DNA of 64,000 nucleotides from Devosia sp. YIM 151766 (GTDB lineage: Bacteria > Pseudomonadota > Alphaproteobacteria > Rhizobiales > Devosiaceae): the NCBI RefSeq assembly GCF_030285925.1, contig NZ_CP127251.1, positions 62,001 through 126,000 on the forward strand, in the 5' to 3' direction. The number at the start of each line of letters is the position of its first letter. Within the stretch, counting starts at the first letter, position 1. This document shows positions 1 through 64,000 of the stretch, piece after piece. The notes below the pieces were generated by a model that was not told where the DNA came from, did not search any database, and saw only the letters and a program-made list of their open reading frames with translations. Position numbers and translations under genes: made by a program.

Positions 1-2
1 GC

Positions 3-2483
3 GCCAAGCTGGAAGGCCATCTCGCCAGCAATGTGCAATTGGTCAGGGGGCTGGTGGCCACCATCAGCACCGAGCCGGACATGGATCAGGCCCGCTACAA
101 TGCGCTGGCGCGCAATCTCTTCGAAAAAAGCAGCCAATTGCGCTCGGTGGCCGCAGCGCCCGACCTCGTCATCCGCATGACCTATCCGCTGGCCGGCAAT
201 GAGGCTGCGATCGGCCTCGACTACCGCAATAATCCCGAACAATGGGCGGCGGTCGAACAGGTGCTGGTCACCAACCAGCTCAACATTGCCGGGCCGGTCG
301 ATCTGGTCCAGGGCGGGCTGGGCTTTGTCGGTCGCTTTCCCGTCCATGTCGGGGAAGGCGCATCCCGGCATTTCTGGGGCCTGGTCGCGGCCGTGGTCGA
401 TGCCGAGCAACTCTATGCCGATAGCGGTCTCACCGATCCGGCCCAGGCCTTGACGATTTCCATCACCGGCCATGACGGCACCGGCGGCAATGGCCGGCGC
501 TTTTTCGGCCCCGATCTCACGGATGCCCGCCCTGTGCTGGCCGATGTGGTCCTGCCCGCAGGCACCTGGCAGATCGCCGCCATTCCCCTGGAAGGCTGGG
601 CGCCCAATTCCGCCAGCATCTGGGCGCTGCGCGGCGTGATCCTGGCCGCCGGGGTGCTGATCCTGTTCCCGATAGCGGTCACCGCCCGCATGGTCAGCCA
701 GCGGCATGATTATATCCGCACCCTGGGCGCCCGCGAGGCGGAACTGGCCAAGCTGACGCGGCGGCTCAATCTGGCGCTCGACGTCTCCAAGGTCGGTGTG
801 TGGGAGATGGATGTGGCCACCGGCATCGAGACCTGGGACCATCGCACAAGGGAATTATACGGCTTCCCCGAATGCAATGCGCCGCCCAGCCATGAGCTTT
901 GGCGCGGCGCCGTACATCCCGAGGACCGCGACCGCGCCGAGAGCGATTTCCGCAGCATGATCGGCAAGGGTCGCTATGAATCGGATTATCGCGTCGTGCT
1001 GCCGGACGGCGCCATACGCCATGTGCGTTCGGTGGCGGCGCTGTTCGCCGAGCCGGGCCAGGCCGAGAAGGTGATCGGCGTCAATTGGGACATGACGCCC
1101 GACGTCCTGCTGAACGAGGATTTGCGGCTCGCCAAGCGCCAGGCCGAGGCCCGGGCCAGCGAATTGGAGGCGGCGCGCATCCGCATCGAGCACAATGCGC
1201 TGCATGACAGCCTGACCGGCCTGCCCAATCGCCGCTATCTCGACGAGGTGCTGCAACGCCATGCCGAGGACGGCTATTTCGGCAGTGGCTCCATCGCCCT
1301 GCTGCATATCGACCTCGACCGCTTCAAGCAGATCAACGACACGCTGGGCCATGCGGCGGGCGACGCCATGCTGATCCATGCCAGCAAGGTGCTGCGCGCC
1401 AATTGCCTCAAGACCGATTTCGTCGCCCGTATCGGCGGGGATGAATTCGTCATCGTCTCCAGCGCCGGCGCCGCCGACCGGCAATTGCACCTGATGGCCG
1501 ATCGCATCGTCAAGGAAATGCGCAAGCCTGCCGTGCATGAGGGCCATGAATGCCGCTTCGGCGTCAGCATCGGCGTAGCGGTGAGCCGGGCGGCGAGCAT
1601 CGACGTCAAGCAATTGCTGATCAATGCCGATATTGCGCTCTACCGCGCCAAGGGGCGGGGCCGGAACCGGCACGAATTCTTCTCCGAGGCGCTCCAGGCC
1701 GAGGTCGTCCATACCAAGAGGGTGGCCGACGAGATATTGGCGGCGCTCGACGCCGATGCCTTCATCGCCCATTACCAGCCGCAATTCGACGCCCATAGCC
1801 TCGACCTGGTCGGGGTGGAGGCGCTGGTGCGCTGGCGGCATGGCGAGGGCCTCAAGGCGCCGGACAGCTTCATGGCGATTGCCGAGGAACTCAATGTCAT
1901 GGCCCAGATCGACCAGATCGTCCTGGAACGGACGCTGGCTGACCTGCGCCAATGGGACGCCAAGGGTCTCGTCGTGCCGCGCGCCTCGGTGAATGTCTCG
2001 CTGCGGCGCCTGCATGACGAGGGGCTGATCGCCAGCCTCAAGGCGCTGGACCTGCCGCCCGGACGGCTGGCCTTCGAATTGGTGGAATCGATCTATCTGG
2101 ACGAGAGCGATGGCCTGGTCGCCTGGAATATCGACCAGATCAAGGAATTGGGCATCGACGTGGAAATCGACGATTTCGGCACCGGCTATGCCTCCATCGT
2201 GTCATTGCAGAAGCTGCATCCGCGTCGCCTCAAGATCGACCGGCAATTGGTCAATCCGATCATCAACGAGCCGGCGCAGCGCCAGCTGGTCGCCTCCATC
2301 GTCGATATCGGCAAATCCATGGATATCGAGATCGTCGCCGAGGGCGTCGAAACCATGGAGCATGCCCATATCCTGCGCGATCTGGGCTGCGACATCCTGC
2401 AAGGCTATGCCTTTGCCCGGCCGATGAGCGCTATGGCGTTCGAGATCTTCATGGCCGAGCAGGCCTGGCGCCGCGCCGGTTAG
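3..2483 (+). CDS. CHASE-PAS-GGDEF-EAL cyclic-di-GMP signalling protein, 5' end outside window
   Basis: Membrane sensor that would make and/or break down cyclic di-GMP. The frame is open from the window edge, so the true start lies upstream; a GTG at 33 is only an internal candidate. Numbering from that GTG: the end of a periplasmic CHASE-like sensor (about 1-190), a membrane helix at about 200-218, a PAS domain at about 245-360, a GGDEF domain with intact GGDEF at 468-472, and an EAL domain with EAL at 596-598 plus the DDFGTGYAS motif. Both catalytic signatures look complete, so the protein could be bifunctional. The residues nine to six before GGDEF read LKTD, not the RxxD inhibitory site, so product inhibition at that site is probably absent. 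The next gene runs convergently. The domain call is firm; the in vivo direction of activity cannot be told from sequence. Confidence 0.93.
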   Translation, partial: AKLEGHLASNVQLVRGLVATISTEPDMDQARYNALARNLFEKSSQLRSVAAAPDLVIRMTYPLAGNEAAIGLDYRNNPEQWAAVEQVLVTNQLNIAGPVDLVQGGLGFVGRFPVHVGEGASRHFWGLVAAVVDAEQLYADSGLTDPAQALTISITGHDGTGGNGRRFFGPDLTDARPVLADVVLPAGTWQIAAIPLEGWAPNSASIWALRGVILAAGVLILFPIAVTARMVSQRHDYIRTLGAREAELAKLTRRLNLALDVSKVGVWEMDVATGIETWDHRTRELYGFPECNAPPSHELWRGAVHPEDRDRAESDFRSMIGKGRYESDYRVVLPDGAIRHVRSVAALFAEPGQAEKVIGVNWDMTPDVLLNEDLRLAKRQAEARASELEAARIRIEHNALHDSLTGLPNRRYLDEVLQRHAEDGYFGSGSIALLHIDLDRFKQINDTLGHAAGDAMLIHASKVLRANCLKTDFVARIGGDEFVIVSSAGAADRQLHLMADRIVKEMRKPAVHEGHECRFGVSIGVAVSRAASIDVKQLLINADIALYRAKGRGRNRHEFFSEALQAEVVHTKRVADEILAALDADAFIAHYQPQFDAHSLDLVGVEALVRWRHGEGLKAPDSFMAIAEELNVMAQIDQIVLERTLADLRQWDAKGLVVPRASVNVSLRRLHDEGLIASLKALDLPPGRLAFELVESIYLDESDGLVAWNIDQIKELGIDVEIDDFGTGYASIVSLQKLHPRRLKIDRQLVNPIINEPAQRQLVASIVDIGKSMDIEIVAEGVETMEHAHILRDLGCDILQGYAFARPMSAMAFEIFMAEQAWRRAG

Positions 2484-2498
2484 GGCGCGGCTGGTCGC

Positions 2499-3224
2499 CT
2501 AATCCACCAGGAAATAGGTGATGGTCGTCACCACGCGGACCTTCTTGTCGATCTGCTTTTCCGGGCGATCGTTGGGAATGTCGACGGCGGGCAGGATTTC
2601 GAACACCCCCTGATTGGCCGTCTGGATATCACCCACCAGCGCGCCGGATTCGGTGGCGAATTGCTCGGCGGTTTCGCGGGCACGCTGGGTTGCCTCGGTC
2701 AGCATCGCACTCTTGTGCTCGTTGATATCGGTGAAGACGAAGGAGGCCCCGGCGCTATAGGCATCCGAGGAGAACACCACGCCCTGCCGCAACAGGTCCG
2801 CCACCGAACGGCTGGCATCGGCGAGGTCGGTGACCCGGTCGGTGGTCACCAGCATGTCCTCGGTCAGCACGAAGCGATATTCGTCATTCATGGACGAGGC
2901 GTTGTAGCCGGCCGCCCGATCCTCGACGAGTACGTTCTGCACCTGGATTTCGCCTTCGGCGAAGCCGCGATCGGCGAGGAAGTCGCGCACCGCCTGTTCG
3001 GAGCGTTCAAGGCTGGCCCGGGCCGCTTCCAGGGTCGGACCGGTGGCGACGAAGCGGATGGGCCAGAAGCCCAGATCGGCCTGCACGGCCCGCTCGGAAA
3101 GCCCCTTGACGGTCACCGTGCGCAGCGGCTGGCGGCTCTCGACCAAGGAGGTGCCGACGAACCAGCCGGCCAGGGCAATTCCCGCGGCCACCAAAAGCGC
3201 TGCAACAACACCGATGAATTTCAT
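2499..3224 (-). CDS. SIMPL-domain (DUF541) envelope protein
   Basis: 241-residue protein of the SIMPL/DUF541 family, often exported or inner-membrane anchored; the family's function is poorly defined (oxidative stress and signalling links are reported for some members). The N-terminus has a hydrophobic segment at about residues 3-25 that looks like a signal anchor. It is followed by the family-typical start of the domain (VTVKGLSERAVQADLG) and an alternation of strands and amphipathic helices to the C-terminus. It converges with the cyclic-di-GMP gene, whose stop is 16 bases away, so it is transcribed separately. ATG start on the minus strand. Family call is good; molecular role unknown. Confidence 0.85.
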   Translation of the reverse strand: MKFIGVVAALLVAAGIALAGWFVGTSLVESRQPLRTVTVKGLSERAVQADLGFWPIRFVATGPTLEAARASLERSEQAVRDFLADRGFAEGEIQVQNVLVEDRAAGYNASSMNDEYRFVLTEDMLVTTDRVTDLADASRSVADLLRQGVVFSSDAYSAGASFVFTDINEHKSAMLTEATQRARETAEQFATESGALVGDIQTANQGVFEILPAVDIPNDRPEKQIDKKVRVVTTITYFLVD

Positions 3225-3305
3225 GCTAATTCCCTCATGACGCCCGGTTCGGGAGATGGAGCGCCGCGATCATGGCGCGATAATGGCATAGGAGGATGCG
3301 GCTGA

Positions 3306-4340
3306 ATGGCGGATGAACAGGCAAGGCTGGGACTGGGCGTGGTCGGCGCGGGCATGGCGGCAAAGCCCCATGCACAGGCGCTGGATGCATTGCGGGACCG
3401 GATCGATGTGCGCGGCGTCTGGCGGCGCAATGGCCAGGAATTGCAGCGCTTCTGCGCCGAATACGATTTCCCCGCCGCCGAGAGCTACGAGGCGCTGCTG
3501 GCCGATCCGGCGATCGACGCCATTCTCGTGCTCACCCCGCCCAATGCCCGCGAGGACATCGTGGCGGCGGCGGCCGGGGCGGGCAAGCATGTGCTGATGG
3601 AAAAGCCGGTGGAGCGCTCGACCCAGGCGGCCGAGCGCATCGTCACCCTCTGCGACCAGGCCGGCGTGACCCTGGGCATCATCTTCCAGCACCGCTTTCG
3701 CGCCGCCTCCCAGGCCCTGGCGGCCAAGATCCGAAGCGGCGAGCTGGGCCGGCTGCATGTCATGCATCTGGTCGTGCCCTGGTGGCGCCCGCAAGAGGGC
3801 TATTACGACCGGCCCGGGCGCGGCACCCTGGCTCAGGATGGCGGCGGCGTACTCATCACCCAGGCGATTCATTCGCTGGACCTGATGCTGAGCCTGGCCG
3901 GACCGGTCGAGGCGGTTACCGCCCTGGCGGCGACCACCGGCCTGCACCGGATGGAAGCAGAAGATTTCGTCGCCGGCGGCCTCGAATTCGCCAATGGCGC
4001 GGTGGGCGGGCTGATGGCGACGACCGCCAATTTCCCCGGCGGCGCCGAGACCATGACGCTCAATTTCGACCGGGCCAGCGCCATTCTGGCCGGCGGCAAT
4101 CTGACCCTTAACTGGATGGACGGCCGCAGCGAAACCATCGGCGAGACCAGCAGCGGCGGCGGCGGCGCCGATCCGATGGCCTTCCCCTTCGACTGGCACA
4201 TGGCCCAGATCGTCGATTTCGCCGATGCCGTGCAGCAGGACCGCCAGCCCGTCTCGACCGGCCACACGGCCCTGGCCGTACACCGGCTGATCGACGCGCT
4301 GATCCGGTCGGGCAAGGAAGGGCGCCGGATCGAGGTTTAG
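3306..4340 (+). CDS. Gfo/Idh/MocA family oxidoreductase
   Basis: 344-residue NAD(P)-dependent dehydrogenase family protein. The N-terminal Rossmann motif reads GVVGAGMAAKPHAQAL near residues 10-25, and the family lysine motif EKPVE follows at about residue 98, with an HRF segment further on. The C-terminal half is the alpha/beta dimerisation domain of the GFO_IDH_MocA family. An AGGAGG lies 9 bases upstream of the ATG, which supports this start. It stands alone between convergent or divergent neighbours (SIMPL gene divergent, murA convergent), so context gives no substrate. Likely a sugar, inositol or sugar-derivative dehydrogenase; substrate not assignable. Confidence 0.87.
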   Translation: MADEQARLGLGVVGAGMAAKPHAQALDALRDRIDVRGVWRRNGQELQRFCAEYDFPAAESYEALLADPAIDAILVLTPPNAREDIVAAAAGAGKHVLMEKPVERSTQAAERIVTLCDQAGVTLGIIFQHRFRAASQALAAKIRSGELGRLHVMHLVVPWWRPQEGYYDRPGRGTLAQDGGGVLITQAIHSLDLMLSLAGPVEAVTALAATTGLHRMEAEDFVAGGLEFANGAVGGLMATTANFPGGAETMTLNFDRASAILAGGNLTLNWMDGRSETIGETSSGGGGADPMAFPFDWHMAQIVDFADAVQQDRQPVSTGHTALAVHRLIDALIRSGKEGRRIEV

Positions 4341-4410
4341 GCGCGTTCCCACCCATCCTGCGCCGGAGCCTCATTGCCGGCGCAGGAGCGATTTTGCCTG
4401 CGGCGGGGCG

Positions 4411-5703
4411 TCAGCCAGCAACCCGTTCGATTTCGGCGCCGCAGCGGGAAAGTTTGTCTTCCAGCCGCTCGAAGCCGCGGTCGAGGTGGTAGATGCGATT
4501 GACCACGGTTTCGCCCTTGGCGGCGAGGCCGGCAATGACCAGCGACACCGAGGCGCGCAAATCGGTGGCCATGACCTGGGCGCCCTTAAGCTGGGGTTTG
4601 CCATTGACGGTGGCGATCTGGCCATTGACCGAAATATCGGCGCCGAAGCGGGCCAACTCGGCCACATGCATGTAGCGGTTTTCGAAAATGGTCTCGCGAA
4701 TCTGGCTGACGCCGTCGCTCATGGTCATCAAAGCCATGAACTGGGCCTGCAGATCGGTCGGGAAGCCGGGAAAGGGATCGGTTTCCATATCGACCGCCTG
4801 AATGCCATTGCCATTGCGGCGGATGCGCAGGCCCTTGGCTTCATGGGTGAGCTCGGCGCCGGTCCGGGAAAGAATGTCGAGCGCCGCCTGCAGATGCTCC
4901 GGGCGCGCCCCCTTGAGCAGCACGTCGCCGCCGGTCATGGCGGCGGCCATGGCGAAAGTGCCGGTCTCGATGCGGTCGGGAATGACCTCCACAACGGCGC
5001 CATGCAGCTTTTCGACGCCTTCGACGGTCAGCGTGCGGGTGCCGATGCCGGAGATCCTGGCGCCCATGGCGACGAGGCATTCGGCGACATTGGTGATCTC
5101 GGGTTCCTGGGCGGCGTTCTCGATAATTGTGGTGCCGCGCGCCAGCGTCGCCGCCATCAGGATGGCATGGGTGGCACCGACCGAGACCTTGGGGAAGCTG
5201 ATCGTGGCGCCGACCAGCCCGCCCTTGGGCGCGCGGGCGACGACATAGCCTTCGTCGATATCGATGTCGGCGCCAAATTGCTGGAGGCCATAGAGGAAGA
5301 GGTCGACCGGGCGGGTGCCGATGGCGCAGCCGCCCGGCAGCGAAACGCGCGCTTCGTGGCAGCGGGCCAGCAGCGGGCCGATGACCCAGAAGCTGGCGCG
5401 CATCTTGGAGACCAGAGCATAGGGTGCGGTGGTATCGACGATGTCGGCGGCATGGAAGGTCATGCGCTGGCCCACGCCCTCCTCCTCGCCGCGGCGGCGG
5501 CCATGCACGGCGATATCGACGCCGTGATTCTCCAGAATGCGTTCCAATTGTTTGACGTCGGCAAGGCGCGGCACATTATGCAGCACCAGCGGCTCATCGG
5601 TGAGCAGCGAAGCGATCATCAGCGGCAAGGCGGCGTTCTTGGCGCCGGAAATGACGATTTCGCCATTAAGTTCATTGCCGCCGACCAAACGAATACGATC
5701 CAT
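4411..5703 (-). CDS. murA: UDP-N-acetylglucosamine 1-carboxyvinyltransferase
   Basis: First committed step of peptidoglycan synthesis: transfers enolpyruvate from phosphoenolpyruvate to UDP-GlcNAc in the cytoplasm. The 430-residue length is typical. K22 in GAKNAALP and the active-site loop [13 protein letters not shown] with catalytic Cys126 are present, so the enzyme should be active and, having Cys not Asp at this position, fosfomycin-sensitive in principle. The two inside-out EPSP-synthase-like domains span the full length. ATG start, single gene on the minus strand; the next minus-strand gene upstream ends at 5835. No frameshift or truncation seen. Confidence 0.97.
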
Positions 5704-5834
5704 GAAAAGTCCTCAAACGCAGCCCATAGGGCCTGCTACCTGGTGGGGAGCCAAGGCGAGGTCTTCGTTGCCGCGTGAGCCAGACCAGCCGCACTCTAGA
5801 AAGGGTGACGATGGATATCTCGCCCGAAAATGGT

Positions 5835-6008
5835 TTACGGTTTCTTGTCCGTGTCCGTTTCGGAGGCCGAAGCCGCAGAATCGGCATCGCGCCCGGGATT
5901 AAGCTCCTGGGCGCGCGCCTTCGCCTGCGCCTTGCGGCGCTTGAGGTTCTCACGCAACTTTGCGGCCAATCTTTGCTCGCGCAAGTCCGCCTGTTCCGAT
6001 TTGCCCAT
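5835..6008 (-). CDS. small basic conserved hypothetical protein
   Basis: 57 residues, starting MGKSEQADLREQRLAAKLRENLKRRK when read from the ATG at 6008 (split here by its charge pattern: a Lys/Arg-rich helical first half and an acidic, Ser/Ala/Asp-rich tail ending TDKKP). The open frame continues upstream but runs through the antisense of the tRNA-Thr gene, so the internal ATG is the sensible start. I recall short proteins of this look upstream of murA in Hyphomicrobiales, but I assign no function. It probably forms a coiled helix; nucleic-acid binding is possible from charge only. Confidence 0.62.
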   Translation of the reverse strand: MGKSEQADLREQRLAAKLRENLKRRKAQAKARAQELNPGRDADSAASASETDTDKKP

Positions 6009-6055
6009 TCCGCTCTCGGCCCATCGATTCTCTTTGCGCGCTAGATAGGCTGTTT

Positions 6056-6085
6056 TTGACCTTGCGTCGAGACAGGCACTATGGC
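6056..6085 (+). promoter_or_regulatory. candidate housekeeping promoter for tRNA-Thr
   Basis: TTGACC at 6056-6061 matches the -35 consensus in five of six bases; TATGGC follows 18 bases later at 6080-6085. It lies about 52 bases upstream of the tRNA-Thr gene and on its strand, a sensible distance. Seen by eye only. Confidence 0.4.
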
Positions 6086-6136
6086 AAAGGAGCCCCCGTC
6101 GCCGCGCTGGCCCCGCCCGCGCCGCACACCCGGTTT

Positions 6137-6211
<75 letters not shown>

Positions 6212-6423
6212 GTTTTCCCAGTTTCTGACTCTCTTCGGTCCGTTCGTCACGCCGTGCTCGGCAGAATCGGGAGGGACTATATGCGCGCCCGTTGCGTGTT
6301 GGTAGAAATCGCCTCGGCATCGATGCGGAGAATCCCTCGATCGCTCAGCGCCGGCCAGAAATGGGGATGTTTAAGTGCCTTCGAATTTTAACCGAAGGAA
6401 AGCAATTGGGTAACGGAAGGATT

Positions 6424-6499
<76 letters not shown>

Positions 6500-6639
6500 A
6501 TTCCGTGGGTTCCGGCGAGCTTTGCCCGTCCGAAGCGAGGCGGAACGTATTGGATCATCCCGCCGCTTGCAAGTGCCTAAATGACACTTTTTTGTTCTGC
6601 CGGACAGCATTTCCGTCCGGCAGGAAATTCTCAATGAAA

Positions 6640-7035
6640 TCAGCGATCTTCGTCGTCGCTGACCTCGAAGCCGAGGCCATCGTCCTCGTCTTCGTCTTCT
6701 TCGAGGAACGCGTCTTCCTCATCGCCCAGGTCCTCTTCGACCTCGACATCCTCGACATCGGGAATCTCGTCGCCCGATTCTTCGGCATCGGCCTCTTCGA
6801 GGCTGACGATCACCGGCGCCGCCGCGTCCTCGACCTCGTCTTCTTCGTCCGCCTCGTCCTCGTCATCGACCTTGCGCGCCGTGATCGGGCTGACCTTGCC
6901 GGGCAATTGATCGAAATAGGACCGCGGATAGGACTTGCCCGTATAGGGCGAGACGATCGGGTCCATGTTGAGGTCGTAGAATTTCTTGCCCGTATCGGGA
7001 TCGGTCCGCTTGGTGCCGCGGTCGGAACTGGCCAT
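6640..7035 (-). CDS. TIGR02300 (FYDLN acidic) family protein
   Basis: 131-residue alphaproteobacterial protein of unknown function. The N-terminus carries the signature GTKRxDPxTGKKFYDLN followed by DPIVSPYTGKSYPRSYF; the rest is an extremely acidic Asp/Glu-rich tail. I chose the ATG at 7035 because GAGG sits 8 bases upstream; an ATG six bases earlier (7041) is an alternative. The CxxC pairs that give some relatives a zinc-ribbon look are replaced by DPxT and SPYT here. It sits divergently beside cmk, a conserved neighbourhood in the order, where aroA usually lies between them; aroA is not here. Confidence 0.85.
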   Translation of the reverse strand: MASSDRGTKRTDPDTGKKFYDLNMDPIVSPYTGKSYPRSYFDQLPGKVSPITARKVDDEDEADEEDEVEDAAAPVIVSLEEADAEESGDEIPDVEDVEVEEDLGDEEDAFLEEDEDEDDGLGFEVSDDEDR

Positions 7036-7216
7036 TTTCATGCCTCGTCGAATGGAAAATGCGCGGGGGCGTCGAAAGCCGCTTGCGCCCCCCGTTTCGG
7101 TCAGTCCGGTTATGAGCAAAGCCGGCACGTGTCAAACGCAAAATGCGCGCTCTTGCTCCCCGCCTCCGCTGCGGCTATCGCCTAGGGCCGGGATTGCATT
7201 GCCGAGGAGGTCCAGC

Positions 7217-7867
7217 ATGATCATCGCCGTCGACGGACCCGCCGCTTCCGGCAAGGGCACCCTGGCCTCGGGGCTCGCCCGTCATTATCGCCTGCCCCAT
7301 CTCGATACCGGCCTGCTTTATCGCGCCGTGGGCCTGGCGGTGGCTGGCAAGGAAGACCGGCCGGACCTGGAAGAAGCGGCGATTGCGGCGGCCCGGACGC
7401 TCGATGCCGCCCATCTCGCCGATCTGGATGCCCTGACCGCCGCCGAAACCGGTGTCCTGGCGTCCAAAGTGGCGGTGATTGCCGAGGTGCGGGCGGCCCT
7501 GTTCGACTTTCAGCGCAATTTCGCCCTGCAGCCGGACGGGGCGGTGCTGGACGGCCGTGATATCGGCACGAAAATCTGCCCCGACGCCGACGTGAAACTC
7601 TTCATCCAGGCCGACAGCAAGGCGCGGATGGAGCGGCGGGCCAAGCAATTGGAAGCACGGGGCATCGTGGTCGACCGTTATGCGCTTTATCACCAGATCG
7701 AAGAGCGCGATGCCCGCGACATGCTCAATCCGCATGGCGGCTTTTACAAAGCGGACGACGCGCACTTGCTTGATACGACGCTTCTCGATATAGAGGCCGC
7801 ACTCCGCGCTGCCATCGAGATTGTCGATCGGACCATGGCGCTCAAGGCAGGGGGCCAAACCTCCTAA
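7217..7867 (+). CDS. cmk: (d)CMP kinase
   Basis: Cytidylate kinase, phosphorylates CMP and dCMP with ATP. 216 residues, with the P-loop GPAASGKGT at residues 7-15 and the family motif DGRDIGT in the second half, followed by the CMP-binding and lid segments (RRAKQLEARG). I start it at the ATG at 7217, 6 bases after a strong GAGGAGG; the open frame extends upstream without a start that matches the family. It is followed 180 bases later by rpsA, a gene order widely conserved in bacteria. Confidence 0.96.
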   Translation: MIIAVDGPAASGKGTLASGLARHYRLPHLDTGLLYRAVGLAVAGKEDRPDLEEAAIAAARTLDAAHLADLDALTAAETGVLASKVAVIAEVRAALFDFQRNFALQPDGAVLDGRDIGTKICPDADVKLFIQADSKARMERRAKQLEARGIVVDRYALYHQIEERDARDMLNPHGGFYKADDAHLLDTTLLDIEAALRAAIEIVDRTMALKAGGQTS

Positions 7868-7970
7868 TTTCCTCCTTGGGGCCGGACACCGCTGCAATCG
7901 GTTCAATCGCTGGCCCGGAACCAGACATAAATCTATCGTCCTGTTCTTAGAAGCGGTGCTCCGTGCGCCG

Positions 7971-7989
7971 GCTTCGGCATTGCCGAAGC
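7971..7989 (+). promoter_or_regulatory. hairpin in rpsA leader
   Basis: Perfect 8-bp stem GCTTCGGC / GCCGAAGC with loop ATT, 58 bases upstream of the rpsA start, inside the 180-base cmk-rpsA spacer. No T-run follows, so it is not an intrinsic terminator. Autogenous control of rpsA by S1 through leader structure is known in enterobacteria; whether this hairpin serves that role is inference. Confidence 0.3.
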
Positions 7990-8046
7990 GGACCCGTATT
8001 CGGGCAGGATGCAAACCCCCAACCACCGGCGCAACGGAGAAAGAAT

Positions 8047-9753
8047 TTGGCACAGCAGACTGTGACGAAAGACGATTTTGAATCGATGCTTCTCGACTCC
8101 TTTGTCGACAACGATGCCGCTGAAGGCACCGTCGTCAAGGGCAAGGTCGTCGCCATCGAAAAGGACCTCGCGATCATCGATGTGGGTCTGAAGACCGAAG
8201 GCCGCGTGCCGCTGAAGGAATTCGGCCAGGCCGGCCGCGACGGCACCATCGCCGTCGGCTCGGAAGTGGAAGTTTATGTCGACCGCGTCGAGAACGCGAT
8301 GGGCGAGGCCGTCCTCTCCCGCGAAAAGGCTCGCCGCGAAGAGAGCTGGGTCAAGCTCGAAGAGAAGTACAACGCCAATGAGCGCGTTGAAGGCACCATC
8401 TTCAACCAGGTCAAGGGTGGCTTCACCGTCGATCTGGAAGGCGCCGTGGCCTTCCTGCCGCGTTCGCAGGTCGATATCCGCCCGATTCGCGATATCGCCC
8501 CGCTCATGAACGTGCCGCAGCCGTTCCAGATCCTCAAGATGGACAAGCGCCGCGGCAATATCGTCGTCTCGCGTCGCGCCATTCTCGAGGAATCGCGCGC
8601 CGAACAGCGCTCCGAAATCGTCCAGCAGCTCGAAGAGGGCCAGGTTGTCGACGGCGTGGTCAAGAACATCACCGATTATGGTGCCTTCGTCGACCTGGGC
8701 GGCATTGACGGCCTGCTGCACGTCACCGATATCGCCTGGCGCCGCGTCAACCACCCGTCCGAAGTGCTCACCATCGGCGAGACCATCAAGGTCCAGATCG
8801 TGCGCATCAACCATGAGAGCCACCGCATCTCGCTGGGCATGAAGCAGCTCCAGGCCGATCCCTGGGAAGGCATCGAAGCCAAGTACCCGATCGGCGCCAA
8901 GTTCTCCGGCCGCGTGACCAATATCACCGATTACGGCGCTTTCGTCGAATTGGAGCCGGGCATCGAAGGCCTGATCCACGTTTCGGAAATGAGCTGGACC
9001 AAGAAGAACGTCCATCCGGGCAAGATCGTCTCGACCTCCCAGGAAGTCGACGTGGTGGTGCTCGAAGTCGATCCCGACAAGCGCCGCATCTCGCTGGGCC
9101 TCAAGCAGACCCTGCAGAATCCGTGGGAAGCCTTTGCCGAGACCAACCCGATCGGTTCCACCATCGAAGGCGAAGTCAAGAACAAGACCGAGTTCGGCCT
9201 GTTCATCGGCCTCGAAGGCGATGTGGACGGCATGGTCCACCTGTCCGACCTCGACTGGCAGAAGTCCGGCGAAATCGCGCTCGACGACTACAATCGTGGC
9301 GACATGGTCAAGGCCAAGGTTCTCGACATCGATGTCGACAAGGAACGCATCAGCCTGGGCATCAAGCAGCTCGCTGCCGATGAACTGGCCGATACCGGCT
9401 CGTCCGACGGTTCGGGCCTGCGCAAGAACGCCGTGGTCACCACCGAAGTGGTGGAAGTCAACGATGGCGGCATCGAAGTGCGCATTGCCGACAGCGACGT
9501 GACCGCCTTCATCCGCCGCGCCGATCTCAGCCGCGATCGCAACGACCAGCGCCCCGAGCGCTTCGCCAAGGGCGACAAGGTCGATGCCCGCGTCACCCAG
9601 TACGACCGCAAGACCGGCCGCATCCAGCTCTCGATCAAGGCGCTGGAAATTGCCGAAGAACGCGAAGCCGTGGCCAATTTCGGCTCCTCGGATTCGGGTG
9701 CTTCGCTCGGCGACATCCTGGGCGCCGCCCTCAAGGACCGCGAGCAGAAGTAA
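8047..9753 (+). CDS. rpsA: 30S ribosomal protein S1
   Basis: 568-residue S1 that delivers structured mRNAs to the 30S subunit. Six S1-type OB-fold repeats are visible, with repeated signatures of the type VKNITDYGAFVDLG...LLHVTDI and VTNITDYGAFVELEPGIEGLIHVSEMSW. The start is TTG at 8047 with GGAGAA 6 bases upstream; it gives the family-typical N-terminus (AQQTVTKDDFESMLLDSF). The next in-frame ATG (8086) would remove that conserved stretch. It ends in a strong intrinsic terminator. Likely autoregulated, as in other bacteria, but no experiment is implied by the sequence. Confidence 0.97.
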   Translation: MAQQTVTKDDFESMLLDSFVDNDAAEGTVVKGKVVAIEKDLAIIDVGLKTEGRVPLKEFGQAGRDGTIAVGSEVEVYVDRVENAMGEAVLSREKARREESWVKLEEKYNANERVEGTIFNQVKGGFTVDLEGAVAFLPRSQVDIRPIRDIAPLMNVPQPFQILKMDKRRGNIVVSRRAILEESRAEQRSEIVQQLEEGQVVDGVVKNITDYGAFVDLGGIDGLLHVTDIAWRRVNHPSEVLTIGETIKVQIVRINHESHRISLGMKQLQADPWEGIEAKYPIGAKFSGRVTNITDYGAFVELEPGIEGLIHVSEMSWTKKNVHPGKIVSTSQEVDVVVLEVDPDKRRISLGLKQTLQNPWEAFAETNPIGSTIEGEVKNKTEFGLFIGLEGDVDGMVHLSDLDWQKSGEIALDDYNRGDMVKAKVLDIDVDKERISLGIKQLAADELADTGSSDGSGLRKNAVVTTEVVEVNDGGIEVRIADSDVTAFIRRADLSRDRNDQRPERFAKGDKVDARVTQYDRKTGRIQLSIKALEIAEEREAVANFGSSDSGASLGDILGAALKDREQK

Positions 9754-9777
9754 GTCTTCTGGCTGTGTAAATCCTCT

Positions 9778-9808
9778 GACCCGCGCCTATCCGGCGCGGG
9801 TCTTTTTC
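9778..9808 (+). terminator. intrinsic terminator of rpsA
   Basis: Ten-base perfect stem (GACCCGCGCC at 9778-9787 with GGCGCGGGTC at 9793-9802), loop TATCC, followed by a run of T. Lies 25 bases after the rpsA stop. Confidence 0.92.
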
Positions 9809-9828
9809 GTTTCTGGAGATCACAAAAG

Positions 9829-10332
9829 GTGCTCAAGGATGTCGCCTGGCGGGCGATGAGCGGCTATGACGGCGCCGCCGTCTTCGCCATCGCCAGACAG
9901 GTTCACCCCGGCTTCTTCGAGGCCGAGGCGGTGCTGGCGGAAAAATTCACGCTTTACCGTAATGGCTGCTATGTGCTGGATGTGGGCGAAAAGCCGGCCG
10001 GCTACGTGCTGAGCCATCCCTGGAGGCTGGGAGACCTGCCGGCGCTCGATACGCTGCTGGGCGCGCTGCCGGCCGATGCCGATACGTTTTACATCCACGA
10101 CCTGGCCTTGTTGCCGCTGACGCGCGGCATCGGCGCAGCCGGGCACATCGTCGCGGCCCTGACCAAGCATGCAATGGCCATGGGATTTCCGACCATGAGC
10201 CTGGTGGCGGTCAACAATTCGCTCGCCTTCTGGACCCGCCAAGGCTTCATGGTGGAGACGCGCCCGGAACTGGCGGAAAAGCTGGGCGGCTACGGAAGCG
10301 AGGCGCGCTATATGGTCAAGCGCCTGGTCTGA
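9829..10332 (+). CDS. GNAT family N-acetyltransferase
   Basis: 167 residues with a GNAT-like layout: an N-terminal segment, then strand [18 protein letters not shown], the acetyl-CoA-binding region around residues 90-120 ([25 protein letters not shown], with a loosened Q/RxxGxG/A loop) and the C-terminal [15 protein letters not shown] motif. GTG start at 9829, just after the rpsA terminator and with GGAG 13 bases upstream. Substrate unknown; small-molecule or protein acetylation both possible. Confidence 0.8.
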
Positions 10333-10435
10333 GGCCACAGGCGTTGCGCGGTTACCGCCGCTTGACGGTTTGCCCCGGCTTTGGCAGGTTGGCGCTGCCC
10401 TGCAAAAGGTGTTGGGGCCAAGACCGGAGCCTTTG

Positions 10436-10717
10436 ATGATCAAGTCCGAACTTGTCGAAAAGCTCGCTGCGGAGAACCCGCATCTGTTCCAGCGCGACAT
10501 CGAGAATATCGTCAACGCCATTCTGGACGAGATCGGCGATGCCATGGCGCGCGGCGATCGCGTGGAGTTGAGGGGGTTCGGGGCATTTTCGGTCAAGAAC
10601 CGTCCCGCCCGCGTGGGCCGCAATCCGCGCACCGGCGAACAGGTCGATGTCGGCGAGAAATACGTGCCCCAGTTCAAGGCCGGCAAGGAAATCCGCGAGC
10701 GGCTCAACCGCTCGTAG
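10436..10717 (+). CDS. ihfB: integration host factor subunit beta
   Basis: DNA-bending nucleoid protein, partner of IHF-alpha. 93 residues beginning [17 protein letters not shown], with the DNA-binding arm [23 protein letters not shown] and the family proline (P at the tip of the arm). GGAG lies 6 bases upstream of the ATG at 10436, which I prefer to the longer open frame. Followed closely by the LapA-domain gene and trpF, the usual order in Hyphomicrobiales. Confidence 0.96.
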
Positions 10718-10754
10718 GCGCTGGCACCGGCAGGGGCCTTAACTGGGAGACCTT

Positions 10755-11117
10755 ATGGTCAACAGGATTGTCGGCTGGCTGATACTGGTCCCGTTTTGCG
10801 GGCTGCTGATCGCCTTTGCCCTGGCCAATCGCCATCTGGTCAGCGTCAATCTCAATCCGTTCCTCGCGCCGGCCGAAGCCGGATCGGGGGGCTATGGCAT
10901 CCCGCTGTTCATCGTGCTCTATGTCGTGCTGCTGATCGGGGTGCTGCTGGGCGGCATCGCCTCCTGGTTCGCACAGGGCCATCACCGCCGCCGCGAACGC
11001 CATTGGCGACGCGAGGCTCAGCAATTGAGCCAGGAACTCGAGGCGCAGCGCCGCAAGGCTGGCCCGGCGCCGGCTTCGCCGATGAGCGATGTCGACGACA
11101 TGCTGGAAACGCGGTGA
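10755..11117 (+). CDS. LapA-domain (DUF1049) inner-membrane protein
   Basis: 120 residues with two membrane helices (about 5-25 and 50-75) and a basic, then Gln/Glu-rich cytoplasmic tail (HHRRRERHWRREAQQLSQELEAQRRK) predicted as a short coiled coil. This matches the LapA/DUF1049 family, which in enterobacteria assists lipopolysaccharide assembly control. It lies between ihfB and trpF with short spacers and is probably co-transcribed. Family call from topology and neighbourhood; function in this organism inferred. Confidence 0.82.
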   Translation: MVNRIVGWLILVPFCGLLIAFALANRHLVSVNLNPFLAPAEAGSGGYGIPLFIVLYVVLLIGVLLGGIASWFAQGHHRRRERHWRREAQQLSQELEAQRRKAGPAPASPMSDVDDMLETR

Positions 11118-11167
11118 TCAACGGCGCCGTGTGGCCCGATTATTCTTCTCTATCTCTGCGAGGCCCC

Positions 11168-11818
11168 ATGATGGGCGAACCCGTGATCATCAAAATCTGT
11201 GGCATCAAGACTTATGACCTGCTCGACGCCGTCATCGAGGCGGGCGCCGACATGGTCGGTTTCATGCATTTCCAGCGCTCGCCCCGCCATGTCTCGATCG
11301 AGGATCTGGCCGGATTGATCTCGGCGGCGCGCGGCCAGGTGCAAAGCTGCGTGGTTTTGGTCAATCCCGACAATTCCTGCGTGGCGGAGGTCGCGGCGCT
11401 CGGTCCCGACTGGATCCAGCTCCATGGCCCGGAAACCCCGCATCGCGTGGCGGCGATCCGCGCCGAGGCCGGCGTCGAGATCATGAAGGCGCTGCCGATC
11501 GGCTCGGCCGAGGACGTCGCCCATATTGCCGCTTTCACCGAGGTAGCCGACCGTATCCTGGTCGACGCCAAGCCGCCCAAACATGCCGACAGGCCGGGCG
11601 GTCTCGGCGAGCGCTTCGACTGGTCGCTCCTCAAGGCGCTTGACCCCTCCGTGCCCTTCATGCTTTCGGGAGGCCTGACGCCGGACAATGCGGCCGAGGC
11701 CATCGCGGCGGTGCAGCCGTTCGGGGTGGATGTCTCTTCGGGTGTGGAAACCGCGCCGGGCGTCAAGAACAAGAAGCTGATCGAGGCGTTCATCCGCAAC
11801 GCCCGGGCGGCCGGCTGA
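11168..11818 (+). CDS. trpF: phosphoribosylanthranilate isomerase
   Basis: Tryptophan synthesis: isomerises N-(5-phosphoribosyl)anthranilate to CdRP. About 216 residues of a TIM barrel, with the catalytic Cys in the N-terminal IKICGIKT and the general acid Asp in LVDAKPP; the phosphate-binding GGL and SSGVE motifs close the barrel. Two adjacent ATGs (11168 and 11171) are possible starts; GAGG lies 4 and 7 bases upstream of them. Followed by trpB after a 99-base spacer holding a half copy of repeat family C. Confidence 0.96.
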   Translation: MMGEPVIIKICGIKTYDLLDAVIEAGADMVGFMHFQRSPRHVSIEDLAGLISAARGQVQSCVVLVNPDNSCVAEVAALGPDWIQLHGPETPHRVAAIRAEAGVEIMKALPIGSAEDVAHIAAFTEVADRILVDAKPPKHADRPGGLGERFDWSLLKALDPSVPFMLSGGLTPDNAAEAIAAVQPFGVDVSSGVETAPGVKNKKLIEAFIRNARAAG

Positions 11819-11832
11819 ACTGAATTATCGCG

Positions 11833-11864
11833 AGACCTCTTGGTGAGCTTGTCGAACCACGAGG
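11833..11864. repeat. repeat family C, single arm
   Basis: The stretch around TTGGTGAGCTTGTCGAACCA, flanked by GACCTC and GAGG, is the same element found at 22964-22996, 23089-23120, 56811-56843 and 56865-56897. Here only one arm is clear, in the trpF-trpB spacer; a degenerate GACCTCGTC follows at about 11877. Palindromic ends suggest a hairpin. Confidence 0.7.
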
Positions 11865-11917
11865 CCGGCGGGCACAGACCTCGTCGGAGAACGCCGAGCA
11901 AGTTAGGACTTTCCTTG

Positions 11918-13132
11918 ATGGACGGCACCAATTCCCTGCGCAATGGCCCGGACGAGCATGGGCGTTTCGGCATTTATGGCGGGCGCTTTGTCGCCGAGAC
12001 GCTGATGCCGCTGATCCTCGACCTCGAAAAGGAATATCGCGCCGCCAAGGCCGATCCGGCCTACGCGGCCGAGCTCGGGGACCTGGCGGTCCACTATACC
12101 GGCCGCCCCAGCCCGCTCTATTTCGCCCGGCGCGTCACCGAGCATCTGGGCGGCGCCAAAGTGTTCCTCAAGCGCGAAGAGCTCAACCATACGGGCTCGC
12201 ACAAGATCAACAATTGCCTCGGCCAGATTCTGCTGGCCAAGCGCATGGGCAAGACCCGCATCATTGCCGAGACCGGCGCCGGTCAGCACGGCGTCGCTAC
12301 CGCCACGGTCTGCGCCAAGTTCGACCTGCCCTGCACCATCTTCATGGGCGCCACCGATGTCGAGCGGCAGATGCCCAATGTGCTGCGCATGCGCATGCTG
12401 GGCGCCGAGGTCCGGGCGGTCACCGCCGGCGCCGGCACCCTCAAGGACGCCATGAACGAGGCGCTGCGCGACTGGGTCACCAATGTCGACAGCACCTATT
12501 ATCTGATCGGCACGGCGGCGGGACCGCATCCCTATCCGGAAATGGTGCGCGATTTTCAGTCGGTGATCGGCACCGAGATCAAGGAGCAATTCCTAGCCCA
12601 GGAGGGCAAGCTGCCCGATGCGGTGGTCGCCTGCGTGGGCGGTGGCTCCAACGCCATCGGCACCTTCCATGCCTTCCTCGATGACCGCGACGTCGCCCTT
12701 TACGGCGCCGAGGCCGGCGGCCACGGCATCGCCGTCGAGAACGGGCACGCCGCGTCGATGACCGGCGGGCGCCCCGGCGTGCTGCATGGCAACCGCACCT
12801 ATCTGCTACAGGATGAAGACGGACAGATTCTGGAAGGCCATTCCATCTCGGCCGGCCTCGATTATCCCGGCGTCGGCCCCGAACATTCCTTCCTGCACGA
12901 CAGCAAGCGCGTCACCTATGCGCCGGTGACCGACAATGAAGCCCTGGACGCCTTCCAGCTGTTGACCCGCCTCGAGGGCATCATTCCGGCGCTGGAATCG
13001 GCGCATGGCCTGGCACAATTGATGAAGGTGGCGCCGAATATGGGCAAGGACCAGTCCATCGTCCTCTGTCTCTCGGGCCGTGGCGACAAGGACGTGGAAA
13101 GCGTCGGCAAATATCTCGGGATGCTGAAATAA
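11918..13132 (+). CDS. trpB: tryptophan synthase beta chain
   Basis: PLP enzyme condensing indole with serine, forms the alpha2-beta2 complex with TrpA. 404 residues; the PLP lysine is K96 in HTGSHKINN, and the phosphate-binding loop GGGSNAIG and the C-terminal CLSGRGDKD are intact. I chose the ATG at 11918 (AGGA 9 bases upstream), giving the usual short N-terminus before [14 protein letters not shown]; the longer open frame reads through a repeat. Its TAA overlaps the ATG of trpA by one base, so translation is coupled. Confidence 0.97.
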
Positions 13133-13956
13133 TGACCACCCGCATCGACCGGCGTTTCGCCGAGCTCAAAGCCCAGAACCGCCCCGCCCTCGTGACCTAT
13201 ATCATGGCCGGCGATCCAGACCTCGCCACCGGCCAGGCTATTCTCAATGCCCTACCCCAGGCGGGCTCGGACATTATCGAGCTGGGCCTGCCCTTTTCCG
13301 ATCCGATGGCCGATGGCGTCGCCATCCAGCTCGGCGGCCAGCGCGCCCTGGCGGCGGGACAGACGCTGCTCGGCGTCCTCGGCATGGTCGAGGAATTCCG
13401 CCGCAAGGACGAGACCACGCCCATCGTGCTGATGGGCTATTACAATCCCATCTACAATTTCGGCGTCGACAAATTCCTCGCGGCAGCCAAGGAAGCGGGC
13501 ATCGATGGCCTGATCGTGGTCGACCTGCCGCCCGAAGAAGATGCGGAATTGTGCCTTCCCGCGCTGCGGGCCGGGATCAATTTCATCCGCCTCACCACCC
13601 CGACCACCGACGACAAGCGCCTGCCGGCCGTACTCGCCAATACGTCGGGCTTTGTCTATTACGTCTCGATGACCGGCGTGACCGGCTCGGCCATCAAGTC
13701 GCGCGGCGCCGTGGGTGAAGCGGTCGAGCGCATCAAGGCCCATACCGACCTGCCCGTCGCCGTGGGCTTCGGCATCAAGACGGCGGAAGACGCCGCCGAG
13801 ATCGGCAGGCATGCCGATGGCATCGTCGTCGGCACGGTGCTGGTCGACGCGGTGGCCAATTCCCTGGCCGATGGCCGGGCGACGGACCGGACGGTTTCAG
13901 CCGTGCGCGATCTCGTCACCGACCTCGCCGCCGGGGTGCGCCGGGCCAGGGGATAG
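13132..13956 (+). CDS. trpA: tryptophan synthase alpha chain
   Basis: Cleaves indole-3-glycerol phosphate to indole and glyceraldehyde 3-phosphate, passing indole to TrpB. 274 residues of TIM barrel; catalytic Glu50 and Asp61 are in [15 protein letters not shown], and the phosphate-binding VGFGIKT and GTVLVD loops are present. ATG start overlaps the trpB stop by one base (TAATG). accD follows after 96 bases. Confidence 0.97.
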
Positions 13957-14052
13957 CGCGTCGCGCCCTTTGCGTTGACGCCTCGCCCTGATAAGAATTG
14001 CCACAATTGACGACTACGGGATCCTTTAAGGATCATCGCCAAAGGCCGTGCC

Positions 14053-15036
14053 ATGAACTGGATCGACAATTTCGTCCGCCCCAAAATCCGCTCTTTCCTG
14101 TCCAACAAGCGGGATACGCCGGAAAATCTCTGGGTGAAGGACCCCGAATCCGGGGAAATGGTGTTTTACCGCGACCTCGAGGCCAATCAATGGGTGGTGC
14201 CCAATTCCGGCTACCACATGAAGATCAAGCCCGCCGACCGGCTGGCCACCTTCCTCGATGAGGGAAAATATGAGCTGGTGCCGGTGCCCTCCGTGCCGGT
14301 CGATCCGCTGAAATTCCGCGATCAGAAGCGCTATACGGATCGTCTCAAGGAAAACCGCGCCAAGACCGGCCATGAGGATTCGGTGATCGTGGCCACCGGC
14401 AGCCTGTTCGAGCGCGCCGTGACGCTGGCCATCCAGGATTTCGACTTCATGGGCGGCTCGCTCGGCATGGCGGCGGGGCAGGGGATCATAACCGGGCTCG
14501 AAACGGCAATCCGGCTAAAAACGCCCTTCATCCTTTTCGTCTCCTCGGGCGGGGCGCGCATGCAGGAAGGCGTGCTGTCGCTCATGCAGATGCCGCGCAC
14601 CACCGTGGCGGTGCTGCGCCTGCGTGAGGCGGGTCTGCCCTTCTTCGTCGTCCTGACCAATCCCACCACCGGCGGCGTCACCGCTTCCTATGCCATGCTG
14701 GGCGACGTGCATCTGGCCGAGCCTGGCGCGCTGATCGGCTTTGCCGGCCAACGCGTCATCGAGCAGACCATTCGCGAAAAGCTGCCCAAGGGCTTCCAGC
14801 GCTCCGAATATCTTTACAGCCACGGCATGGTGGACATGGTGGTGCACCGGCACAATCTGCGCTCCACCATCGGTTCGCTGGCTGCCATCCTCACCAAGGC
14901 GCCGCCCAACGATGCGATCACCGCGACCAGCACCAGGGCCATCGCGGCGCAGGCGAGCCTGCGCGATGCCGCCTTGGCCGCCGAGGGCGACGACGACGAT
15001 ATCGAGCCGCCCGCCGCCGCGGCCCATGCCGAATAA
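14053..15036 (+). CDS. accD: acetyl-CoA carboxylase carboxyltransferase subunit beta
   Basis: Beta part of the carboxyltransferase that makes malonyl-CoA; partner AccA is outside the window. 327 residues. The crotonase-fold core is well kept ([31 protein letters not shown]). The N-terminal zinc ribbon that binds Zn through four cysteines in E. coli is not recognisable: the region reads [18 protein letters not shown] with no Cys. Rhizobial homologues that I remember retain at most one Cys there. The acidic tail (GDDDDIEPP) is lineage-specific. In related genomes folC follows accD; here the next gene is a nucleotidyltransferase. Confidence 0.96.
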
Positions 15037-15039
15037 GCC

Positions 15040-15066
15040 TGCCCCTGCTGGACAAGCGGGGCGGGG
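15040..15066 (+). terminator. weak terminator-like hairpin after accD
   Basis: GCCCC-T-GCT pairs with AGC-GGGGC (one bulged T) right after the accD stop, followed by a CCCTTTCTT tract that is only partly T-rich. May attenuate reading into the next operon. Confidence 0.4.
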
Positions 15067-15084
15067 CCCTTTCTTATCCGGCTC

Positions 15085-15777
15085 ATGGAACGCACAGCCC
15101 GATTCCCTGATGTAATGCTGCTGGCCGCGGGCCTGGGCCTGCGGCTCAGGCCGTTGACCGAGATCACGCCCAAGCCGCTGCTGCCCGTCGCCGGCACGCC
15201 GCTGATCGAGCGGGTCATGGCCAATGCGCGGGCCGAGGGAGCGGTGCGCTTCGTCGCCAATGCCCATTACCGCGCCGATCAATTGCTCGCCCATTTCGGC
15301 GGACTGCTCAAAGTCAATCGCGAGGCCGAATTGCTGGGCACCGGCGGCGGGGTCAAGGCGGCGCTGCCCATGCTGCATTCCGATCCATTCTTCGTCATGA
15401 ACAGCGATGCGTTCTGGCCCGCCGGGGCCGACAGGCCGCTGACGCGCATGCTGGCTCGCCATAGCGGCGAACGCGATATCGTGCTGCTCTGCGTCCAGCC
15501 GCGCCGCGCCATCGGCTTTGGCCGCAGCCATGATTTCTGCCTCGATCCCTCCGGTTTGGTAACCCGCGATTACGGTGCGCCGATCATCTATGGCGGGGTG
15601 GCGCTTATGGGCCGGTCATGGTTCGATGATGCGTCTGACGGCGCCTTTTCGCTGAACCTGCTGCTCGATGCGGCGCTGGAAGCGGAGCGGCTGTCCGGCG
15701 TGGTGCTCGATGCCCCCTGGTTCCATGTCGGCGATCCGGCGGGTCTGGCGGCGGCCGAACAGGCGCTGTCGCCATGA
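15085..15777 (+). CDS. MurU-like sugar-phosphate nucleotidyltransferase
   Basis: 230-residue nucleotidyltransferase. The N-terminal nucleotide-binding motif LLAAGLGLRLRPLT (a variant of GxGxRxxPLT) is followed by PKPLLPVAGTPLIER and the metal-binding VMNSDAFW. Closest in size and order to MurU, which makes UDP-MurNAc from MurNAc-1-phosphate in peptidoglycan recycling; mannose-1-phosphate guanylyltransferase is the common alternative annotation. Its TGA overlaps the ATG of addB by four bases (ATGA), so it is translated with the addAB genes, as in other alphaproteobacteria where a kinase gene also precedes it. The kinase is not in this window. Confidence 0.82.
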   Translation: MERTARFPDVMLLAAGLGLRLRPLTEITPKPLLPVAGTPLIERVMANARAEGAVRFVANAHYRADQLLAHFGGLLKVNREAELLGTGGGVKAALPMLHSDPFFVMNSDAFWPAGADRPLTRMLARHSGERDIVLLCVQPRRAIGFGRSHDFCLDPSGLVTRDYGAPIIYGGVALMGRSWFDDASDGAFSLNLLLDAALEAERLSGVVLDAPWFHVGDPAGLAAAEQALSP

Positions 15778-18700
15778 GGCTTTTTTCCATCGCGCCCTCG
15801 GTGCCGTTTCTGCCCTGCCTGGCCGGGGCGGTGATGGATGGGTCCTTGCTGGCCGATTGGGATCGGAACGGTCCGTTCTGGTTGAGCGATGTCACCATCA
15901 TCGTGCCCACCCAGCGCGCCCGGCAGAAGCTGGCCGAGGCTTTCGCCGGCCGCGCCGATTTTACCGGCCTGCTCCCCGATATCCGCACCTTTGGCGGCGA
16001 GGAGGCCGACGAGGAGCCGTTCCTGCCGCCCTTCGAGGCGCCGCCCCTGCCGCAGCCGGCCAGCGGGCTGATGCGCCGCCTGACCCTGTCGCATCTGGTG
16101 GCGCAATGGGCCCATAGCGAGCGCGGCCGCCTGGCCTTTTCCTCCCCGCCCAGCGCGGCCGAAATCTTCTCCATGGCCGAATCGCTCGGCCGGGTGATCG
16201 ATGACCTGCTGATCGAGGAGCGCAGCCCCGCCGACATCAGGGCCATCGGCGATGCGCTGGCCCAGGAGCTGGGCGCCTATTGGCAGCAGACGCTGGAATT
16301 CCTCGATATCGCGCTGACTGCCTGGCCGGACCTGCTCCATTCCCTCAACCTGCAGGATTCCGCCGGTTTGCGCGGCGCCCGGCTCGACCGGCAGGCCCTG
16401 GCCGCGCCGCACCTTTATGGCGACAAGCCGGTGATCGCGGCCGGGTCCACCGGTTCCATCCCGGCCACGGCGCGGCTGCTGGCGGCGATTGCCGGATTGC
16501 CGCGCGGCGCGGTGGTGCTGCCCGGCCTCGATATGGCGATGAGCCCGGCAATGCTGGCCATGCTGCGCCACGACGATCAGAATCCGCACGGCCATCCGCA
16601 ATATGGCCTCGCGCATCTGCTCGGGGTCCTGGGAGCCGGTGTCGACGAGGTCGAAGAACTTTGCCCCATGCCGCATCCGCGCACCATGCTGGTCAACCAT
16701 GCGCTGGCGCCGACAGGGGCAACGGCGCTCTGGGCCGGGCAGCGTCCCGATGCGCTGGTGCTCGACGCCGCCCTGGCGGGCGTGTCCATCATCCAGGCCC
16801 GCAACCAGGATGAGGAGGCGCGAGCCATTGCCCTGGCCGGTCGCGCGGCGCTGGAAGAAGGCCGGACCGTGGGCATTGTCACGCCCGACCGCAATCTGGC
16901 TCGCCGCATCGCCGCCGAGCTCAAACGCTTTGCCATCCATGTCGATGACGCTGCCGGTTCGCCGCTCTTTCATGCCCCGGCCGGGCTGCTGGCGCGGCAG
17001 GTGCTCAACCTGGCGGTCAATGGCTGCGCGCCTGTCGACCTGATGGCGCTGCTGCGCAATCGCGCCGCGCGTTTCGGCGCCGACCGTGCGGCCATCACCG
17101 AGGCGGCCAATCGACTCGACCTGCGCCTGCTGCGTGGCCAGCGGCCGGGGCCGGGCCTGGCCGGGCTGCGCGCCTTGCTGGCGCTGCGTATGGCGGATGA
17201 TCCCAGGAGCCGGCGGAGGCCGATCGGCGCCGAGGACGCCGCGGCGATTTCGGCCTTGTTCGATCAGCTGGAAGCGGCCATCGCGCCATTGCTGTCGCTT
17301 TTGCAGCAAAAGGAAATGCACGCCGCCCAGCTCGCCACCGCGCTGTGGAGCAGTGTCGAGGCGGTAAGCGCCGGCGCGCCCCTTCATGGCCGCGAGGAAT
17401 TCTCCCTTTGGGCCGGGGAGATGGCGCGTCTGGGCGGCCAGGGCCACCGCTTCGGCCCCTTCGGGCTCGATGAGGTGCTGTTTGCGCTGATGAGCGGGTT
17501 CGAAGTGCGCAATCACGAGCAGCGGCGCGACGATATCGCCATCTGGGGTCAGCTGGAAGCGCGCCTGATGAGCCCGGACCTGCTGATCTTGAGCGCTCTC
17601 AATGAGGACAAATGGCCCGGTCCCGCCGATCCCGGCCCCTGGCTCAGCCGGGGCATGCGGCTGGCCGCCGGCATGGCGCCGCCCGAACGCATGCAGGGCC
17701 TCGCCGCCCACGATTTCGCGCAGGGCATGGGCAATGGCGAGGTCATCGTCGCCTATGCCGACCGCATTGGGTCCAGCCCGGCCCTGCCGTCGCGGCTGGT
17801 ACAGCGGCTCGATGCCTTTATCGGCGCGCCGCACGCGGAAATCCTGCGGCAACGCGGCACTGTCTGGGTCGAGCGGGCGCGGCGGCTCGATGCCACGCTT
17901 TCGGTAAAGCCCGCCGGCCGGCCGGTGCCGAACCCGCCCTTTGCGCCGCGCCTGCGCCGGCTTTCGGTTACCGAGATCGAGACCTTGATGCGGTCGCCCT
18001 ATGACCTTTATGCCAAGCACGTGCTGGGCCTGCGCCCGCTTGATGCGCTGGGTGAGGACCCGGATGCGCGCGAGCGCGGCAATATCATCCATGCCATCTT
18101 CGCCCGCTTCGTCAATGAAGGCCACGATGTGCTGGCCGACAGCGCCCTTGACCAGCTGATGGGCATTGCCAATCAGGAATTTGCCGGGCTCGACATGATC
18201 GGCGAGCGCCGTGACATCTGGCTCCGGCGCTTTGCCACGGCGGCGGCGCAATTCCTGGAATTCGAGCGGGGCCGGGCGGTGCGGGTCCGGGCCCGACATG
18301 CCGAGATCAGGGGCGAATGGCAGCTGGGGCTGGGCGGCGGCTTCCTGATTACCGGCGAGGCCGACCGTATCGACGAACTCATTGATGGCACTCTGGAAAT
18401 TCTCGATTTCAAGACCGGCTCCCCGCCCAGTCCGGCCGGCATGAAGGCGTTCGAGGCGCCGCAATTGCCGGTCGAGGCATTGATGGCGCAGGCCGGGGCG
18501 ATGCAGAAAATCGCGCCGGCGCCATCCTCGGCGCTGACCTATATCAAGATCGGACTGGGCCCCGAGGCCTTCAAGCCCAGCGCCTTCGCGGTTGCCGAGG
18601 GCCTCGATATCATGGCGGCAGCCGACGAAATCTGGCGGCGCATGCAGGGGCATATCGATTTCTTCCTGCTGCGGGAAACGCCGCTTCCTGCCCGATTGCT

Positions 18701-18791
18701 GCCACTTAAAACCCAAAGATTTTCAGGCCCTTACGACCATCTGGCCCGCGTCGCCGAATGGAGCGCCACGGATGGGGAGGACGAGACGTGA
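15774..18791 (+). CDS. addB: double-strand break repair protein AddB
   Basis: Subunit of the AddAB helicase-nuclease that resects double-strand ends for RecA. 1005 residues. The N-terminal two thirds is a degenerate UvrD-like domain, and a PD-(D/E)XK nuclease lies near the C-terminus: YDLYAKHVLGL, GEADRIDELIDG, and EILDFKTG with Asp878 and Lys880. Start ATG overlaps the upstream stop by four bases; its own TGA overlaps the GTG start of addA by four bases. This is the alphaproteobacterial type, in which addB precedes addA. No break in the frame. Confidence 0.95.
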   Translation: MRLFSIAPSVPFLPCLAGAVMDGSLLADWDRNGPFWLSDVTIIVPTQRARQKLAEAFAGRADFTGLLPDIRTFGGEEADEEPFLPPFEAPPLPQPASGLMRRLTLSHLVAQWAHSERGRLAFSSPPSAAEIFSMAESLGRVIDDLLIEERSPADIRAIGDALAQELGAYWQQTLEFLDIALTAWPDLLHSLNLQDSAGLRGARLDRQALAAPHLYGDKPVIAAGSTGSIPATARLLAAIAGLPRGAVVLPGLDMAMSPAMLAMLRHDDQNPHGHPQYGLAHLLGVLGAGVDEVEELCPMPHPRTMLVNHALAPTGATALWAGQRPDALVLDAALAGVSIIQARNQDEEARAIALAGRAALEEGRTVGIVTPDRNLARRIAAELKRFAIHVDDAAGSPLFHAPAGLLARQVLNLAVNGCAPVDLMALLRNRAARFGADRAAITEAANRLDLRLLRGQRPGPGLAGLRALLALRMADDPRSRRRPIGAEDAAAISALFDQLEAAIAPLLSLLQQKEMHAAQLATALWSSVEAVSAGAPLHGREEFSLWAGEMARLGGQGHRFGPFGLDEVLFALMSGFEVRNHEQRRDDIAIWGQLEARLMSPDLLILSALNEDKWPGPADPGPWLSRGMRLAAGMAPPERMQGLAAHDFAQGMGNGEVIVAYADRIGSSPALPSRLVQRLDAFIGAPHAEILRQRGTVWVERARRLDATLSVKPAGRPVPNPPFAPRLRRLSVTEIETLMRSPYDLYAKHVLGLRPLDALGEDPDARERGNIIHAIFARFVNEGHDVLADSALDQLMGIANQEFAGLDMIGERRDIWLRRFATAAAQFLEFERGRAVRVRARHAEIRGEWQLGLGGGFLITGEADRIDELIDGTLEILDFKTGSPPSPAGMKAFEAPQLPVEALMAQAGAMQKIAPAPSSALTYIKIGLGPEAFKPSAFAVAEGLDIMAAADEIWRRMQGHIDFFLLRETPLPARLLPLKTQRFSGPYDHLARVAEWSATDGEDET

Positions 18792-21700
18792 GCGATCGTG
18801 GCCTGCTCGAAATCCCCTTCGATACCAGGACCAGCCAGGGCCGGGCCAGCGATCCGGATTATTCGATCTGGGTGGAGGCCAATGCCGGTTCGGGCAAGAC
18901 CTATGTGCTAACCCACCGTGTCTTAAGGCTTTTATTGGCCGGCGTGCGGCCGCAATCGATCCTCTGCCTGACCTATACCAAGGCGGCGGCGGCGGAGATG
19001 CGCAAGCGCGTCGGGGCGCGGCTGGCGCAATGGGCGGTCGCCGACGAGGCAATATTACACAAGGATATCAGGGACTTGGTGGGTTCGGCGCCAAGCCCGG
19101 AAATGCTCGAGGATGCACGGACGCTGTTCGCGCGGGCGCTGGAGACGCCGGGGGGGCTGCGGATCCTGACCATCCATGCCTTCTGCGAAGCGGTGCTGCA
19201 CCGCTTTCCCATCGAGGCCGGGGTGCCGTTCGACTTCGCCGTCATCGAAGACGAACGGCAGGTGCAGATGGTGCTGTCGGCGCGGGAAAGTGTTCTGGCG
19301 GAAGGACTTAGGGGCGGCGCCCATGCCGAGGCGGTCGAGACGCTGTTCGGGCTGATGAGCGACGATGCCATCGCCAAATCCATCAATTCGGCGCTGGGCG
19401 AAGGGGCGCGGCTGAAGCCGGTTCTGGCCGATGTGCCAGCCGCCAAGGCGCGGTTACGGCACCTGGTGGGCTATGATGGGGAGCCACCGGATTCTATCCG
19501 CGAGCGGCTTGTTGCTAACAGATTGTTAACCCCAGGCGTCACCCGGATGCTGATCGAGCGCCTCAATGGCGATCCGGGGGGAAACCGGCGCTGCACCGAC
19601 CTGCTGGCGCGGCTCGATCCCGAGCATCCGACCGTGGATGGACTGCGCGCCGCCTTCTTTACCGGCGAGGGAAAACCGCGCGCGGCGCTGATGACCAAGA
19701 AGGAGGTCGAGGCTCATCCCGACCTGCACGAACTGCTGCTGGCCGAGCAGGCGCGGCTGATCGGGCTCGATGCGGAACTGACCCGGGCGCGACTGGTCGA
19801 GCGCAGCGAGGCGGTGCTGGATGTCGTCGCCGCCATCCGGGCGCGCTATGACGCGGAGAAGCGCCGGCATGCTCTGCTCGATTTCGACGACCTGATCGAA
19901 AAGCTCGGCGATCTGTTCGATAATCGCGCCATCGCTCCCTGGGTGCAATACAAGCTCGATGCCGGCATCGACCATATCCTGGTCGATGAAAGCCAGGACA
20001 CCAATGCGCCGCAATGGCGGGTGGTGAAGGCGCTGGCCGAGGAATTCTTCTCCGGCGCCGGGGCGATGGACCGCCCGCGCTCGATTTTCGCCGTGGGCGA
20101 CCAGAAACAGTCGATCTATTCCTTCCAGGGCGCCCAGCCGGTTCTGTTCGCTCAGACCGGGCGGGAAATGGCGCGGCGGGCGCGCGAGGCGGCCCGACCC
20201 TTCGAGCAGGTCAGGCTCCATACCAGTTTCCGCACCCTGAGCGGCATTCTCGACGCCGTGGACCGGGTGACCGACCGCGAGGATATCAGGCTGGCCTTGC
20301 TGTCGCTGGATAAGGTCATCCACCAGGCGGCGCGGGTGCAGCAGGGGGGGCGCGTGACGCTGTGGCCCCCGGTGCAGGAAGCCCGGGCGGAGCGCGATAC
20401 CAGCCAATGGCCCAGGGAGCCGGTCGAGGCCGAGCAGAGCGCGGCGCGGCAGGTGGCGGTGCGGATCGCCCGCGAAATCAGGGCCTGGATCGATTCCGGC
20501 CGGATGCTGGGCGAGCGCCGGCGGGCGATCATCGCCGACGACGTGCTGATCCTGGTGCAGAAACGCGGGGCGTTCTTCCAGGAAATCATCCGCGCCCTGC
20601 GCGCCGAGAACCTGCCGACCCCCGGCGCCGACCGCCTGGCGGTGACCGGGCATATCGCCGTGCTCGACCTTCTGGCGCTGGTCGATGTGCTGCTCAATCC
20701 GGCCGACGATTTGCAATTGGCCGCCCTGCTGCGCTCGCCGCTCTTCGACATTTCCGAGGACGATCTCTACCATTTGGCCCATGGCCGGGCGAACGGCGAG
20801 ACGCTGCATGCGGCGCTTTTCGCCTCGGCCCTGCCGGTGGCGCAGGCGGCTTCCGGGCAATTGGCCCGCTGGGCCGGGCAGCTCGACCTGGAGCGGCCAT
20901 TCGAATTCCTGGCCGGGCTGCTCTATGCCGAAGGCGGGCTGCGCCGCTTCCACGCCCGGCTGGGCACCGAAGTGGACGAGGTGCTGTCCGAATTGCTGGA
21001 ACTGGCTTTGGCGCATGAGCAGAGCGGGCAGCCGTCATTGCAGGGCTTTGCTGTCGAATTGCGCCGCCGCTCGGTGAATATCAAGCGCGAACTGGCCGAA
21101 AGCGGCGGCGGGGTCAGGGTGATGACCGTGCATGGGGCCAAGGGGCTGGAGGCCCCGATCGTCATTCTCGCCGATGCCAGCGCCAAGCCCTCGGCGCAGA
21201 TGACCGGTAAGCCGGTCTATGTGCTCAACGAAGCGCCGGGCCCGCTGCTGGTCCAGGCCTCGGCCAAGGGCCAGCACGATGCGGCGACCTTGTTGGTCAA
21301 GGAAATGGCCGACGCGACCCTGGACGAGGAATATTGGCGCCGGCTCTATGTGGCCATGACCCGGGCCGAGGACGAGCTTTATGTCACCGGCACGCTGAGC
21401 GCCGCCAGCAAGGCCGAGACCCAGCTCGACGGCAGCTGGTACCAGGCCATCGAGCAGGCCTTGCAGCCGGACCTGACGCCGTTGCATGACGCGGCGGGCG
21501 CCGTTTCCGCCCTGGTCTATCCAGCGCCGGAAATGGCCTTGCATGCCGGCGCGCCGGCGCCGGCCGAGAAGCCCATGGCCCCGATCAGCGCCGATCCGGT
21601 GCCGGAGCCAGCCGTGGCGCCGCTGGTCTCGCCCTCGCGGGCCGGCGAGGCGGGAGGGGCGCCGCGCATCCTGCAGAGCCTCGCCGAACAGGCCCGCGAT

Positions 21701-22264
21701 GCCGAGGGCGCGCGCAAGCAGGGGCTGGCGTTGCATGCCTTGCTCCAGCATCTGGGCAAGGTGCGGCCGGCGGATTGGCCGCTGGTGGCGCCGCGGGCGC
21801 TGGAAACGCTGCTGCCCGATTATCCCGATCGTCACGAAGCGGTGATGGGCCGGGCCCTGTCGATCCTGTCGCGGCCCGAACTGGCGCATCTGTTCGGGCC
21901 CACCAGCCGGGCCGAAGTGCCCTTCCTGGTGCCGGCCTTGCGGCAGGGGGCACCGGTGCGCCTGCATGGCCGCATCGATTGCCTGGTGGTTGACGACTCA
22001 AGCGTGCTGGTGGTCGATTACAAGTCCGATGCGGCGCCGCCCCGGCATCCTGCCGACGTGCCGGGGAATTACCTGACCCAGCTGGGGCTTTATGCGCTGG
22101 TTGCAGGTCAGTTGTTCCCGGGCCGGGCGGTCTCCGCATCGATCCTGTGGACTGAACTGGAAACCTTGATGAATTTGCCGCCCGTTCTGCTGCAACAGGC
22201 CCGTTCGGGTTTTGCCCTGCGGCAAACAAGGCTTGAACCCGGGCTGGACTCACCCCAGCTTTAG
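18788..22264 (+). CDS. addA: double-strand break repair helicase AddA
   Basis: UvrD-family 3'-5' helicase with a C-terminal nuclease; acts with AddB. 1158 residues from a GTG at 18788, which overlaps the addB stop (GTGA) and has GGGGAGGA about 7 bases upstream. Helicase motifs: Walker [10 protein letters not shown] (30-38), motif II VDESQDT, motif [17 protein letters not shown], motif [12 protein letters not shown], motif [14 protein letters not shown]. The nuclease motif VVDYKSD is close to the C-terminus. Nothing missing. trxA follows after 116 bases. Confidence 0.96.
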
Positions 22265-22285
22265 GGGCAAACAGACCGCCGCTTT

Positions 22286-22301
22286 CCGGGACTTGTCCCG
22301 G
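22286..22301. repeat. short palindrome between addA and trxA
   Basis: CCGGGAC and GTCCCGG face each other across TT. A single copy of a palindrome type that is common in intergenic DNA of these bacteria; no T-run follows. Confidence 0.5.
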
Positions 22302-22380
22302 ACCCAGATTTATCGCGTTTCGGGCGGCGGAAAGGCCCCTGGCCTCTGCCGGAAACGCCGCGACCAAGAAGGCACGAAAA

Positions 22381-22704
22381 ATGACCAAAGCCGTTTCCGA
22401 CGCCAATTTCGGCCAGGAAGTCCTCAATGCCAGCGAGCCCGTCCTCGTCGATTTCTGGGCCGAATGGTGCGGCCCCTGCCGGGCCATCGCCCCGGTGCTG
22501 GAGGAGCTCTCCACTGAGCTTGCCGGCAAGGTGAAGATCGTCAAGCTCAATGTCGATGAGAATCCCGGCATCGCTGCCCAATATGGCGTCCGCTCCATTC
22601 CCACCATGATCCTGTTCAAGGGCGGGGAAGCGGCCGACATGAAGATCGGCGCCGGCACCCCCAAGGCCGGCCTGAGCAAATGGCTGGAAGGCCACGCGGC
22701 CTGA
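22381..22704 (+). CDS. trxA: thioredoxin
   Basis: 107-residue cytosolic thioredoxin with active site WCGPC (Cys30, Cys33) and the cis-Pro loop RSIPTM. Reduces disulfides of ribonucleotide reductase, methionine sulfoxide reductase and others. Starts at ATG 22381; the upstream GAAGGCACGAAAA gives a moderate ribosome site. Placed directly after addA as in related genomes. Ends in a strong terminator. Confidence 0.97.
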
Positions 22705-22729
22705 GGGCACGGACGTTTCGCATGTTCGG

Positions 22730-22758
22730 CACCGCCGGGGAAACCCGGCGGTGTTTTT
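22730..22758 (+). terminator. intrinsic terminator of trxA
   Basis: Perfect 10-bp stem CACCGCCGGG / CCCGGCGGTG with a GAAA loop followed by TTTTT, 26 bases after the stop. Confidence 0.95.
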
Positions 22759-23216
22759 GCTTCGGGGGTATGGAGAGGTTGCGGGAAGTGGCGTTCTTGG
22801 TGCGTGGGTGCTGCGGTTCCTGCACATCCGGGAGCCTCGCCCTCGCTCCGCCATCCCCATTCTCAATCCCTCCCCTCAAGGAGGAGGGACGCGAAGGGGC
22901 CGCCGGCTCTTTCCCCGCGCTCGCCATCCTCAGACGTCATGGCGTCGCGGCCACGGAGCCACCGACCTCGCCCTTCGACAAGCTCAGGGTGAGGTCTACG
23001 AGAAATATGTGCGGCTCTGGCCCAATATTACCACTCGGAGGCATCATCCACTAACCCCGCAAGGCTTCATGCTCCGACGCCCCTCAAACTTCATGGTGAG
23101 CTTGTCGAACCATGAGGTCGCGGCCACGGTGCCGCCCGGAAACCGCTCGCTTCGCCGCTGGCCTTTTCAATCCTGTCATCGCCGGGCTACAAAGCCGGTC
23201 ACGAAATGGGACGACA
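22759..23216. repeat. gene-free stretch with inverted pair of repeat family C
   Basis: No gene with plausible start or codon pattern lies here. It holds an inverted pair of family C: GACCTCGCCCTTCGACAAGC starting at 22964 and, in the other orientation, TGGTGAGCTTGTCGAACCAT at 23093-23112, so the two arms are about 100 bases apart. A weak match to family D (CCTCCCC...GGAGG) is at about 22867-22890. The inserted repeats explain why the spacer is long; pncB's promoter must be in or near its end. Confidence 0.65.
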
Positions 23217-24524
23217 ATGGCTACTTTCACCGATATTGCCCGCCGGGTTTACAATCATACCTGGAAGCTCGATCCGATCGTGCGCTCGCTGCTCGATACG
23301 GATTTCTACAAGCTCTTGATGATGCAGATGATCTGGGGGCTCTATCCCCAGGTCGAGGCGACGTTCAGCCTGATCAACCGCACCCGCTCGGTGCGGCTGG
23401 CCGAGGAGATCGATATCGAGGAATTGCGGGCCCAGCTCGATCATTGCCGCACCCTGCGCCTGTCCAAGAAGGAAATGATCTGGCTGGCGGGCAATACCTT
23501 TTACGGCTCCAAGCAGATTTTCCAGCCCGGCTTCCTGCGCTGGCTGGAAAATTTCCAGCTGCCCGAATATCGGCTGGAGCAGCGCGACGGGCAATTCGTG
23601 CTGGAATTTCCAGGGCTCTGGGTCGAGACCACGATGTGGGAAATCCCGGCGCTCGCCATCATCAACGAAATGCGCTCGCGGGCGGCGATGAAGCGCTATG
23701 GCCCGTTCACGCTCGACGTGCTCTATGCCCGGGCCAAGGCGCGGATGTGGGAAAAGGTCGAGCGGCTGCAAAAGCTGCCGGACCTCAAGATTTCCGATTT
23801 CGGCACAAGACGCCGCCATTCCTTCCTCTGGCAGCGCTGGTGCGTCGAGGCGCTCAAGGAAGGCATCGGCGCCAATATGACCGGCACCTCCAATGTCAAG
23901 CTGGCAATGGACAACGACCTCGAGGCCCTGGGCACCAATGCGCATGAATTGCCCATGGTGCTGGCGGCCCTGGCTCGCTCCGACGAGGAATTGCGCGAGG
24001 CGCCCTATCGGGTCCTGCAGGACTGGAAGAGTTATTATGGCGGCAATCTGCTGATCGTTCTGCCCGATGCTTTCGGTACCGACGCCTTCCTGCGCGATGC
24101 GCCCGACTGGGTGGCCGACTGGACCGGCTTCCGCCCCGACAGCGCCCCGGCCATCGAGGGCGGCGAGAAGATCATCGACTTCTGGAAGGCGCGCGGCCGC
24201 GACCCGGCGGAGAAATTGCTGATCTTTTCCGACGGCCTGGATGTCGACATGATCGAGGAAGCCTATCTGCATTTCGACGGCAAGGTGCGGATGAGCTTCG
24301 GCTGGGGCACCAATCTGACCAATGACTTCGAGGATTGTGCCCCCGATCCCAATCCGGGGCTCAAGCCGATTTCCATCGTCGCCAAAGTCTCCGAGGCCAA
24401 TGGCCGCGCGGCGGTCAAGCTCTCCGACAATCCGGCCAAGGCCACCGGCGACGACGCGGAAATCGAACGCTATCTGCGGGTTTTCGGCGATACCGGGAGA
24501 GTGGAATATGCGGTCAAGGTCTAG
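23217..24524 (+). CDS. pncB: nicotinate phosphoribosyltransferase
   Basis: NAD salvage: converts nicotinate and PRPP to nicotinate mononucleotide, with ATP. 435 residues from the ATG at 23217 ([32 protein letters not shown]), the usual N-terminus; the longer frame upstream is repeat-derived. Key segments: [36 protein letters not shown] (with the GT and SN residues of the phosphate site) and FSDGLDVD. The stop TAG shares the palindromic CTAG with the stop of the convergent LysR gene. Confidence 0.96.
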
Positions 24525-25447
24525 ACGCTGCTAGGCGGCGCAACCGGATCCTGGGTGTCCAGGACAAATTTCCAGAACTCCTCGGCGACCTGTCCCAGGG
24601 GGGAGCGGGGCCTGAACAGCCGCACCTCCATGGGAATGGACCATTTCGGTCCACCGGCCTCGCCTAATAGCTTCTGATCCAGTTCGGCCCGCACCACCCC
24701 TTCGGGCACCCAGGCAACGCCACGCCCCTCCAATGCCAGGCCGAGCAGCAGCGCCAGATGAGATTCAGCGATCGGCTCGAGGCGGGGGCGCACAGTGGCG
24801 ATATCGAAAACCGAGCGGAAGATGCGCCCGAGGCCGGCGGGCCCATCATAGGCCAGCAAGGGAATGGTTTGGTTCGATGAGGCGTCCATAGAATAGAGCG
24901 GCTTGCCATCGGGACCCAGCGCGGAAACCGGTATCAGGCGGTCCGTGCGGATGCAGGTGGACATGAAAGCGTCGTCCGTGAGCCGCCAGGGCATGCCTTC
25001 CAGGTAATGGCACAGCAGGAACTGGGCCTCGCCCTGCAGCATGCTCTGTTCACATGCCTGCACGCTGTTCGAGATCAGATTAACGGCTCCGAGCGCCGTT
25101 TGGGTGGCAATCGAGCGCAGCCAGATCGGAAAAAAGCTAAGCGAAAGGACCTGCGTGGTGGCAAAGCGCAGGGTCTGGTGCTGCTGCTGGCCGGCCATGC
25201 GCGCGGCCTGCCGGCCTTCCTCGACGCGGCGCGGCAATTCCTCCGCATAGGTCCGGAAAGCCTGCCCCGCCGGAGTAAGGACAATCGGGTGGGACCGGCG
25301 ATCCACCAGCGGCTGGCCGATCCATTCTTCCAGCAGCCTGATGCGACGACTAAAGGCCGGCTGGGTAACGTTGCGGGTTTCTGCCGCACGGGAGAAGTTT
25401 CCGGTTTTCGCCAGGGCTGCGAAGTCCGAAAGCCAAGTAAGATCCAT
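24521..25447 (-). CDS. LysR family transcriptional regulator
   Basis: 308 residues from the ATG at 25447 ([22 protein letters not shown]). The winged helix-turn-helix is residues 1-62 with [20 protein letters not shown] as the recognition segment; the rest is the two-lobed effector domain. It is divergent from the enolase/ABC-importer operon, with a symmetrical T-N11-A site in its own leader, so it very likely controls that operon and itself. The effector is probably the transported compound or a product of the enolase. Ends tail to tail with pncB. Confidence 0.93.
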
Positions 25448-25475
25448 GACTAAGCCTAGCCTGCATAATTGTATC

Positions 25476-25498
25476 GGCAATCGGCATTGGCCATTGCC
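25476..25498. promoter_or_regulatory. LysR-type operator candidate (GGCAAT-N11-ATTGCC)
   Basis: GGCAAT at 25476-25481 and ATTGCC at 25493-25498 are exact reverse complements separated by 11 bases, which gives the T-N11-A core with full dyad symmetry typical of LysR-regulator binding sites. It lies 29 bases upstream of the lysR start and 232 bases upstream of the enolase start. The rest of the 282-base spacer (25448-25729) has no gene; half-sites for activation nearer the enolase are not obvious. Confidence 0.6.
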
Positions 25499-25729
25499 AT
25501 GGTCGCCCAGATAGTAGGGGGCAGTCGCAGACGTGGCAAGAAATCGCCAAGGTGCGAAGTCGGAGGAAAGTCCCGTCCAGCCGGTTCGTTGCGTCGGTAG
25601 GCGTATATCCGGTTGGTACAGGCACCGGGCTTCGTCGGTCCTTTCCGCACTTCAAGATTTGCACCGGTCGCCAGAAATTCTGGCGGCGGCTTCGTGATGT
25701 GACGCCCACGGCAAGCAAAGAGGCCCATA

Positions 25730-26818
25730 ATGACGATTAAATCGGCGCGGGTAACCGCTTACTCCGCACCCTATGACGAACCCATCACCAATGGGCTTTA
25801 TACCTATACGCATACCGAGATGGTGGTGGTCGAGCTGGAGCTGGCGTCCGGCGTCACCGGACTTGGCTGGACCCATGGCGGCAGGATCGTCTATGAGGCG
25901 GCCAAGGAAGTGGCAGCCGTTGTCGTCGGCCAGCCGCTGAACACCGAACGCATCTGGAAGATGATCTATCGGCCCAAGATCTTTGGTCGCCGCGGACTGG
26001 CTACGCGTGCCATCAGCGCGGTTGATATCGCGGTGTGGGACGCCATCGGCAAGGAAACCGGCCGCTCGGTGCACCAGATGCTGGGTGGCTACCGCGACAG
26101 TGTTCCGGCTTATGTGGCTGGCGGCTATTATGGCAAAGGCAAGGGGCTGGACGGGCTGCAGCAGGAAGTCAGCGGCAAGGTTTCGACCGGAGCCAAGGCA
26201 ATCAAGATGAAGATCGGCGCCGTTTCGATCGCCGAGGATGTCGCGCGCATCGATGCCGTGCGCGAAGCCGTCGGCCCCGGCGTCGATGTGCTGGTGGACG
26301 CCAACAATGCCTATTCGCGCCTCGACGCGCTCAAGATGGCTCGTCACCTGGAAGAGAGAAACATTTTCTGGTTCGAGGAGCCGTTGTCGCCGGAGGACAA
26401 TCAAGGCGCCGCCGATCTGGTCAAGCGTACGGATGTGCCCATCGCGCTCGGCGAAAACGAATATACCATTACCGGCTTCCGTGAATTGGTCGATGCCGGT
26501 GCCGCCGACGTGCTCAATGCCGATGCGCAGATTCTCGGCGGCATCACCGAATGGCAGAAATGCGTGCACTATGCCGACGCCAACCACATCCCCGTGGCGC
26601 CTCACGGTGACCAGGAAATCCATGTTCACCTGGTAGCGGCCGTGCCCAATGGCCTCGTCGTGGAATATTACGACAACGGTCTCAATTCCCTGAAGGACGT
26701 CATGTTCAAGCAGCAGCTTGAACTCAATGCGGACGGCTCGATCTCCGCGCCAACCAGGCCCGGCCTCGGTTTCGACCTCAATCACGCAGCGCTCGAGAAG
26801 TTCCGCGTTCAAGACTAA
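25730..26818 (+). CDS. mandelate racemase / muconate lactonizing enzyme family protein
   Basis: 362-residue enolase-superfamily enzyme that abstracts a proton alpha to a carboxylate. Capping domain is about 1-120, TIM barrel 125-330. Catalytic pattern of the mandelate racemase subgroup is complete: base Lys159-x-Lys161 (KMK), metal ligands Asp190 (VDANN), Glu216 (FEEP) and Glu242 (GENE), and the Asp265/His292 dyad (NADAQ, APHGD). Most such members are acid-sugar dehydratases. It is the first gene of an operon with an ABC importer and is divergent from a LysR gene, so the importer probably brings in its substrate, likely a sugar acid or other alpha-hydroxy acid. Exact substrate unassigned. ATG start. 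Confidence 0.93.
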   Translation: MTIKSARVTAYSAPYDEPITNGLYTYTHTEMVVVELELASGVTGLGWTHGGRIVYEAAKEVAAVVVGQPLNTERIWKMIYRPKIFGRRGLATRAISAVDIAVWDAIGKETGRSVHQMLGGYRDSVPAYVAGGYYGKGKGLDGLQQEVSGKVSTGAKAIKMKIGAVSIAEDVARIDAVREAVGPGVDVLVDANNAYSRLDALKMARHLEERNIFWFEEPLSPEDNQGAADLVKRTDVPIALGENEYTITGFRELVDAGAADVLNADAQILGGITEWQKCVHYADANHIPVAPHGDQEIHVHLVAAVPNGLVVEYYDNGLNSLKDVMFKQQLELNADGSISAPTRPGLGFDLNHAALEKFRVQD

Positions 26819-26822
26819 CATC

Positions 26823-26852
26823 AGCCGGCGCCATTTCTCGATGGCGCTGGCT
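26823..26852 (+). promoter_or_regulatory. intercistronic hairpin before the binding-protein gene
   Basis: AGCCGGCGCCAT pairs with ATGGCGCTGGCT (12 bp with one G-U pair), loop TTCTCG. There is no T-run, and the ribosome site TGGAGGAG follows. Such stem-loops often stabilise the binding-protein part of ABC operon mRNA or limit decay; that role is inference. Confidence 0.5.
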
Positions 26853-26872
26853 CCTTATCCTGGAGGAGCATC

Positions 26873-27991
26873 ATGAAATATCCTTACATCCTGGCTGCCC
26901 TAACCCTGACCCTGGGCCTTTCCGCCTCAGCATTGGCGCAAGATTCCACACCCGAAATCGGTCCCGAGCTGATCGTCTATACCGGCACCGGGCTGCCGAC
27001 TGACCTCGCCGATGCGCTGGTACAGCCCTTTGCCGATTACATGGATGAGACCTATGGCGTGCCGGTCAACGTACGCACCGTGCCCGGCGCGATTCCGCAG
27101 TCCTGGCTGACGCTGCAGACCGAATGGCCCAATCCGACGGGCGACGTCTATCTGCTCTACAATCAGAATGTGAAAGAGGGAATCGGCCTGGGTTACTGGG
27201 TCAATCTCCAGGACCAGTATTCTGCCGAGGAATGGTCAACCTTTGACGCTGACGCATTGGCGGCCATGGACCTTGAAGGCTATGCCGTGCCGATGGATAT
27301 CTCGGCCTGGGTCCTTGCCGTGCAAAATTCGCTCGACGCCGGCGCTGTGACCTCCGTCGCCGATCTTGCCAAGCCCGAATTTGCTGGCCGCGTCACCTTC
27401 GACTCCGCGCTTTCTGTCGCCAGCGGATATAACGCCATCGCCTCGGCGGCCGCCATTCGTGGCGATGACTGGCGCAGCTGGTTCGTTGACGGCAAGTTTG
27501 ATGAAGCGGCGGCCCGCCCCACATTCGAGCTGGTGGCGAGCTGGGCCGACAATGCCCTGACCTTGACCCAGGGATCGGGCTCGATATCGCCGCTATTGCG
27601 GCGCGGCGAGGCGCTCGTCTCGGCCTGGTGGTGGCACAATGTCATGGCGGAAGTCGCCGCCGGCACGCCCATTCATGCGGTCGAGCCCAGCGAGGGCGTC
27701 GTCTCCGTGGTTCAAGCGAGCCCGGTGATTTCCTCCGCCTCGCGCAATCCGGTCGCAGCCATTGAATGGGTCAAATTCTATCAATCGTCCGTGGCGACGG
27801 AAGCTGCCAAGACGCTCAACTATTACAATCGCGTACCGCGCAGCAACGAAGAAGCATCGCCGGAATGGGCCGAATTCGCTGCGCGCGCCAACTTCCTCTA
27901 CATGGATGAGTTCCGGGCGACGATGCTTGACCCTGCCTACAATGTCGAGGTGCTCGACCTCTACAACCGTGTCGTCATCCAAGGGCAGTAA
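26873..27991 (+). CDS. ABC transporter substrate-binding protein
   Basis: 372-residue periplasmic binding protein of the iron/thiamine/polyamine-like (extracellular family 1) group. Signal peptide at 1-22 with cleavage expected after ALA (residues 20-22) before QDSTPE. Mature part starts with the LIVYTGTGLP strand common to this group. A strong GGAGGA precedes the ATG. Second gene of the enolase operon. The ligand is not predictable from the group name: members bind Fe(III), thiamine, phosphonates, polyamines or sugars. Together with the enolase a carboxylate or sugar-acid ligand is more likely than iron. Confidence 0.9.
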   Translation: MKYPYILAALTLTLGLSASALAQDSTPEIGPELIVYTGTGLPTDLADALVQPFADYMDETYGVPVNVRTVPGAIPQSWLTLQTEWPNPTGDVYLLYNQNVKEGIGLGYWVNLQDQYSAEEWSTFDADALAAMDLEGYAVPMDISAWVLAVQNSLDAGAVTSVADLAKPEFAGRVTFDSALSVASGYNAIASAAAIRGDDWRSWFVDGKFDEAAARPTFELVASWADNALTLTQGSGSISPLLRRGEALVSAWWWHNVMAEVAAGTPIHAVEPSEGVVSVVQASPVISSASRNPVAAIEWVKFYQSSVATEAAKTLNYYNRVPRSNEEASPEWAEFAARANFLYMDEFRATMLDPAYNVEVLDLYNRVVIQGQ

Positions 27992-28018
27992 CTTCAAGTC
28001 GGGCGCGGATTTTAGCTA

Positions 28019-28948
28019 ATGAACGACATGATCACATCGCATTCGCCAGGCCTTTCCGCGCCTGAAGACGACAATGAGGGGCGGCGCACGGCGCGCCGCC
28101 GCCTCGGCCGGGAAAAGCTGTTCTACCGGCTGCTGACCGTGCCGGCGCTGGGCATTATCTCATTGGTCGCCATTGTGCCCATGCTGCTGCTTCTGGTCGG
28201 CAGCCTGCGTGAGCAGCGGTCGGGAGCGTTCACTCTCGACAATTATCTCAACACGCTGGGCAATGGCTTCTTCATGCGCACGCTGGCCACCACCATTGCC
28301 ATGGCTGGCGGCGTTACCATCGTCTCCATCTTCATGGCCTTGCCATTGGCCTACCTGCTGGCGCGCCGGACCATGCTGCGCAATATCATCATGCCGATTA
28401 TCACGGTCCCGCGCATGCTGCCCTTCGTGGTAATCGGCTATGCCATGATCCTGCTGCTGGCCCCGATGACCGGCGTGGCCAATCGCGTTCTGATGAGCTT
28501 GGGTATCCTGGACCAGCCGGCCTTCATCCTTTTCGACTGGCCCGGCCAGGCCATTGCTTTCGGCTATAACGGCGTGGTCGTTGCGACTGCGGTGCTCACC
28601 GGCGTATTGATGTCGGTCGATCCGCAACTCGAGGACGCGGCCGTCAGTATGGGCGCCAATCGCTTGCGCGCATTTTTCGCCGTCACCGTGCCCTTGGCTA
28701 TCCCGGGGATCATCGCGGCCAGCGCCCTGATCTTCACTTCGGTCGTCACCGCCTATGCCATCCCGGTCATGCTCAATGGCCGCGTTCCCTACATGATTTC
28801 TCTGCTGATCTCAGCCAATCTGCTGACGCTGCAGCAGCAGAACCTGGCTTATGCGCAGGCGATCATTGTTTCCGTTCTGGCCATCGGCGTCACCGCCACG
28901 GGCCAGATCGTCCTATCCCGCTATGGGCAACGTGGAGGCAATCAATGA
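28019..28948 (+). CDS. ABC transporter permease (first)
   Basis: 309 residues: a basic cytoplasmic N-terminus and about six membrane helices (starting around residue 42), with the EAA loop LEDAAVSMGANRLRAFFAVTVPLAIPGI that contacts the ATPase. Same type as PotB. ATG at 28019 (a second in-frame ATG at 28028). Its stop overlaps the next gene's ATG (ATGA), so the two permeases are translationally coupled and form the heterodimeric channel. Confidence 0.92.
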   Translation: MNDMITSHSPGLSAPEDDNEGRRTARRRLGREKLFYRLLTVPALGIISLVAIVPMLLLLVGSLREQRSGAFTLDNYLNTLGNGFFMRTLATTIAMAGGVTIVSIFMALPLAYLLARRTMLRNIIMPIITVPRMLPFVVIGYAMILLLAPMTGVANRVLMSLGILDQPAFILFDWPGQAIAFGYNGVVVATAVLTGVLMSVDPQLEDAAVSMGANRLRAFFAVTVPLAIPGIIAASALIFTSVVTAYAIPVMLNGRVPYMISLLISANLLTLQQQNLAYAQAIIVSVLAIGVTATGQIVLSRYGQRGGNQ

Positions 28949-29781
28949 GCCGTATCGCCTTGTCCCGCCTGACGCCGGGAGCCATTTTCGGGCGCGCCGC
29001 GCTTGGCCTCTATCTGGTTTTTATGCTGCTTTGGCTCACCTTTCCGGTGCTGCTGATCATTCTGGCCTCGTTCCAGGGCTCATTGGAGGTCAGCTTTCCC
29101 GGCGAGATGAAGCTCGATGCCTACCAGGCTATTCCTGCTTCCTATTGGGAGGCGTTCTGGCTGACCATCCGCGCGGCGCTGGTCGCGACCATTATCGCCC
29201 TGCTCGTGGCCATACCGGCCGCATGGGCGATGGTTCGCGGCAAGCTGGCCGGCCGTCGCGTGATGAGCAATCTCGTCCTCATCCCCGATGTGGTGCCGCA
29301 GCTCATCCTGGGCATTGCCCTGCTGACGGTGTTTATCCCGCTCAAACTGTCCAACAGCTTTGTCGGCGTGATGCTGGCCCTGGTGGCGCTGAGCCTGTCG
29401 ACAGGACTGCGTTTCACCGAAGCGCTGCTCGAAGGGCTGCCAGAAGAATACGAACACGCGGCCCATTCGCTGGGCGCCGGCAAGCTCACCACGTTCCGGC
29501 TGGTGGTCCTGCCGCTCGTGGCACCCGGCGTCGCCATCGCCGCCCTCTTCATCTTCATGCAAAATCTCATCACCTTCGAGCTGCTGTTCTTCATCTCCGG
29601 GCCCAATGCCACGCCGATCTCCATTCGGCTGTTCAGCGACATCATCGATCGGGGCATCGTGCCCTATGCCGTCGCGATGGCCGGCATCCTCGTCTATGTC
29701 GCCATGGCGTTTTACACCCTGGTCGCCGTGGCCCTCGGACCCAAATACATGGCCGGCTCCGTCATGAGCCGCAAAGGTTAA
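28945..29781 (+). CDS. ABC transporter permease (second)
   Basis: 278 residues, about six membrane helices, PotC-like, with the EAA loop EEYEHAAHSLGAGKLTTFRLVVLPLVAPG. Forms the channel with the upstream permease, with which it shares a four-base overlap. The ATPase gene begins 3 bases after its stop. Confidence 0.92.
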   Translation: MSRIALSRLTPGAIFGRAALGLYLVFMLLWLTFPVLLIILASFQGSLEVSFPGEMKLDAYQAIPASYWEAFWLTIRAALVATIIALLVAIPAAWAMVRGKLAGRRVMSNLVLIPDVVPQLILGIALLTVFIPLKLSNSFVGVMLALVALSLSTGLRFTEALLEGLPEEYEHAAHSLGAGKLTTFRLVVLPLVAPGVAIAALFIFMQNLITFELLFFISGPNATPISIRLFSDIIDRGIVPYAVAMAGILVYVAMAFYTLVAVALGPKYMAGSVMSRKG

Positions 29782-29784
29782 ATC

Positions 29785-30876
29785 ATGAGCAAAACCAACA
29801 ATGCCGCCCAGCCGGTCCATATCGAGCGTGTTCGCAAGGTGTTTGGCGATTTTGTCGCCGTGCACGAGTTGAGCCTCGATATCGAGGCAGGGGAGTTCGT
29901 CACCTTTCTTGGTCCCAGCGGTTGCGGGAAATCGACGACGCTGAAAATGATCGCCGGATTATTGCCCCAGGACAGCGGTGAAATTCGCTTTGGCAAAAAG
30001 CGCATCGACATGCTGCCGCCCAACAAGCGCAATATCGGCCTGGTGTTCCAGAATTACGCGCTGTTCCCGCATATGAGCGTGGCGGAAAATGTGGCCTTCG
30101 GCCTGCGCATGCGCGGCTGGAGCCGGGGCGATCAGGCGCGTCGGGTCGAGGAACTGCTGACGCTAGTGCGCCTTGATGGACTGGGAGAGCGCAAGCCGGA
30201 ACAACTCAGTGGCGGTCAGCAGCAGCGCGTCGCCGTGGCCCGGGCTCTCGCCTTCAATCCCGATCTGGTGCTTCTGGACGAGCCCCTGTCCAATCTCGAT
30301 GCCAAGCTGCGGGAGCAAGTCCGCCTCGACCTGCGCGATATCCAGCGCAAAGCAGCGCAGACCACCATATTCGTCACCCATGATCAGGTCGAAGCACTGG
30401 TCATGAGCGACCGTATCGTTCTGATGAACAAGGGAAGCGTCGAGCAGGTGGGGACGCCCTATGAGCTCTACGCTACACCCACAACCGAGTTTGGCGCCCG
30501 CTTCGTCGGTGCCAACAATCTCATCTCCGGCGAATTCGATGATAGCAGCGGCCATTGGGGTGTGCGGGTTGCTGGCTTGGACAGGGTTTTGCCGGTGACC
30601 ACCCGCGGACCGGGAATCGAGCGCAGCGGCGCCCCGGTCTGGTTCTGTGTCCGGCCGGAGCATGTGGCTATCCAGACCGGTGCTTCAAGCCCGGATACGG
30701 GTCTGACCGCAACCGTTAAGGACAAAATCTACCAGGGGACGACGATCCTCGTTGATATCGAGGTTGCCGGGCTCGGGCTGATGCGAGTGGAGCGCCCGGC
30801 ATCGGAACTTGGCAATCTGCCGCTGGGCATTCCTGTGAGCGTGTTCTTCGATCATTCCCATATCGTAACGCGTTGA
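29785..30876 (+). CDS. ABC transporter ATP-binding protein
   Basis: 363 residues, PotA/FbpC type. Walker A GPSGCGKST (43-51), Q-loop QNYALFP, signature LSGGQQQR, Walker B LVLLDEP, H-loop VTHD, D-loop SNLDAKLR, and a C-terminal TOBE regulatory domain from about residue 270. Nothing missing. Last gene of the enolase-importer operon; a short hairpin spans its stop codon. Confidence 0.95.
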   Translation: MSKTNNAAQPVHIERVRKVFGDFVAVHELSLDIEAGEFVTFLGPSGCGKSTTLKMIAGLLPQDSGEIRFGKKRIDMLPPNKRNIGLVFQNYALFPHMSVAENVAFGLRMRGWSRGDQARRVEELLTLVRLDGLGERKPEQLSGGQQQRVAVARALAFNPDLVLLDEPLSNLDAKLREQVRLDLRDIQRKAAQTTIFVTHDQVEALVMSDRIVLMNKGSVEQVGTPYELYATPTTEFGARFVGANNLISGEFDDSSGHWGVRVAGLDRVLPVTTRGPGIERSGAPVWFCVRPEHVAIQTGASSPDTGLTATVKDKIYQGTTILVDIEVAGLGLMRVERPASELGNLPLGIPVSVFFDHSHIVTR

Positions 30877-30883
30877 CGCGTTA
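30866..30883 (+). terminator. hairpin over the stop codon of the ABC ATPase gene
   Basis: TAACGCG (30866-30872) and CGCGTTA (30877-30883) pair perfectly across TTGA, which contains the stop codon. No T-run follows, so it may be a Rho-dependent end or a protective 3' hairpin, not a classic terminator. Confidence 0.4.
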
Positions 30884-31348
30884 GGCCAGCGGAACGCGGA
30901 AACGGATCATCGCCAGAAGCAGCATCACTCGCCACAATGACGGGTTTTTCATCCGTTCCTCCAACCGCATGGCCCCGTCAAGCAATTGCGGGGCCAGCTG
31001 GACGCCGCCACAAGCCTGCAATTCGACCTGAGCCATCTGCTGCAATTGCTGGATGATCATGGCATTGGGTTGGAAGCGCCGGCGTCCATGTCGTCGCCAC
31101 CCAATGTCGAGCTTTCCGAACCATGCCTTGCCCGGCGTTGGGAAATGGCGATCGCGCTGCAAAACGGCTGTGGGCCTTCAACAAATATCGCAAGAATAAT
31201 CAGCCAATGCTGCGCCTCTCGGACGACGAGATTGACCAGGCGGCAATGTGCGAAGACGCCTAGGGGCTTCAGCCGGTAATGGCTTTGGCTGCACGCTTAC
31301 GAATGGCGGGAGGGCTCGATGCTGATTTTTCCCGAAAGCCTTCGCGAA
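30884..31348. other. spacer with decayed-looking coding traces
   Basis: No convincing gene. Two fragments look protein-like: minus strand 30881-31060 (59 codons ending MLLLAMIRFRVPLA) and plus strand 31123-31263 (46 codons containing KRLWAFNKYRKNNQPMLRLS and ending DDEIDQAAMCEDA). Neither has a ribosome site and neither is recognised. They may be remnants of a lost gene at the edge of the lower-GC patch that follows. Confidence 0.3.
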
Positions 31349-32665
31349 CTATTTTGCGCCAACTCCGAAAAGCACAGTTTTTACTGTCTTTGCCAGGATA
31401 ACAATATCCATATCGACAGAAATTCGTTTTATATAAAATAAATCGTAGGAGAGTTTCGCAATTTCTTCATTCAGATCGGAGGCATAGCCAGAGGTGACTT
31501 GCGCCCATCCCGTAATGCCGGGTGGAACCACGCATCGATAGGCATATTTCGGCTCTGCCTTGATACTGGATTTTGCCACATATTCGGCTACCGGCCGTGG
31601 CCCGATCAGGCTCATTTCTCCTGTTAAGATATTGAAACATTGCGGGATTTCGTCGATGCGCAGCTTGCGCAGAATGCCACATCCGGGGATGATTCGAGAA
31701 TCCCCGGTGGAGGTGGTGCCGCCCGATGTGCCTTGGAACATGGTTCTGAACTTATACATGCGGAACGGCCGATTTCCGTATCCGCGCCTGATCTGGACGA
31801 ACAATACCGGGCCGGGATCACGGACGAAAATGTATGCGGCGGTCAGCGCCGAGATCAAGATCAGGAACGGCGAGAATACGAGCACAAAGGCAAGGTCGAA
31901 ATATCGCTTTACCCGCGCATATAGCAATTGGCTGGGCGAATAGACGATATGGAATAGCTCGAACTTCTCGATATTGACGCGGCCCACGACGCGTTCGAGA
32001 AAACTCTCATAGCTCAGGACATCGATCCCCAGAACATGCATGCGCGAGATGAACTCGGCCCCTTCAGCGGTCTTGTAGGAATGTTCATCGATCAGAAGAA
32101 CGTCGAAATTGATCTCTGCCGGCGAGTTTTCCAACTCTTCGGGGGTCAGAATCTGCGCCCCGGGGATGCGGGCCACAAGATCGGGCGCGCCATCGAAGGG
32201 CATGATCCGGACCTTTTCTCCGCTCAATGTATGAAAACGATAATTCGCGGCGCAGGCCAGGAACAGCCCAATACATCCGCAGAGCACGAGCGCCTGATAG
32301 CTGATCGAGGTTCGGGCCGCCGATATCACGGTGACCATGGCGCAAAACAAGGCGCCGAACACCACAAGGGCCGAAATGATCGGTGAATCATGTCGGCGGA
32401 ACGCGGCGAGTATCATGGCGCTGATGATGACCGGCGTCCCCAAGGCAATGACGGCAATGAAGAATGACTCGGCCGATATTCTGTTGAACGGGTATACCGA
32501 CATCAAGTAGACAGCGACCTGCAGAAGAGCCGAGGCCAGTGACAACCATAAAAACGAACGCAGATGCGTCAAATATCTGTGCGGCCTGGTATGTCCGCCA
32601 AGAGACGTAACAAAGGACAAGTCCCTGGGGGGCCGCTGCTTTAGTGAGCGCGTTGTTTTCCGCAT
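31349..32665 (-). CDS. undecaprenyl-phosphate sugar phosphotransferase (exopolysaccharide type)
   Basis: About 438 residues. Four to five hydrophobic helices in the first half (from about residue 38), a degenerate nucleotide-binding middle domain, a membrane helix (FVLVFSPFLILISALTAAYIF), then the bacterial sugar transferase catalytic domain with KFRTM, LRKLRIDEIPQCFNIL and MSLIGPRP. It would load the first sugar phosphate on undecaprenyl phosphate for an exopolysaccharide. I use the ATG at 32665; a GTG at 32734 is possible, and neither has a strong ribosome site. Base composition is clearly more AT-rich than neighbours, and no other polysaccharide gene is nearby, suggesting transfer. Confidence 0.88.
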   Translation of the reverse strand: MRKTTRSLKQRPPRDLSFVTSLGGHTRPHRYLTHLRSFLWLSLASALLQVAVYLMSVYPFNRISAESFFIAVIALGTPVIISAMILAAFRRHDSPIISALVVFGALFCAMVTVISAARTSISYQALVLCGCIGLFLACAANYRFHTLSGEKVRIMPFDGAPDLVARIPGAQILTPEELENSPAEINFDVLLIDEHSYKTAEGAEFISRMHVLGIDVLSYESFLERVVGRVNIEKFELFHIVYSPSQLLYARVKRYFDLAFVLVFSPFLILISALTAAYIFVRDPGPVLFVQIRRGYGNRPFRMYKFRTMFQGTSGGTTSTGDSRIIPGCGILRKLRIDEIPQCFNILTGEMSLIGPRPVAEYVAKSSIKAEPKYAYRCVVPPGITGWAQVTSGYASDLNEEIAKLSYDLFYIKRISVDMDIVILAKTVKTVLFGVGAK

Positions 32666-32739
32666 TAATATTTCTTGCCAGAGTCTCTCAAGGACGGACG
32701 TGCCTGCTATAACAAGGCCTTCTGCGAATGGCACGTGCT

Positions 32740-32925
32740 TTATCGCAACGGAGAAAATTCTTCCGGGGGTTCCATGGCGCGCAGCAAGGTGCCGATACGC
32801 CTTTTTACGCTGGATTCAGCTGCGATGCGCCCAGGCACGTCATGAGCAATCGATAACACCGCTGTCAGAGCGTTGCTGAATTGCGCATGTTGTACGGTAG
32901 CGGCCAGGCGATCTATGTAAGCCAT
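32740..32925 (-). CDS. hypothetical small protein
   Basis: Open frame of 61 codons from the ATG at 32925 (MAYIDRLAATVQHAQFSNALTAVLS... ending RAMEPPEEFSPLR). The frame continues upstream in protein-like sequence to about 33010 (VDYILPDPPIAERILA), overlapping the 3' end of the DUF488 gene, so an earlier GTG or TTG start is possible. Amino-acid make-up looks natural, but no motif is recognised and no good ribosome site is seen. Could be a short gene or the tail of a longer ancestral reading frame. Confidence 0.35.
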   Translation of the reverse strand: MAYIDRLAATVQHAQFSNALTAVLSIAHDVPGRIAAESSVKRRIGTLLRAMEPPEEFSPLR

Positions 32926-32990
32926 GGCAAGTATTCGCTCCGCGATGGGCGGATCCGGCAGGATATAATCCACCGGTTTATTGTTTTCGA

Positions 32991-33530
32991 TCAGGCGCAA
33001 ATAGCAGGATAGATCAGCTTTCCATCCCTGGTGCGTTGTGCGCCGGGCGTTAGTGCCGCTGGGTCCGAATGTCCGATCGCCAGCAAATGATCGACCTCGA
33101 AGCCGTTCGAGAGCAGGTAATCGGTGATGATCCGGCGATGACAGCGCCACCAGACCGCTTCCGAGCACATCAAGGCCAGCCGGTGGTGGCGACCTAGATT
33201 GACCATGTCGCTGAAGGCGGCGACAAATTCGGGGCCCAAGGCGTAATCGGCGTAATTGTGAAAACTGCGCACGCGCCACATGGCGTTTAAATGGTCTTCG
33301 ATTCCGGGCTGCCGGGGTCGGCGGCCGCCCAGGGCGGCAAAATGCCGATAGCCTATCTGGAACCTGGCAAGCTCCGCCGGCAGGCTGTCTATATTGAAGA
33401 CGGGATTGGTTCGTGATCGAGGAAAGGCGCGCACGTCGATCAGCAGATCGATCCGGGCGGCGCGCAGCATGTCCATAAATTCATCCAGTGTTCGACTGGA
33501 ATGGCCGATAGTGGTGAAGCCCGTCGCCAT
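32991..33530 (-). CDS. DUF488 family protein
   Basis: 179 residues with the DUF488 pattern: TIGHSSRTLDEFMDMLR near the start, LIDVRAFPRSRTNPVFN, and a C-terminal LMCSEAVWWRCHRRIITDYL with conserved Cys and His residues. The family is widespread and uncharacterised; a nucleic-acid or redox role has been suggested from motif analysis only. ATG at 33530 overlaps the stop of the upstream DUF2945 gene by one base (TGATG), so the two form one operon. Confidence 0.88.
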   Translation of the reverse strand: MATGFTTIGHSSRTLDEFMDMLRAARIDLLIDVRAFPRSRTNPVFNIDSLPAELARFQIGYRHFAALGGRRPRQPGIEDHLNAMWRVRSFHNYADYALGPEFVAAFSDMVNLGRHHRLALMCSEAVWWRCHRRIITDYLLSNGFEVDHLLAIGHSDPAALTPGAQRTRDGKLIYPAICA

Positions 33531-33739
33531 CAATCCAGCTTTTTCAGCGCTTCCTGTCTATGCGCGGCGATATGGTCGGTTTTGTCGCTTTTGATCTCGT
33601 ATTGCGGATGGTCCCGCGAGGCGCGATGCTTGTGGCCTTTATAGTCAAAGTCCTGTTCGTGCACTTCGATGATCGTGCCGCTCACCTGGCCGGCCTCGGA
33701 ATTCCAGCCAACATGGTCGCCTTTGGAAAACTTTGCCAT
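33530..33739 (-). CDS. DUF2945 (tudor-like) small protein
   Basis: 69 residues, MAKFSKGDHVGWNSEAGQVSGTIIEVH..., the DUF2945 family also listed as hypervirulence-associated protein with a tudor-like SH3 barrel. The ATG at 33739 has AGGAGGT 5 bases upstream, a very strong ribosome site that decides the start over the longer open frame. Leads the DUF488 gene with a one-base overlap. Function unknown. Confidence 0.85.
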   Translation of the reverse strand: MAKFSKGDHVGWNSEAGQVSGTIIEVHEQDFDYKGHKHRASRDHPQYEIKSDKTDHIAAHRQEALKKLD

Positions 33740-33805
33740 AACCCACCTCCTGCCGGCAGAATGCTTGGTTTCCGCATTCGTTCCCACTGCCGGTCGCGGG
33801 CGGCG

Positions 33806-34630
33806 TCAGAGTCGGTAAATTCGCCTAGCATTGGCATGCAGAAGCTTGTTCTGCTGTTCGGCAGGTGCGTGTTTGATGACCTCGCGCGTCGCCTCGACCC
33901 ATCGCGTCAGCGAGCCGGTGAGCGTCACCACGGGATGGTCCGAGCCCCAGACGACGCGGTCCCAACCGAAACAATCGATGACGTGCTCGATATAGGGGCG
34001 GATGGTGTCGGTGGTCCAGTCGGAGCCGGAATAGGCGACGATGCCGGAAATCTTGGCGTTGACATTGGGCAGGCGGGCAATGGCGCGGATATTCTCGCGC
34101 CAGGGATCGAGGCCCGCTCCAATGACATCGGGAACGCCGCAATGGTCGAGGATGAAGCGCACATCCGGGGCCTGTTCGGCGAGGGCCTGGCCGATGGGCA
34201 ATTGGTCGTGGCGGACGCACAGATCGAAGCTGAGATCGTGGTCGGCGAGGCGCCGGATATTCTGCGCGAACAGGGCCGACTGGCTGAGTTCGTCGGGCGC
34301 TTCATGCAGGATTCGCCTGACGCCCCTGACCCCGGGATTGGCCGCCAGGCGCTCGATTTGCGCTGGAAAATCAATCGCTTCCGGCCGGCAGGCGGCAATG
34401 GCGCCGACAATGCCGGGCAGGGTGAGCACGAAGGCGGTTTCCGGCTCGATATCGGGTTCGGCGGCATCCACTTCCATATGCAGCGCGGCCTCGATGCCCA
34501 GTGCCCGGGCCTCGGCCCAATAGGCCTCGACACTCCAGGGCCTGTTGATCGCCGGGGCGCCGCCGAGCCAGGGATAGCTGAAACGGTCGGGATAGATCAG
34601 GTGCAGGTGGGTGTCGAGAATCGGGATCAT
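33806..34630 (-). CDS. amidohydrolase family protein (fuconolactonase-like)
   Basis: 274-residue amidohydrolase-2 (PF04909) TIM barrel. Metal/active-site segments: DTHLHL at residues 6-11, FILDHCG in the middle, and VVWGSDHPV near the C-terminus. This group includes lactonases of L-fuconate, 4-sulfomuconate and similar sugar lactones. It lies downstream of, and on the same strand as, a galactose 1-dehydrogenase-like gene; the dehydrogenase would yield a lactone that a hydrolase such as this could open. That link is inference. ATG start. Confidence 0.88.
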   Translation of the reverse strand: MIPILDTHLHLIYPDRFSYPWLGGAPAINRPWSVEAYWAEARALGIEAALHMEVDAAEPDIEPETAFVLTLPGIVGAIAACRPEAIDFPAQIERLAANPGVRGVRRILHEAPDELSQSALFAQNIRRLADHDLSFDLCVRHDQLPIGQALAEQAPDVRFILDHCGVPDVIGAGLDPWRENIRAIARLPNVNAKISGIVAYSGSDWTTDTIRPYIEHVIDCFGWDRVVWGSDHPVVTLTGSLTRWVEATREVIKHAPAEQQNKLLHANARRIYRL

Positions 34631-34680
34631 ATGGCCTCCGTTCGCTGAGAGAATTCATGCCGGGGCCGGCATGTTTCTTC

Positions 34681-34716
34681 TTAACATCGACCCGCTATCG
34701 GTTAGCGGATTGTTAA
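34681..34716. promoter_or_regulatory. nested dyad upstream of the amidohydrolase gene
   Basis: CCGCTA (34692-34697) and TAGCGG (34703-34708) pair across TCGGT; an outer pair TTAAC (34681-34685) and GTTAA (34712-34716) brackets it. It is 51 bases upstream of the amidohydrolase start. No T-run on the minus strand, so an operator is as likely as an intercistronic hairpin. Confidence 0.4.
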
Positions 34717-34800
34717 CGTTTCGCCGTCGCCTCGCGCCGCAATGGACGACAAAGCCCGACATTCCGCCATGAGCGGCGATCGGCAGCCGGCGCTTGATGC

Positions 34801-35739
34801 CTACCAGTCGAAATCCGGGCCGGTCTCGCGGGCACCCATCAGGAACACATCGCTCATCAGCCGCAGCGGAGCGGCGTCAACTTCGCTCTGGCGCCGGTCC
34901 AGCAGGTCGGCGAACCGGTCATAGATGCCGGCATATTCGGCGTCGCCATGTTCGAGCACCACCGCGCCATTGACCCGCAGGGTGCGACCGCCGCGTTCGA
35001 GCTTCACTTCATTGCCGGCGCCGGTGACGAAGGCGATGGTCCAGATTTCCCCGCTCTCCTCCAGCCAGTTGAAGGCCGAGGACATTTCGGGGCGATGCGG
35101 CTGGCCGGACTTGAAGGCCACTTCGACATCGACGGGCGTCTGGCGATTGGCCGGGAAGGTCAGTTTCGCCCGCTCGACGAAGACCGGGAACGGCATGACC
35201 TTGGTGAAAATGGAAAAGGCATTGATGCCCGGATCGCAAACGCCGAAGCCGCCGGGCTCCCAGACCCAGTCCTGGCCCGGATGCCATTTGCGCACGCTTT
35301 CGCGCCAGTCGATGCGGGCCGATTGCACCCCTTCCTCGGCCAGCAGCGTCCTGGTGCGGTCGACGGCGGCATTATACTGGCTGTGCCAGGTCTGGAACAG
35401 CACGCGGTCGAGCCGCGCCGCATGGGCGATGAGATCGTCCAGCTCGGAAATCGTGGTGGTGGGCGGCTTTTCCATCATCACGTCCCTGCCGGCATCCAGC
35501 GCCTCGCGGACATAGGCATGGCGCACGCCGGGCGGCGTGCAGATGGAGACCAGATTGACCTCGGGCATGGCATTGTAGAGCTCGGCCGGCGAGCGGAAGA
35601 CCGGGACGTCGCCATGGCCGACGCCGCGGGTGGAGACGGTGGCGGCCAGCTCGAAATCGTCGGAGGCGTCGATGACCGGCAAATGCTGGTCCTGGGCGAT
35701 CTTGCCCACGCCGATCACCGCGATTTTGCGCTTGGCCAT
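34801..35739 (-). CDS. D-galactose 1-dehydrogenase-like (Gfo/Idh/MocA)
   Basis: 312 residues. Rossmann motif IGVGKIAQDQHLPVI at about 9-23, MEKPPTTT with the catalytic-region lysine at about 90, and the signature WEPGGFGVCDPGINAFSI, which I associate with the galactose / L-arabinose 1-dehydrogenase branch of this family (oxidation of the aldose at C1 to the lactone, NAD(P)-dependent). This is the first step of the non-phosphorylative sugar oxidation route. ATG start; 72 bases downstream of the glycerate kinase stop and on the same strand, so the glycerate kinase, this gene and the amidohydrolase could form one transcription unit. Confidence 0.85.
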   Translation of the reverse strand: MAKRKIAVIGVGKIAQDQHLPVIDASDDFELAATVSTRGVGHGDVPVFRSPAELYNAMPEVNLVSICTPPGVRHAYVREALDAGRDVMMEKPPTTTISELDDLIAHAARLDRVLFQTWHSQYNAAVDRTRTLLAEEGVQSARIDWRESVRKWHPGQDWVWEPGGFGVCDPGINAFSIFTKVMPFPVFVERAKLTFPANRQTPVDVEVAFKSGQPHRPEMSSAFNWLEESGEIWTIAFVTGAGNEVKLERGGRTLRVNGAVVLEHGDAEYAGIYDRFADLLDRRQSEVDAAPLRLMSDVFLMGARETGPDFDW

Positions 35740-35812
35740 GCCGGAACTCCCTCAAATCCGATGCGGGTTATAGAGCGGTCCGCCGATAAAGGCCAAGAAA
35801 AAAGTATGACTT

Positions 35813-37066
35813 TTAGCGGATGAGTATCGCCCTGAAATCATTGACATTGGTGCCGGTCGGGCCGGTGAAGAACAGATCGCCGATGGCGGCGAAGGCGGTA
35901 TAGGCGTCATTATTGGCCAGCGCCGCCTGCGGATCGATGCCAGCCTCGCGCATGCGGCGGGCCGAGCTGCCATCGACATAGGCGCCGGCATTGTCTTCCG
36001 AGCCGTCAATGCCGTCGCTGTCCCCGGCCAGGGCCGACACATTGCCGACATTGTCGAGCGCGATCGCCAGCGACAGCAGGAATTCGCCATTGCGTCCGCC
36101 ACGGCCCTTGCCGCGCAGGGTGACGGTGGTTTCCCCGCCCGAGAGCAGCACGACCGGCTTGCCGAAGGGCCGGTTGCGCTCGGCCACTTCGCGGGCCATG
36201 GCCGCATGGACCAGGGCCACGTCGCGCGCCTCGCCCTCGATGGCATCGGAGAGGATGGCGGCCTCGATGTTGTGGCTGCGGGCCAGGGCGGCGGCGGCTT
36301 CCAGCGACAGGCTGGCCGAGGCGATGATGGCGGTGCTGTTGCCGGCAAAGACGGGATCGGCGGCGTCGGGCGGCAGGTTGTCTTCACCGGCCAGCAGCGT
36401 GGCGGCGGCCTCGGGCAGGTCGAGCCGATAGAGTCCGGCCAGACGGCGGGCCTCGGCGCGGCCTCCGGGAAGCGGCAGGGTCGGGCCGGAGGCGACCAGG
36501 GCCGGATCGTCGCCAGGCACATCGGACACCACCAGGGTCGCGACCCGCGCCGGCGCGGCGGCTGCGGCCAGGCGTCCGCCCTTGACGATGGAAAACTGGT
36601 TGCGGATGAGGTTCATCACCCCGATGGGCGCGCCGGAGGCCAGGAGGGCGCGATTAACCGCCTGCTCGTCCGCCAGCGTCAGGCCGGGCGCCGGCGCCGG
36701 CAATAGGGAGGAGCCGCCGCCCGAAATCAGCGCCACCACCAGATCGTCCGCGGTGAGGCCCGAAACTATTTGCATCAGCCGCCGGGCGGCATCGCGTCCG
36801 GCGGCGTCGGGCACCGGATGGGCCGCCTCGACGATGTCGATGCGCTCGCATTTTTCCCCATAGCCGTAGCGGGTGACCACCAGGCCGCTCAGCTCGCCCG
36901 GCCAGGCCTGTTCGAAGGCCCGCGCCATCTGGGCCGAGGCCTTGCCGGCGCCGATGACCAATGTGCGGCCGCGGGGCGGCGGCGGCAGGTGCCGCTTGAC
37001 GGCCAGGGCCGGCTGAGCTTGCGCCACGGCCTCGTGGAAGAGATTTTCGAGCAGGGAGCGGTCCAT
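35813..37066 (-). CDS. glycerate 2-kinase (TtuD / MOFRL type)
   Basis: 417 residues of the class II glycerate kinase family, often mislabelled hydroxypyruvate reductase (TtuD). N-terminal DUF4147 domain with [15 protein letters not shown] and [15 protein letters not shown]-terminal MOFRL domain with [22 protein letters not shown] and a closing DNDAY-like ANNDAYTAF. Phosphorylates D-glycerate to 2-phosphoglycerate, feeding glycolysis. I start it at the ATG at 37066 ([14 protein letters not shown]) because the longer frame does not match the family. Divergent from the DUF1045-phnM pair. Confidence 0.9.
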
Positions 37067-37225
37067 GGGCGAATATGTTCGGCTGGTCAGGGGAAGGCGC
37101 CGCTTTTGTGGCGAGCGGGGACCGGTTTGTCCAGAGCGCAATGGCGCTGCCGGAACCTTGCGGCGCAAAGCACCTTGTCAAACGCGGGTCACATCGTTCC
37201 ACTAGCGACCCGCCCAGGAGATTTC

Positions 37226-37915
37226 ATGCCGCAAAGATTCGCCATCTATTACGCCCCGGACGCCAATGACGTGCTGTGGGATCGCGCCACGATCTGGCTG
37301 GGCAGCGATCCGGCCAATTCGGCGCTGATCGAAGGCGGCGTGGCCGGGATCGAGCGGACCCGCCTGCTCAATCTCACCCAATCGGCGGGGCGCTACGGCT
37401 TTCATGCCACGATCAAGCCGCCCATGGCGCTGGCGACGGGCCGGACCGAAGCGGAGCTGCATGCGGCGCTGGAAGACTTCGCCGCCGCCACCGCGCCGGT
37501 GACGCTCGGCCCCTTGCATATTGCCAGCCTCGACGGCTTTCTGGCGCTCCTGCCGCAACCGGGCAATGCGGCCCTGCAGGATTTCGCCGCCCTGGTGGTA
37601 GAGCGCTTCGAGCCTTTCCGGGCGCCCCTCGATTCCCGCAGCCGCGCCGCCAGGGCGGCCAATGGGCTGAGCGAGCGGCAATTGGAGCTGCTCGATGCCT
37701 ATGGCTATCCTTATGTGCTCGAACAGTTCCAGTTCCATATGACGCTGACCGACCGGCTGAACGACGAGGACCACCGGGAACTGCTGGACGCCGCCCGGAC
37801 CTGGTTCGGGCCGGTTCTGGACGAAGAGTTCACGCTGGACCGGCTGGCGCTCTATCACGAACCGGAAGGCGGCTTGCGCTTCCGGCGCATCGCCGATTTC
37901 ATGCTCAGGGGATGA
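37226..37915 (+). CDS. DUF1045 (phosphonate-associated 2H phosphoesterase)
   Basis: 229 residues, family TIGR03223/DUF1045, with the two HxT motifs of 2H phosphoesterases: FHATIKPP and FHMTLTDR. In other bacteria this gene travels with the carbon-phosphorus lyase operon and is thought to act on a cyclic ribose phosphate intermediate. AGGAG lies 6 bases upstream of the ATG at 37226. Its TGA overlaps the ATG of phnM by four bases, so the two are coupled. Confidence 0.9.
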   Translation: MPQRFAIYYAPDANDVLWDRATIWLGSDPANSALIEGGVAGIERTRLLNLTQSAGRYGFHATIKPPMALATGRTEAELHAALEDFAAATAPVTLGPLHIASLDGFLALLPQPGNAALQDFAALVVERFEPFRAPLDSRSRAARAANGLSERQLELLDAYGYPYVLEQFQFHMTLTDRLNDEDHRELLDAARTWFGPVLDEEFTLDRLALYHEPEGGLRFRRIADFMLRG

Positions 37916-39057
37916 ACGTCTTGGCCGAGACAATCTTAAGCAATGCCAGGATCGTCCTTGCCGGCGAAACCATTACCGGCAGCGTCCAGGTCAGGGACGG
38001 GCTGATCGTCGCCGTGGATGCGGGCGCGACGCGCCATGGCGAGGATATGGGCGGCGATTATCTCATTGCCGGGCTGATCGAATTGCACACCGATCACCTG
38101 GAGAACCATTACCGGCCCCGACCCGGGGTGTTCTGGGAGCCGCTGGCGGCGCTGCATGCCCATGACGTCCAGATCGCCGGCTCGGGCATCACCACCGTGT
38201 TCGACGCGGTGCGCATCGGCTCCGATGCCGACCTGCCCGACATGCTGGAACACGCCGAAAAGCTGGTGCAGGCGGTCCGCGCCGGGCGCGAGGGCAATTG
38301 GCTGCGCGCCGACCATTTCATCCATCTGCGCTGCGAATTGCCCAGCCACGACGTGGTCGCGCATTTCGAGGCGCTGGCCGATCATCCCGCCACGCGCCTG
38401 GCTTCGGTGATGGATCATACGCCGGGCCAGCGGCAATTCCGTTCGCTGGCCGATTACAAGCGCTTCTACGCCAAGCAATTGGGTGGCTCCGCCGAGCAAT
38501 TGCAGGCTTTCGTCGATGCCAGGCAACAGGAGCACGAGCGCTATTCGGCCAGGAACCGCCAGGCCATCGTCGCCCGGGCCCATGAACTGGGCCTCGCCCT
38601 GGCCAGCCATGACGACGCTACCCTGGCACATATCGAGGAGGCCGAAGCCGACGGCATCGCCATTGCCGAATTTCCCACGACGCTGGAAGCGGCGGCGGCG
38701 GCCCATGATGCCGGCCTCGCCATCCTCATGGGCGCGCCCAATGTGGTGCGCGGCAAATCCCATTCGGGCAATATTTCGGCGACCGACCTGGTGGCGGCCG
38801 GACTGCTTGATATCCTCAGCTCCGATTATGTGCCCTTCGCGCTGTTGCAGGCCGCTTTCCTGTTGCCGCAACGGGTGGAGGGGCTCGACCTCTGCCAGGC
38901 CCTGGCGACCGTGACGCTCAATCCGGCGCGCGCCGCCGGGCTCGACGACCGGGGCGAGATCGCGCCGGGCAAGCGCGCCGATCTGGTGCGGGTCGCGGCG
39001 GAAGCGCCGCTGCCGGCGGTGCGGGCGGTGTGGCGCGCGGGGCAGCGGGTGAGTTGA
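37912..39057 (+). CDS. phnM: alpha-D-ribose 1-methylphosphonate 5-triphosphate diphosphatase
   Basis: Removes pyrophosphate from the ribose 1-alkylphosphonate 5-triphosphate made in the carbon-phosphorus lyase pathway. 381 residues of amidohydrolase fold, with the metal motif ELHTDHLENH, then SVMDHTPGQRQ and SHDDAT, and the closing GKRADLVRV. ATG at 37912 overlaps the DUF1045 stop. The core lyase genes phnGHIJKL are not in the window on either side. Its stop overlaps the start of phnN. Confidence 0.95.
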   Translation: MNVLAETILSNARIVLAGETITGSVQVRDGLIVAVDAGATRHGEDMGGDYLIAGLIELHTDHLENHYRPRPGVFWEPLAALHAHDVQIAGSGITTVFDAVRIGSDADLPDMLEHAEKLVQAVRAGREGNWLRADHFIHLRCELPSHDVVAHFEALADHPATRLASVMDHTPGQRQFRSLADYKRFYAKQLGGSAEQLQAFVDARQQEHERYSARNRQAIVARAHELGLALASHDDATLAHIEEAEADGIAIAEFPTTLEAAAAAHDAGLAILMGAPNVVRGKSHSGNISATDLVAAGLLDILSSDYVPFALLQAAFLLPQRVEGLDLCQALATVTLNPARAAGLDDRGEIAPGKRADLVRVAAEAPLPAVRAVWRAGQRVS

Positions 39058-39620
39058 GCGAGAAAAAGCCGGGTATATTGGTGCTGGTGGTCGGCCCGTC
39101 CGGGGCCGGCAAGGACACGCTGATCGACGGCGCCCGCCAGGCGCTGGAGGGCGATAGCCGCTTCAGCTTTGCGCGGCGGCTGGTGACCCGGCCCGCCGAT
39201 ATCGATGTCGAGGATCATGTCAGCCTCGACCGGGCCGAATTCGCCCGGGCCGCCCGGGCCGGACGCTTCGCCCTGACCTGGCAGGCCCATGGCCTCGATT
39301 ACGCCTTGTCCATCGGCGTCGATACCGATCTGGCTTTGGGCCGGGTGGTCATCGCCAATATCTCCCGCCATGCCGTGCCCCGGGCCCTCGCCAGATATCC
39401 GCATTGCCGGGTGGTGCAGGTCTCCGCCGAAATTTCGCTGCGGGCCGAGCGGCTGGCCCGGAGAGGCCGGGAAAACCGCGACCAGATCCTGTCCCGGCTG
39501 GCCCGCGAGGGCGCCGTTCTGCCGGCGGATGTCAGCCCGTTGGTCATCGACAATTCGAGTTCGGCCGGCATCGGCGTCGCCGCCTTCGTCATGGCGCTGC
39601 GGCAAATCGCCGGGGAATGA
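39054..39620 (+). CDS. phnN: ribose 1,5-bisphosphate phosphokinase
   Basis: Makes PRPP from ribose 1,5-bisphosphate and ATP, the last step linking phosphonate use to nucleotide metabolism. 188 residues, guanylate-kinase-like, with P-loop VVGPSGAGKDTL near residue 12 and RRLVTRPADIDVEDH. The best start is TTG at 39054, which gives a four-base overlap with phnM (TTGA); an in-frame GTG at 39030 is the alternative. Third gene of the orphan DUF1045-phnM-phnN unit. Confidence 0.92.
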   Translation: MSEKKPGILVLVVGPSGAGKDTLIDGARQALEGDSRFSFARRLVTRPADIDVEDHVSLDRAEFARAARAGRFALTWQAHGLDYALSIGVDTDLALGRVVIANISRHAVPRALARYPHCRVVQVSAEISLRAERLARRGRENRDQILSRLAREGAVLPADVSPLVIDNSSSAGIGVAAFVMALRQIAGE

Positions 39621-39680
39621 ACCTTTTCCGCTCCCGGCGCGTTGGTGGGCTCAGGAATCAAAAGCGTCAGGAGTTTCCTC

Positions 39681-39830
39681 GTGTCCCGTAACGGTCTTTA
39701 CGCCGTGGTCGCCATTCTGGTCATCGCGCTCGTTGCCTTTGGCATCTATACCTATCAGCAGGAACAGGCCCGCCCCGGCATCGAGGTGCGCGTCGATGAA
39801 TCAGGAATTTCGATCGATGGAAACGGCTGA
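39681..39830 (+). CDS. small single-span membrane protein
   Basis: 49 residues from a GTG at 39681 (AGGAG about 8 bases upstream): MSRNGLYAVVAILVIALVAFGIY, one membrane helix, then a charged tail ending VRVDESGISIDGNG. I recall short proteins of this pattern in Hyphomicrobiales, with the ending GISI..., but they have no known role. It overlaps the next small gene out of frame. Confidence 0.6.
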   Translation: MSRNGLYAVVAILVIALVAFGIYTYQQEQARPGIEVRVDESGISIDGNG

Positions 39831-40020
39831 GGACAGCCGGGCCCGCCGGCACCGGATCGCCGAGGCCTTGAGCGCCGAAATCGAGCGACAGGCCCGAAGC
39901 GGCGCCTCGCGCATCGATGTCGGCGCCCTGGCCGAGGCAGCGGATGAGGCGCTGGAGCCCGACCCGGTCGCGGCGACGGGCAAGCGCCCCTCGGAGCTGA
40001 ACGCGACCAACGACGATTGA
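39796..40020 (+). CDS. small hypothetical protein
   Basis: 74 residues from ATG 39796 or 67 from ATG 39817 (METAEDSRARRHRIAEALSAEIERQ). Helical and rich in Ala/Glu/Arg, ending GKRPSELNATNDD. Both starts have an AGGA- or GAGG-like site about 9-10 bases upstream. It overlaps the preceding small membrane-protein gene by 14-35 bases in another frame. Codon usage follows the local GC-rich third-position bias, which supports coding. Function unknown. Confidence 0.5.
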   Translation: MNQEFRSMETAEDSRARRHRIAEALSAEIERQARSGASRIDVGALAEAADEALEPDPVAATGKRPSELNATNDD

Positions 40021-40043
40021 GCGGTGCGGGGCGTGTCAGCCGG

Positions 40044-40259
40044 TCAGGCGGCTTCGCCGTTCTCGACGGCCTGGCGCACGGCCAGATGCGCGGTTTCGAT
40101 ATTGGGAAAGTGCTGGCCGTCAATCGAGAAGGCGGGCAGCTTGACGGCGAGGAACCGATAGCCTTCCGCTTCCGGTACGACGACGCCCTGTGGCTCGCCA
40201 GCCACTTCGATGACGATGGGCCGCAATCTGTCGGCCCGGTTCAAACTGTTTTCCTGCAT
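40044..40259 (-). CDS. small hypothetical protein
   Basis: 71 residues on the minus strand from the ATG at 40259 (MQENSLNRADRLRPIVIEVAGEPQGVVVPEAEGYRFLAVKLPAF), with GGAG 9 bases upstream. A mixed alpha/beta sequence with conserved-looking end (HLAVRQAVENGEAA). No known domain recognised; converges with the preceding small gene. Confidence 0.6.
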   Translation of the reverse strand: MQENSLNRADRLRPIVIEVAGEPQGVVVPEAEGYRFLAVKLPAFSIDGQHFPNIETAHLAVRQAVENGEAA

Positions 40260-40767
40260 GGGTGGCAACTCCACTTGCGCGTCGGATCATCGACGGATGC
40301 ATCTCCCGGGGGGAGGCTGCACACTGGGTCGGCGACGCGGATTCTATCGATTCGGTGAGACGGGGATGTGACGGAAGATCACATTCGTTTCGATCGACAG
40401 CATCCTTGCCAGCGTTTGGCGCCGGGCTTGCGGAGTACGAGGGTCGAACACGCGGCATGGAGAGTGAAGGTCGTCGATGTCGGCATCGTCATTCCTTTCC
40501 TTGCGGGTGTTGGACGGATCGGGTTTCACCACGCGATTACGGCGCGGCAAAGGCAAGATAAGCGAGCCAAAGTGATTTTTCCAGTATGGCCGCATGCGTA
40601 AAATGCCCGAAAAGCGGAAAACCCTCCCCAACTTTCGTCTAGCGGCAATAAAATGATGAGGCCCGTCATCGCCGGTCCTTGCATGTCCGCTTGCGCAATG
40701 GTCCGCAATCTGGTGTTCTTTCCGCCTTGTAAGCGTCTCCGCCGGCGGCGGGTGGAAGGGGATATTC
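40260..40767. other. gene-free stretch upstream of the LacI gene
   Basis: Open frames here on both strands are short and lack ribosome sites or protein-like composition. A TGTGA...TCACA pair at 40367-40383 has a 7-base spacer, one too many for a CRP site. The region must hold the promoter of the LacI gene; I see no clear -35/-10 pair. Confidence 0.5.
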
Positions 40768-41814
40768 GTGTCTGAGGAATCGGTACCGCCCGCATCGCGC
40801 GGCAAGCGGGGGGCAAAGCCGTCGGGCAAGCCCACGCTCAAAACCATCGCGCAGATGACGGGTCTTGCCGTCACCACCATTTCGCGCGCCCTCAACAATG
40901 CGCCCGAACTGGCCCAGGAAACCCGCGACCGGGTGCAGAAGATCGCCGCCGAGATCGGTTATCTGCCCGACCGCGCCGCCTTGCGCCTCAAGACCGGGCG
41001 CACCAATGTCATCACCCTGCTGCTCGAACCGGACGAGCAAATCTACGGCTTCGGCACCAGCCTGGTTACCGGGATCACCGAGGCGCTGCGCGACACCCCC
41101 TATCACCTGGTCATCACGCCGCTGTTCCGCAATGTGCCGCCGATCGAGCCCATCCGCCATATCGTGCGCAACCGCATTGCCGATGGGGTGATCTTTTCCA
41201 AGGCCGAGACCTTCGACGAGCGCATCCGCTTCCTGCTCGACAGCGATTTTCCCTTTGTCAGCCACGGCCGCAGCCAATGGCCCGAAGCCCATCCCTATGT
41301 CGATTTCGACAATGAAAGCTATGCCTATGGCGCCACCAGGCGCCTGGCCGAAAAGGGCTGCCGCAAGGTCTCGATCATCCTGCCCGACAGCGCCCTGACC
41401 TATACCGAACATCTCAAGACCGGCATGGCGCGGGCGGCCGGGGAGGCCGGGATTGCCCATGAATTCGCCGCCGACGTGAATCTGGGCAGCCCGACCGACG
41501 CCATCCGCAATTACGTCATCAAGCGCTCGCGGCGCCCGGACGGGCCGGACGGCTATGTCTGCGCCTCGGAAATCTCGGCGCTGGCCGTGGTGGGCGCGCT
41601 GGCCGAGGCCGGCCACGTCCTGGGCGAAACCGCCCATGTGGTGACCAAGCAATCGAGCTCGATGTTCATGCAGTTCCAGACCGAGGCGGAAACCGTCCCG
41701 GAAGATTTCGCCGAGGCCGGCCGCAATCTGGGCCGCATCGTGCTGCGCCGGATCGCCGGCGGGACCGAAGGGCTGCAATCGCTGGCGCAGCCGCATTTCG
41801 ACTGGAAGGATTGA
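40768..41814 (+). CDS. LacI family transcriptional regulator
   Basis: 348 residues. After a basic N-terminal extension the LacI helix-turn-helix is at about 23-50 (TLKTIAQMTGLAVTTISRALNN), then the hinge and the periplasmic-binding-protein-like effector domain. Start is GTG at 40768 with AAGGGG upstream. No sugar operon is immediately adjacent: downstream is an RNA methyltransferase, and the nearest catabolic operon on either side is several kilobases away. Its target could be the 43.9-47.3 kb operon, which has a palindromic operator, or genes elsewhere. Confidence 0.92.
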   Translation: MSEESVPPASRGKRGAKPSGKPTLKTIAQMTGLAVTTISRALNNAPELAQETRDRVQKIAAEIGYLPDRAALRLKTGRTNVITLLLEPDEQIYGFGTSLVTGITEALRDTPYHLVITPLFRNVPPIEPIRHIVRNRIADGVIFSKAETFDERIRFLLDSDFPFVSHGRSQWPEAHPYVDFDNESYAYGATRRLAEKGCRKVSIILPDSALTYTEHLKTGMARAAGEAGIAHEFAADVNLGSPTDAIRNYVIKRSRRPDGPDGYVCASEISALAVVGALAEAGHVLGETAHVVTKQSSSMFMQFQTEAETVPEDFAEAGRNLGRIVLRRIAGGTEGLQSLAQPHFDWKD

Positions 41815-41887
41815 GGGCGCTTCGCCGCCATCTTGCTCCGGCGGGCCAAACCCGTTACCTCCCGGGGCAGCAAGCCCCCGGACCGCC

Positions 41888-43081
41888 ATGACCATCACCG
41901 CCATTATCGACAGCCTCGGCCACAGGGGCGAGGGCATTGCCACGATCGATGGCCGGCGCGTCTCCGTGCCCTTCGCCCTGCCGGGGGAGATTGTGGAACT
42001 GACCATTGCCGGCGAACGCGGCGTACTGACCGGCATCGTGTCGCCGGCGCCGCAGCGAGCGATACCCTTCTGCCCGCATTTCTCCGTGTGCGGCGGTTGC
42101 CAATTGCAGCATCTGGACGAAGCCGGCTACCGGGCATTCAAGACCGGTCTGGTGGAAAATCCATTGCGCCAGGCCGGGCTCGACAGCAAGGTTTCCCGCT
42201 TCATCGAGGCGCATGGCGCCGGCCGCCGCCGCGCGACACTGCATGCGCGCCGGAATGGCGCCGGCTATATGCGCCTGAGAAGTCACGACCTGCTCGATCT
42301 CGATACCTGCCCCATTCTGACGCCTGCTCTCTCTCGCGCGCCGGCCATTGCCAGGGCTTTGGGGAAGGAAATCGGCGAATGCGACCTGGCCTTCACCGCC
42401 ACCAATGCCGGGATCGATGTCGGCATCCGCAAGGCCCCCAAGGGCATCAATCGGGAAAAGCTGGCGCCGCTGGCCAATCGGCTGGGCCTGGCCCGGCTGG
42501 CGCTGGATAACGAGATGGTCTTTCTCCGCCAGCAGCCCACGATCAGCATGGGCCGCGCCGAGGTCGACCTGCCCATCGGCAGTTTTCTTCAGGCCACCGC
42601 CGAAGCCGAACAGGTGCTGGCCGATTATGTCGTCGCCGCCGTGGGCAAGGCGAAATCGGTGGCCGACCTGTTCTGCGGCCTCGGTCCGTTCGCGCTGCGG
42701 CTGGCGGAAAATGCGCCGGTCTATGCGGCCGATAGCGACAAGCCGGCGATCCAGGCGCTGGACAAGGCGGCGCGGCACAGCAAGGGGCTCAAAGCCATCA
42801 GGAGCCAGACCCGCGACCTGTTCCGTGATTGCCTGACCCGGTTCGAACTCGATTTCGACTGCGTCGTGCTCGACCCGCCGCGCGCCGGAGCCCAGGCCCA
42901 GGTCAGGGAAATCGCCGTTTCCAAAGTCCGCAATGTGGTCATGGTGGCCTGCGACCCGCGAACCTTTGCCCGCGACGCGGCGATCCTGGCCGGGGCCGGC
43001 TTCGTCATGGAGGACCTGGTGGCGGTCGATCAATTCGCCTGGTCCACCCATATCGAGGTCGCCGCCAGCTTCCGCCGCTAG
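41888..43081 (+). CDS. class I SAM-dependent 23S rRNA m5U methyltransferase (RlmD/TrmA family)
   Basis: 397 residues. Iron-sulfur cysteines Cys62, Cys68, Cys71 and Cys141 have the same spacing as in RumA (RlmD), the N-terminal TRAM-like domain is short, and the SAM-binding VADLFCGLGPFAL and LDPPRAGA motifs are intact. The catalytic cysteine is Cys355 in VMVACDP. Methylates a uracil C5 in 23S rRNA or tRNA; RlmCD-type dual specificity cannot be ruled out. ATG start. Confidence 0.92.
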   Translation: MTITAIIDSLGHRGEGIATIDGRRVSVPFALPGEIVELTIAGERGVLTGIVSPAPQRAIPFCPHFSVCGGCQLQHLDEAGYRAFKTGLVENPLRQAGLDSKVSRFIEAHGAGRRRATLHARRNGAGYMRLRSHDLLDLDTCPILTPALSRAPAIARALGKEIGECDLAFTATNAGIDVGIRKAPKGINREKLAPLANRLGLARLALDNEMVFLRQQPTISMGRAEVDLPIGSFLQATAEAEQVLADYVVAAVGKAKSVADLFCGLGPFALRLAENAPVYAADSDKPAIQALDKAARHSKGLKAIRSQTRDLFRDCLTRFELDFDCVVLDPPRAGAQAQVREIAVSKVRNVVMVACDPRTFARDAAILAGAGFVMEDLVAVDQFAWSTHIEVAASFRR

Positions 43082-43121
43082 AGCGGCTCTGGCCTTGACG
43101 GAATCGGCATCTCACCCCTCG

Positions 43122-43202
43122 CGTCACCCTCGCGCTTGACGCGAGGGTTCTTTGTTTGTGGATCTATCGCAAGAGCCCTCGCGTCAAGCGCGAGGGTGAC
43201 GA
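43122..43202. repeat. repeat family A, composite inverted pair
   Basis: CGTCACCCTCGCGCTTGACG (43122-43141) followed by CGAGGG, then about 30 bases, then CCCTCGCGTCAAGCGCGAGG (43176-43195) and GTGACGA. Each arm is itself a palindrome, and the two arms are inverted. Full-size copies also lie at 43802-43882 and 63614-63694; single arms at 52359-52390 and 55869-55900. Confidence 0.9.
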
Positions 43203-43403
43203 TAGCCTTGCGAGTGAGAGGACACGAACGCCACCGCTTCCATGAAAAGCTAAATCCCGGTGCCCCGACACGGCCGGCGCCGGCGCCGGTTCATATTGTC
43301 GATTGTGGCAGAAAATCCGGCAACCATGCCCCGTCATGGGCGTTTAAGGCTATCAAAACAGCTTCAATTTGATGGAATGGGCTAGAGCCCATGTGAGAAC
43401 GCC
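43203..43403. promoter_or_regulatory. upstream region with 16-bp palindrome (43377-43392)
   Basis: ATGGGCT (43377-43383) and AGCCCAT (43386-43392) are exact reverse complements around AG, ending 11 bases before the start of the DUF2147-like gene. It could be an operator or a hairpin near the ribosome site. The rest of this spacer shows no gene. Confidence 0.4.
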
Positions 43404-43790
43404 ATGCGCACATTTGCCGCTTTATCCACCGCTTTGCTCCTTCTGGCCACGCCGGTCTTCGCCCAGGATGAGGGCCTGTCGCCCGAAGGCACCTGGATCG
43501 ATGCGGAAGGCACGTCCTTCACCTTCTCGCTCTGTGGCGACGGCACTGCTCTATGCGGCGTGCTGAACGACATTCAGGGCGCCTCGCGTACCGAGGAAAA
43601 CATGGCTTTCGTGAACACCGAAGTGGTGCAGGCCGAGCAGACGGCGCCCAATTTATGGGAAGGCACGATCAATTATGGCGGCCGCCAGGCTGCCGCCAAG
43701 GTCGCCCTCGTGGCCGAAGACGCCATCGAGATCACCGGCTGCCAATTGCTGATCCTGTGCGAGACCATCACCTTTTATAAGGCGAGCTGA
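43404..43790 (+). CDS. secreted DUF2147-like protein
   Basis: 128 residues: signal peptide 1-21 (cleavage after VFA), then a compact beta-rich domain with EGTWIDAEGTSFTFSLCGDGTALCGVLND and a C-terminal pair of cysteines (TGCQLLILCETITFYK). This resembles the DUF2147 family of exported proteins of unknown function. Cysteines could form disulfides in the periplasm. Flanked on both sides by family A repeats. Confidence 0.75.
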   Translation: MRTFAALSTALLLLATPVFAQDEGLSPEGTWIDAEGTSFTFSLCGDGTALCGVLNDIQGASRTEENMAFVNTEVVQAEQTAPNLWEGTINYGGRQAAAKVALVAEDAIEITGCQLLILCETITFYKAS

Positions 43791-43801
43791 GCCCTCTGGC
43801 T

Positions 43802-43882
43802 CGTCACCCTCGCGCTTGACGCGAGGGCTCTTGCGACCGGCCCCGCAAACACAGAACCCTCGCGTCGAGCGCGAGGGTGACG
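43802..43882. repeat. repeat family A, composite inverted pair
   Basis: Same structure as 43122-43202: CGTCACCCTCGCGCTTGACG, CGAGGG, a spacer CTCTTGCGACCGGCCCCGCA continuing AACACAGAA, then CCCTCGCGTCGAGCGCGAGG and GTGACGA. The spacer resembles that of the copy at 63614 and the reverse complement of the copy at 43122. It may terminate transcription from both sides, lying between convergent genes. Confidence 0.9.
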
Positions 43883-43946
43883 AGCGGTGGTTTAATGGGG
43901 TGACGGGCGGTGATTTCATAAGCGGATGCAGGACGCCGGTTTGCGT

Positions 43947-44768
43947 TCAGCAGACCGTCGCCACCCGCTCCTTGATCACCGCCAGCACCTCGTCGCCCGG
44001 CCGCTTCCACCAGTTCTCGGACGAGAAGATTTCCACCTCCTGCGGCCCGGAAAAGCCGGCATCCTCGATCATCTTACGGATGCCGGGCAGGTCGATGACG
44101 CCATCGCCCATCATGCCGCGATCGAGCAGCAGGTCCCTTGTCGGCACCAGCCAGTCGCAGATGTGATGGGCGAAGATGCGCTTCATGCGGCCGGCCCGGG
44201 CAATGGCGCGGGCGAGGTTGGGGTCCCACCAGACATGATAGACGTCGACGGCCACGCCCACATTCTCGCCCAGTATCTCGCAGATATCGAGCGCCTGATC
44301 GATGGTGTTCACGCAGGCGCGGTCGGCGGCATACATGGGATGCAGCGGCTCGATGGCGATTTTCACCCCCGCGGCCCGGGCATGGCCCAGCATGGCGGCG
44401 ATGCCGTCGGCCACCATCTGCCGCGCCGCGCCGATATCGCGGCTGCCTTCGGACAGGCCGCCCACGACCAGCACCAGGCAATCGGCATTGAGCGCGGCGG
44501 CTTCGTCGATGGCGCGCAGATTGTCGTCGATATTGGCCTGGCGGCCTGCCGCACTCGCCGCGGGGAACATGCCGCCGCGGCACAGGCCGGTCACCTGCAA
44601 GCCGTTCGCGCGCACGATGCGGGCGGCTTCATCGAGCCCGATAGCGGCGATCTGGTCGCGCCAGGGCGAGATGGCATTGATGCCGGCGCGCAGGCATCCA
44701 TCCACCGCCTCGGCAAAACCCCATTGCTGGCGGGTGGTGGCGAGATTGAGGGAAATGCCGCGGCTCAT
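43947..44768 (-). CDS. sugar phosphate isomerase/epimerase (xylose isomerase-like TIM barrel)
   Basis: 273 residues from the ATG at 44768 (MSRGISLNLATTRQQWGFAEAVDGCLRAGI). AP-endonuclease-2-like TIM barrel with IEPLHPMYAADR, VDVYHVWWDPNL, HICDW and VEIFSSENWW holding the expected metal ligands (Glu, Asp, His, Glu). Last gene of a three-gene operon with DUF993 and a Gfo/Idh oxidoreductase; 49 bases after the DUF993 stop. It would interconvert keto-sugars produced by the oxidoreductase. Substrate unknown. Confidence 0.88.
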   Translation of the reverse strand: MSRGISLNLATTRQQWGFAEAVDGCLRAGINAISPWRDQIAAIGLDEAARIVRANGLQVTGLCRGGMFPAASAAGRQANIDDNLRAIDEAAALNADCLVLVVGGLSEGSRDIGAARQMVADGIAAMLGHARAAGVKIAIEPLHPMYAADRACVNTIDQALDICEILGENVGVAVDVYHVWWDPNLARAIARAGRMKRIFAHHICDWLVPTRDLLLDRGMMGDGVIDLPGIRKMIEDAGFSGPQEVEIFSSENWWKRPGDEVLAVIKERVATVC

Positions 44769-44817
44769 ATTTGCCTGCCCTTCACCGGGAATGACGCTGG
44801 GGTGAGAAAAGGATTGC

Positions 44818-45987
44818 TCATCCCGCCACCCCATGCACGGCCAGAACCTGCTGCATGCGCCTGACCGCCAGGTCCGGATCGGCCAGCACCCGCGCCTTGT
44901 CGGCCAAGCGGAACAGCTCGGCCAGATGTTGCAGCGAGCGCGTCGATTGCTGCCCGCCGATCATGGCGAAATGGTCCTGCAAGCCGTTGAGATAGGCCAG
45001 GAACACCACGCCGGTCTTGTAGAAGCGGGTCGGCGCCGCGAAGATATGGCGCGAAAGCGGCACGGTGGGTTCGAGGATATCGAAGAATTCATTGTCATTG
45101 CCGCGCCCCAAAGCCGCCAGCCCCGCCGAGGCGGCCGGCGCGATGGCGTCGAAAATGCCGAGCAGGGCATGGGAATAGCCCTGATCGTCGCCGGCGATCA
45201 GCTCGGCATAGTTGAAATCGTCGCCGGTATACATCTTCACCGCAGCCGGCAGCCGGCGGCGCATGGCGATTTCCTTGTCCGCCGAGAGCAGGGAAATCTT
45301 GATGCCGTCGACCTTGTCGGCATGGGCGGCGATGACGTCGAGGCAGGTATCCATGGCGGCGTCATGGTCGATCGAGCCCCAATAGTTCTGCAAGGCCGGG
45401 TCGAACATCTCGCCCAGCCAATGCATGATCACCGGCTGCTTGACCTGGCTCAGCACATGGCCATAGACGCGGGCATAATCGTCCGGCGACCTGGCCGCCG
45501 CCGCCAGCGCCCGGCTGGCCATCAGGATGACGCGGCCGCCCTCGCCCTCGACAAAGCCGATCTGCTCCTCATAGGCGGCGATGATCTGGTCGATGGTGAC
45601 ATCGGGGCCGGGCGCCAGATGATCGGTGCCGGCGCCATAGGCGATGAGGCTGTCATCGCGGCTGCGGGCTTCGACCTGGGCGCGGCGGATCAGTTCCTTG
45701 GCCTCGCTCCAGCCGAGCCCCATGCCGCGCTGGGCCGTATCCATGGCCTCGGCGACGCCGAGGCCGAGGTCCCAGAGCCGGTGGCGGAATTTCAGCGTCG
45801 CCTCCCAATCGATGGCGGGAGTGAGCCAGGGATCGTTCTCCGCCAGCGGATCGGCCACCACATGGGCCGCCGCGAAAGCCACGCGGGGGAAATCGGCCGC
45901 CTTGAACTTGACGAAGGGGATCGGGTCGCCCGTCAGCCTATAGGGCGTGACGGAGCGGTCGGGATTGGGCAGGTTGATGATCGGCAT
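44818..45987 (-). CDS. DUF993 (dihydrodipicolinate synthase-like) protein
   Basis: 389 residues of PF06187/DUF993, related to the dihydrodipicolinate synthase class I aldolase superfamily. Core TIM-barrel segments include VIMHWLGEMFDPALQNYWGS and VDGIKISLLSADKEI, in which Lys of GIKIS is the likely Schiff-base lysine, and FNYAELIAGDDQGYSHALLGIFDAIAP. Middle gene of the operon; an insertion of repeat family D separates it from the upstream oxidoreductase gene. Probably cleaves a keto-acid or keto-sugar. Confidence 0.88.
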   Translation of the reverse strand: MPIINLPNPDRSVTPYRLTGDPIPFVKFKAADFPRVAFAAAHVVADPLAENDPWLTPAIDWEATLKFRHRLWDLGLGVAEAMDTAQRGMGLGWSEAKELIRRAQVEARSRDDSLIAYGAGTDHLAPGPDVTIDQIIAAYEEQIGFVEGEGGRVILMASRALAAAARSPDDYARVYGHVLSQVKQPVIMHWLGEMFDPALQNYWGSIDHDAAMDTCLDVIAAHADKVDGIKISLLSADKEIAMRRRLPAAVKMYTGDDFNYAELIAGDDQGYSHALLGIFDAIAPAASAGLAALGRGNDNEFFDILEPTVPLSRHIFAAPTRFYKTGVVFLAYLNGLQDHFAMIGGQQSTRSLQHLAELFRLADKARVLADPDLAVRRMQQVLAVHGVAG

Positions 45988-45994
45988 TCGGGCT

Positions 45995-46120
45995 TCCCCC
46001 TCATCCGGCGCTGCGCGCCACCTTCTCCCCGAGGGGGAGAAAAATGGTCCGGCGCCTGTTCAAACGCGGTGTCCCCCTTTCCCCTCGTGGGAGAGGGTGC
46101 CCGAAGGGCGGGTGAGGAGG
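45995..46120. repeat. repeat family D, composite
   Basis: CCCCTCATCCGGCG... CACCTTCTCCCCGAGGGGGA... followed about 50 bases on by TTTCCCCTCGTGGGAGAGGG and GGGCGGGTGAGGAGG. This is the same element as 62130-62270. It sits between two genes of one operon, where its two hairpins could partly stop or process the transcript. Confidence 0.8.
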
Positions 46121-46131
46121 ACCGTTTAAAA

Positions 46132-47283
46132 TCAAAATTCCAGCTTGGGCACGTCGAGCCAGCGGCGCTCTTCCCAGCTTTTGAGACCCAGTTCGGCCAA
46201 TTGCACGCCCTTGGCGCCGGCTTCCAGCCCATAGGGCCAGGGCGCGTCCTCGGCGACATGGCGCAGGAACATTTCCCATTGCGCCTTGAAGCCGTTATCG
46301 GCCGGCCAATTGTCTGGGACCTCTTCCCAATCGGCGAAGAAATTCATCGTCTGCGGCTGATCGGGATTCCACACCGGCTTGGGGGTATTAACCCGATGCT
46401 GGGTCCAGCATTTGTGCAGGCCGGCCACTGCCGAGCCATGGGTGCCATCGACATGGAAGGTCACCAGATCGTCGCGGCGCACCCTGGTGGTCCAGCTCGA
46501 ATTGATCTGGGCGATCACCCCGCCTTCCAGCTCGAACGTGGCATAGGCGGCGTCGTCGGTGTCGCATTGGAAGCTATTGCCCCGCTCGTCGACGCGCTCG
46601 GGAATATGGGTGGCGCCGAGGCACGATACCGCCTGCACCTCGCCGAACAGATTGTCCATCACATAGCGCCAATGGCACAGCATATCGAGGATGATGCCGC
46701 CGCCATCGTTCTTGCGGTAATTCCAGCTCGGGCGCTGCGATTGCTGCCAATCGCCCTCGAAGACCCAATAGCCGAACTCGCCGCGCACCGAGAGCATCTT
46801 GCCGAAAAAGCCGCTATCGCGCAGCATTTTGAGCTTCATCAGCCCGGGCAGGAACAGCTTGTCCTGCACCACGCCATGTTTCAGACCGGAGGCGCGGGCG
46901 GTCTTGGCGAGGTTGACCGCGACTTCAAGATCGTCGGAGGTCGGCTTTTCGCAATAGACATGCTTGCCGGCGGCCAGCGCCCGCTCCAGCAGGCCGGCGC
47001 GCATCAGCGTGGTGCCGGCATCGAAAAAGATGGTGTCGTCGGGATTGGCCAGGGCCGCGTCGAGATCGGTGCCCCAGCGGGCGATATTGTGCTTCCTGGC
47101 GAGGGCTTCGATCTTGCCGCTATCGCGGCCGACAATGATCGGGTCGACCACCAGGCGATCGCCGTTTTTCAGCGCTATGCCGCCCTGGTCGCGGATCGCC
47201 AGGATCGAGCGCACCAGATGCTGGTTATAGCCCATGCGCCCGGTGACGCCATGCATGATGATGCCAACGCGTTGTTCCGCCAT
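46132..47283 (-). CDS. Gfo/Idh/MocA family oxidoreductase
   Basis: 383 residues. Nucleotide-binding motif GIIMHGVTGRMGYNQHL (a lengthened variant of GxGxxG), CEKPTSDDLE with the family lysine, and DKLFLPGLMKLK. Its length and the WxFEGDWQQSQRPSWNYRKNDGGG segment place it in a subgroup that travels with DUF993 and a TIM-barrel isomerase. First gene of the operon, 30 bases downstream of a perfect 16-bp palindrome. Probably oxidises a sugar or glycoside at C3 or C1; substrate unknown. Confidence 0.9.
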   Translation of the reverse strand: MAEQRVGIIMHGVTGRMGYNQHLVRSILAIRDQGGIALKNGDRLVVDPIIVGRDSGKIEALARKHNIARWGTDLDAALANPDDTIFFDAGTTLMRAGLLERALAAGKHVYCEKPTSDDLEVAVNLAKTARASGLKHGVVQDKLFLPGLMKLKMLRDSGFFGKMLSVRGEFGYWVFEGDWQQSQRPSWNYRKNDGGGIILDMLCHWRYVMDNLFGEVQAVSCLGATHIPERVDERGNSFQCDTDDAAYATFELEGGVIAQINSSWTTRVRRDDLVTFHVDGTHGSAVAGLHKCWTQHRVNTPKPVWNPDQPQTMNFFADWEEVPDNWPADNGFKAQWEMFLRHVAEDAPWPYGLEAGAKGVQLAELGLKSWEERRWLDVPKLEF

Positions 47284-47313
47284 TCAATCCCTCCCCGGCC
47301 CGCCCGGACTTGT

Positions 47314-47329
47314 GTAACTGTTTAGTTAC
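47314..47329. promoter_or_regulatory. operator candidate GTAACT-GTTT-AGTTAC
   Basis: GTAACT (47314-47319) and AGTTAC (47324-47329) are exact reverse complements around GTTT, 30 bases upstream of the Gfo/Idh oxidoreductase start. The AT content differs from the surrounding DNA. Size and symmetry fit LacI, GntR or ROK repressors. No regulator gene is adjacent; the LacI gene at 40768 is the nearest same-region candidate. Confidence 0.55.
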
Positions 47330-47404
47330 TTACCTGAGGAATGCGGACCTCGTCAAGCGGCGTCCGGCCCGGCCGGACATGGTGGCAAAACCGCCCAGCC
47401 GCCC

Positions 47405-48151
47405 CTAGATCCCCAGCACCATTTTCAGGCCCATCAGCCCCAGGAAGATCAGGATCATCAGGTCGAAGGCGCGGCGGCTGAGCTTGCCGGCCAGCGCCTG
47501 TCCCACCGGCATGAATATCAGGATCGGGATCATGGCCAGCAGCGCCTCGATCACCCATTGCGGCTGCATGATGCCGCCCACGATCAGCGACGGCAATTGC
47601 ACCAGGCCCAATGTCAGGAACATGGCCGAAACCGCATAGACATGGGCGGCGCGGTCCAGGCCCATGGCGTGGATGAAGGTCACGCCCACCGGCGCGGAAA
47701 TGCCGGTGGCGCCCTGCAAGACGCCGCTGCCGAAACCCGCCGCCGGCCCGGCCCGCCGCGCCATTGCCGCGCTGACCGCCAGATGCGGGCGGCTGACCTT
47801 GAGCCCGAAATAGGCCAGGAGCAGCACGCCCAGCGAAAAGATCAGCACCCGCTCCGGCAGATTGCGGAGCAGCCAGGTGCCCAGGACCACCCCGACGGCG
47901 CCGGTGGCGAGAAACAGCGGCAGGAAATTCATGCTGTCCTCGCGCCGGGCGGCGCGGAATTGCCAGATCTGCATGCCATTGGTCACGATCTGGGTGATGG
48001 CCATGATGCCCACGGCGTGGTGCAGGCCGAAAAATGTCGCCAGCACCGGCAGGGCGATCAGCGGCAGGCCCATGCCGGTCGCCCCCTTGACCAGCGCGCC
48101 GGCGGCCAGCGCCAGCCCCATGATCGCCATTCGCTCAAGCTCGAAATCCAC
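47405..48151 (-). CDS. sulfite exporter TauE/SafE family permease
   Basis: 248 residues with about eight membrane helices; the family repeat GALVKGATGMGLPLIALPVL at the N-terminus and GSGVLQGATGISAPVGVTF at the centre. Family members export sulfite, sulfoacetate or other organic anions. The GTG at 48151 is chosen because it gives the family-typical N-terminus (VDFELERMAIMGLALAAGALVKG); a later ATG (MAIMGL) is possible. Divergent from the tctC operon, sharing its upstream region. Confidence 0.85.
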   Translation of the reverse strand: MDFELERMAIMGLALAAGALVKGATGMGLPLIALPVLATFFGLHHAVGIMAITQIVTNGMQIWQFRAARREDSMNFLPLFLATGAVGVVLGTWLLRNLPERVLIFSLGVLLLAYFGLKVSRPHLAVSAAMARRAGPAAGFGSGVLQGATGISAPVGVTFIHAMGLDRAAHVYAVSAMFLTLGLVQLPSLIVGGIMQPQWVIEALLAMIPILIFMPVGQALAGKLSRRAFDLMILIFLGLMGLKMVLGI

Positions 48152-48284
48152 GCCAGCCCCCCGATAGACCTGCGGCGCAGCGACCGGGCTGCCCCCGCTC
48201 AAATATGTCCAAGATTCGTTTTTCGGCAATCGCTTATCGCGGAAATTCCGGACATCACGACATCACCGGCTGGTTACTTCTTGC

Positions 48285-48313
48285 TTGACAGGGTTGGGGA
48301 TCAGCCGCAAATT
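48285..48313 (+). promoter_or_regulatory. candidate promoter of the tct operon
   Basis: TTGACA (48285-48290) is a perfect -35; 17 bases later CAAATT (48308-48313) is a poor -10. It lies 53 bases upstream of tctC. Just upstream, GACATCA occurs twice, at 48251 and 48259. Confidence 0.4.
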
Positions 48314-48365
48314 CCTCCCCGAGGGCCAAAATAACCGGCCCCGAACCATTGGGAGGATTTAGACG

Positions 48366-49403
48366 ATGAAGCATTCGCTGCGAATCGTCCTGGCGTCGGG
48401 CACGGCCCTTTTGACGCTGGGTGCGGCCATGTCGTTCGCTCAGGAATGGAAACCCGACCGGCCGATCAATCTGATCGTGCCCTGGGGTGCCGGCGGCTCG
48501 ACCGACCAGGTCATCCGCGTCACCGCGCCCATTGTCGCCGAGGCGCTGGGCGTCGATGTCGTGGTCGTCAACCAGCCGGGCGCCTCCGGTGCCATCGGCA
48601 CCCAGGAAGTGCTCAACGCCCCGCGCGACGGCTATACCTGGGGCGCCGGCGCCATCGGCGACAACGCCACCTATGCGGTGACCGGATTGATCCCCGATAC
48701 CGGCATCGATGACTGGCATGTCTATCTCTCCGTCGCCAATGTCGCCGTTGTCGGCGTGGCGGCAGACAGCGAGTTCGAAGATTTCGGCCAATTGCTCGAG
48801 GCGCTCGCCGAGCGCGGCAATGCCATTACCGTAGCCACGGCCGGGGTTGGGTCATCGGGGGGAACGGCCATCGCCGCGCTCGCCGAACAGGCCGGTTTCG
48901 ACTACAATATGATCACCTATGACGGCGGCAATCCGGCGGTGATCGCCACGGCTTCGGGCGAGGCGATGGTCACCACCCAATTGGCGGTGGAGCAGGTCGA
49001 GATGATCCGCGGCGGCCGTCTGCGCGGCCTGGCCGTGCTGGCCAGCGAGCCGCTGGTGGTCGCCGGCGTCGATCCGATTCCGCCGATCACCGACTGGCTG
49101 CCGGACATGCCGCTGGCCATGAACTATTTCGGCATCTTCCTGCCGGCCGGCATTCCCGACGAGATCGTCCAGACAGTGAACGCGATCTGGGACGACGAGG
49201 TCGAGAATTCGCAGAGCCTGCGGGACTATGCCGAGAATTACGGCGCCGTCTTCGACCCCTCCTATGGCGACGAGGCGCGGGCGGCAGCCATGCCGATCGT
49301 CATCGACAAGGCCTGCGCGGCGGTCCAGCGCGGCGAGGCCGTGATCGATCCCATCGAGATCGGCGTCGATTGCGCGACCCGCAGCGAAGTGAGCGCGCAA
49401 TAG
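48366..49403 (+). CDS. tctC: tripartite tricarboxylate transporter substrate-binding protein
   Basis: 345 residues, Bug/TctC family periplasmic binding protein. Signal peptide 1-25 (cleavage after SFA), then WKPDRPINLIVPWGAGGSTDQVIR, the family start with carboxylate-binding loop, and QPGASGAIGTQEV. GGGAGGA precedes the ATG by about 8 bases. First gene of the tctC-tctB-tctA set. Ligand is probably a di- or tricarboxylate or other organic acid; Bug proteins vary widely. Confidence 0.93.
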   Translation: MKHSLRIVLASGTALLTLGAAMSFAQEWKPDRPINLIVPWGAGGSTDQVIRVTAPIVAEALGVDVVVVNQPGASGAIGTQEVLNAPRDGYTWGAGAIGDNATYAVTGLIPDTGIDDWHVYLSVANVAVVGVAADSEFEDFGQLLEALAERGNAITVATAGVGSSGGTAIAALAEQAGFDYNMITYDGGNPAVIATASGEAMVTTQLAVEQVEMIRGGRLRGLAVLASEPLVVAGVDPIPPITDWLPDMPLAMNYFGIFLPAGIPDEIVQTVNAIWDDEVENSQSLRDYAENYGAVFDPSYGDEARAAAMPIVIDKACAAVQRGEAVIDPIEIGVDCATRSEVSAQ

Positions 49404-49411
49404 CGCCAGCG

Positions 49412-49437
49412 GGGGCCGCCGCGAGCGCGGCGGCCCC
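49412..49437 (+). promoter_or_regulatory. strong intercistronic hairpin tctC-tctB
   Basis: Perfect 11-bp stem GGGGCCGCCGC / GCGGCGGCCCC, loop GAGC, 8 bases after the tctC stop, no T-run. Fits a 3'-stabiliser that lets the binding protein be made in excess over the membrane subunits; function inferred. Confidence 0.6.
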
Positions 49438-49464
49438 AACGCCAACACCGGAGCCGAACGGTTC

Positions 49465-49998
49465 ATGACCATTCCCAATCCCGCTCCCTCCGCCGAAGAG
49501 GCGGCCCGCATTCGTGCCGATCTGATCACCGCCATCGTCCTGGTCGGCCTGGGCCTGCTGATCACCTATCTCTCCTGGAGCATGGACCGGCTGGAAATGC
49601 GCCGCATCCATCCGTCCACCATTCCGGGCCTGGTGCCGCTCTTTCTGGGCGTGGCGCTGACCTTGTGCGGCGGCCTGCTGGCCTGGCGCTCGGCGCGGCT
49701 GGATAGCAAGCAAGGCGGCGCCGCGCTGCTCCGCACCCTCGTGTCGTGGCCGGCGCTGCGTGTGCTCGCCGTGCTCGGCCTGGCCCTGGTCTATACGCTG
49801 GGCCTGGTGGGTCGCATGCCCTTCTGGCTGGCCTCGTCGCTGTTCATTTTCAGCTTCGTGCTGCTGTTCGAAACCATGCTGGCCGACAGACCGGCCTCGC
49901 TGCCGCGTACGCTGATCTGGGGCCTGGTCGTGGCGCTCGGCGCCGGCATCGGCATCCATTATGTCTTCGGACAGGTCTTTCTCGTGCGGCTGCCCTAG
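49465..49998 (+). CDS. tctB: tripartite tricarboxylate transporter small membrane subunit
   Basis: 177 residues, four membrane helices (about 25-42, 55-75, 95-130, 140-160), TctB family. ATG start; tctA begins 12 bases after its stop. Forms the membrane complex with TctA; exact role of the small subunit is unclear in the family. Confidence 0.9.
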   Translation: MTIPNPAPSAEEAARIRADLITAIVLVGLGLLITYLSWSMDRLEMRRIHPSTIPGLVPLFLGVALTLCGGLLAWRSARLDSKQGGAALLRTLVSWPALRVLAVLGLALVYTLGLVGRMPFWLASSLFIFSFVLLFETMLADRPASLPRTLIWGLVVALGAGIGIHYVFGQVFLVRLP

Positions 49999-50010
49999 GG
50001 AACATCATCC

Positions 50011-51531
50011 ATGTTTGACGGTCTCATTCTCCTGGGCCAGGGCATTGCCCATTTCATGACGCCGGCGGGCCTGTTCAACGTGGCCTGGGCGACGCTGCTG
50101 GGCCTCGCCATCGGCATATTGCCGGGCCTCACCGCCACTATGGGCGTGGCTCTATTGGTGACGCTCACCTATAAAATGGCGCCGGACCAGGCCATCCTGA
50201 CGCTGATGTGCGTCTATCTCGGCGCCATCTATGGCGGCAGCCGCACCGCCATCCTGCTCAATATTCCCGGCACCCCGGCCAATGCCGCCGCCACGCTGGA
50301 CGGCCATCCGCTGGCCATGCAGGGCAAGGCGGGACTGGCCATGGGCCTGGCCACCACCTCTTCCACCCTGGGCACGCTGGTCGGCATCTTCTTTCTCGCC
50401 ATCATCGCGCCGGTGCTGGCCGAGGCGGCGCTCCGCTTCGGCTCGTATGAATTTTTCTGGCTGGCTTTGTTCGGCGTCGTCATTTCCGGGCAGATGACCG
50501 GTTCGGACACGCCGCTCAAGGGCTATATTGCCGGCATTCTGGGCCTGCTGGTCGCCATGATCGGCATGGAGACGCTGCATGCCTATCAGCGCTTCACCTT
50601 CGGCATTCCCGCCTTGGGCGGCGGCGTCGACCTCATCCCGGCAATGGTCGGGGCCTTCGGCCTGGCGGAAATCCTCTCCACCATGAAGCGCACCGCCTTC
50701 GGCCGGATCGCCCCGGTCAACGACCGGGTGATCCCGCGCCTCAAGGAAATCTTCCAATATTGGAAGACCATCATCCGCTCGGGCATTATCGGCACCTTTG
50801 TCGGCATCATCCCCGGGGTCGGCGAGGATGTGGGTGCCTGGTCGTCCTATGCCGCCGCCAAGAAATTCACCAAGCATCCCGAGGAATTCGGCAAGGGCAG
50901 CCAGGAGGGGCTGATCGCGGCCGAAACCGGCGACAATGCCGTGGTCTCGGCCGCCATGATCCCGACGCTGACGCTGGCCTTGCCCGGCTCGGCCGCCGCC
51001 GCAGTGCTGATCGCCGCCATGATGATCCACGGCATCCGTCCCGGCCCGATGCTGATGGTGGAGAACGCGCCCTTCCTCTATCAGGTCGTGGCCATGCTGC
51101 TGCTGGCCACCTTCGCCAATCTGATCTTCGGCCTGTCGCTCACCAAGGTCTTCATCAAGGTGCTGTCGGTGCCGCGCGAACGGCTGATGGCGGTCATCTA
51201 TGTGCTGTGCGTGGTCGGCTCCTTCGCCATCACCCAGCGCATGTTCGACGTTTATGTCATGCTGTTCTTCGGCATTGTCGGCTTCATCCTGCGCGAGATG
51301 AAATATCCCATGGCGCCGCTGGTGCTGGGCATCGTGCTGGGCGATCTGCTCGATCTCAATCTCAGGCGCGGGCTGGCGCTGACCAATGGCGATCCGACGC
51401 CCTTCTTTACCCGGCCGATCAGCGCTGTTATCTGCTTCGTCATCGCTCTCACCATTCTCATGTCCATCCCGGCGGTAAGTCGACGTGTCCGAGCCCTTTT
51501 CACCCGCGGTCGCATCGAAGCCCAAAGCTGA
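50011..51531 (+). CDS. tctA: tripartite tricarboxylate transporter large membrane subunit
   Basis: 506 residues with about 11-12 membrane helices. The two family repeats are clear: GLAIGILPGLTATMGVALLV with YGGSRTAILLNIPGTPANAAATLDG at the N-terminus, and GIIPGVGEDVGAWSSYAAAKKFTKHPEEFGKGS in the middle. Ion-driven symport of carboxylates using the TctC-bound ligand. Its 3' end overlaps the start of the TetR gene by 47 bases. Confidence 0.95.
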   Translation: MFDGLILLGQGIAHFMTPAGLFNVAWATLLGLAIGILPGLTATMGVALLVTLTYKMAPDQAILTLMCVYLGAIYGGSRTAILLNIPGTPANAAATLDGHPLAMQGKAGLAMGLATTSSTLGTLVGIFFLAIIAPVLAEAALRFGSYEFFWLALFGVVISGQMTGSDTPLKGYIAGILGLLVAMIGMETLHAYQRFTFGIPALGGGVDLIPAMVGAFGLAEILSTMKRTAFGRIAPVNDRVIPRLKEIFQYWKTIIRSGIIGTFVGIIPGVGEDVGAWSSYAAAKKFTKHPEEFGKGSQEGLIAAETGDNAVVSAAMIPTLTLALPGSAAAAVLIAAMMIHGIRPGPMLMVENAPFLYQVVAMLLLATFANLIFGLSLTKVFIKVLSVPRERLMAVIYVLCVVGSFAITQRMFDVYVMLFFGIVGFILREMKYPMAPLVLGIVLGDLLDLNLRRGLALTNGDPTPFFTRPISAVICFVIALTILMSIPAVSRRVRALFTRGRIEAQS

Positions 51532-52168
51532 GACGAGCAAGCGCCCCCGCAATTCAGCCAAGACCAAGGCCTCCATTCTCGCCGCGGCGCGGGTGGAATT
51601 CGCCGATCGGGGCTTCGAAGGGGCGCGGGTGGACGCCATTGCCGAGCGGGCCGGCGCCAATAAGCGCCTGCTCTATCACTATTTCGGCAATAAGGAGGAA
51701 CTCTACCAGGCGGTTCTGCTCGACGCCTATCAGGAGATCAGGCGGGGCGAGCGGGCGCTGTCGCTGGATCAATACGATCCGGTACAGGCCATGGACCGGC
51801 TGGTGCGCTTCACCTTCCGGCATTTCCTCGCCAATCCGTGGTTTCCGCGGCTGCTCGGCACCGAGAACATCGAGAATGCGCGCTTCCTCAAGACCCTGCC
51901 CGACATCAAGGCGCTGCATTCCCCGCTGGTCGGGCAGATCGCCGCCCTGCTCGAACGCGGCGCCGATAACGGCATTTTCCGCCGCGACGTCGATCCGGTG
52001 CAGCTCTATATCTCGGTGGCCGCGCTCGGCTTTTTCTACGTGTCCAACACCGCGACGCTCTCGGTGATCTTCGAGCGCGACCTCACCAGCGTCGGCATGG
52101 TGCAGGAACGCGAAGCCCATGCGGTGCAGATGGTGCTGGATTTCCTCAAGACCAAGCCGGGGATGTGA
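51485..52168 (+). CDS. TetR family transcriptional regulator
   Basis: 227 residues. TetR helix-turn-helix at about 30-75 (ILAAARVEFADRGFEGARVDAIAERAGANKRLLYHYFGNKEELY), then the ligand-binding helices; RutR-like in length. GTG start at 51485 lies inside tctA in another frame; the N-terminal 28 residues before the HTH are unusually long and Ser/Lys-rich, so the true start may be later. Encoded last in the transporter operon, so it probably represses that operon and itself, released by the substrate. Confidence 0.9.
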   Translation: MSEPFSPAVASKPKAETSKRPRNSAKTKASILAAARVEFADRGFEGARVDAIAERAGANKRLLYHYFGNKEELYQAVLLDAYQEIRRGERALSLDQYDPVQAMDRLVRFTFRHFLANPWFPRLLGTENIENARFLKTLPDIKALHSPLVGQIAALLERGADNGIFRRDVDPVQLYISVAALGFFYVSNTATLSVIFERDLTSVGMVQEREAHAVQMVLDFLKTKPGM

Positions 52169-52211
52169 GAAGGGCAGGTCCTGCCCCGCAGGTGCACCCT
52201 TCCCGAGTGGG

Positions 52212-52525
52212 GTTTTGGGGGCAATCAGCTGGACCAGCAGTCCATTACTCGGTGTCACCCCCGCGAAAGCGGGGGCCTCGGTTTGTTAACGGAGGTTCCC
52301 GCTTTCGCGGGAATGACACCGGGGGAGTATGGCGGTCTTGCCCCGGCCCTTCCCGAATCGTCGCCCTCGCGTCGAGCGCGAGGGTGACGAGTGGTGTTTT
52401 GGGTGATGAGTGGTGTTTTTGGGGCAATCACCTGGACCAGCATCCACTCCGGTGTCACCCCCGCGCAGGCGGGGGCCTCGGTTTTTTGTAACCGGGGTTC
52501 CCGCTGTCGCGGAATGACGCCGGGA
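52212..52525. repeat. direct duplication of repeat family B with a family A arm between
   Basis: Two copies of about 110 bases (52212-52325 and 52415-52525) each read GGGGCAATCA, then TGGACCAGCA, then GGTGTCACCCCCGCG, and then an inverted partner TTCCCGCT...CGCGG-AATGAC. Between them is a single family A arm (52359-52390). This fills the 371-base spacer between the TetR gene and the convergent PadR gene; I see no gene in it. Confidence 0.85.
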
Positions 52526-52539
52526 CGGAGCGAACCAGG

Positions 52540-53247
52540 CTAGATATCGACCTCGTCATCGCCCAGCCCGCTCACCTCGGCGGCGGCGCGGCGGAGAATG
52601 TCGGCGGCGCGGCGCTGCTGCTCGTCGCTGCCCTTGCGGGCTCGCTTGAGCGCCTCTTTGAGCGCTTTGCGCGCCGCTTCCAGCTCCGGAACGGCGTCGT
52701 GCATCGGCCGGTCGCGCTGCTCGGGCCGCTCGCCCCAATGGGGCGGCACATTGCCCCGCTCCGCATCGCCCTCGCCGCTCGATGGCCAGTCGGCGCGGAC
52801 GAATTCGCGGAACCGGTTCATCTGCTCGCCGGTACGGGCGAGGAAATCCAGCGTCGAGGCCACCGCCTCGCGGTTTTCCTCCAGATGCGTCTTGCCCTGG
52901 TCGGTGATGGTGTAAAGCTTCTTGTTGCCATCGGCCGAGGAGGTCACGTGGCCGGCCTCTTCCAGAAAAGTCAGCGCCGGATAGACGATGCCCGGGCTGG
53001 GCGAATAGACGCCGTTGGAGCGCTCTTCCACCGCCTTGATCAGGTCATAGCCGTGGCGCGGCTGCTGTTCGATGAAATAGAGCGCCACCAGCCGGAGGTC
53101 GCCCGAGGCCAGCATACGGCCGACGCGGAAATTGCCGCCCATATTGCCGAATTCGTCATCGGCCATGCGCTGCATGCGGCCCCAGCCGCGCCGCGCCATC
53201 TGCTCGAACTTGCGCCAGTTCGGCTCGCCGTCTTTCCAATAGCTCAT
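52540..53247 (-). CDS. PadR family transcriptional regulator
   Basis: 235 residues from the ATG at 53247 (MSYWKDGEPNWRKFEQMARR). A long basic N-terminal arm precedes the PadR winged helix (about 60-140: LASGDLRLVALYFIEQQPRHGYDLIKAVEERSNGVYSPSPGIVYPALTFLEEAGHV), then a charged, Ala/Arg-rich C-terminal extension (AARKALKEALKRARKG). PadR repressors usually respond to phenolics or drugs and regulate themselves; two GATATATC palindromes lie in its own upstream region. Confidence 0.92.
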   Translation of the reverse strand: MSYWKDGEPNWRKFEQMARRGWGRMQRMADDEFGNMGGNFRVGRMLASGDLRLVALYFIEQQPRHGYDLIKAVEERSNGVYSPSPGIVYPALTFLEEAGHVTSSADGNKKLYTITDQGKTHLEENREAVASTLDFLARTGEQMNRFREFVRADWPSSGEGDAERGNVPPHWGERPEQRDRPMHDAVPELEAARKALKEALKRARKGSDEQQRRAADILRRAAAEVSGLGDDEVDI

Positions 53248-53259
53248 GATGTATCTCCA

Positions 53260-53323
53260 GATATATCTTAAAAGCCCTTCCCGCTGAAGATCGGGACGGT
53301 ACGGCACAGTTTCAAGATATATC
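53260..53323. promoter_or_regulatory. two GATATATC palindromes upstream of padR
   Basis: GATATATC occurs at 53260-53267 (13 bases before the padR start) and at 53316-53323, 56 bases apart, both within longer AAGATATATC-like matches. Strongly AT-rich for this genome. Spacing of about five turns would put them on one face of DNA. Candidate self-regulatory operators. Confidence 0.55.
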
Positions 53324-53457
53324 CCGTAAGTTTCGACGCCATCGGACCACAAAGGACGGGGGCGAGAATGCGCCGCCAAAAACTGGGGCCCGACGATTGC
53401 TCATCGGGCCCCGGCTTGCTGCTTGACTGATGTGTGACGCCGCTCTGCGCGCGGCGA

Positions 53458-54024
53458 TCAAACCTGTTGTACGGTCTCGACGCCGGGTACGAAATGGCGG
53501 AGCAGGTTTTCGATGCCGCTCTTGAGCGTGGCGGTGGAGGAGGGGCAGCCCGAACAGGCGCCCTGCATTTGCAGGAAAACCACGCCTTCCTTGAAGCCCC
53601 GGAAGATGATGTCGCCGCCATCCATGGCGACGGCCGGACGGACGCGGGTGGCCAGCAATTCCTTGATCACCTCCACCATTTCCTTGTCTTCTTCCTCGAA
53701 GAATTCCTCGACAGCGTCGAGATCGTCGCTGGCGGCGCCATTGTCGAGAATCACCGGCTTGCCGGACAGGAAATGATCCATGATCACGCCGAGTATGGCC
53801 GGCTTGATATGCGCCCAATCGGTGTCCTCCTTGGTCACCGAGATGAAATCGGAACCCAGGAACACGCCGGACACCCCGGAAATGGCGAACAATCCCGTGG
53901 CCAGCGGCGAAATTGCCGCCGTTTCGGGCGAACGGAAATCGCGCGGTTCGCCGGCAATGACGTCGCGGCCCGGCAGGAATTTCAGCGTCGCCGGATTGGG
54001 CGTGGCTTCGGTCTGGATGAACAT
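53458..54024 (-). CDS. Nfu-type iron-sulfur cluster carrier (NifU C-terminal family)
   Basis: 188 residues: N-terminal Scaffold-Nfu domain (MFIQTEATPNPATLKFLPG) and C-terminal NifU-like domain with the cluster-binding CSGCPSS motif preceded by VRPAVAMDGGDIIF. Delivers [4Fe-4S] clusters to apo-enzymes. ATG at 54024. An Irr-type (ICE) palindrome lies 23 bases upstream, so expression is probably iron-controlled. Confidence 0.93.
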   Translation of the reverse strand: MFIQTEATPNPATLKFLPGRDVIAGEPRDFRSPETAAISPLATGLFAISGVSGVFLGSDFISVTKEDTDWAHIKPAILGVIMDHFLSGKPVILDNGAASDDLDAVEEFFEEEDKEMVEVIKELLATRVRPAVAMDGGDIIFRGFKEGVVFLQMQGACSGCPSSTATLKSGIENLLRHFVPGVETVQQV

Positions 54025-54045
54025 GAGAAATCCCTGCCGTTTACG

Positions 54046-54062
54046 ATTAGAACGTTTCTAAA
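54046..54062. promoter_or_regulatory. ICE (Irr) box candidate upstream of nfu
   Basis: TTAGAA (54047-54052) CGT TTCTAA (54056-54061) within ATTAGAACGTTTCTAAA. The ICE motif bound by the iron regulator Irr in Rhizobiales, as I recall it, is TTTAGAACNNTTCTAAA; only the first base differs. Irr represses or activates iron- and haem-related genes, fitting an Fe-S carrier. Confidence 0.65.
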
Positions 54063-54113
54063 ATAGGCTTTTGCGGCGGAAAAGCAAGCCCACTTCGTTT
54101 GGTCCTCGCGCCG

Positions 54114-54398
54114 CTAATGCAGCGTGGCGAGGCCGATGCTTTGGTCGCCCAGCCATTCGGTCACCGCCTCGGCGGTGTCGGCGACCATCAGCGGGGTGCC
54201 GTCGGCGGACATGACCAGTTGATATTGGGCGCCGGCGTCGAATTCGGCGTCGCTGATCATGGTTGAGAGCACCAGGCCCGAGACCGGCTTGACATAGGCG
54301 ACGGCATCGCCGCCCAAAGCGGCGAACTGGGCGCGCGTCAGGGTCTTGAGCGGGTTGGCGGTCTCGATGGTGGTGTCGGAATTGCGTTTGTCCATCAT
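54114..54398 (-). CDS. DUF1150 family protein
   Basis: 94 residues from the ATG at 54398 (a second ATG follows at once), AAAGGG about 8 bases upstream. Contains LTRAQFAALGGDAVAYVKPV and MSADGTPLMVADTAEAVTEWL, typical of DUF1150, which sits next to hsp20 in many alphaproteobacteria. Function unknown. Begins 26 bases after the hsp20 stop; almost surely one transcript with it. Confidence 0.88.
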   Translation of the reverse strand: MMDKRNSDTTIETANPLKTLTRAQFAALGGDAVAYVKPVSGLVLSTMISDAEFDAGAQYQLVMSADGTPLMVADTAEAVTEWLGDQSIGLATLH

Positions 54399-54424
54399 GG
54401 TCGGCCCTTTCCTGTTCTTTTTCC

Positions 54425-54844
54425 TCACAATGAGCGAATGTCGATTTTCCGGGCGATCTTGGCGGCGCGGGGCCGCTCCAGTTCTATAACGAGCATGCCA
54501 TGCCCCAAAGTTGCATCTTTGACCTCCATGCCGTCGGCAAGGAGAAAGCTGCGCTGGAACTGGCGGGCGGCGATACCGCGATGCAGATAGTCCTTGCCCG
54601 GCTCGTCCTTCTGCCTGCCGCGCACCTGCAATTGGTTGTCTTCCACCAGCACATCGAGTTCAGCTTGCGAAAACCCGGCCACGGCGATGGAGATCAGAAA
54701 GCGCTCGACGCCGTCTTCGCCCAGGTTCCGCTCGATATTGTACGGGGGATAGCCATCCGCCGACCGGGCCAGCCGGTCGATGCGCTCCTCGAAGGCGTCG
54801 AAGCCGAGGAGGAAGGGCGCGGAGAACACCGAAATGCGCGACAT
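54425..54844 (-). CDS. Hsp20 small heat-shock protein
   Basis: 139-residue alpha-crystallin-type holdase. N-terminal arm, then the crystallin domain (about 33-125: YNIERNLGEDGVERFLISIAVAGFSQAELDVLVEDNQLQVRG ... GHGMLVIELERP) and an IxI-type tail (KIDI). ATG at 54844. A 22-base hairpin candidate covers the ribosome site, suggesting temperature control of translation. Confidence 0.94.
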   Translation of the reverse strand: MSRISVFSAPFLLGFDAFEERIDRLARSADGYPPYNIERNLGEDGVERFLISIAVAGFSQAELDVLVEDNQLQVRGRQKDEPGKDYLHRGIAARQFQRSFLLADGMEVKDATLGHGMLVIELERPRAAKIARKIDIRSL

Positions 54845-54850
54845 GGCAAT

Positions 54851-54872
54851 CGTCCTTGATCATCAAGCAACG
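54851..54872 (-). promoter_or_regulatory. ROSE-like RNA thermometer candidate of hsp20
   Basis: On the minus strand the RNA reads CG-UUG-CUUGA-UGA-UCAAG-GA-CG. The stem CUUGA/UCAAG covers part of the ribosome site AAGGA (54857-54853), and the UUGCU segment faces it with a G opposite G, the hallmark of ROSE elements that control small heat-shock genes in rhizobia. The site is 8 bases before the ATG. Confidence 0.55.
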
Positions 54873-54949
54873 TTTACGGTTCCGACCCGATGGGAGTGGC
54901 ATCGGAAACCTGCGCCAGATATGGGTCAGGGACTCGAAAGGTTCAAGAT

Positions 54950-55786
54950 ATGGTTGAAACCGTCGCCATCATCACCCCGGCCTACAAGGCCCGGGACACC
55001 CTGCCCGATACGGTGCGCAGCGTGCTCGGGCAGAGTCACAAGGATTGGCAGCATTGGATCATCGCCGATGACGGCTTCGATTATCGCGGCCTCCTGGAGG
55101 AGCGGGGCCTGGCCGATCCGAGACAGGTTTTCCTGACCAGCGGCGGGATCGGGCAGGGCGCTTCACGCACCCGCAATGTGGCGCTGGAGCGCATCGCAAC
55201 GCCTTATGCCGCCATTCTCGATGCCGATGACCGTTTGAAACCGCCAAAGCTCGAACGGGCGGTGGCGGCGCTGGGGCGATATGGCATCGTCACCACCGCG
55301 CTCGACGTCATGACGACCGATTTCACCCATCTGCGCCATGTCGGCACCGGTCCCGACCGGGTCCTGACGCCGGGCGAGCACAAATGGGTGAACCTGTCCA
55401 TGGATTCGATGATCGTCTGGGATCGCCGGCGCGGCGATGGCCGCTACGATCCGGACATGAGCAATATGACCGATCTGGAATTCCTGCTGCAGCTCTACCG
55501 GACCATCCCGCAAAGCTATCATCTGGGCACGCCGCTCCACGATTACGTCAAGCGCGAGGGCTCGATGAGCAATGGTCGGGAGGTGGCGGCCGGGATGATC
55601 GCCTCGAAAACCGAAATCCTCCGCCGCCTGGAAAATGGCCATTACCGGCTCGCCGAGGCGGAGGCGGCCGGCATCGCCGCCTTCCTGCGGATATCGCTGG
55701 CGGCCGAAACCGCCTATAGCGCCGCCTTGGCCGCCCGGCCGGGCTTGTTGTTCGAGGATCATCTGGAAGCCCGGCTCATCGCCTAG
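54950..55786 (+). CDS. glycosyltransferase family 2 protein
   Basis: 278 residues from the ATG at 54950, AAAGG 8 bases upstream. GT-A fold with VAIITPAYKARDTLPDTVRSVLGQ at the start and the sugar-nucleotide/metal motif ILDADDRL at about 88. The C-terminal half (VAAGMIASKTEILRR) has no membrane helix, so it is a soluble enzyme. Divergent from hsp20. Acceptor and donor unknown; could modify lipid- or cell-surface sugars. Confidence 0.88.
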   Translation: MVETVAIITPAYKARDTLPDTVRSVLGQSHKDWQHWIIADDGFDYRGLLEERGLADPRQVFLTSGGIGQGASRTRNVALERIATPYAAILDADDRLKPPKLERAVAALGRYGIVTTALDVMTTDFTHLRHVGTGPDRVLTPGEHKWVNLSMDSMIVWDRRRGDGRYDPDMSNMTDLEFLLQLYRTIPQSYHLGTPLHDYVKREGSMSNGREVAAGMIASKTEILRRLENGHYRLAEAEAAGIAAFLRISLAAETAYSAALAARPGLLFEDHLEARLIA

Positions 55787-56090
55787 GGTGTTTCAGCTTT
55801 TCATGGAAATGGCGACGTTCGTGTCCCCGCCTCGTCTGGGTACCGTATATGGCCTCTCTTTTCCGGATCGTCACCCTCGCGTCAAGCGCGAGGGTGACGA
55901 ACGGAGGGGTGAGCCGTCGATCCCGTCAAAGCCGTAATGGCTCTAGACATGGCCCCGCGCCTCTTGCCTTCCCCTCGTTTTATCCCTATAGAGCCCACTT
56001 CTCCGGACCGCCCGGCCAAAAGGCATGCCGTGGCGGTTCTCGAATGCGATGGGCCTCAATCCATCCAAGACTTTATCAAGGACCCGCAAA
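55787..56090. repeat. spacer with single family A repeat (55869-55900)
   Basis: CGTCACCCTCGCGTCAAGCG then CGAGGGTGACGA at 55869-55900. The rest of the 304-base spacer has no gene. The promoter of rpmI-rplT must lie in its last part; the infC gene that usually precedes rpmI is absent here. Confidence 0.75.
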
Positions 56091-56291
56091 ATGCCCAAAA
56101 TGAAGACCAAGTCCGGCGCCAAGAAGCGGTTCAGCTTCACCGCCACGGGCAAGGTGAAGGCCGGCGTCGCCGGCAAGCGCCACCGCCTGATCAGCCACAA
56201 TGCCAAGTACATCCGCACCAACCGCGGCACCAAGATCCTCAGCAAGGGCGACGAGGGTCTGGTCAAGTGGTACATGCCGTACAACCGCTAA
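56091..56291 (+). CDS. rpmI: 50S ribosomal protein L35
   Basis: 66 residues, [25 protein letters not shown]... with the basic C-terminus [13 protein letters not shown] lies 9 bases before the ATG at 56091. Precedes rplT by 20 bases; in many bacteria infC comes first in this operon, but infC is not here. Confidence 0.97.
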
Positions 56292-56311
56292 CGCTGAAGG
56301 GAAGCTGACAC

Positions 56312-56713
56312 ATGTCACGCGTAAAAAGAGGCGTTACCGCCCACGCTCGCCACAAGAAGGTCTTGAAGGCCGCCGAGGGCTATTATGGCCGTCGTAAATC
56401 CACGATCCGCATCGCCAAGCAGGCCGTCGAAAAGGCCGCGCAATATGCGTATCGCGACCGTCGCGTCAAGAAGCGCAATTTCCGCGCCCTGTGGATCCAG
56501 CGCATCAATGCCGCTGTCCGCGATCACGGCCTGACCTATAACCGATTTATCGACGGCCTCAGCAAGGCTGAAATTGCCGTCGACCGCAAGGTGCTGAGCG
56601 ATCTGGCGATCACCCAGCCCGAAGCGTTCGCCGCCCTGGTCGCCAAGGCCAAGGCAGCCCTGGCGTATCTGGAAGGCGTGGACGACACCACCCACGCCCG
56701 CGTCACCGGCTAA
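56312..56713 (+). CDS. rplT: 50S ribosomal protein L20
   Basis: 133 residues, [30 protein letters not shown]..., typical L20, a 23S-rRNA assembly protein that also autoregulates rpmI-rplT in some bacteria. Strong upstream GAAGGGA. A terminator-like structure follows 34 bases after its stop, before pheS. Confidence 0.98.
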
Positions 56714-56746
56714 GCACCCGCCTCGCTGAGGTCGAAATTGCGCCTT

Positions 56747-56781
56747 GCGCCGCCCCGAAAGGGCTGGCGCGGGGCGTTTTT
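56747..56781 (+). terminator. competing hairpins between rplT and pheS
   Basis: Hairpin I: 56747-56755 with 56761-56770 (nine pairs, one bulged T). Hairpin II: CGCCCC (56751-56756) with GGGGCG (56771-56776), directly followed by TTTTT. They share bases 56751-56755, so only one forms at a time. Hairpin II has terminator form; hairpin I would act as an anti-terminator. Confidence 0.6.
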
Positions 56782-56810
56782 GTTTGCTCTAACCGCCACT
56801 GAAATTCATA

Positions 56811-56897
56811 GACCTCCTGGCGAGTCCGTCGAACCACGAGGTCGGTTACACCGCTTCTGTCACGACCCCGCCCTTCGACACGCTCGGGACGAGGTCT
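56811..56897. repeat. repeat family C, inverted pair in pheS leader
   Basis: GACCTCCTGGCGAGTCCGTC then GAACCACGAGGTC (56811-56843) and in reverse orientation GACCCCGCCCTTCGACACGC then TCGGGACGAGGTC (56865-56897). Same arms and same inverted layout as 22964-23120. It ends 14 bases before pheS. Confidence 0.85.
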
Positions 56898-56911
56898 ACC
56901 GAGAGTTTCGC

Positions 56912-58042
56912 ATGTCCCTATCAAGCCAGATCGAAACCCTGCGCACCGAATTGTCCGCCTCCATAGCCGATGCCGGGAGCGAAGCCGCCCTCGATGCCGT
57001 GCGCGTCTCGGCCCTGGGCAAGAAGGGAAGCGTTTCCGCCCTGCTCGCCACGCTCGGCGCCATGGCGCCGGAAGACCGCAAATCCGCCGGCCCCGCCATC
57101 AACGGCCTCAAGACCGAGATTGCTGCGCTGATCGAAGCCCGCAGCGGCGATCTCAAAGCCGCCGCGCTCGACGCCCGGCTCCAGGCGGAGACGGTCGACG
57201 TCACCCTGCCGCTGCCGCCGGCGCCGACCGCCAGGGGCCGCATCCACCCGATCAGCCAGACCATCGACGAGATCACCGCCATCTTCTCGGATATGGGCTT
57301 CTCCATCGCCGAGGGCCCCGATATCGAGACCGATTATTTCAACTTCACCGCGCTGAACTTCCCCGAAGGCCATCCGGCGCGCGAAATGCACGACACCTTC
57401 TTCATGAAGCCCGGTCCCGACGGGGTGAAGAGGGTGCTGCGCACCCATACGTCGCCGGTGCAGATGCGGGTCATGCAAAAGACCAATGAAAAGCCGGCCG
57501 CCGCCTATATCACCCCGGCCATGGACCCGCCGATTCGCGTGGTCATGCCCGGCCGCACCTATCGCAATGATTCAGACCAGACCCATACGCCGATGTTCCA
57601 CCAGGTCGAAGGCCTGGTCATCGACAAGGAAAGCCATATCGGCCAATTGCGCTGGGTGCTCGAAGAATTCCTCAAGGCCTTTTTCGAGGTGCCCAGCGTC
57701 ACGCTGCGCTTCCGGCCCAGCTTCTTCCCCTTCACCGAGCCGAGCATGGAAGTGGACGTGCAATGCGACCGCTCCGGCTCGGAGGTGAAGATCGGCGAGG
57801 GCGACGACTGGCTGGAAATCCTCGGTTGCGGCATGGTCCATCCCAATGTCATCCGCAATGCCGGGCTCGACCCCGACATCTATCAGGGTTTCGCCTGGGG
57901 CATCGGCATCGACCGCATCGCCATGCTCAAATATGGCATGCCGGACCTGCGCGCCTTCTTCGACGCCGACCAGCGCTGGATCGACCATTACGGATTCAGG
58001 CCGCTGGACCTGCCGACGCTGTTCGGGGGGTTGAGCTCTTAA
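56912..58042 (+). CDS. pheS: phenylalanine--tRNA ligase subunit alpha
   Basis: 376 residues, catalytic subunit of the alpha2-beta2 synthetase. N-terminal coiled coil (about 1-90), then class II motifs: [29 protein letters not shown], the motif 2 region [22 protein letters not shown], and motif 3 [15 protein letters not shown] chose the ATG at 56912, family-typical [18 protein letters not shown]; the longer frame is repeat. pheT is normally adjacent but starts 1650 bases downstream here. Confidence 0.97.
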
Positions 58043-58044
58043 AA

Positions 58045-58281
58045 ATGCCGACCTTGTTGCGGTGGAAGGGATATCGGTTCTTCTTCTACTCGGCCGATGG
58101 CTGGGAGCCGCCACATGTCCATATTATAAAGGATGGACGAGAAGCCAAAATATGGCTGCGCAACCTCAATGTTGCGGTCAATTTCGGCTTCTCCGCGCGT
58201 GATCTCAACGAGATCATCGGTGCAGTTCGTGAACACAGAAGCGCCTTTCTGGAGGCATGGAATGACTACTTTGGTGCTTGA
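58045..58281 (+). CDS. DUF4160 domain protein
   Basis: 78 residues starting 3 bases after the pheS stop: MPTLLRWKGYRFFFYSADGWEPPHVHIIKDGREAKIWL, matching DUF4160 with its HxH motif (PHVHI) and RDLNEIIGAVREHRSAFLEAWNDYF. DUF4160 genes commonly pair with DUF2442 genes, as here, and such pairs have been proposed as toxin-antitoxin-like modules; function not proven. Overlaps the next gene by 20 bases. Confidence 0.9.
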   Translation: MPTLLRWKGYRFFFYSADGWEPPHVHIIKDGREAKIWLRNLNVAVNFGFSARDLNEIIGAVREHRSAFLEAWNDYFGA

Positions 58282-58525
58282 GATCGAAGATAGCCGACCC
58301 GTTGCAGCCCATTGCGATGACTCGCAACTGCATGTTCGCCTCGCGGATGGCCGCGCGGTCGCCACGCCAATCTGGTGGTATCCTCGACTCGCCGCCGCCA
58401 GTCCGGCCGACCGCGGCGAAATTGAACTGATGCCCATGGGGCTGCACTGGCCGGCGATTGACGAAGACATCTCGATTGCCAGCATGCTGCGCGGCGAGAA
58501 GGCCCCGGGGGCAGTCGCCCCGTAA
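58262..58525 (+). CDS. DUF2442 domain protein
   Basis: 87 residues starting inside the DUF4160 gene (20-base overlap): MTTLVLEIEDSRPVAAHCDDSQLHVRLADGRAVATPIWWYPRLAAASPADRGEIELMPMGLHWPAIDEDISIASMLRG. The DGR..TPI.WYPRL and HWPAIDEDISI motifs are diagnostic of DUF2442. Partner of DUF4160; likely co-translated. No known activity. Confidence 0.92.
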   Translation: MTTLVLEIEDSRPVAAHCDDSQLHVRLADGRAVATPIWWYPRLAAASPADRGEIELMPMGLHWPAIDEDISIASMLRGEKAPGAVAP

Positions 58526-58540
58526 AAACCCAACCACTCG

Positions 58541-58622
58541 CCGGGTCATTCCCGCGCAGGCGGGAATCCCCATTGCGGGATGCTGACAGATAAACAGAGA
58601 TCCCCGCTCGCGGGATGACATA
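58541..58622. repeat. repeat family B, inverted pair
   Basis: GGGTCATTCCCGCGCAGGCG then GGAATCCCCATTGCGGG, and inverted after about 25 bases, AGATCCCCGCTCGCGGGATG then ACA. Same family as 52251-52325 and 52451-52525. Separates the DUF2442 gene from the ASCH-exonuclease gene. Confidence 0.8.
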
Positions 58623-58628
58623 GGGAAG

Positions 58629-59681
58629 GTGACCGGGGTGTCGTCCACAACGGACAACGGCAAACAGATAAGGTTCAGCTTCGGCGATTCGCCGGAGCTG
58701 GCCGACAATCTGCTTGCCTTGGTGCTGGCGGGCAAAAAGACCGCGACCTGTGGGGCGTTGCGCGATTTCGGCGGCCAGGACGGCGAGCCCCTGCCCGAAA
58801 TCGGCCGTCGTGACATCGTGCTCAATGGCGCCGGCGAGGAGGCCTGCCTGATCGAGACGCTCTCGGTCGAGACCAGGCGTTTCGATGCCATCGACCCGTC
58901 CTTCACCGACCGGGAAGGCGAAGGCCCCTATGCGAGCTGGCGCGCCAGCCACGAAGCCTATTTCTCCCGCAATGGCGGCTTCTCGCCGGATATGGAGATC
59001 GTCTGCGAAACCTTCCGGCTGGTGAGCGTGCTGCCGGCCGGCCGCGCGCTCTACAATCGGGTGGCCCGGCCGATCTTCATCGTCACCGATATCGAGAGCG
59101 ACGGCCCGACGCCGCTGCACAATTCCATGCTGAGCTTCGCTTCGGTGGCTATCGAGGCCGATGGCACCCGCCATGGCGAGTTTGAAGCGGTGCTGGTGCC
59201 CCGCTCCGACCGGAAACCGCATGAAACCACCATGGATTGGTGGGCGACCCAGCCCGAAGCCTGGGCGGCGGCCACCGAAGGCGCCGAGGACCCGGCACTG
59301 GTGATGCCGCGCTTCGCCGATTGGGTGGAAAACCTGCCGGGCCCGAAAGTCTTCGTCGCCGCGCCGATGATTTTCGACGGGCTGTGGATGGACCATTATC
59401 TGGACGAATATGCCGGCACCCGCGCGCTGTCCGGTCCCTTTACCGGCCGCCAGATCTTCCGCGGCGGTGGCATCTGCCTCTATACCATGGCCGGAACGCT
59501 GCGCGGCGCGCCCTATCTCGACTGGGGCATGAGCAAGCTGCCGGCCGAGTTCTACGGCCATATCGCCCATACGCACAAGGCTATCGACGATGCGCGCGGC
59601 TTTGCCCATGTGCTGGTCGAATTGTTCAAACTTTCCGCTGCCCTGCCGCCCATTACCGGCAGCGCCAGTGACTTCCGCTAA
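58629..59681 (+). CDS. ASCH domain - DEDDh exonuclease fusion protein
   Basis: 350-residue single open frame. Residues about 14-143 are a complete ASCH domain of the YcfX/COG4405 type (FSFGDSPELADNLLALVLAGKKTATCGAL ... SHEAYFSRNGGFSPDMEIVCETFRLV), a PUA-like fold that binds RNA or modified nucleosides. Residues about 155-335 match a DEDDh 3'-5' exonuclease (RNase T / polymerase-epsilon-like): Exo I TDIESDGPTPLHNSMLSF, Exo II AAPMIFDGLWMDHYL, Exo III HTHKAIDDARGFAHVL. GTG start at 58629 or, better spaced after AGGGAAG, at 58638. Ends 11 bases before pheT. I know the two domains as separate proteins; the fusion looks unusual. Confidence 0.85.
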   Translation: MTGVSSTTDNGKQIRFSFGDSPELADNLLALVLAGKKTATCGALRDFGGQDGEPLPEIGRRDIVLNGAGEEACLIETLSVETRRFDAIDPSFTDREGEGPYASWRASHEAYFSRNGGFSPDMEIVCETFRLVSVLPAGRALYNRVARPIFIVTDIESDGPTPLHNSMLSFASVAIEADGTRHGEFEAVLVPRSDRKPHETTMDWWATQPEAWAAATEGAEDPALVMPRFADWVENLPGPKVFVAAPMIFDGLWMDHYLDEYAGTRALSGPFTGRQIFRGGGICLYTMAGTLRGAPYLDWGMSKLPAEFYGHIAHTHKAIDDARGFAHVLVELFKLSAALPPITGSASDFR

Positions 59682-59692
59682 AGGCTGACAAG

Positions 59693-62116
59693 ATGAAATT
59701 CACCCTCGACTGGCTCAAGGAACACCTGGAGACCAATGCCTCGCCCGAAGATATCGGCAAGGCCCTGACCATGATCGGTCTGGAAGTGGAAGGCATGGAA
59801 AGCCGGGGCAGGGCGCTGGAGAAATTCGTCGTCGCCCGGGTGGTTTCGGCCGAGCCGCACCCCAATTCCGACCATCTCCAGATCTGCAAGGTCGATGCCG
59901 GCACCGGCGAGGTGATCGACGTGGTCTGCGGCGCTCCCAATGCGCGCACCGGCATGAAATCGGTCTTCGCCGCGCCCGGCACCTATATTCCGGGCAAGGA
60001 TTTCGAGTTGAAGGCCGGCGTGGTCATTCGCGGTGCCCCGTCCAATGGCATGTTGTGCTCGGCCGCCGAGCTCGAGCTCTCCGAGGATCACGAAGGCATT
60101 ATCGAATTGCCCGACGATGCGCCGGTGGGCGCCAAATATGTCGATTATGCCGGTCTCGACGGCGTGGTCTTCGATATTTCCATCACCCCCAATCGGGGCG
60201 ACGCCACCGGCGTCTATGGCGTGGCCCGCGATCTCGCCGCCTTCGGCATCGGCACGCTGAAACAGACCGATATGTCGCCCGTGCCCTCCAAGGGGCCGAG
60301 CCCGATCGCGCCCTTGCCCCAGCAATTTGCCGAGGGCGAGCCCAAGGCGATCCGCAAATTCGCCGGGCGCTATATCGCCAAGGTGAAAAACGGCCCCTCG
60401 CCCGACTGGCTGCAGGCGCGCCTGCGTGCCGTCGGCCTGCGCCCCATCAATGCCATCGTCGATATCACCAATCTGGTCTCGCTCGGCTGGGGCCGGCCGC
60501 TGCATGCCTATGATGCCGACAAGATCGAGGGCACGATCCTGCTGCGCAATGCGCGGGGCGAAGCCTTCGATGCGCTCGACAACAAGGTTTACCAGCTCGA
60601 CGAGACCATGACCGTCATCGCCGACGACAAGGGGCCGCTCTGCCTGGGCGGCGTCATGGGCGGCATCCGCTCCGGCGTCACCGAGGAGACGGTCAATGTC
60701 TTCATGGAATGCGCCAGCTGGGATCCCGATCTCATCGCCCAGACCGGGCGCAAGACCGGCATCGTCTCCGATGCCCGCTATCGCCTGGAACGCTCGGTCG
60801 ATCCAGCCCTGACCGAGCCGGGCATGGAACTGGCCACGCGGCTGGTGCTCGAGCTGTGCGGCGGCGAGCCGATGCAGCCGGCCATTTCCGGCGCGGACAT
60901 TTTCCCCGAAACCGTGGTCGAATTCCCGCTCTCGGAAGTCAAACGGCTGACCGGGCTCGAGGTCTCGCCCGAACGTATCGAGGCGATCCTTGCCTCCCTC
61001 GGCTTTGTCGTCTCTGGCAGCGGGCCGGTGCGGAATGTGCAGGTGCCGTCCTGGCGCCCCGATGTCACGCAAAAGGCCGACCTCGTCGAGGAAGTCATGC
61101 GCATGGTGGGCGTCGACAATGTGCCGGTCGAGCCCTTGGCGCGACTCGACCATGTCGCCCCGCGCATGCTGACCAATATCCAGAATCGCCGCCGCATCGT
61201 CCGCCGCGCCCTGGCGGCCCGGGGGCTCGACGAAGCCGTCACCTGGAGCTTCATTTCCCACGATGACGCCACTCGTTTCGGCGGCGGCACCCAGGACCGG
61301 CAATTGGCCAATGCCATCGCCTCCGACATGACCGATATGCGCCCCTCGCTGCTGCCGGGCCTGCTCGCCGGCGCCCGCCGCAACGCCAATCGCGGCTTTG
61401 ACGATATCGCGCTGTTCGAAGTCGGCCAGGTCTTCCTGTCCGACCGGCCCGAAGGCCAGCGCACCTATGCCTCGGGTGTGCGCACCGGAACGGCCAGGAT
61501 CAGCGGCGCCGGCCGGCACTGGTCGGGCCGCGCCGAAGCGGTTTCCGTATGGGACGCCAAGGCCGACCTCGCCGCCGCGCTCGATGTTCTGGGTGTCGAC
61601 ATGGACAAGGCGCAGGTGCTGCCGGAGGCGGCGAGCTGGAGCCATCCGGGCCGTGGCGGCCGCGTGGCGCTCGGCCCCAAGATCACCCTGGGCTGGTTCG
61701 GCGAACTGCATCCGGCCCTGGCGGCCGAGCTCGACATCGACGGCCCCGTTGTCGCTTTCGAACTCGATGTCGACGCCATTCCCGAGCCGCGCCGGAAAGC
61801 CACTCGCACCAAGCCGGCACTGGAACTGTCGCCGTTCCAGGCGGTCAGCCGCGACTTCGCCTTCGTCATGGACCGCGCTGTCACCGCCGCCGCCGTGCTC
61901 AAGGCGGCGCGCGGCGCCGACAAGGCGCTGATCAGCGATGTCGGCATTTTCGACGTGTTCGAAGGCGCCCATGTCGGCGAAGGCAAGAAATCGGTCGCCA
62001 TCGAAGTGACCTTGCAGCCCCGCGACCGGACGCTGACCGACGAGGACATCGACAAGGTCTCGGCCGCCGTGGTCGCGGCGGTGACCAAGGCCAGTGGCGG
62101 CGAGTTGCGGAAATAA
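59693..62116 (+). CDS. pheT: phenylalanine--tRNA ligase subunit beta
   Basis: 807 residues. N-terminal EMAP-II-like tRNA-binding domain (about 40-150), B3/B4 editing module (about 215-390, with RPINAIVDITN), B5 domain (about 405-475), a catalytic-like core, and the C-terminal FDX-ACB anticodon-binding domain (about 705-805: LSPFQAVSRDFAFVMDRAV). ATG at 59693. Separated from pheS by three accessory genes and a repeat, but still in the same orientation. Confidence 0.97.
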   Translation: MKFTLDWLKEHLETNASPEDIGKALTMIGLEVEGMESRGRALEKFVVARVVSAEPHPNSDHLQICKVDAGTGEVIDVVCGAPNARTGMKSVFAAPGTYIPGKDFELKAGVVIRGAPSNGMLCSAAELELSEDHEGIIELPDDAPVGAKYVDYAGLDGVVFDISITPNRGDATGVYGVARDLAAFGIGTLKQTDMSPVPSKGPSPIAPLPQQFAEGEPKAIRKFAGRYIAKVKNGPSPDWLQARLRAVGLRPINAIVDITNLVSLGWGRPLHAYDADKIEGTILLRNARGEAFDALDNKVYQLDETMTVIADDKGPLCLGGVMGGIRSGVTEETVNVFMECASWDPDLIAQTGRKTGIVSDARYRLERSVDPALTEPGMELATRLVLELCGGEPMQPAISGADIFPETVVEFPLSEVKRLTGLEVSPERIEAILASLGFVVSGSGPVRNVQVPSWRPDVTQKADLVEEVMRMVGVDNVPVEPLARLDHVAPRMLTNIQNRRRIVRRALAARGLDEAVTWSFISHDDATRFGGGTQDRQLANAIASDMTDMRPSLLPGLLAGARRNANRGFDDIALFEVGQVFLSDRPEGQRTYASGVRTGTARISGAGRHWSGRAEAVSVWDAKADLAAALDVLGVDMDKAQVLPEAASWSHPGRGGRVALGPKITLGWFGELHPALAAELDIDGPVVAFELDVDAIPEPRRKATRTKPALELSPFQAVSRDFAFVMDRAVTAAAVLKAARGADKALISDVGIFDVFEGAHVGEGKKSVAIEVTLQPRDRTLTDEDIDKVSAAVVAAVTKASGGELRK

Positions 62117-62129
62117 CGGCAAGCACGGT

Positions 62130-62270
62130 CTCCCCTCTCCCCTTGTGGGAGAGGGCGGGTCGCGCCCGGCGCGGGACGGGTGAGGGGTTTCTCACGGCGC
62201 GCTGGTGAGGTTTTTGAGAGACCCCCTCATCCGCCCTTCGGGCACCGTCTCCCGCGAGGGGAGAAGGAAA
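62130..62270. repeat. repeat family D, composite
   Basis: TCTCCCCTCTCCCCTTGTGG then GAGAGGGCGG, an intervening GGTGAGGGGTTTCTC, and in inverse orientation CCCCCTCATCCGCCCTTCGG with CTCCCGCGAGGGGAG. Same family as 45995-46120. Fills the pheT-folC spacer. Confidence 0.8.
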
Positions 62271-62286
62271 GTCACCGGAGTTCGCC

Positions 62287-63576
62287 ATGTCCCGCACCGA
62301 CGCCATTCTCGCCCGCCTCAGCCGGCTGCATCCCAAGCTGATCGATCTCAGCCTCGACCGCATGCTGCCGCTCCTGGACCGGCTGGGCAATCCGCAGGAT
62401 CGCCTGCCGCCGGTCATCCATGTCGCCGGCACCAATGGCAAGGGTTCCACTATCGCCTTTCTGCGCGCCTTTCTCGAAGCGGCGGGCCAGCGCGTGCATG
62501 TCTATAATTCCCCCCATCTCGTGCGCTTCAACGAACGCATCCGCCTGGCCGGCACGCTGGTGGAGACAGAGCGGCTCAACGCCGCGCTCGAAGCGGTGGA
62601 GCGGGCCAATAAGGGTGACCCGATCACCTTTTTCGAGATCACCACCGTCACCGCCTTCGAGCTTTTTGCCGAAAGCGCCGCGGATTATCTGCTGCTCGAA
62701 ACCGGCATGGGCGGCACTTACGACACCACCAATGTGGTCAAGCATCCGCTGGGCACCATCATCACGCCCATCGACTTCGACCATCAGGGCTTTCTGGGCA
62801 ATAACCTTGCCGACATCGCCGCCAACAAGGCCGGCATCTTCAAGCGCGGCGCCGGCGCCGTCATCGGCCTGCAACAGGACGAGGCGCGCCGGGTGCTGGA
62901 GCGGGCCGCCCATCGCCTGGCCATCCGCCCGTTCTGGCAGGGCGAGGATTTCCACGGCGCCGGCGCCGATGGACGGCTGACCTATCAGGACGAGCACGGC
63001 CTGCTCGACCTGCCGCCGCCGGCTCTGGCGGGGCTGCATCAATACGACAATGCCGCCTTGGCCATCGCCGCCACCCGCCATTTCGGCCTGCCCGTCGATG
63101 AGCAGGCCCTGGCCGCCGGGCTGCGCCGCGTCTCCTGGCCGGCGCGGATGCAGCCGATCCGCCGGGGCAGGCTGCGCGACATGCTGCCGCCCGGCCACGA
63201 ACTCTGGCTCGATGGCGGCCACAATGCCCATGGCGCCGCCGCCATGGCCCGCACCATCGCCGCCATGCCCGAAAAGCCGTTGATCCTGATCCTGGGCATG
63301 ATGAATACACGCGCGCCCGAGGATGTGCTCGCCCCGTTCCGCGATCTGGCGCCCCGGGATATCATGACGCTGACCATTCCGGGCGAGCCCAATGCCCATC
63401 AAGGGGCCGAAATCGCCGCCCGCGCCCGCGCCATGGGCTTCGCGGCGCAGGCGCTGCCCTCTCTCTCCGCCGCCCTGGCCGAGGCGGCCCGGGTGGAGGC
63501 AGCCCGGGTGCTGATCTGCGGCTCGCTCTATCTGGCAGGCGATGTGCTGGACCAAAACGGCACGCCGCCGGATTAG
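62287..63576 (+). CDS. folC: bifunctional dihydrofolate synthase / folylpolyglutamate synthase
   Basis: 429 residues. P-loop VIHVAGTNGKGSTIAFLRAFLE at about 40-60, the NSPHLVRFNERIRL substrate loop, ETGMGGTYDTTNV, TPIDFDHQGFLGN, and the Mur-ligase C-terminal LDGGHNAHGAAAM. Adds glutamate to dihydropteroate and to folates. In Rhizobiales genomes that I remember, folC lies next to accD; here it is about 47 kb from accD. Confidence 0.95.
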   Translation: MSRTDAILARLSRLHPKLIDLSLDRMLPLLDRLGNPQDRLPPVIHVAGTNGKGSTIAFLRAFLEAAGQRVHVYNSPHLVRFNERIRLAGTLVETERLNAALEAVERANKGDPITFFEITTVTAFELFAESAADYLLLETGMGGTYDTTNVVKHPLGTIITPIDFDHQGFLGNNLADIAANKAGIFKRGAGAVIGLQQDEARRVLERAAHRLAIRPFWQGEDFHGAGADGRLTYQDEHGLLDLPPPALAGLHQYDNAALAIAATRHFGLPVDEQALAAGLRRVSWPARMQPIRRGRLRDMLPPGHELWLDGGHNAHGAAAMARTIAAMPEKPLILILGMMNTRAPEDVLAPFRDLAPRDIMTLTIPGEPNAHQGAEIAARARAMGFAAQALPSLSAALAEAARVEAARVLICGSLYLAGDVLDQNGTPPD

Positions 63577-63613
63577 GCAAAGGCGGGCTTACAAAGGCGC
63601 CAAAATCACCGCC

Positions 63614-63694
63614 CGTCACCCTCGCGCTCGACGCGAGGGCTATGGCGACAGGCCCCACAAACAAAAACCCTCGCGTCAGGCGCGAGGGTGACGA
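63614..63694. repeat. repeat family A, composite inverted pair
   Basis: CGTCACCCTCGCGCTCGACG, CGAGGG, spacer CTATGGCGACAGGCCCCACA continuing AACAAAAA, then CCCTCGCGTCAGGCGCGAGG and GTGACGA. Sits between the convergent folC and ptsN-like genes, where it can act as a two-way terminator. Confidence 0.9.
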
Positions 63695-63710
63695 TTCGGG
63701 CAATAATGGA

Positions 63711-64000
63711 TCAGGCGGCGCAGTCCGATTCCTGCGGCGCGATCAGCACGGCGCGGAGCTTGGCCGGGTCGGCTTCATTGCGCAGCACGTCCACCACGGC
63801 TTCGGTGCGTAGCAGGCGCGCCACGCGCGACAGCGCCTTGAGGTGATCGGCGCCCGCCCCGACCGGGGCCAGCAGCAGCATGACCAGGTCCACCGGCTGG
63901 TCGTCCATCGAATCGAATTCGATGGGCGAATCGAGCCGGGCAAAGGCGGCATAGACGCCCTTGAGTCCCTTGAGCTTGCCATGGGGAATGGCGATGCCAT
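63711..64000 (-). CDS. ptsN: PTS IIA-like nitrogen regulatory protein, partial
   Basis: C-terminal 95 residues; the start is beyond the window edge. The frame (GIAIPHGKLKGLKGVYAAFARLDSPIEFDSMDDQPVDLVMLLLAPVGAGADHLKALSRVARLLRTEAVVDVLR) is the PTS EIIA fructose/nitrogen fold with phospho-acceptor His in IPHGK and the LLLAP..AGADHLKALSRVARLLR signature. EIIA-Ntr proteins control potassium transport and sigma-54-linked metabolism. Gene name from family resemblance; a fructose IIA domain is the alternative. Confidence 0.88.
   Translation of the reverse strand, partial: GIAIPHGKLKGLKGVYAAFARLDSPIEFDSMDDQPVDLVMLLLAPVGAGADHLKALSRVARLLRTEAVVDVLRNEADPAKLRAVLIAPQESDCAA

Follow-up and report, generated by a model that had tools for sequence, protein, structure and literature searches.

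Devosia sp. YIM 151766 carries, between pheS and pheT, a single gene joining an ASCH domain to a DEDDh 3'-5' exonuclease domain. In related bacteria the same two parts are joined in reverse; this suggests a joint function of the two, and we tentatively propose that the product is an ASCH-guided 3'-5' exonuclease, a reading to which we give somewhat less than an even chance.

The fusion gene and its neighbours

In the window (the whole stretch of 64,000 nucleotides that was analysed), the fusion gene is accompanied by rplT, pheS, a DUF4160 gene, a DUF2442 gene, pheT and folC. The features are as follows, with residues in the 350-aa numbering.

56912-58042, + strand: pheS (list of open reading frames and context; start picked by eye within a longer frame)
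58045-58281, + strand: DUF4160 gene, first of a pair between pheS and the fusion, separate from the fusion (Pfam, context)
58271-58525, + strand: DUF2442 gene, second of the pair between pheS and the fusion (Pfam, context)
58638-59681, + strand: ASCH-DEDDh exonuclease fusion gene (open frame, Pfam ASCH, upstream GGAAGG, aligned homologue starts)
58704-59024, + strand: ASCH domain, EF3133/YhfF type, residues 26-132 (Pfam, alignment, profile)
59034-59063, + strand: linker helix, residues 136-145 (secondary structure of the AlphaFold2 model)
59067-59648, + strand: DEDDh 3'-5' exonuclease domain, about residues 147-340 (alignment, profile)
59693-62116, + strand: pheT, beginning 11 nt past the fusion stop codon

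The sequence-only reading had described one uninterrupted frame of 350 residues (58629-59681, + strand), starting at a GTG at 58629. The frame is indeed uninterrupted, with zero internal stops, but its length probably has to be revised. An in-frame GTG at 58638, giving a protein of 347 aa, is favoured because GGAAGG (58624-58629) lies 8 nt upstream of it, overlapping the GTG at 58629, and because it coincides in the alignment with the initial Met of homologues, e.g. P0004 and P0008 (345 and 346 aa). The reported place directly before pheT was seen here and at every fused Devosia locus in the context table.

The DUF4160/DUF2442 pair (58045-58525) was also present between pheS and the fusion in loci L008, L039 and L040, and it occupies the pheS-pheT slot of L175, where the fusion is absent; it looks like a mobile two-gene module. 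Immediately 5' of the fusion lies a palindromic repeat-like sequence (58544-58569). A search confined to the 64-kb window, allowing up to 3 mismatches, gave no second copy, and a dispersed repeat was rejected on this single occurrence.

Sequence features of the two domains

Only the ASCH half of the protein exceeds its Pfam cut-off. Residues 26-132 matched ASCH PF04266 with an E value of 3.7e-16 and a score of 60.1 bits, the cut-off being 21.2, and the profile and the fold agreed with this in placing the domain in the EF3133/YhfF type. Lys37, Glu96-Gly97-Glu98, Trp104, His108 and Phe112 were invariant in 18/18 aligned rows, and position 40 was Thr or Ser in all of them. The GxKxxxxR sequence, named as the ASCH superfamily motif in an available section of PMC5615036, was incomplete: the Lys was found in 18/18 rows and the Arg five residues later in 0/18. 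In the alignment, 1t62 and 3s9x are also without this Arg; therefore its absence looks like a trait of the EF3133/YhfF subfamily, as far as the aligned residues indicate.

The exonuclease half stayed below the Pfam cut-offs of the Rv2179c-like family PF16473 (22.7 against 27 bits; 25.0 bits when scanned alone) and of PF00929 (13.3 against 24 bits), and PF16473 is annotated on several close homologues among the best 120 of 522 matches. The exonuclease profile, built from 21 rows (the window's protein and 20 relatives), matched the PDB entries of Cap18 (7t2s, E 1.1e-21), a PolC-type protein (2p1j, E 1.3e-6) and RNase T (E 0.003). Asp154, Glu156, Asp250, His316 and Asp321 were invariant in 21/21 rows, so that the DEDDh set is complete, comprising the D-x-E of Exo I, the D of Exo II and the H-x4-D of Exo III. 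The three Exo motifs that had been read from the single sequence are thus present throughout the family alignment. The domain-database check proposed with that reading gave PF04266 above its cut-off, while the DEDDh assignment came from the profile-PDB matches and the invariant motifs, not from Pfam. A PADLOC exonuclease effector model also matched this half (E 1.1e-9).

Elsewhere in the genome, the RNase T model TIGR01298 gave its sole match at another locus (22.3 against 246.2 bits), and PF00929 gave one match above its cut-off, a 285-aa frame. The fusion might conceivably stand in for RNase T or oligoribonuclease.

Conservation of the fusion in Devosia

Among 37 genus genomes, including that of YIM 151766, the full-length fusion was found in 24, the exonuclease only in 7 and neither domain in 6. 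The full-length frame in 24/37 genomes rules out a frameshift or missed stop. Both halves are under purifying selection with a constraint close to that on PheT: the median dN/dS was 0.157 for the ASCH half, 0.112 for the exonuclease half and 0.155 for PheT (19 loci, 171 pairs each). The claim that the two domains form one protein therefore stands, on its full-length occurrence and on the selection acting on both halves. The AlphaFold2 model of the protein had a pLDDT of 94.5 and a pTM of 0.88.

Matches among named genome contigs came from 41 records, 37 of them called Devosia. As assigned from the matched residues and gene context, the fusion was complete in 29, the exonuclease stood alone in 8 (L072 in two pieces) and the ASCH domain alone in 3, and 1 (L063) was cut by the contig end. 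Devosia loci L073 and L074 read pheS-ASCH-pheT, the exonuclease being absent, and genus genomes G014, G189, G214 and G293 had neither domain in the slot; the Devosia context table behind L073 and L074 omits tblastn matches of 25% identity or less, and the tables behind the four genus genomes and the order-wide contexts omit those of 22% or less. The fusion is dispensable within the genus, and the exonuclease alone occupies the same slot in some members. The nuclease can presumably work without ASCH, since 7/37 genus genomes keep it alone.

A pheT tree was made from 113 rows, each a distinct sequence with 325 PheT residues free of stops; rows of state 'none' and no pheS match were excluded. It required 28 changes of slot state, so that slot content changes often, and the exonuclease-only, ASCH-only and empty states were nested among fused rows. 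In this count L063 was scored as exonuclease only since its contig starts inside the gene, and the 44 'none' rows include some genomes having ASCH after pheT.

Among the matches listed, three 217-aa entries named 3'-5' exoribonuclease (P0086, P0088 and P0089) start inside the fusion. Their species also have a full-length frame or protein on record (L050, L055, P0063). These entries probably reflect start-site annotation and possibly an internal start.

Joining of the two domains in both orders

The order of the domains is ASCH-exonuclease in Devosia and exonuclease-ASCH in a Maritalea-like group. The reversed fusion of genome G128 is one frame of 338 aa between pheS and pheT (L101, 4986-6002), and its model had a pLDDT of 92.1 and a pTM of 0.88. 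Among the best 120 of 508 matches, its relatives formed 14 clusters with 70-91% identity over 98-100% of the length (331-338 aa), and the two clusters listed with organism names were both Maritalea. P0135, from an uncultured proteobacterium, showed 42% identity to the G128 protein among the matches listed. The reversed-fusion sequences read were P0121, P0132, P0134 and P0135. In genome G237, ASCH and the exonuclease are adjacent separate genes in different frames within the slot. The count of homologues with the same layout, which had been suggested as a check, thus gave 24/37 full-length proteins in the genus, along with the reversed order in the Maritalea-like group.

The Devosia ASCH domains formed one group in two trees (99/96 and 99/98). 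The ASCH domain of P0135, on a long branch, joined another ASCH lineage (99/94); constraining it with Devosia (p-AU 0.0012) or with Maritalea (p-AU 0.030) was rejected in both cases. Constraining Devosia with the reversed group gave a p-AU of 0.024 with G128 alone and 0.244 with four reversed rows; with the latter value, the ASCH tree falls short of proof that the Devosia and Maritalea fusions arose separately. A separate join in each is the simpler reading because the domain order is opposite. Altogether, we count two fusion events as a minimum and probably three, P0135 being the third.

Aside from the YIM 151766 genome, no rows spanning both halves were found in 385 class genomes. None were found in 349 phylum genomes, where profile A1, from which L109 was excluded, gave the exonuclease half only, even for the YIM 151766 genome, which makes the phylum search a weak test. 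As the protein searches covered the best 120 of 522, 508 and 211 matches, further fusions may exist.

The pheS-pheT gap across the order

In the order sample, 77/397 genomes matched. The exonuclease was present in the pheS-pheT gap in three families: that of Devosia itself (f1; G091, G128, G237 and the Devosia fusions), f15 (G050, G339) and f27 (G245). Eight exonuclease matches with E <= 1e-20 lay away from pheST (G409, G391, G194, G279, G099, G377, G072 and G144). A quick exonuclease tree with very long branches split slot from elsewhere with a support of 81, and a careful tree placed 12 rows from elsewhere on one side (95/93); with four free proteins of no known place added, the slot rows of the careful tree were not one group.

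At E <= 1e-20 the ASCH domain gave 48 matches, including 8 in fusions. Manual counting placed 32 of the 48 next to pheST, in two different positions: 22 lay between pheS and pheT (8 fused, 14 others; families f1, f19, f23, f29 and f35) and 10 directly after pheT (family f44). The other 16 were called elsewhere, 7 of them solely on pheT being on another contig. A one-off chance insertion before pheT, which the sequence-only reading had allowed, is not supported. In one genus of f44 (g73), a gene of the same ASCH type lies directly 3' of pheT (L136-L143, L145 and L158). The f44 arrangement constitutes a positional association of its own, on account of which the idea of a link to translation is retained. 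Outside the order, pheST was near 0 of the 10 class-level ASCH or exonuclease loci fetched.

Among 40 order genomes with neither domain in the slot (loci L169-L208), hand-picked rather than random from the pheT matches listed, 5 were without a nearby pheS and 35 were usable. The gap was 125 bp or less in 21 of these and 275 bp or more in 14, the length for L198 being unsure owing to a fragmented pheS match. Slot residents included YetF (DUF421), DUF559, a TIR-domain gene, DUF2283, ABM and DUF4160/DUF2442, and a BrnA antitoxin gene was present in the slot of the fused Devosia locus L018; a Pfam scan of ten slot proteins left three without a family. The TIR-domain gene, of CAP12/Pycsar type (PF10137), lies at 1002-1761 of L205. 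Five families have DUF559-like genes in the slot, identified by Pfam in L181 and L184 and by eye in L183, L192 and L134. Across the order, the pheS-pheT gap of this essential operon serves as a site for accessory genes. Since it also takes unrelated genes, the position by itself says little for a role in translation.

Proposed function and alternative explanations

Judging from the spacing, the fusion gene would be co-transcribed with pheS and pheT. The C-terminal DEDDh domain, with the same fold as Cap18, RNase T and DexA, is predicted, because its motifs are intact, to use metal ions in cleaving nucleotides off 3' ends. Through its invariant Lys, Glu, Trp and His, the EF3133-type ASCH domain would bind the substrate, for which an RNA end or a modified nucleotide is the likeliest candidate, and this binding may select the molecule to be trimmed or set it in place for the exonuclease. 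A guided exonuclease had already been suggested from the sequence; the repeated joining in both orders lends this idea indirect support. The choice of substrate by ASCH is what we infer.

RNA is a somewhat more likely substrate than DNA: available sections of PMC7641849 tie PUA/ASCH-superfamily domains in general to RNA and the translation apparatus, and one ASCH protein cuts ssRNA according to an excerpt of PMC5615036. By fold, DNA is equally possible, and DNA binding (modified DNA) is suggested for some ASCH domains in those same sections of PMC7641849. The literature searched gave no substrate for any EF3133/YhfF-type ASCH protein. This counts against the guided reading, as do the genus genomes that keep the exonuclease alone, the many genes that the slot admits and the action of YqfB-type enzymes on free nucleosides. 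In a bolder form, which we think unlikely, the ASCH pocket would capture a modified nucleoside in RNA (tRNA or another RNA near PheRS) and license trimming by the DEDDh domain, a reader and eraser assembled at least twice, once in each domain order or more, inside the pheST operon.

The two halves might instead be successive enzymes, the exonuclease freeing mononucleotides from nucleic acid that is damaged or modified and ASCH hydrolysing an acyl or amide modification on the nucleotide so released, in a YqfB-like salvage, an explanation of low probability. Excerpts of PMC6972931 and PMC9599836 describe YqfB-type ASCH proteins as amidohydrolases whose substrate is free ac4C, and PMC9599836 reports action on free nucleosides with nucleic-acid binding not detected. 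By spacing, YqfB Lys21 and Thr24 have counterparts in 18/18 ASCH rows, a Lys followed by Thr or Ser. Arg26, by contrast, has none, with Arg at Lys+5 in 0/18 rows (a match of spacing, not of structure), and its Ala mutant is inactive according to the excerpt available; the alignment of Glu74 is of low confidence. In addition, PF13718 (TmcA) and PF05636 (TmcAL) were both absent from the YIM 151766 genome while controls were detected. These are the two known ac4C-making families. A YqfB-like role is less likely because of the missing Arg and the absence of both families, which also weaken ac4C deacetylation as the role of ASCH.

Rather improbable is an accessory nuclease for defence or against mobile elements in the pheST slot, with ASCH reading modified foreign nucleic acid. 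The slot genes of relatives, including the CAP12/Pycsar-type TIR gene, the BrnA antitoxin, DUF559 and DUF4160/DUF2442, would fit such a role, as would the patchy presence in the genus, the PADLOC match and Cap18 of CBASS as the nearest solved structure by sequence profile; a restriction endonuclease-ASCH fusion is also described in mobile neighbourhoods in an excerpt of PMC10853773. However, no CD-NTase was seen among the neighbour genes, read by eye, and catalytically dead Cap18 left phage protection unchanged in the test reported in a section of PMC9122588. Retention across numerous Devosia species, at a dN/dS similar to that of PheT, likewise argues against defence. Spread by plasmids or phages was rejected: among 72,556 plasmid and 50,697 phage records, 187 and 14 respectively had a match, and none of these covered 80% or more of the protein.

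Quite improbable, finally, is a fusion by neighbourhood only, in which both genes landed in the slot and a stop codon was lost, leaving the domains independent: the joining might follow from neighbourhood because the slot takes many genes, and each domain also occurs alone there or, in G237, as a separate adjacent gene, but the repeated joining in both orders, the retention across the genus and the pTM of 0.88 predicted for both domain-order models speak against it.

Comparison with known systems

The EF3133/YhfF-type chains 1t62 and 3s9x (166 and 159 residues) consist of ASCH only, whereas a nuclease domain is added here. Cap18 of the E. coli upec-117 CBASS (7t2s) is a lone domain of 187 residues from a CBASS operon, whereas its relative here is fused to ASCH inside pheST with no CD-NTase among the neighbours read by eye. 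RNase T has a weak sequence likeness to this exonuclease (E 0.003), and TIGR01298 did not match the protein. The Rv2179c-like exoribonucleases (PF16473) and phage T4 DexA (8kel/8ken) have no ASCH domain, and the domain described here falls under the PF16473 cut-off. ASCH is likewise combined with a nuclease or DNA-handling domain in the REase-ASCH, HTH-ASCH and HsdS-ASCH proteins (excerpts of PMC10853773 and PMC7641849), but their partners are a restriction endonuclease, HTH or HsdS rather than a DEDDh exonuclease. E. coli YqfB belongs to the same ASCH superfamily, and its Lys and Thr/Ser are kept here; YqfB acts on free ac4C, and its catalytic Arg26 is absent here. The ZmASCH ribonuclease of Zymomonas mobilis, in the same superfamily, sets a precedent for RNA binding and cutting, although its nuclease activity lies within ASCH itself.

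Among the titles and opening lines of abstracts searched in the open-access literature, none reported an ASCH-DEDDh fusion; the first survey of ASCH domains, by Iyer, Burroughs and Aravind, could list one. The parts are known, while their combination, in both orders and at the pheST site, was not found in the literature searched.

The EF3133/YhfF-type ASCH domain is widespread in bacteria, and no function for it was found in the literature searched. The fusion to a nuclease whose kind can be assayed, together with its ASCH-free and reversed versions, offers a direct route to what the ASCH pocket binds, and the pheS-pheT gap emerges as an accessory-gene site within an essential operon.
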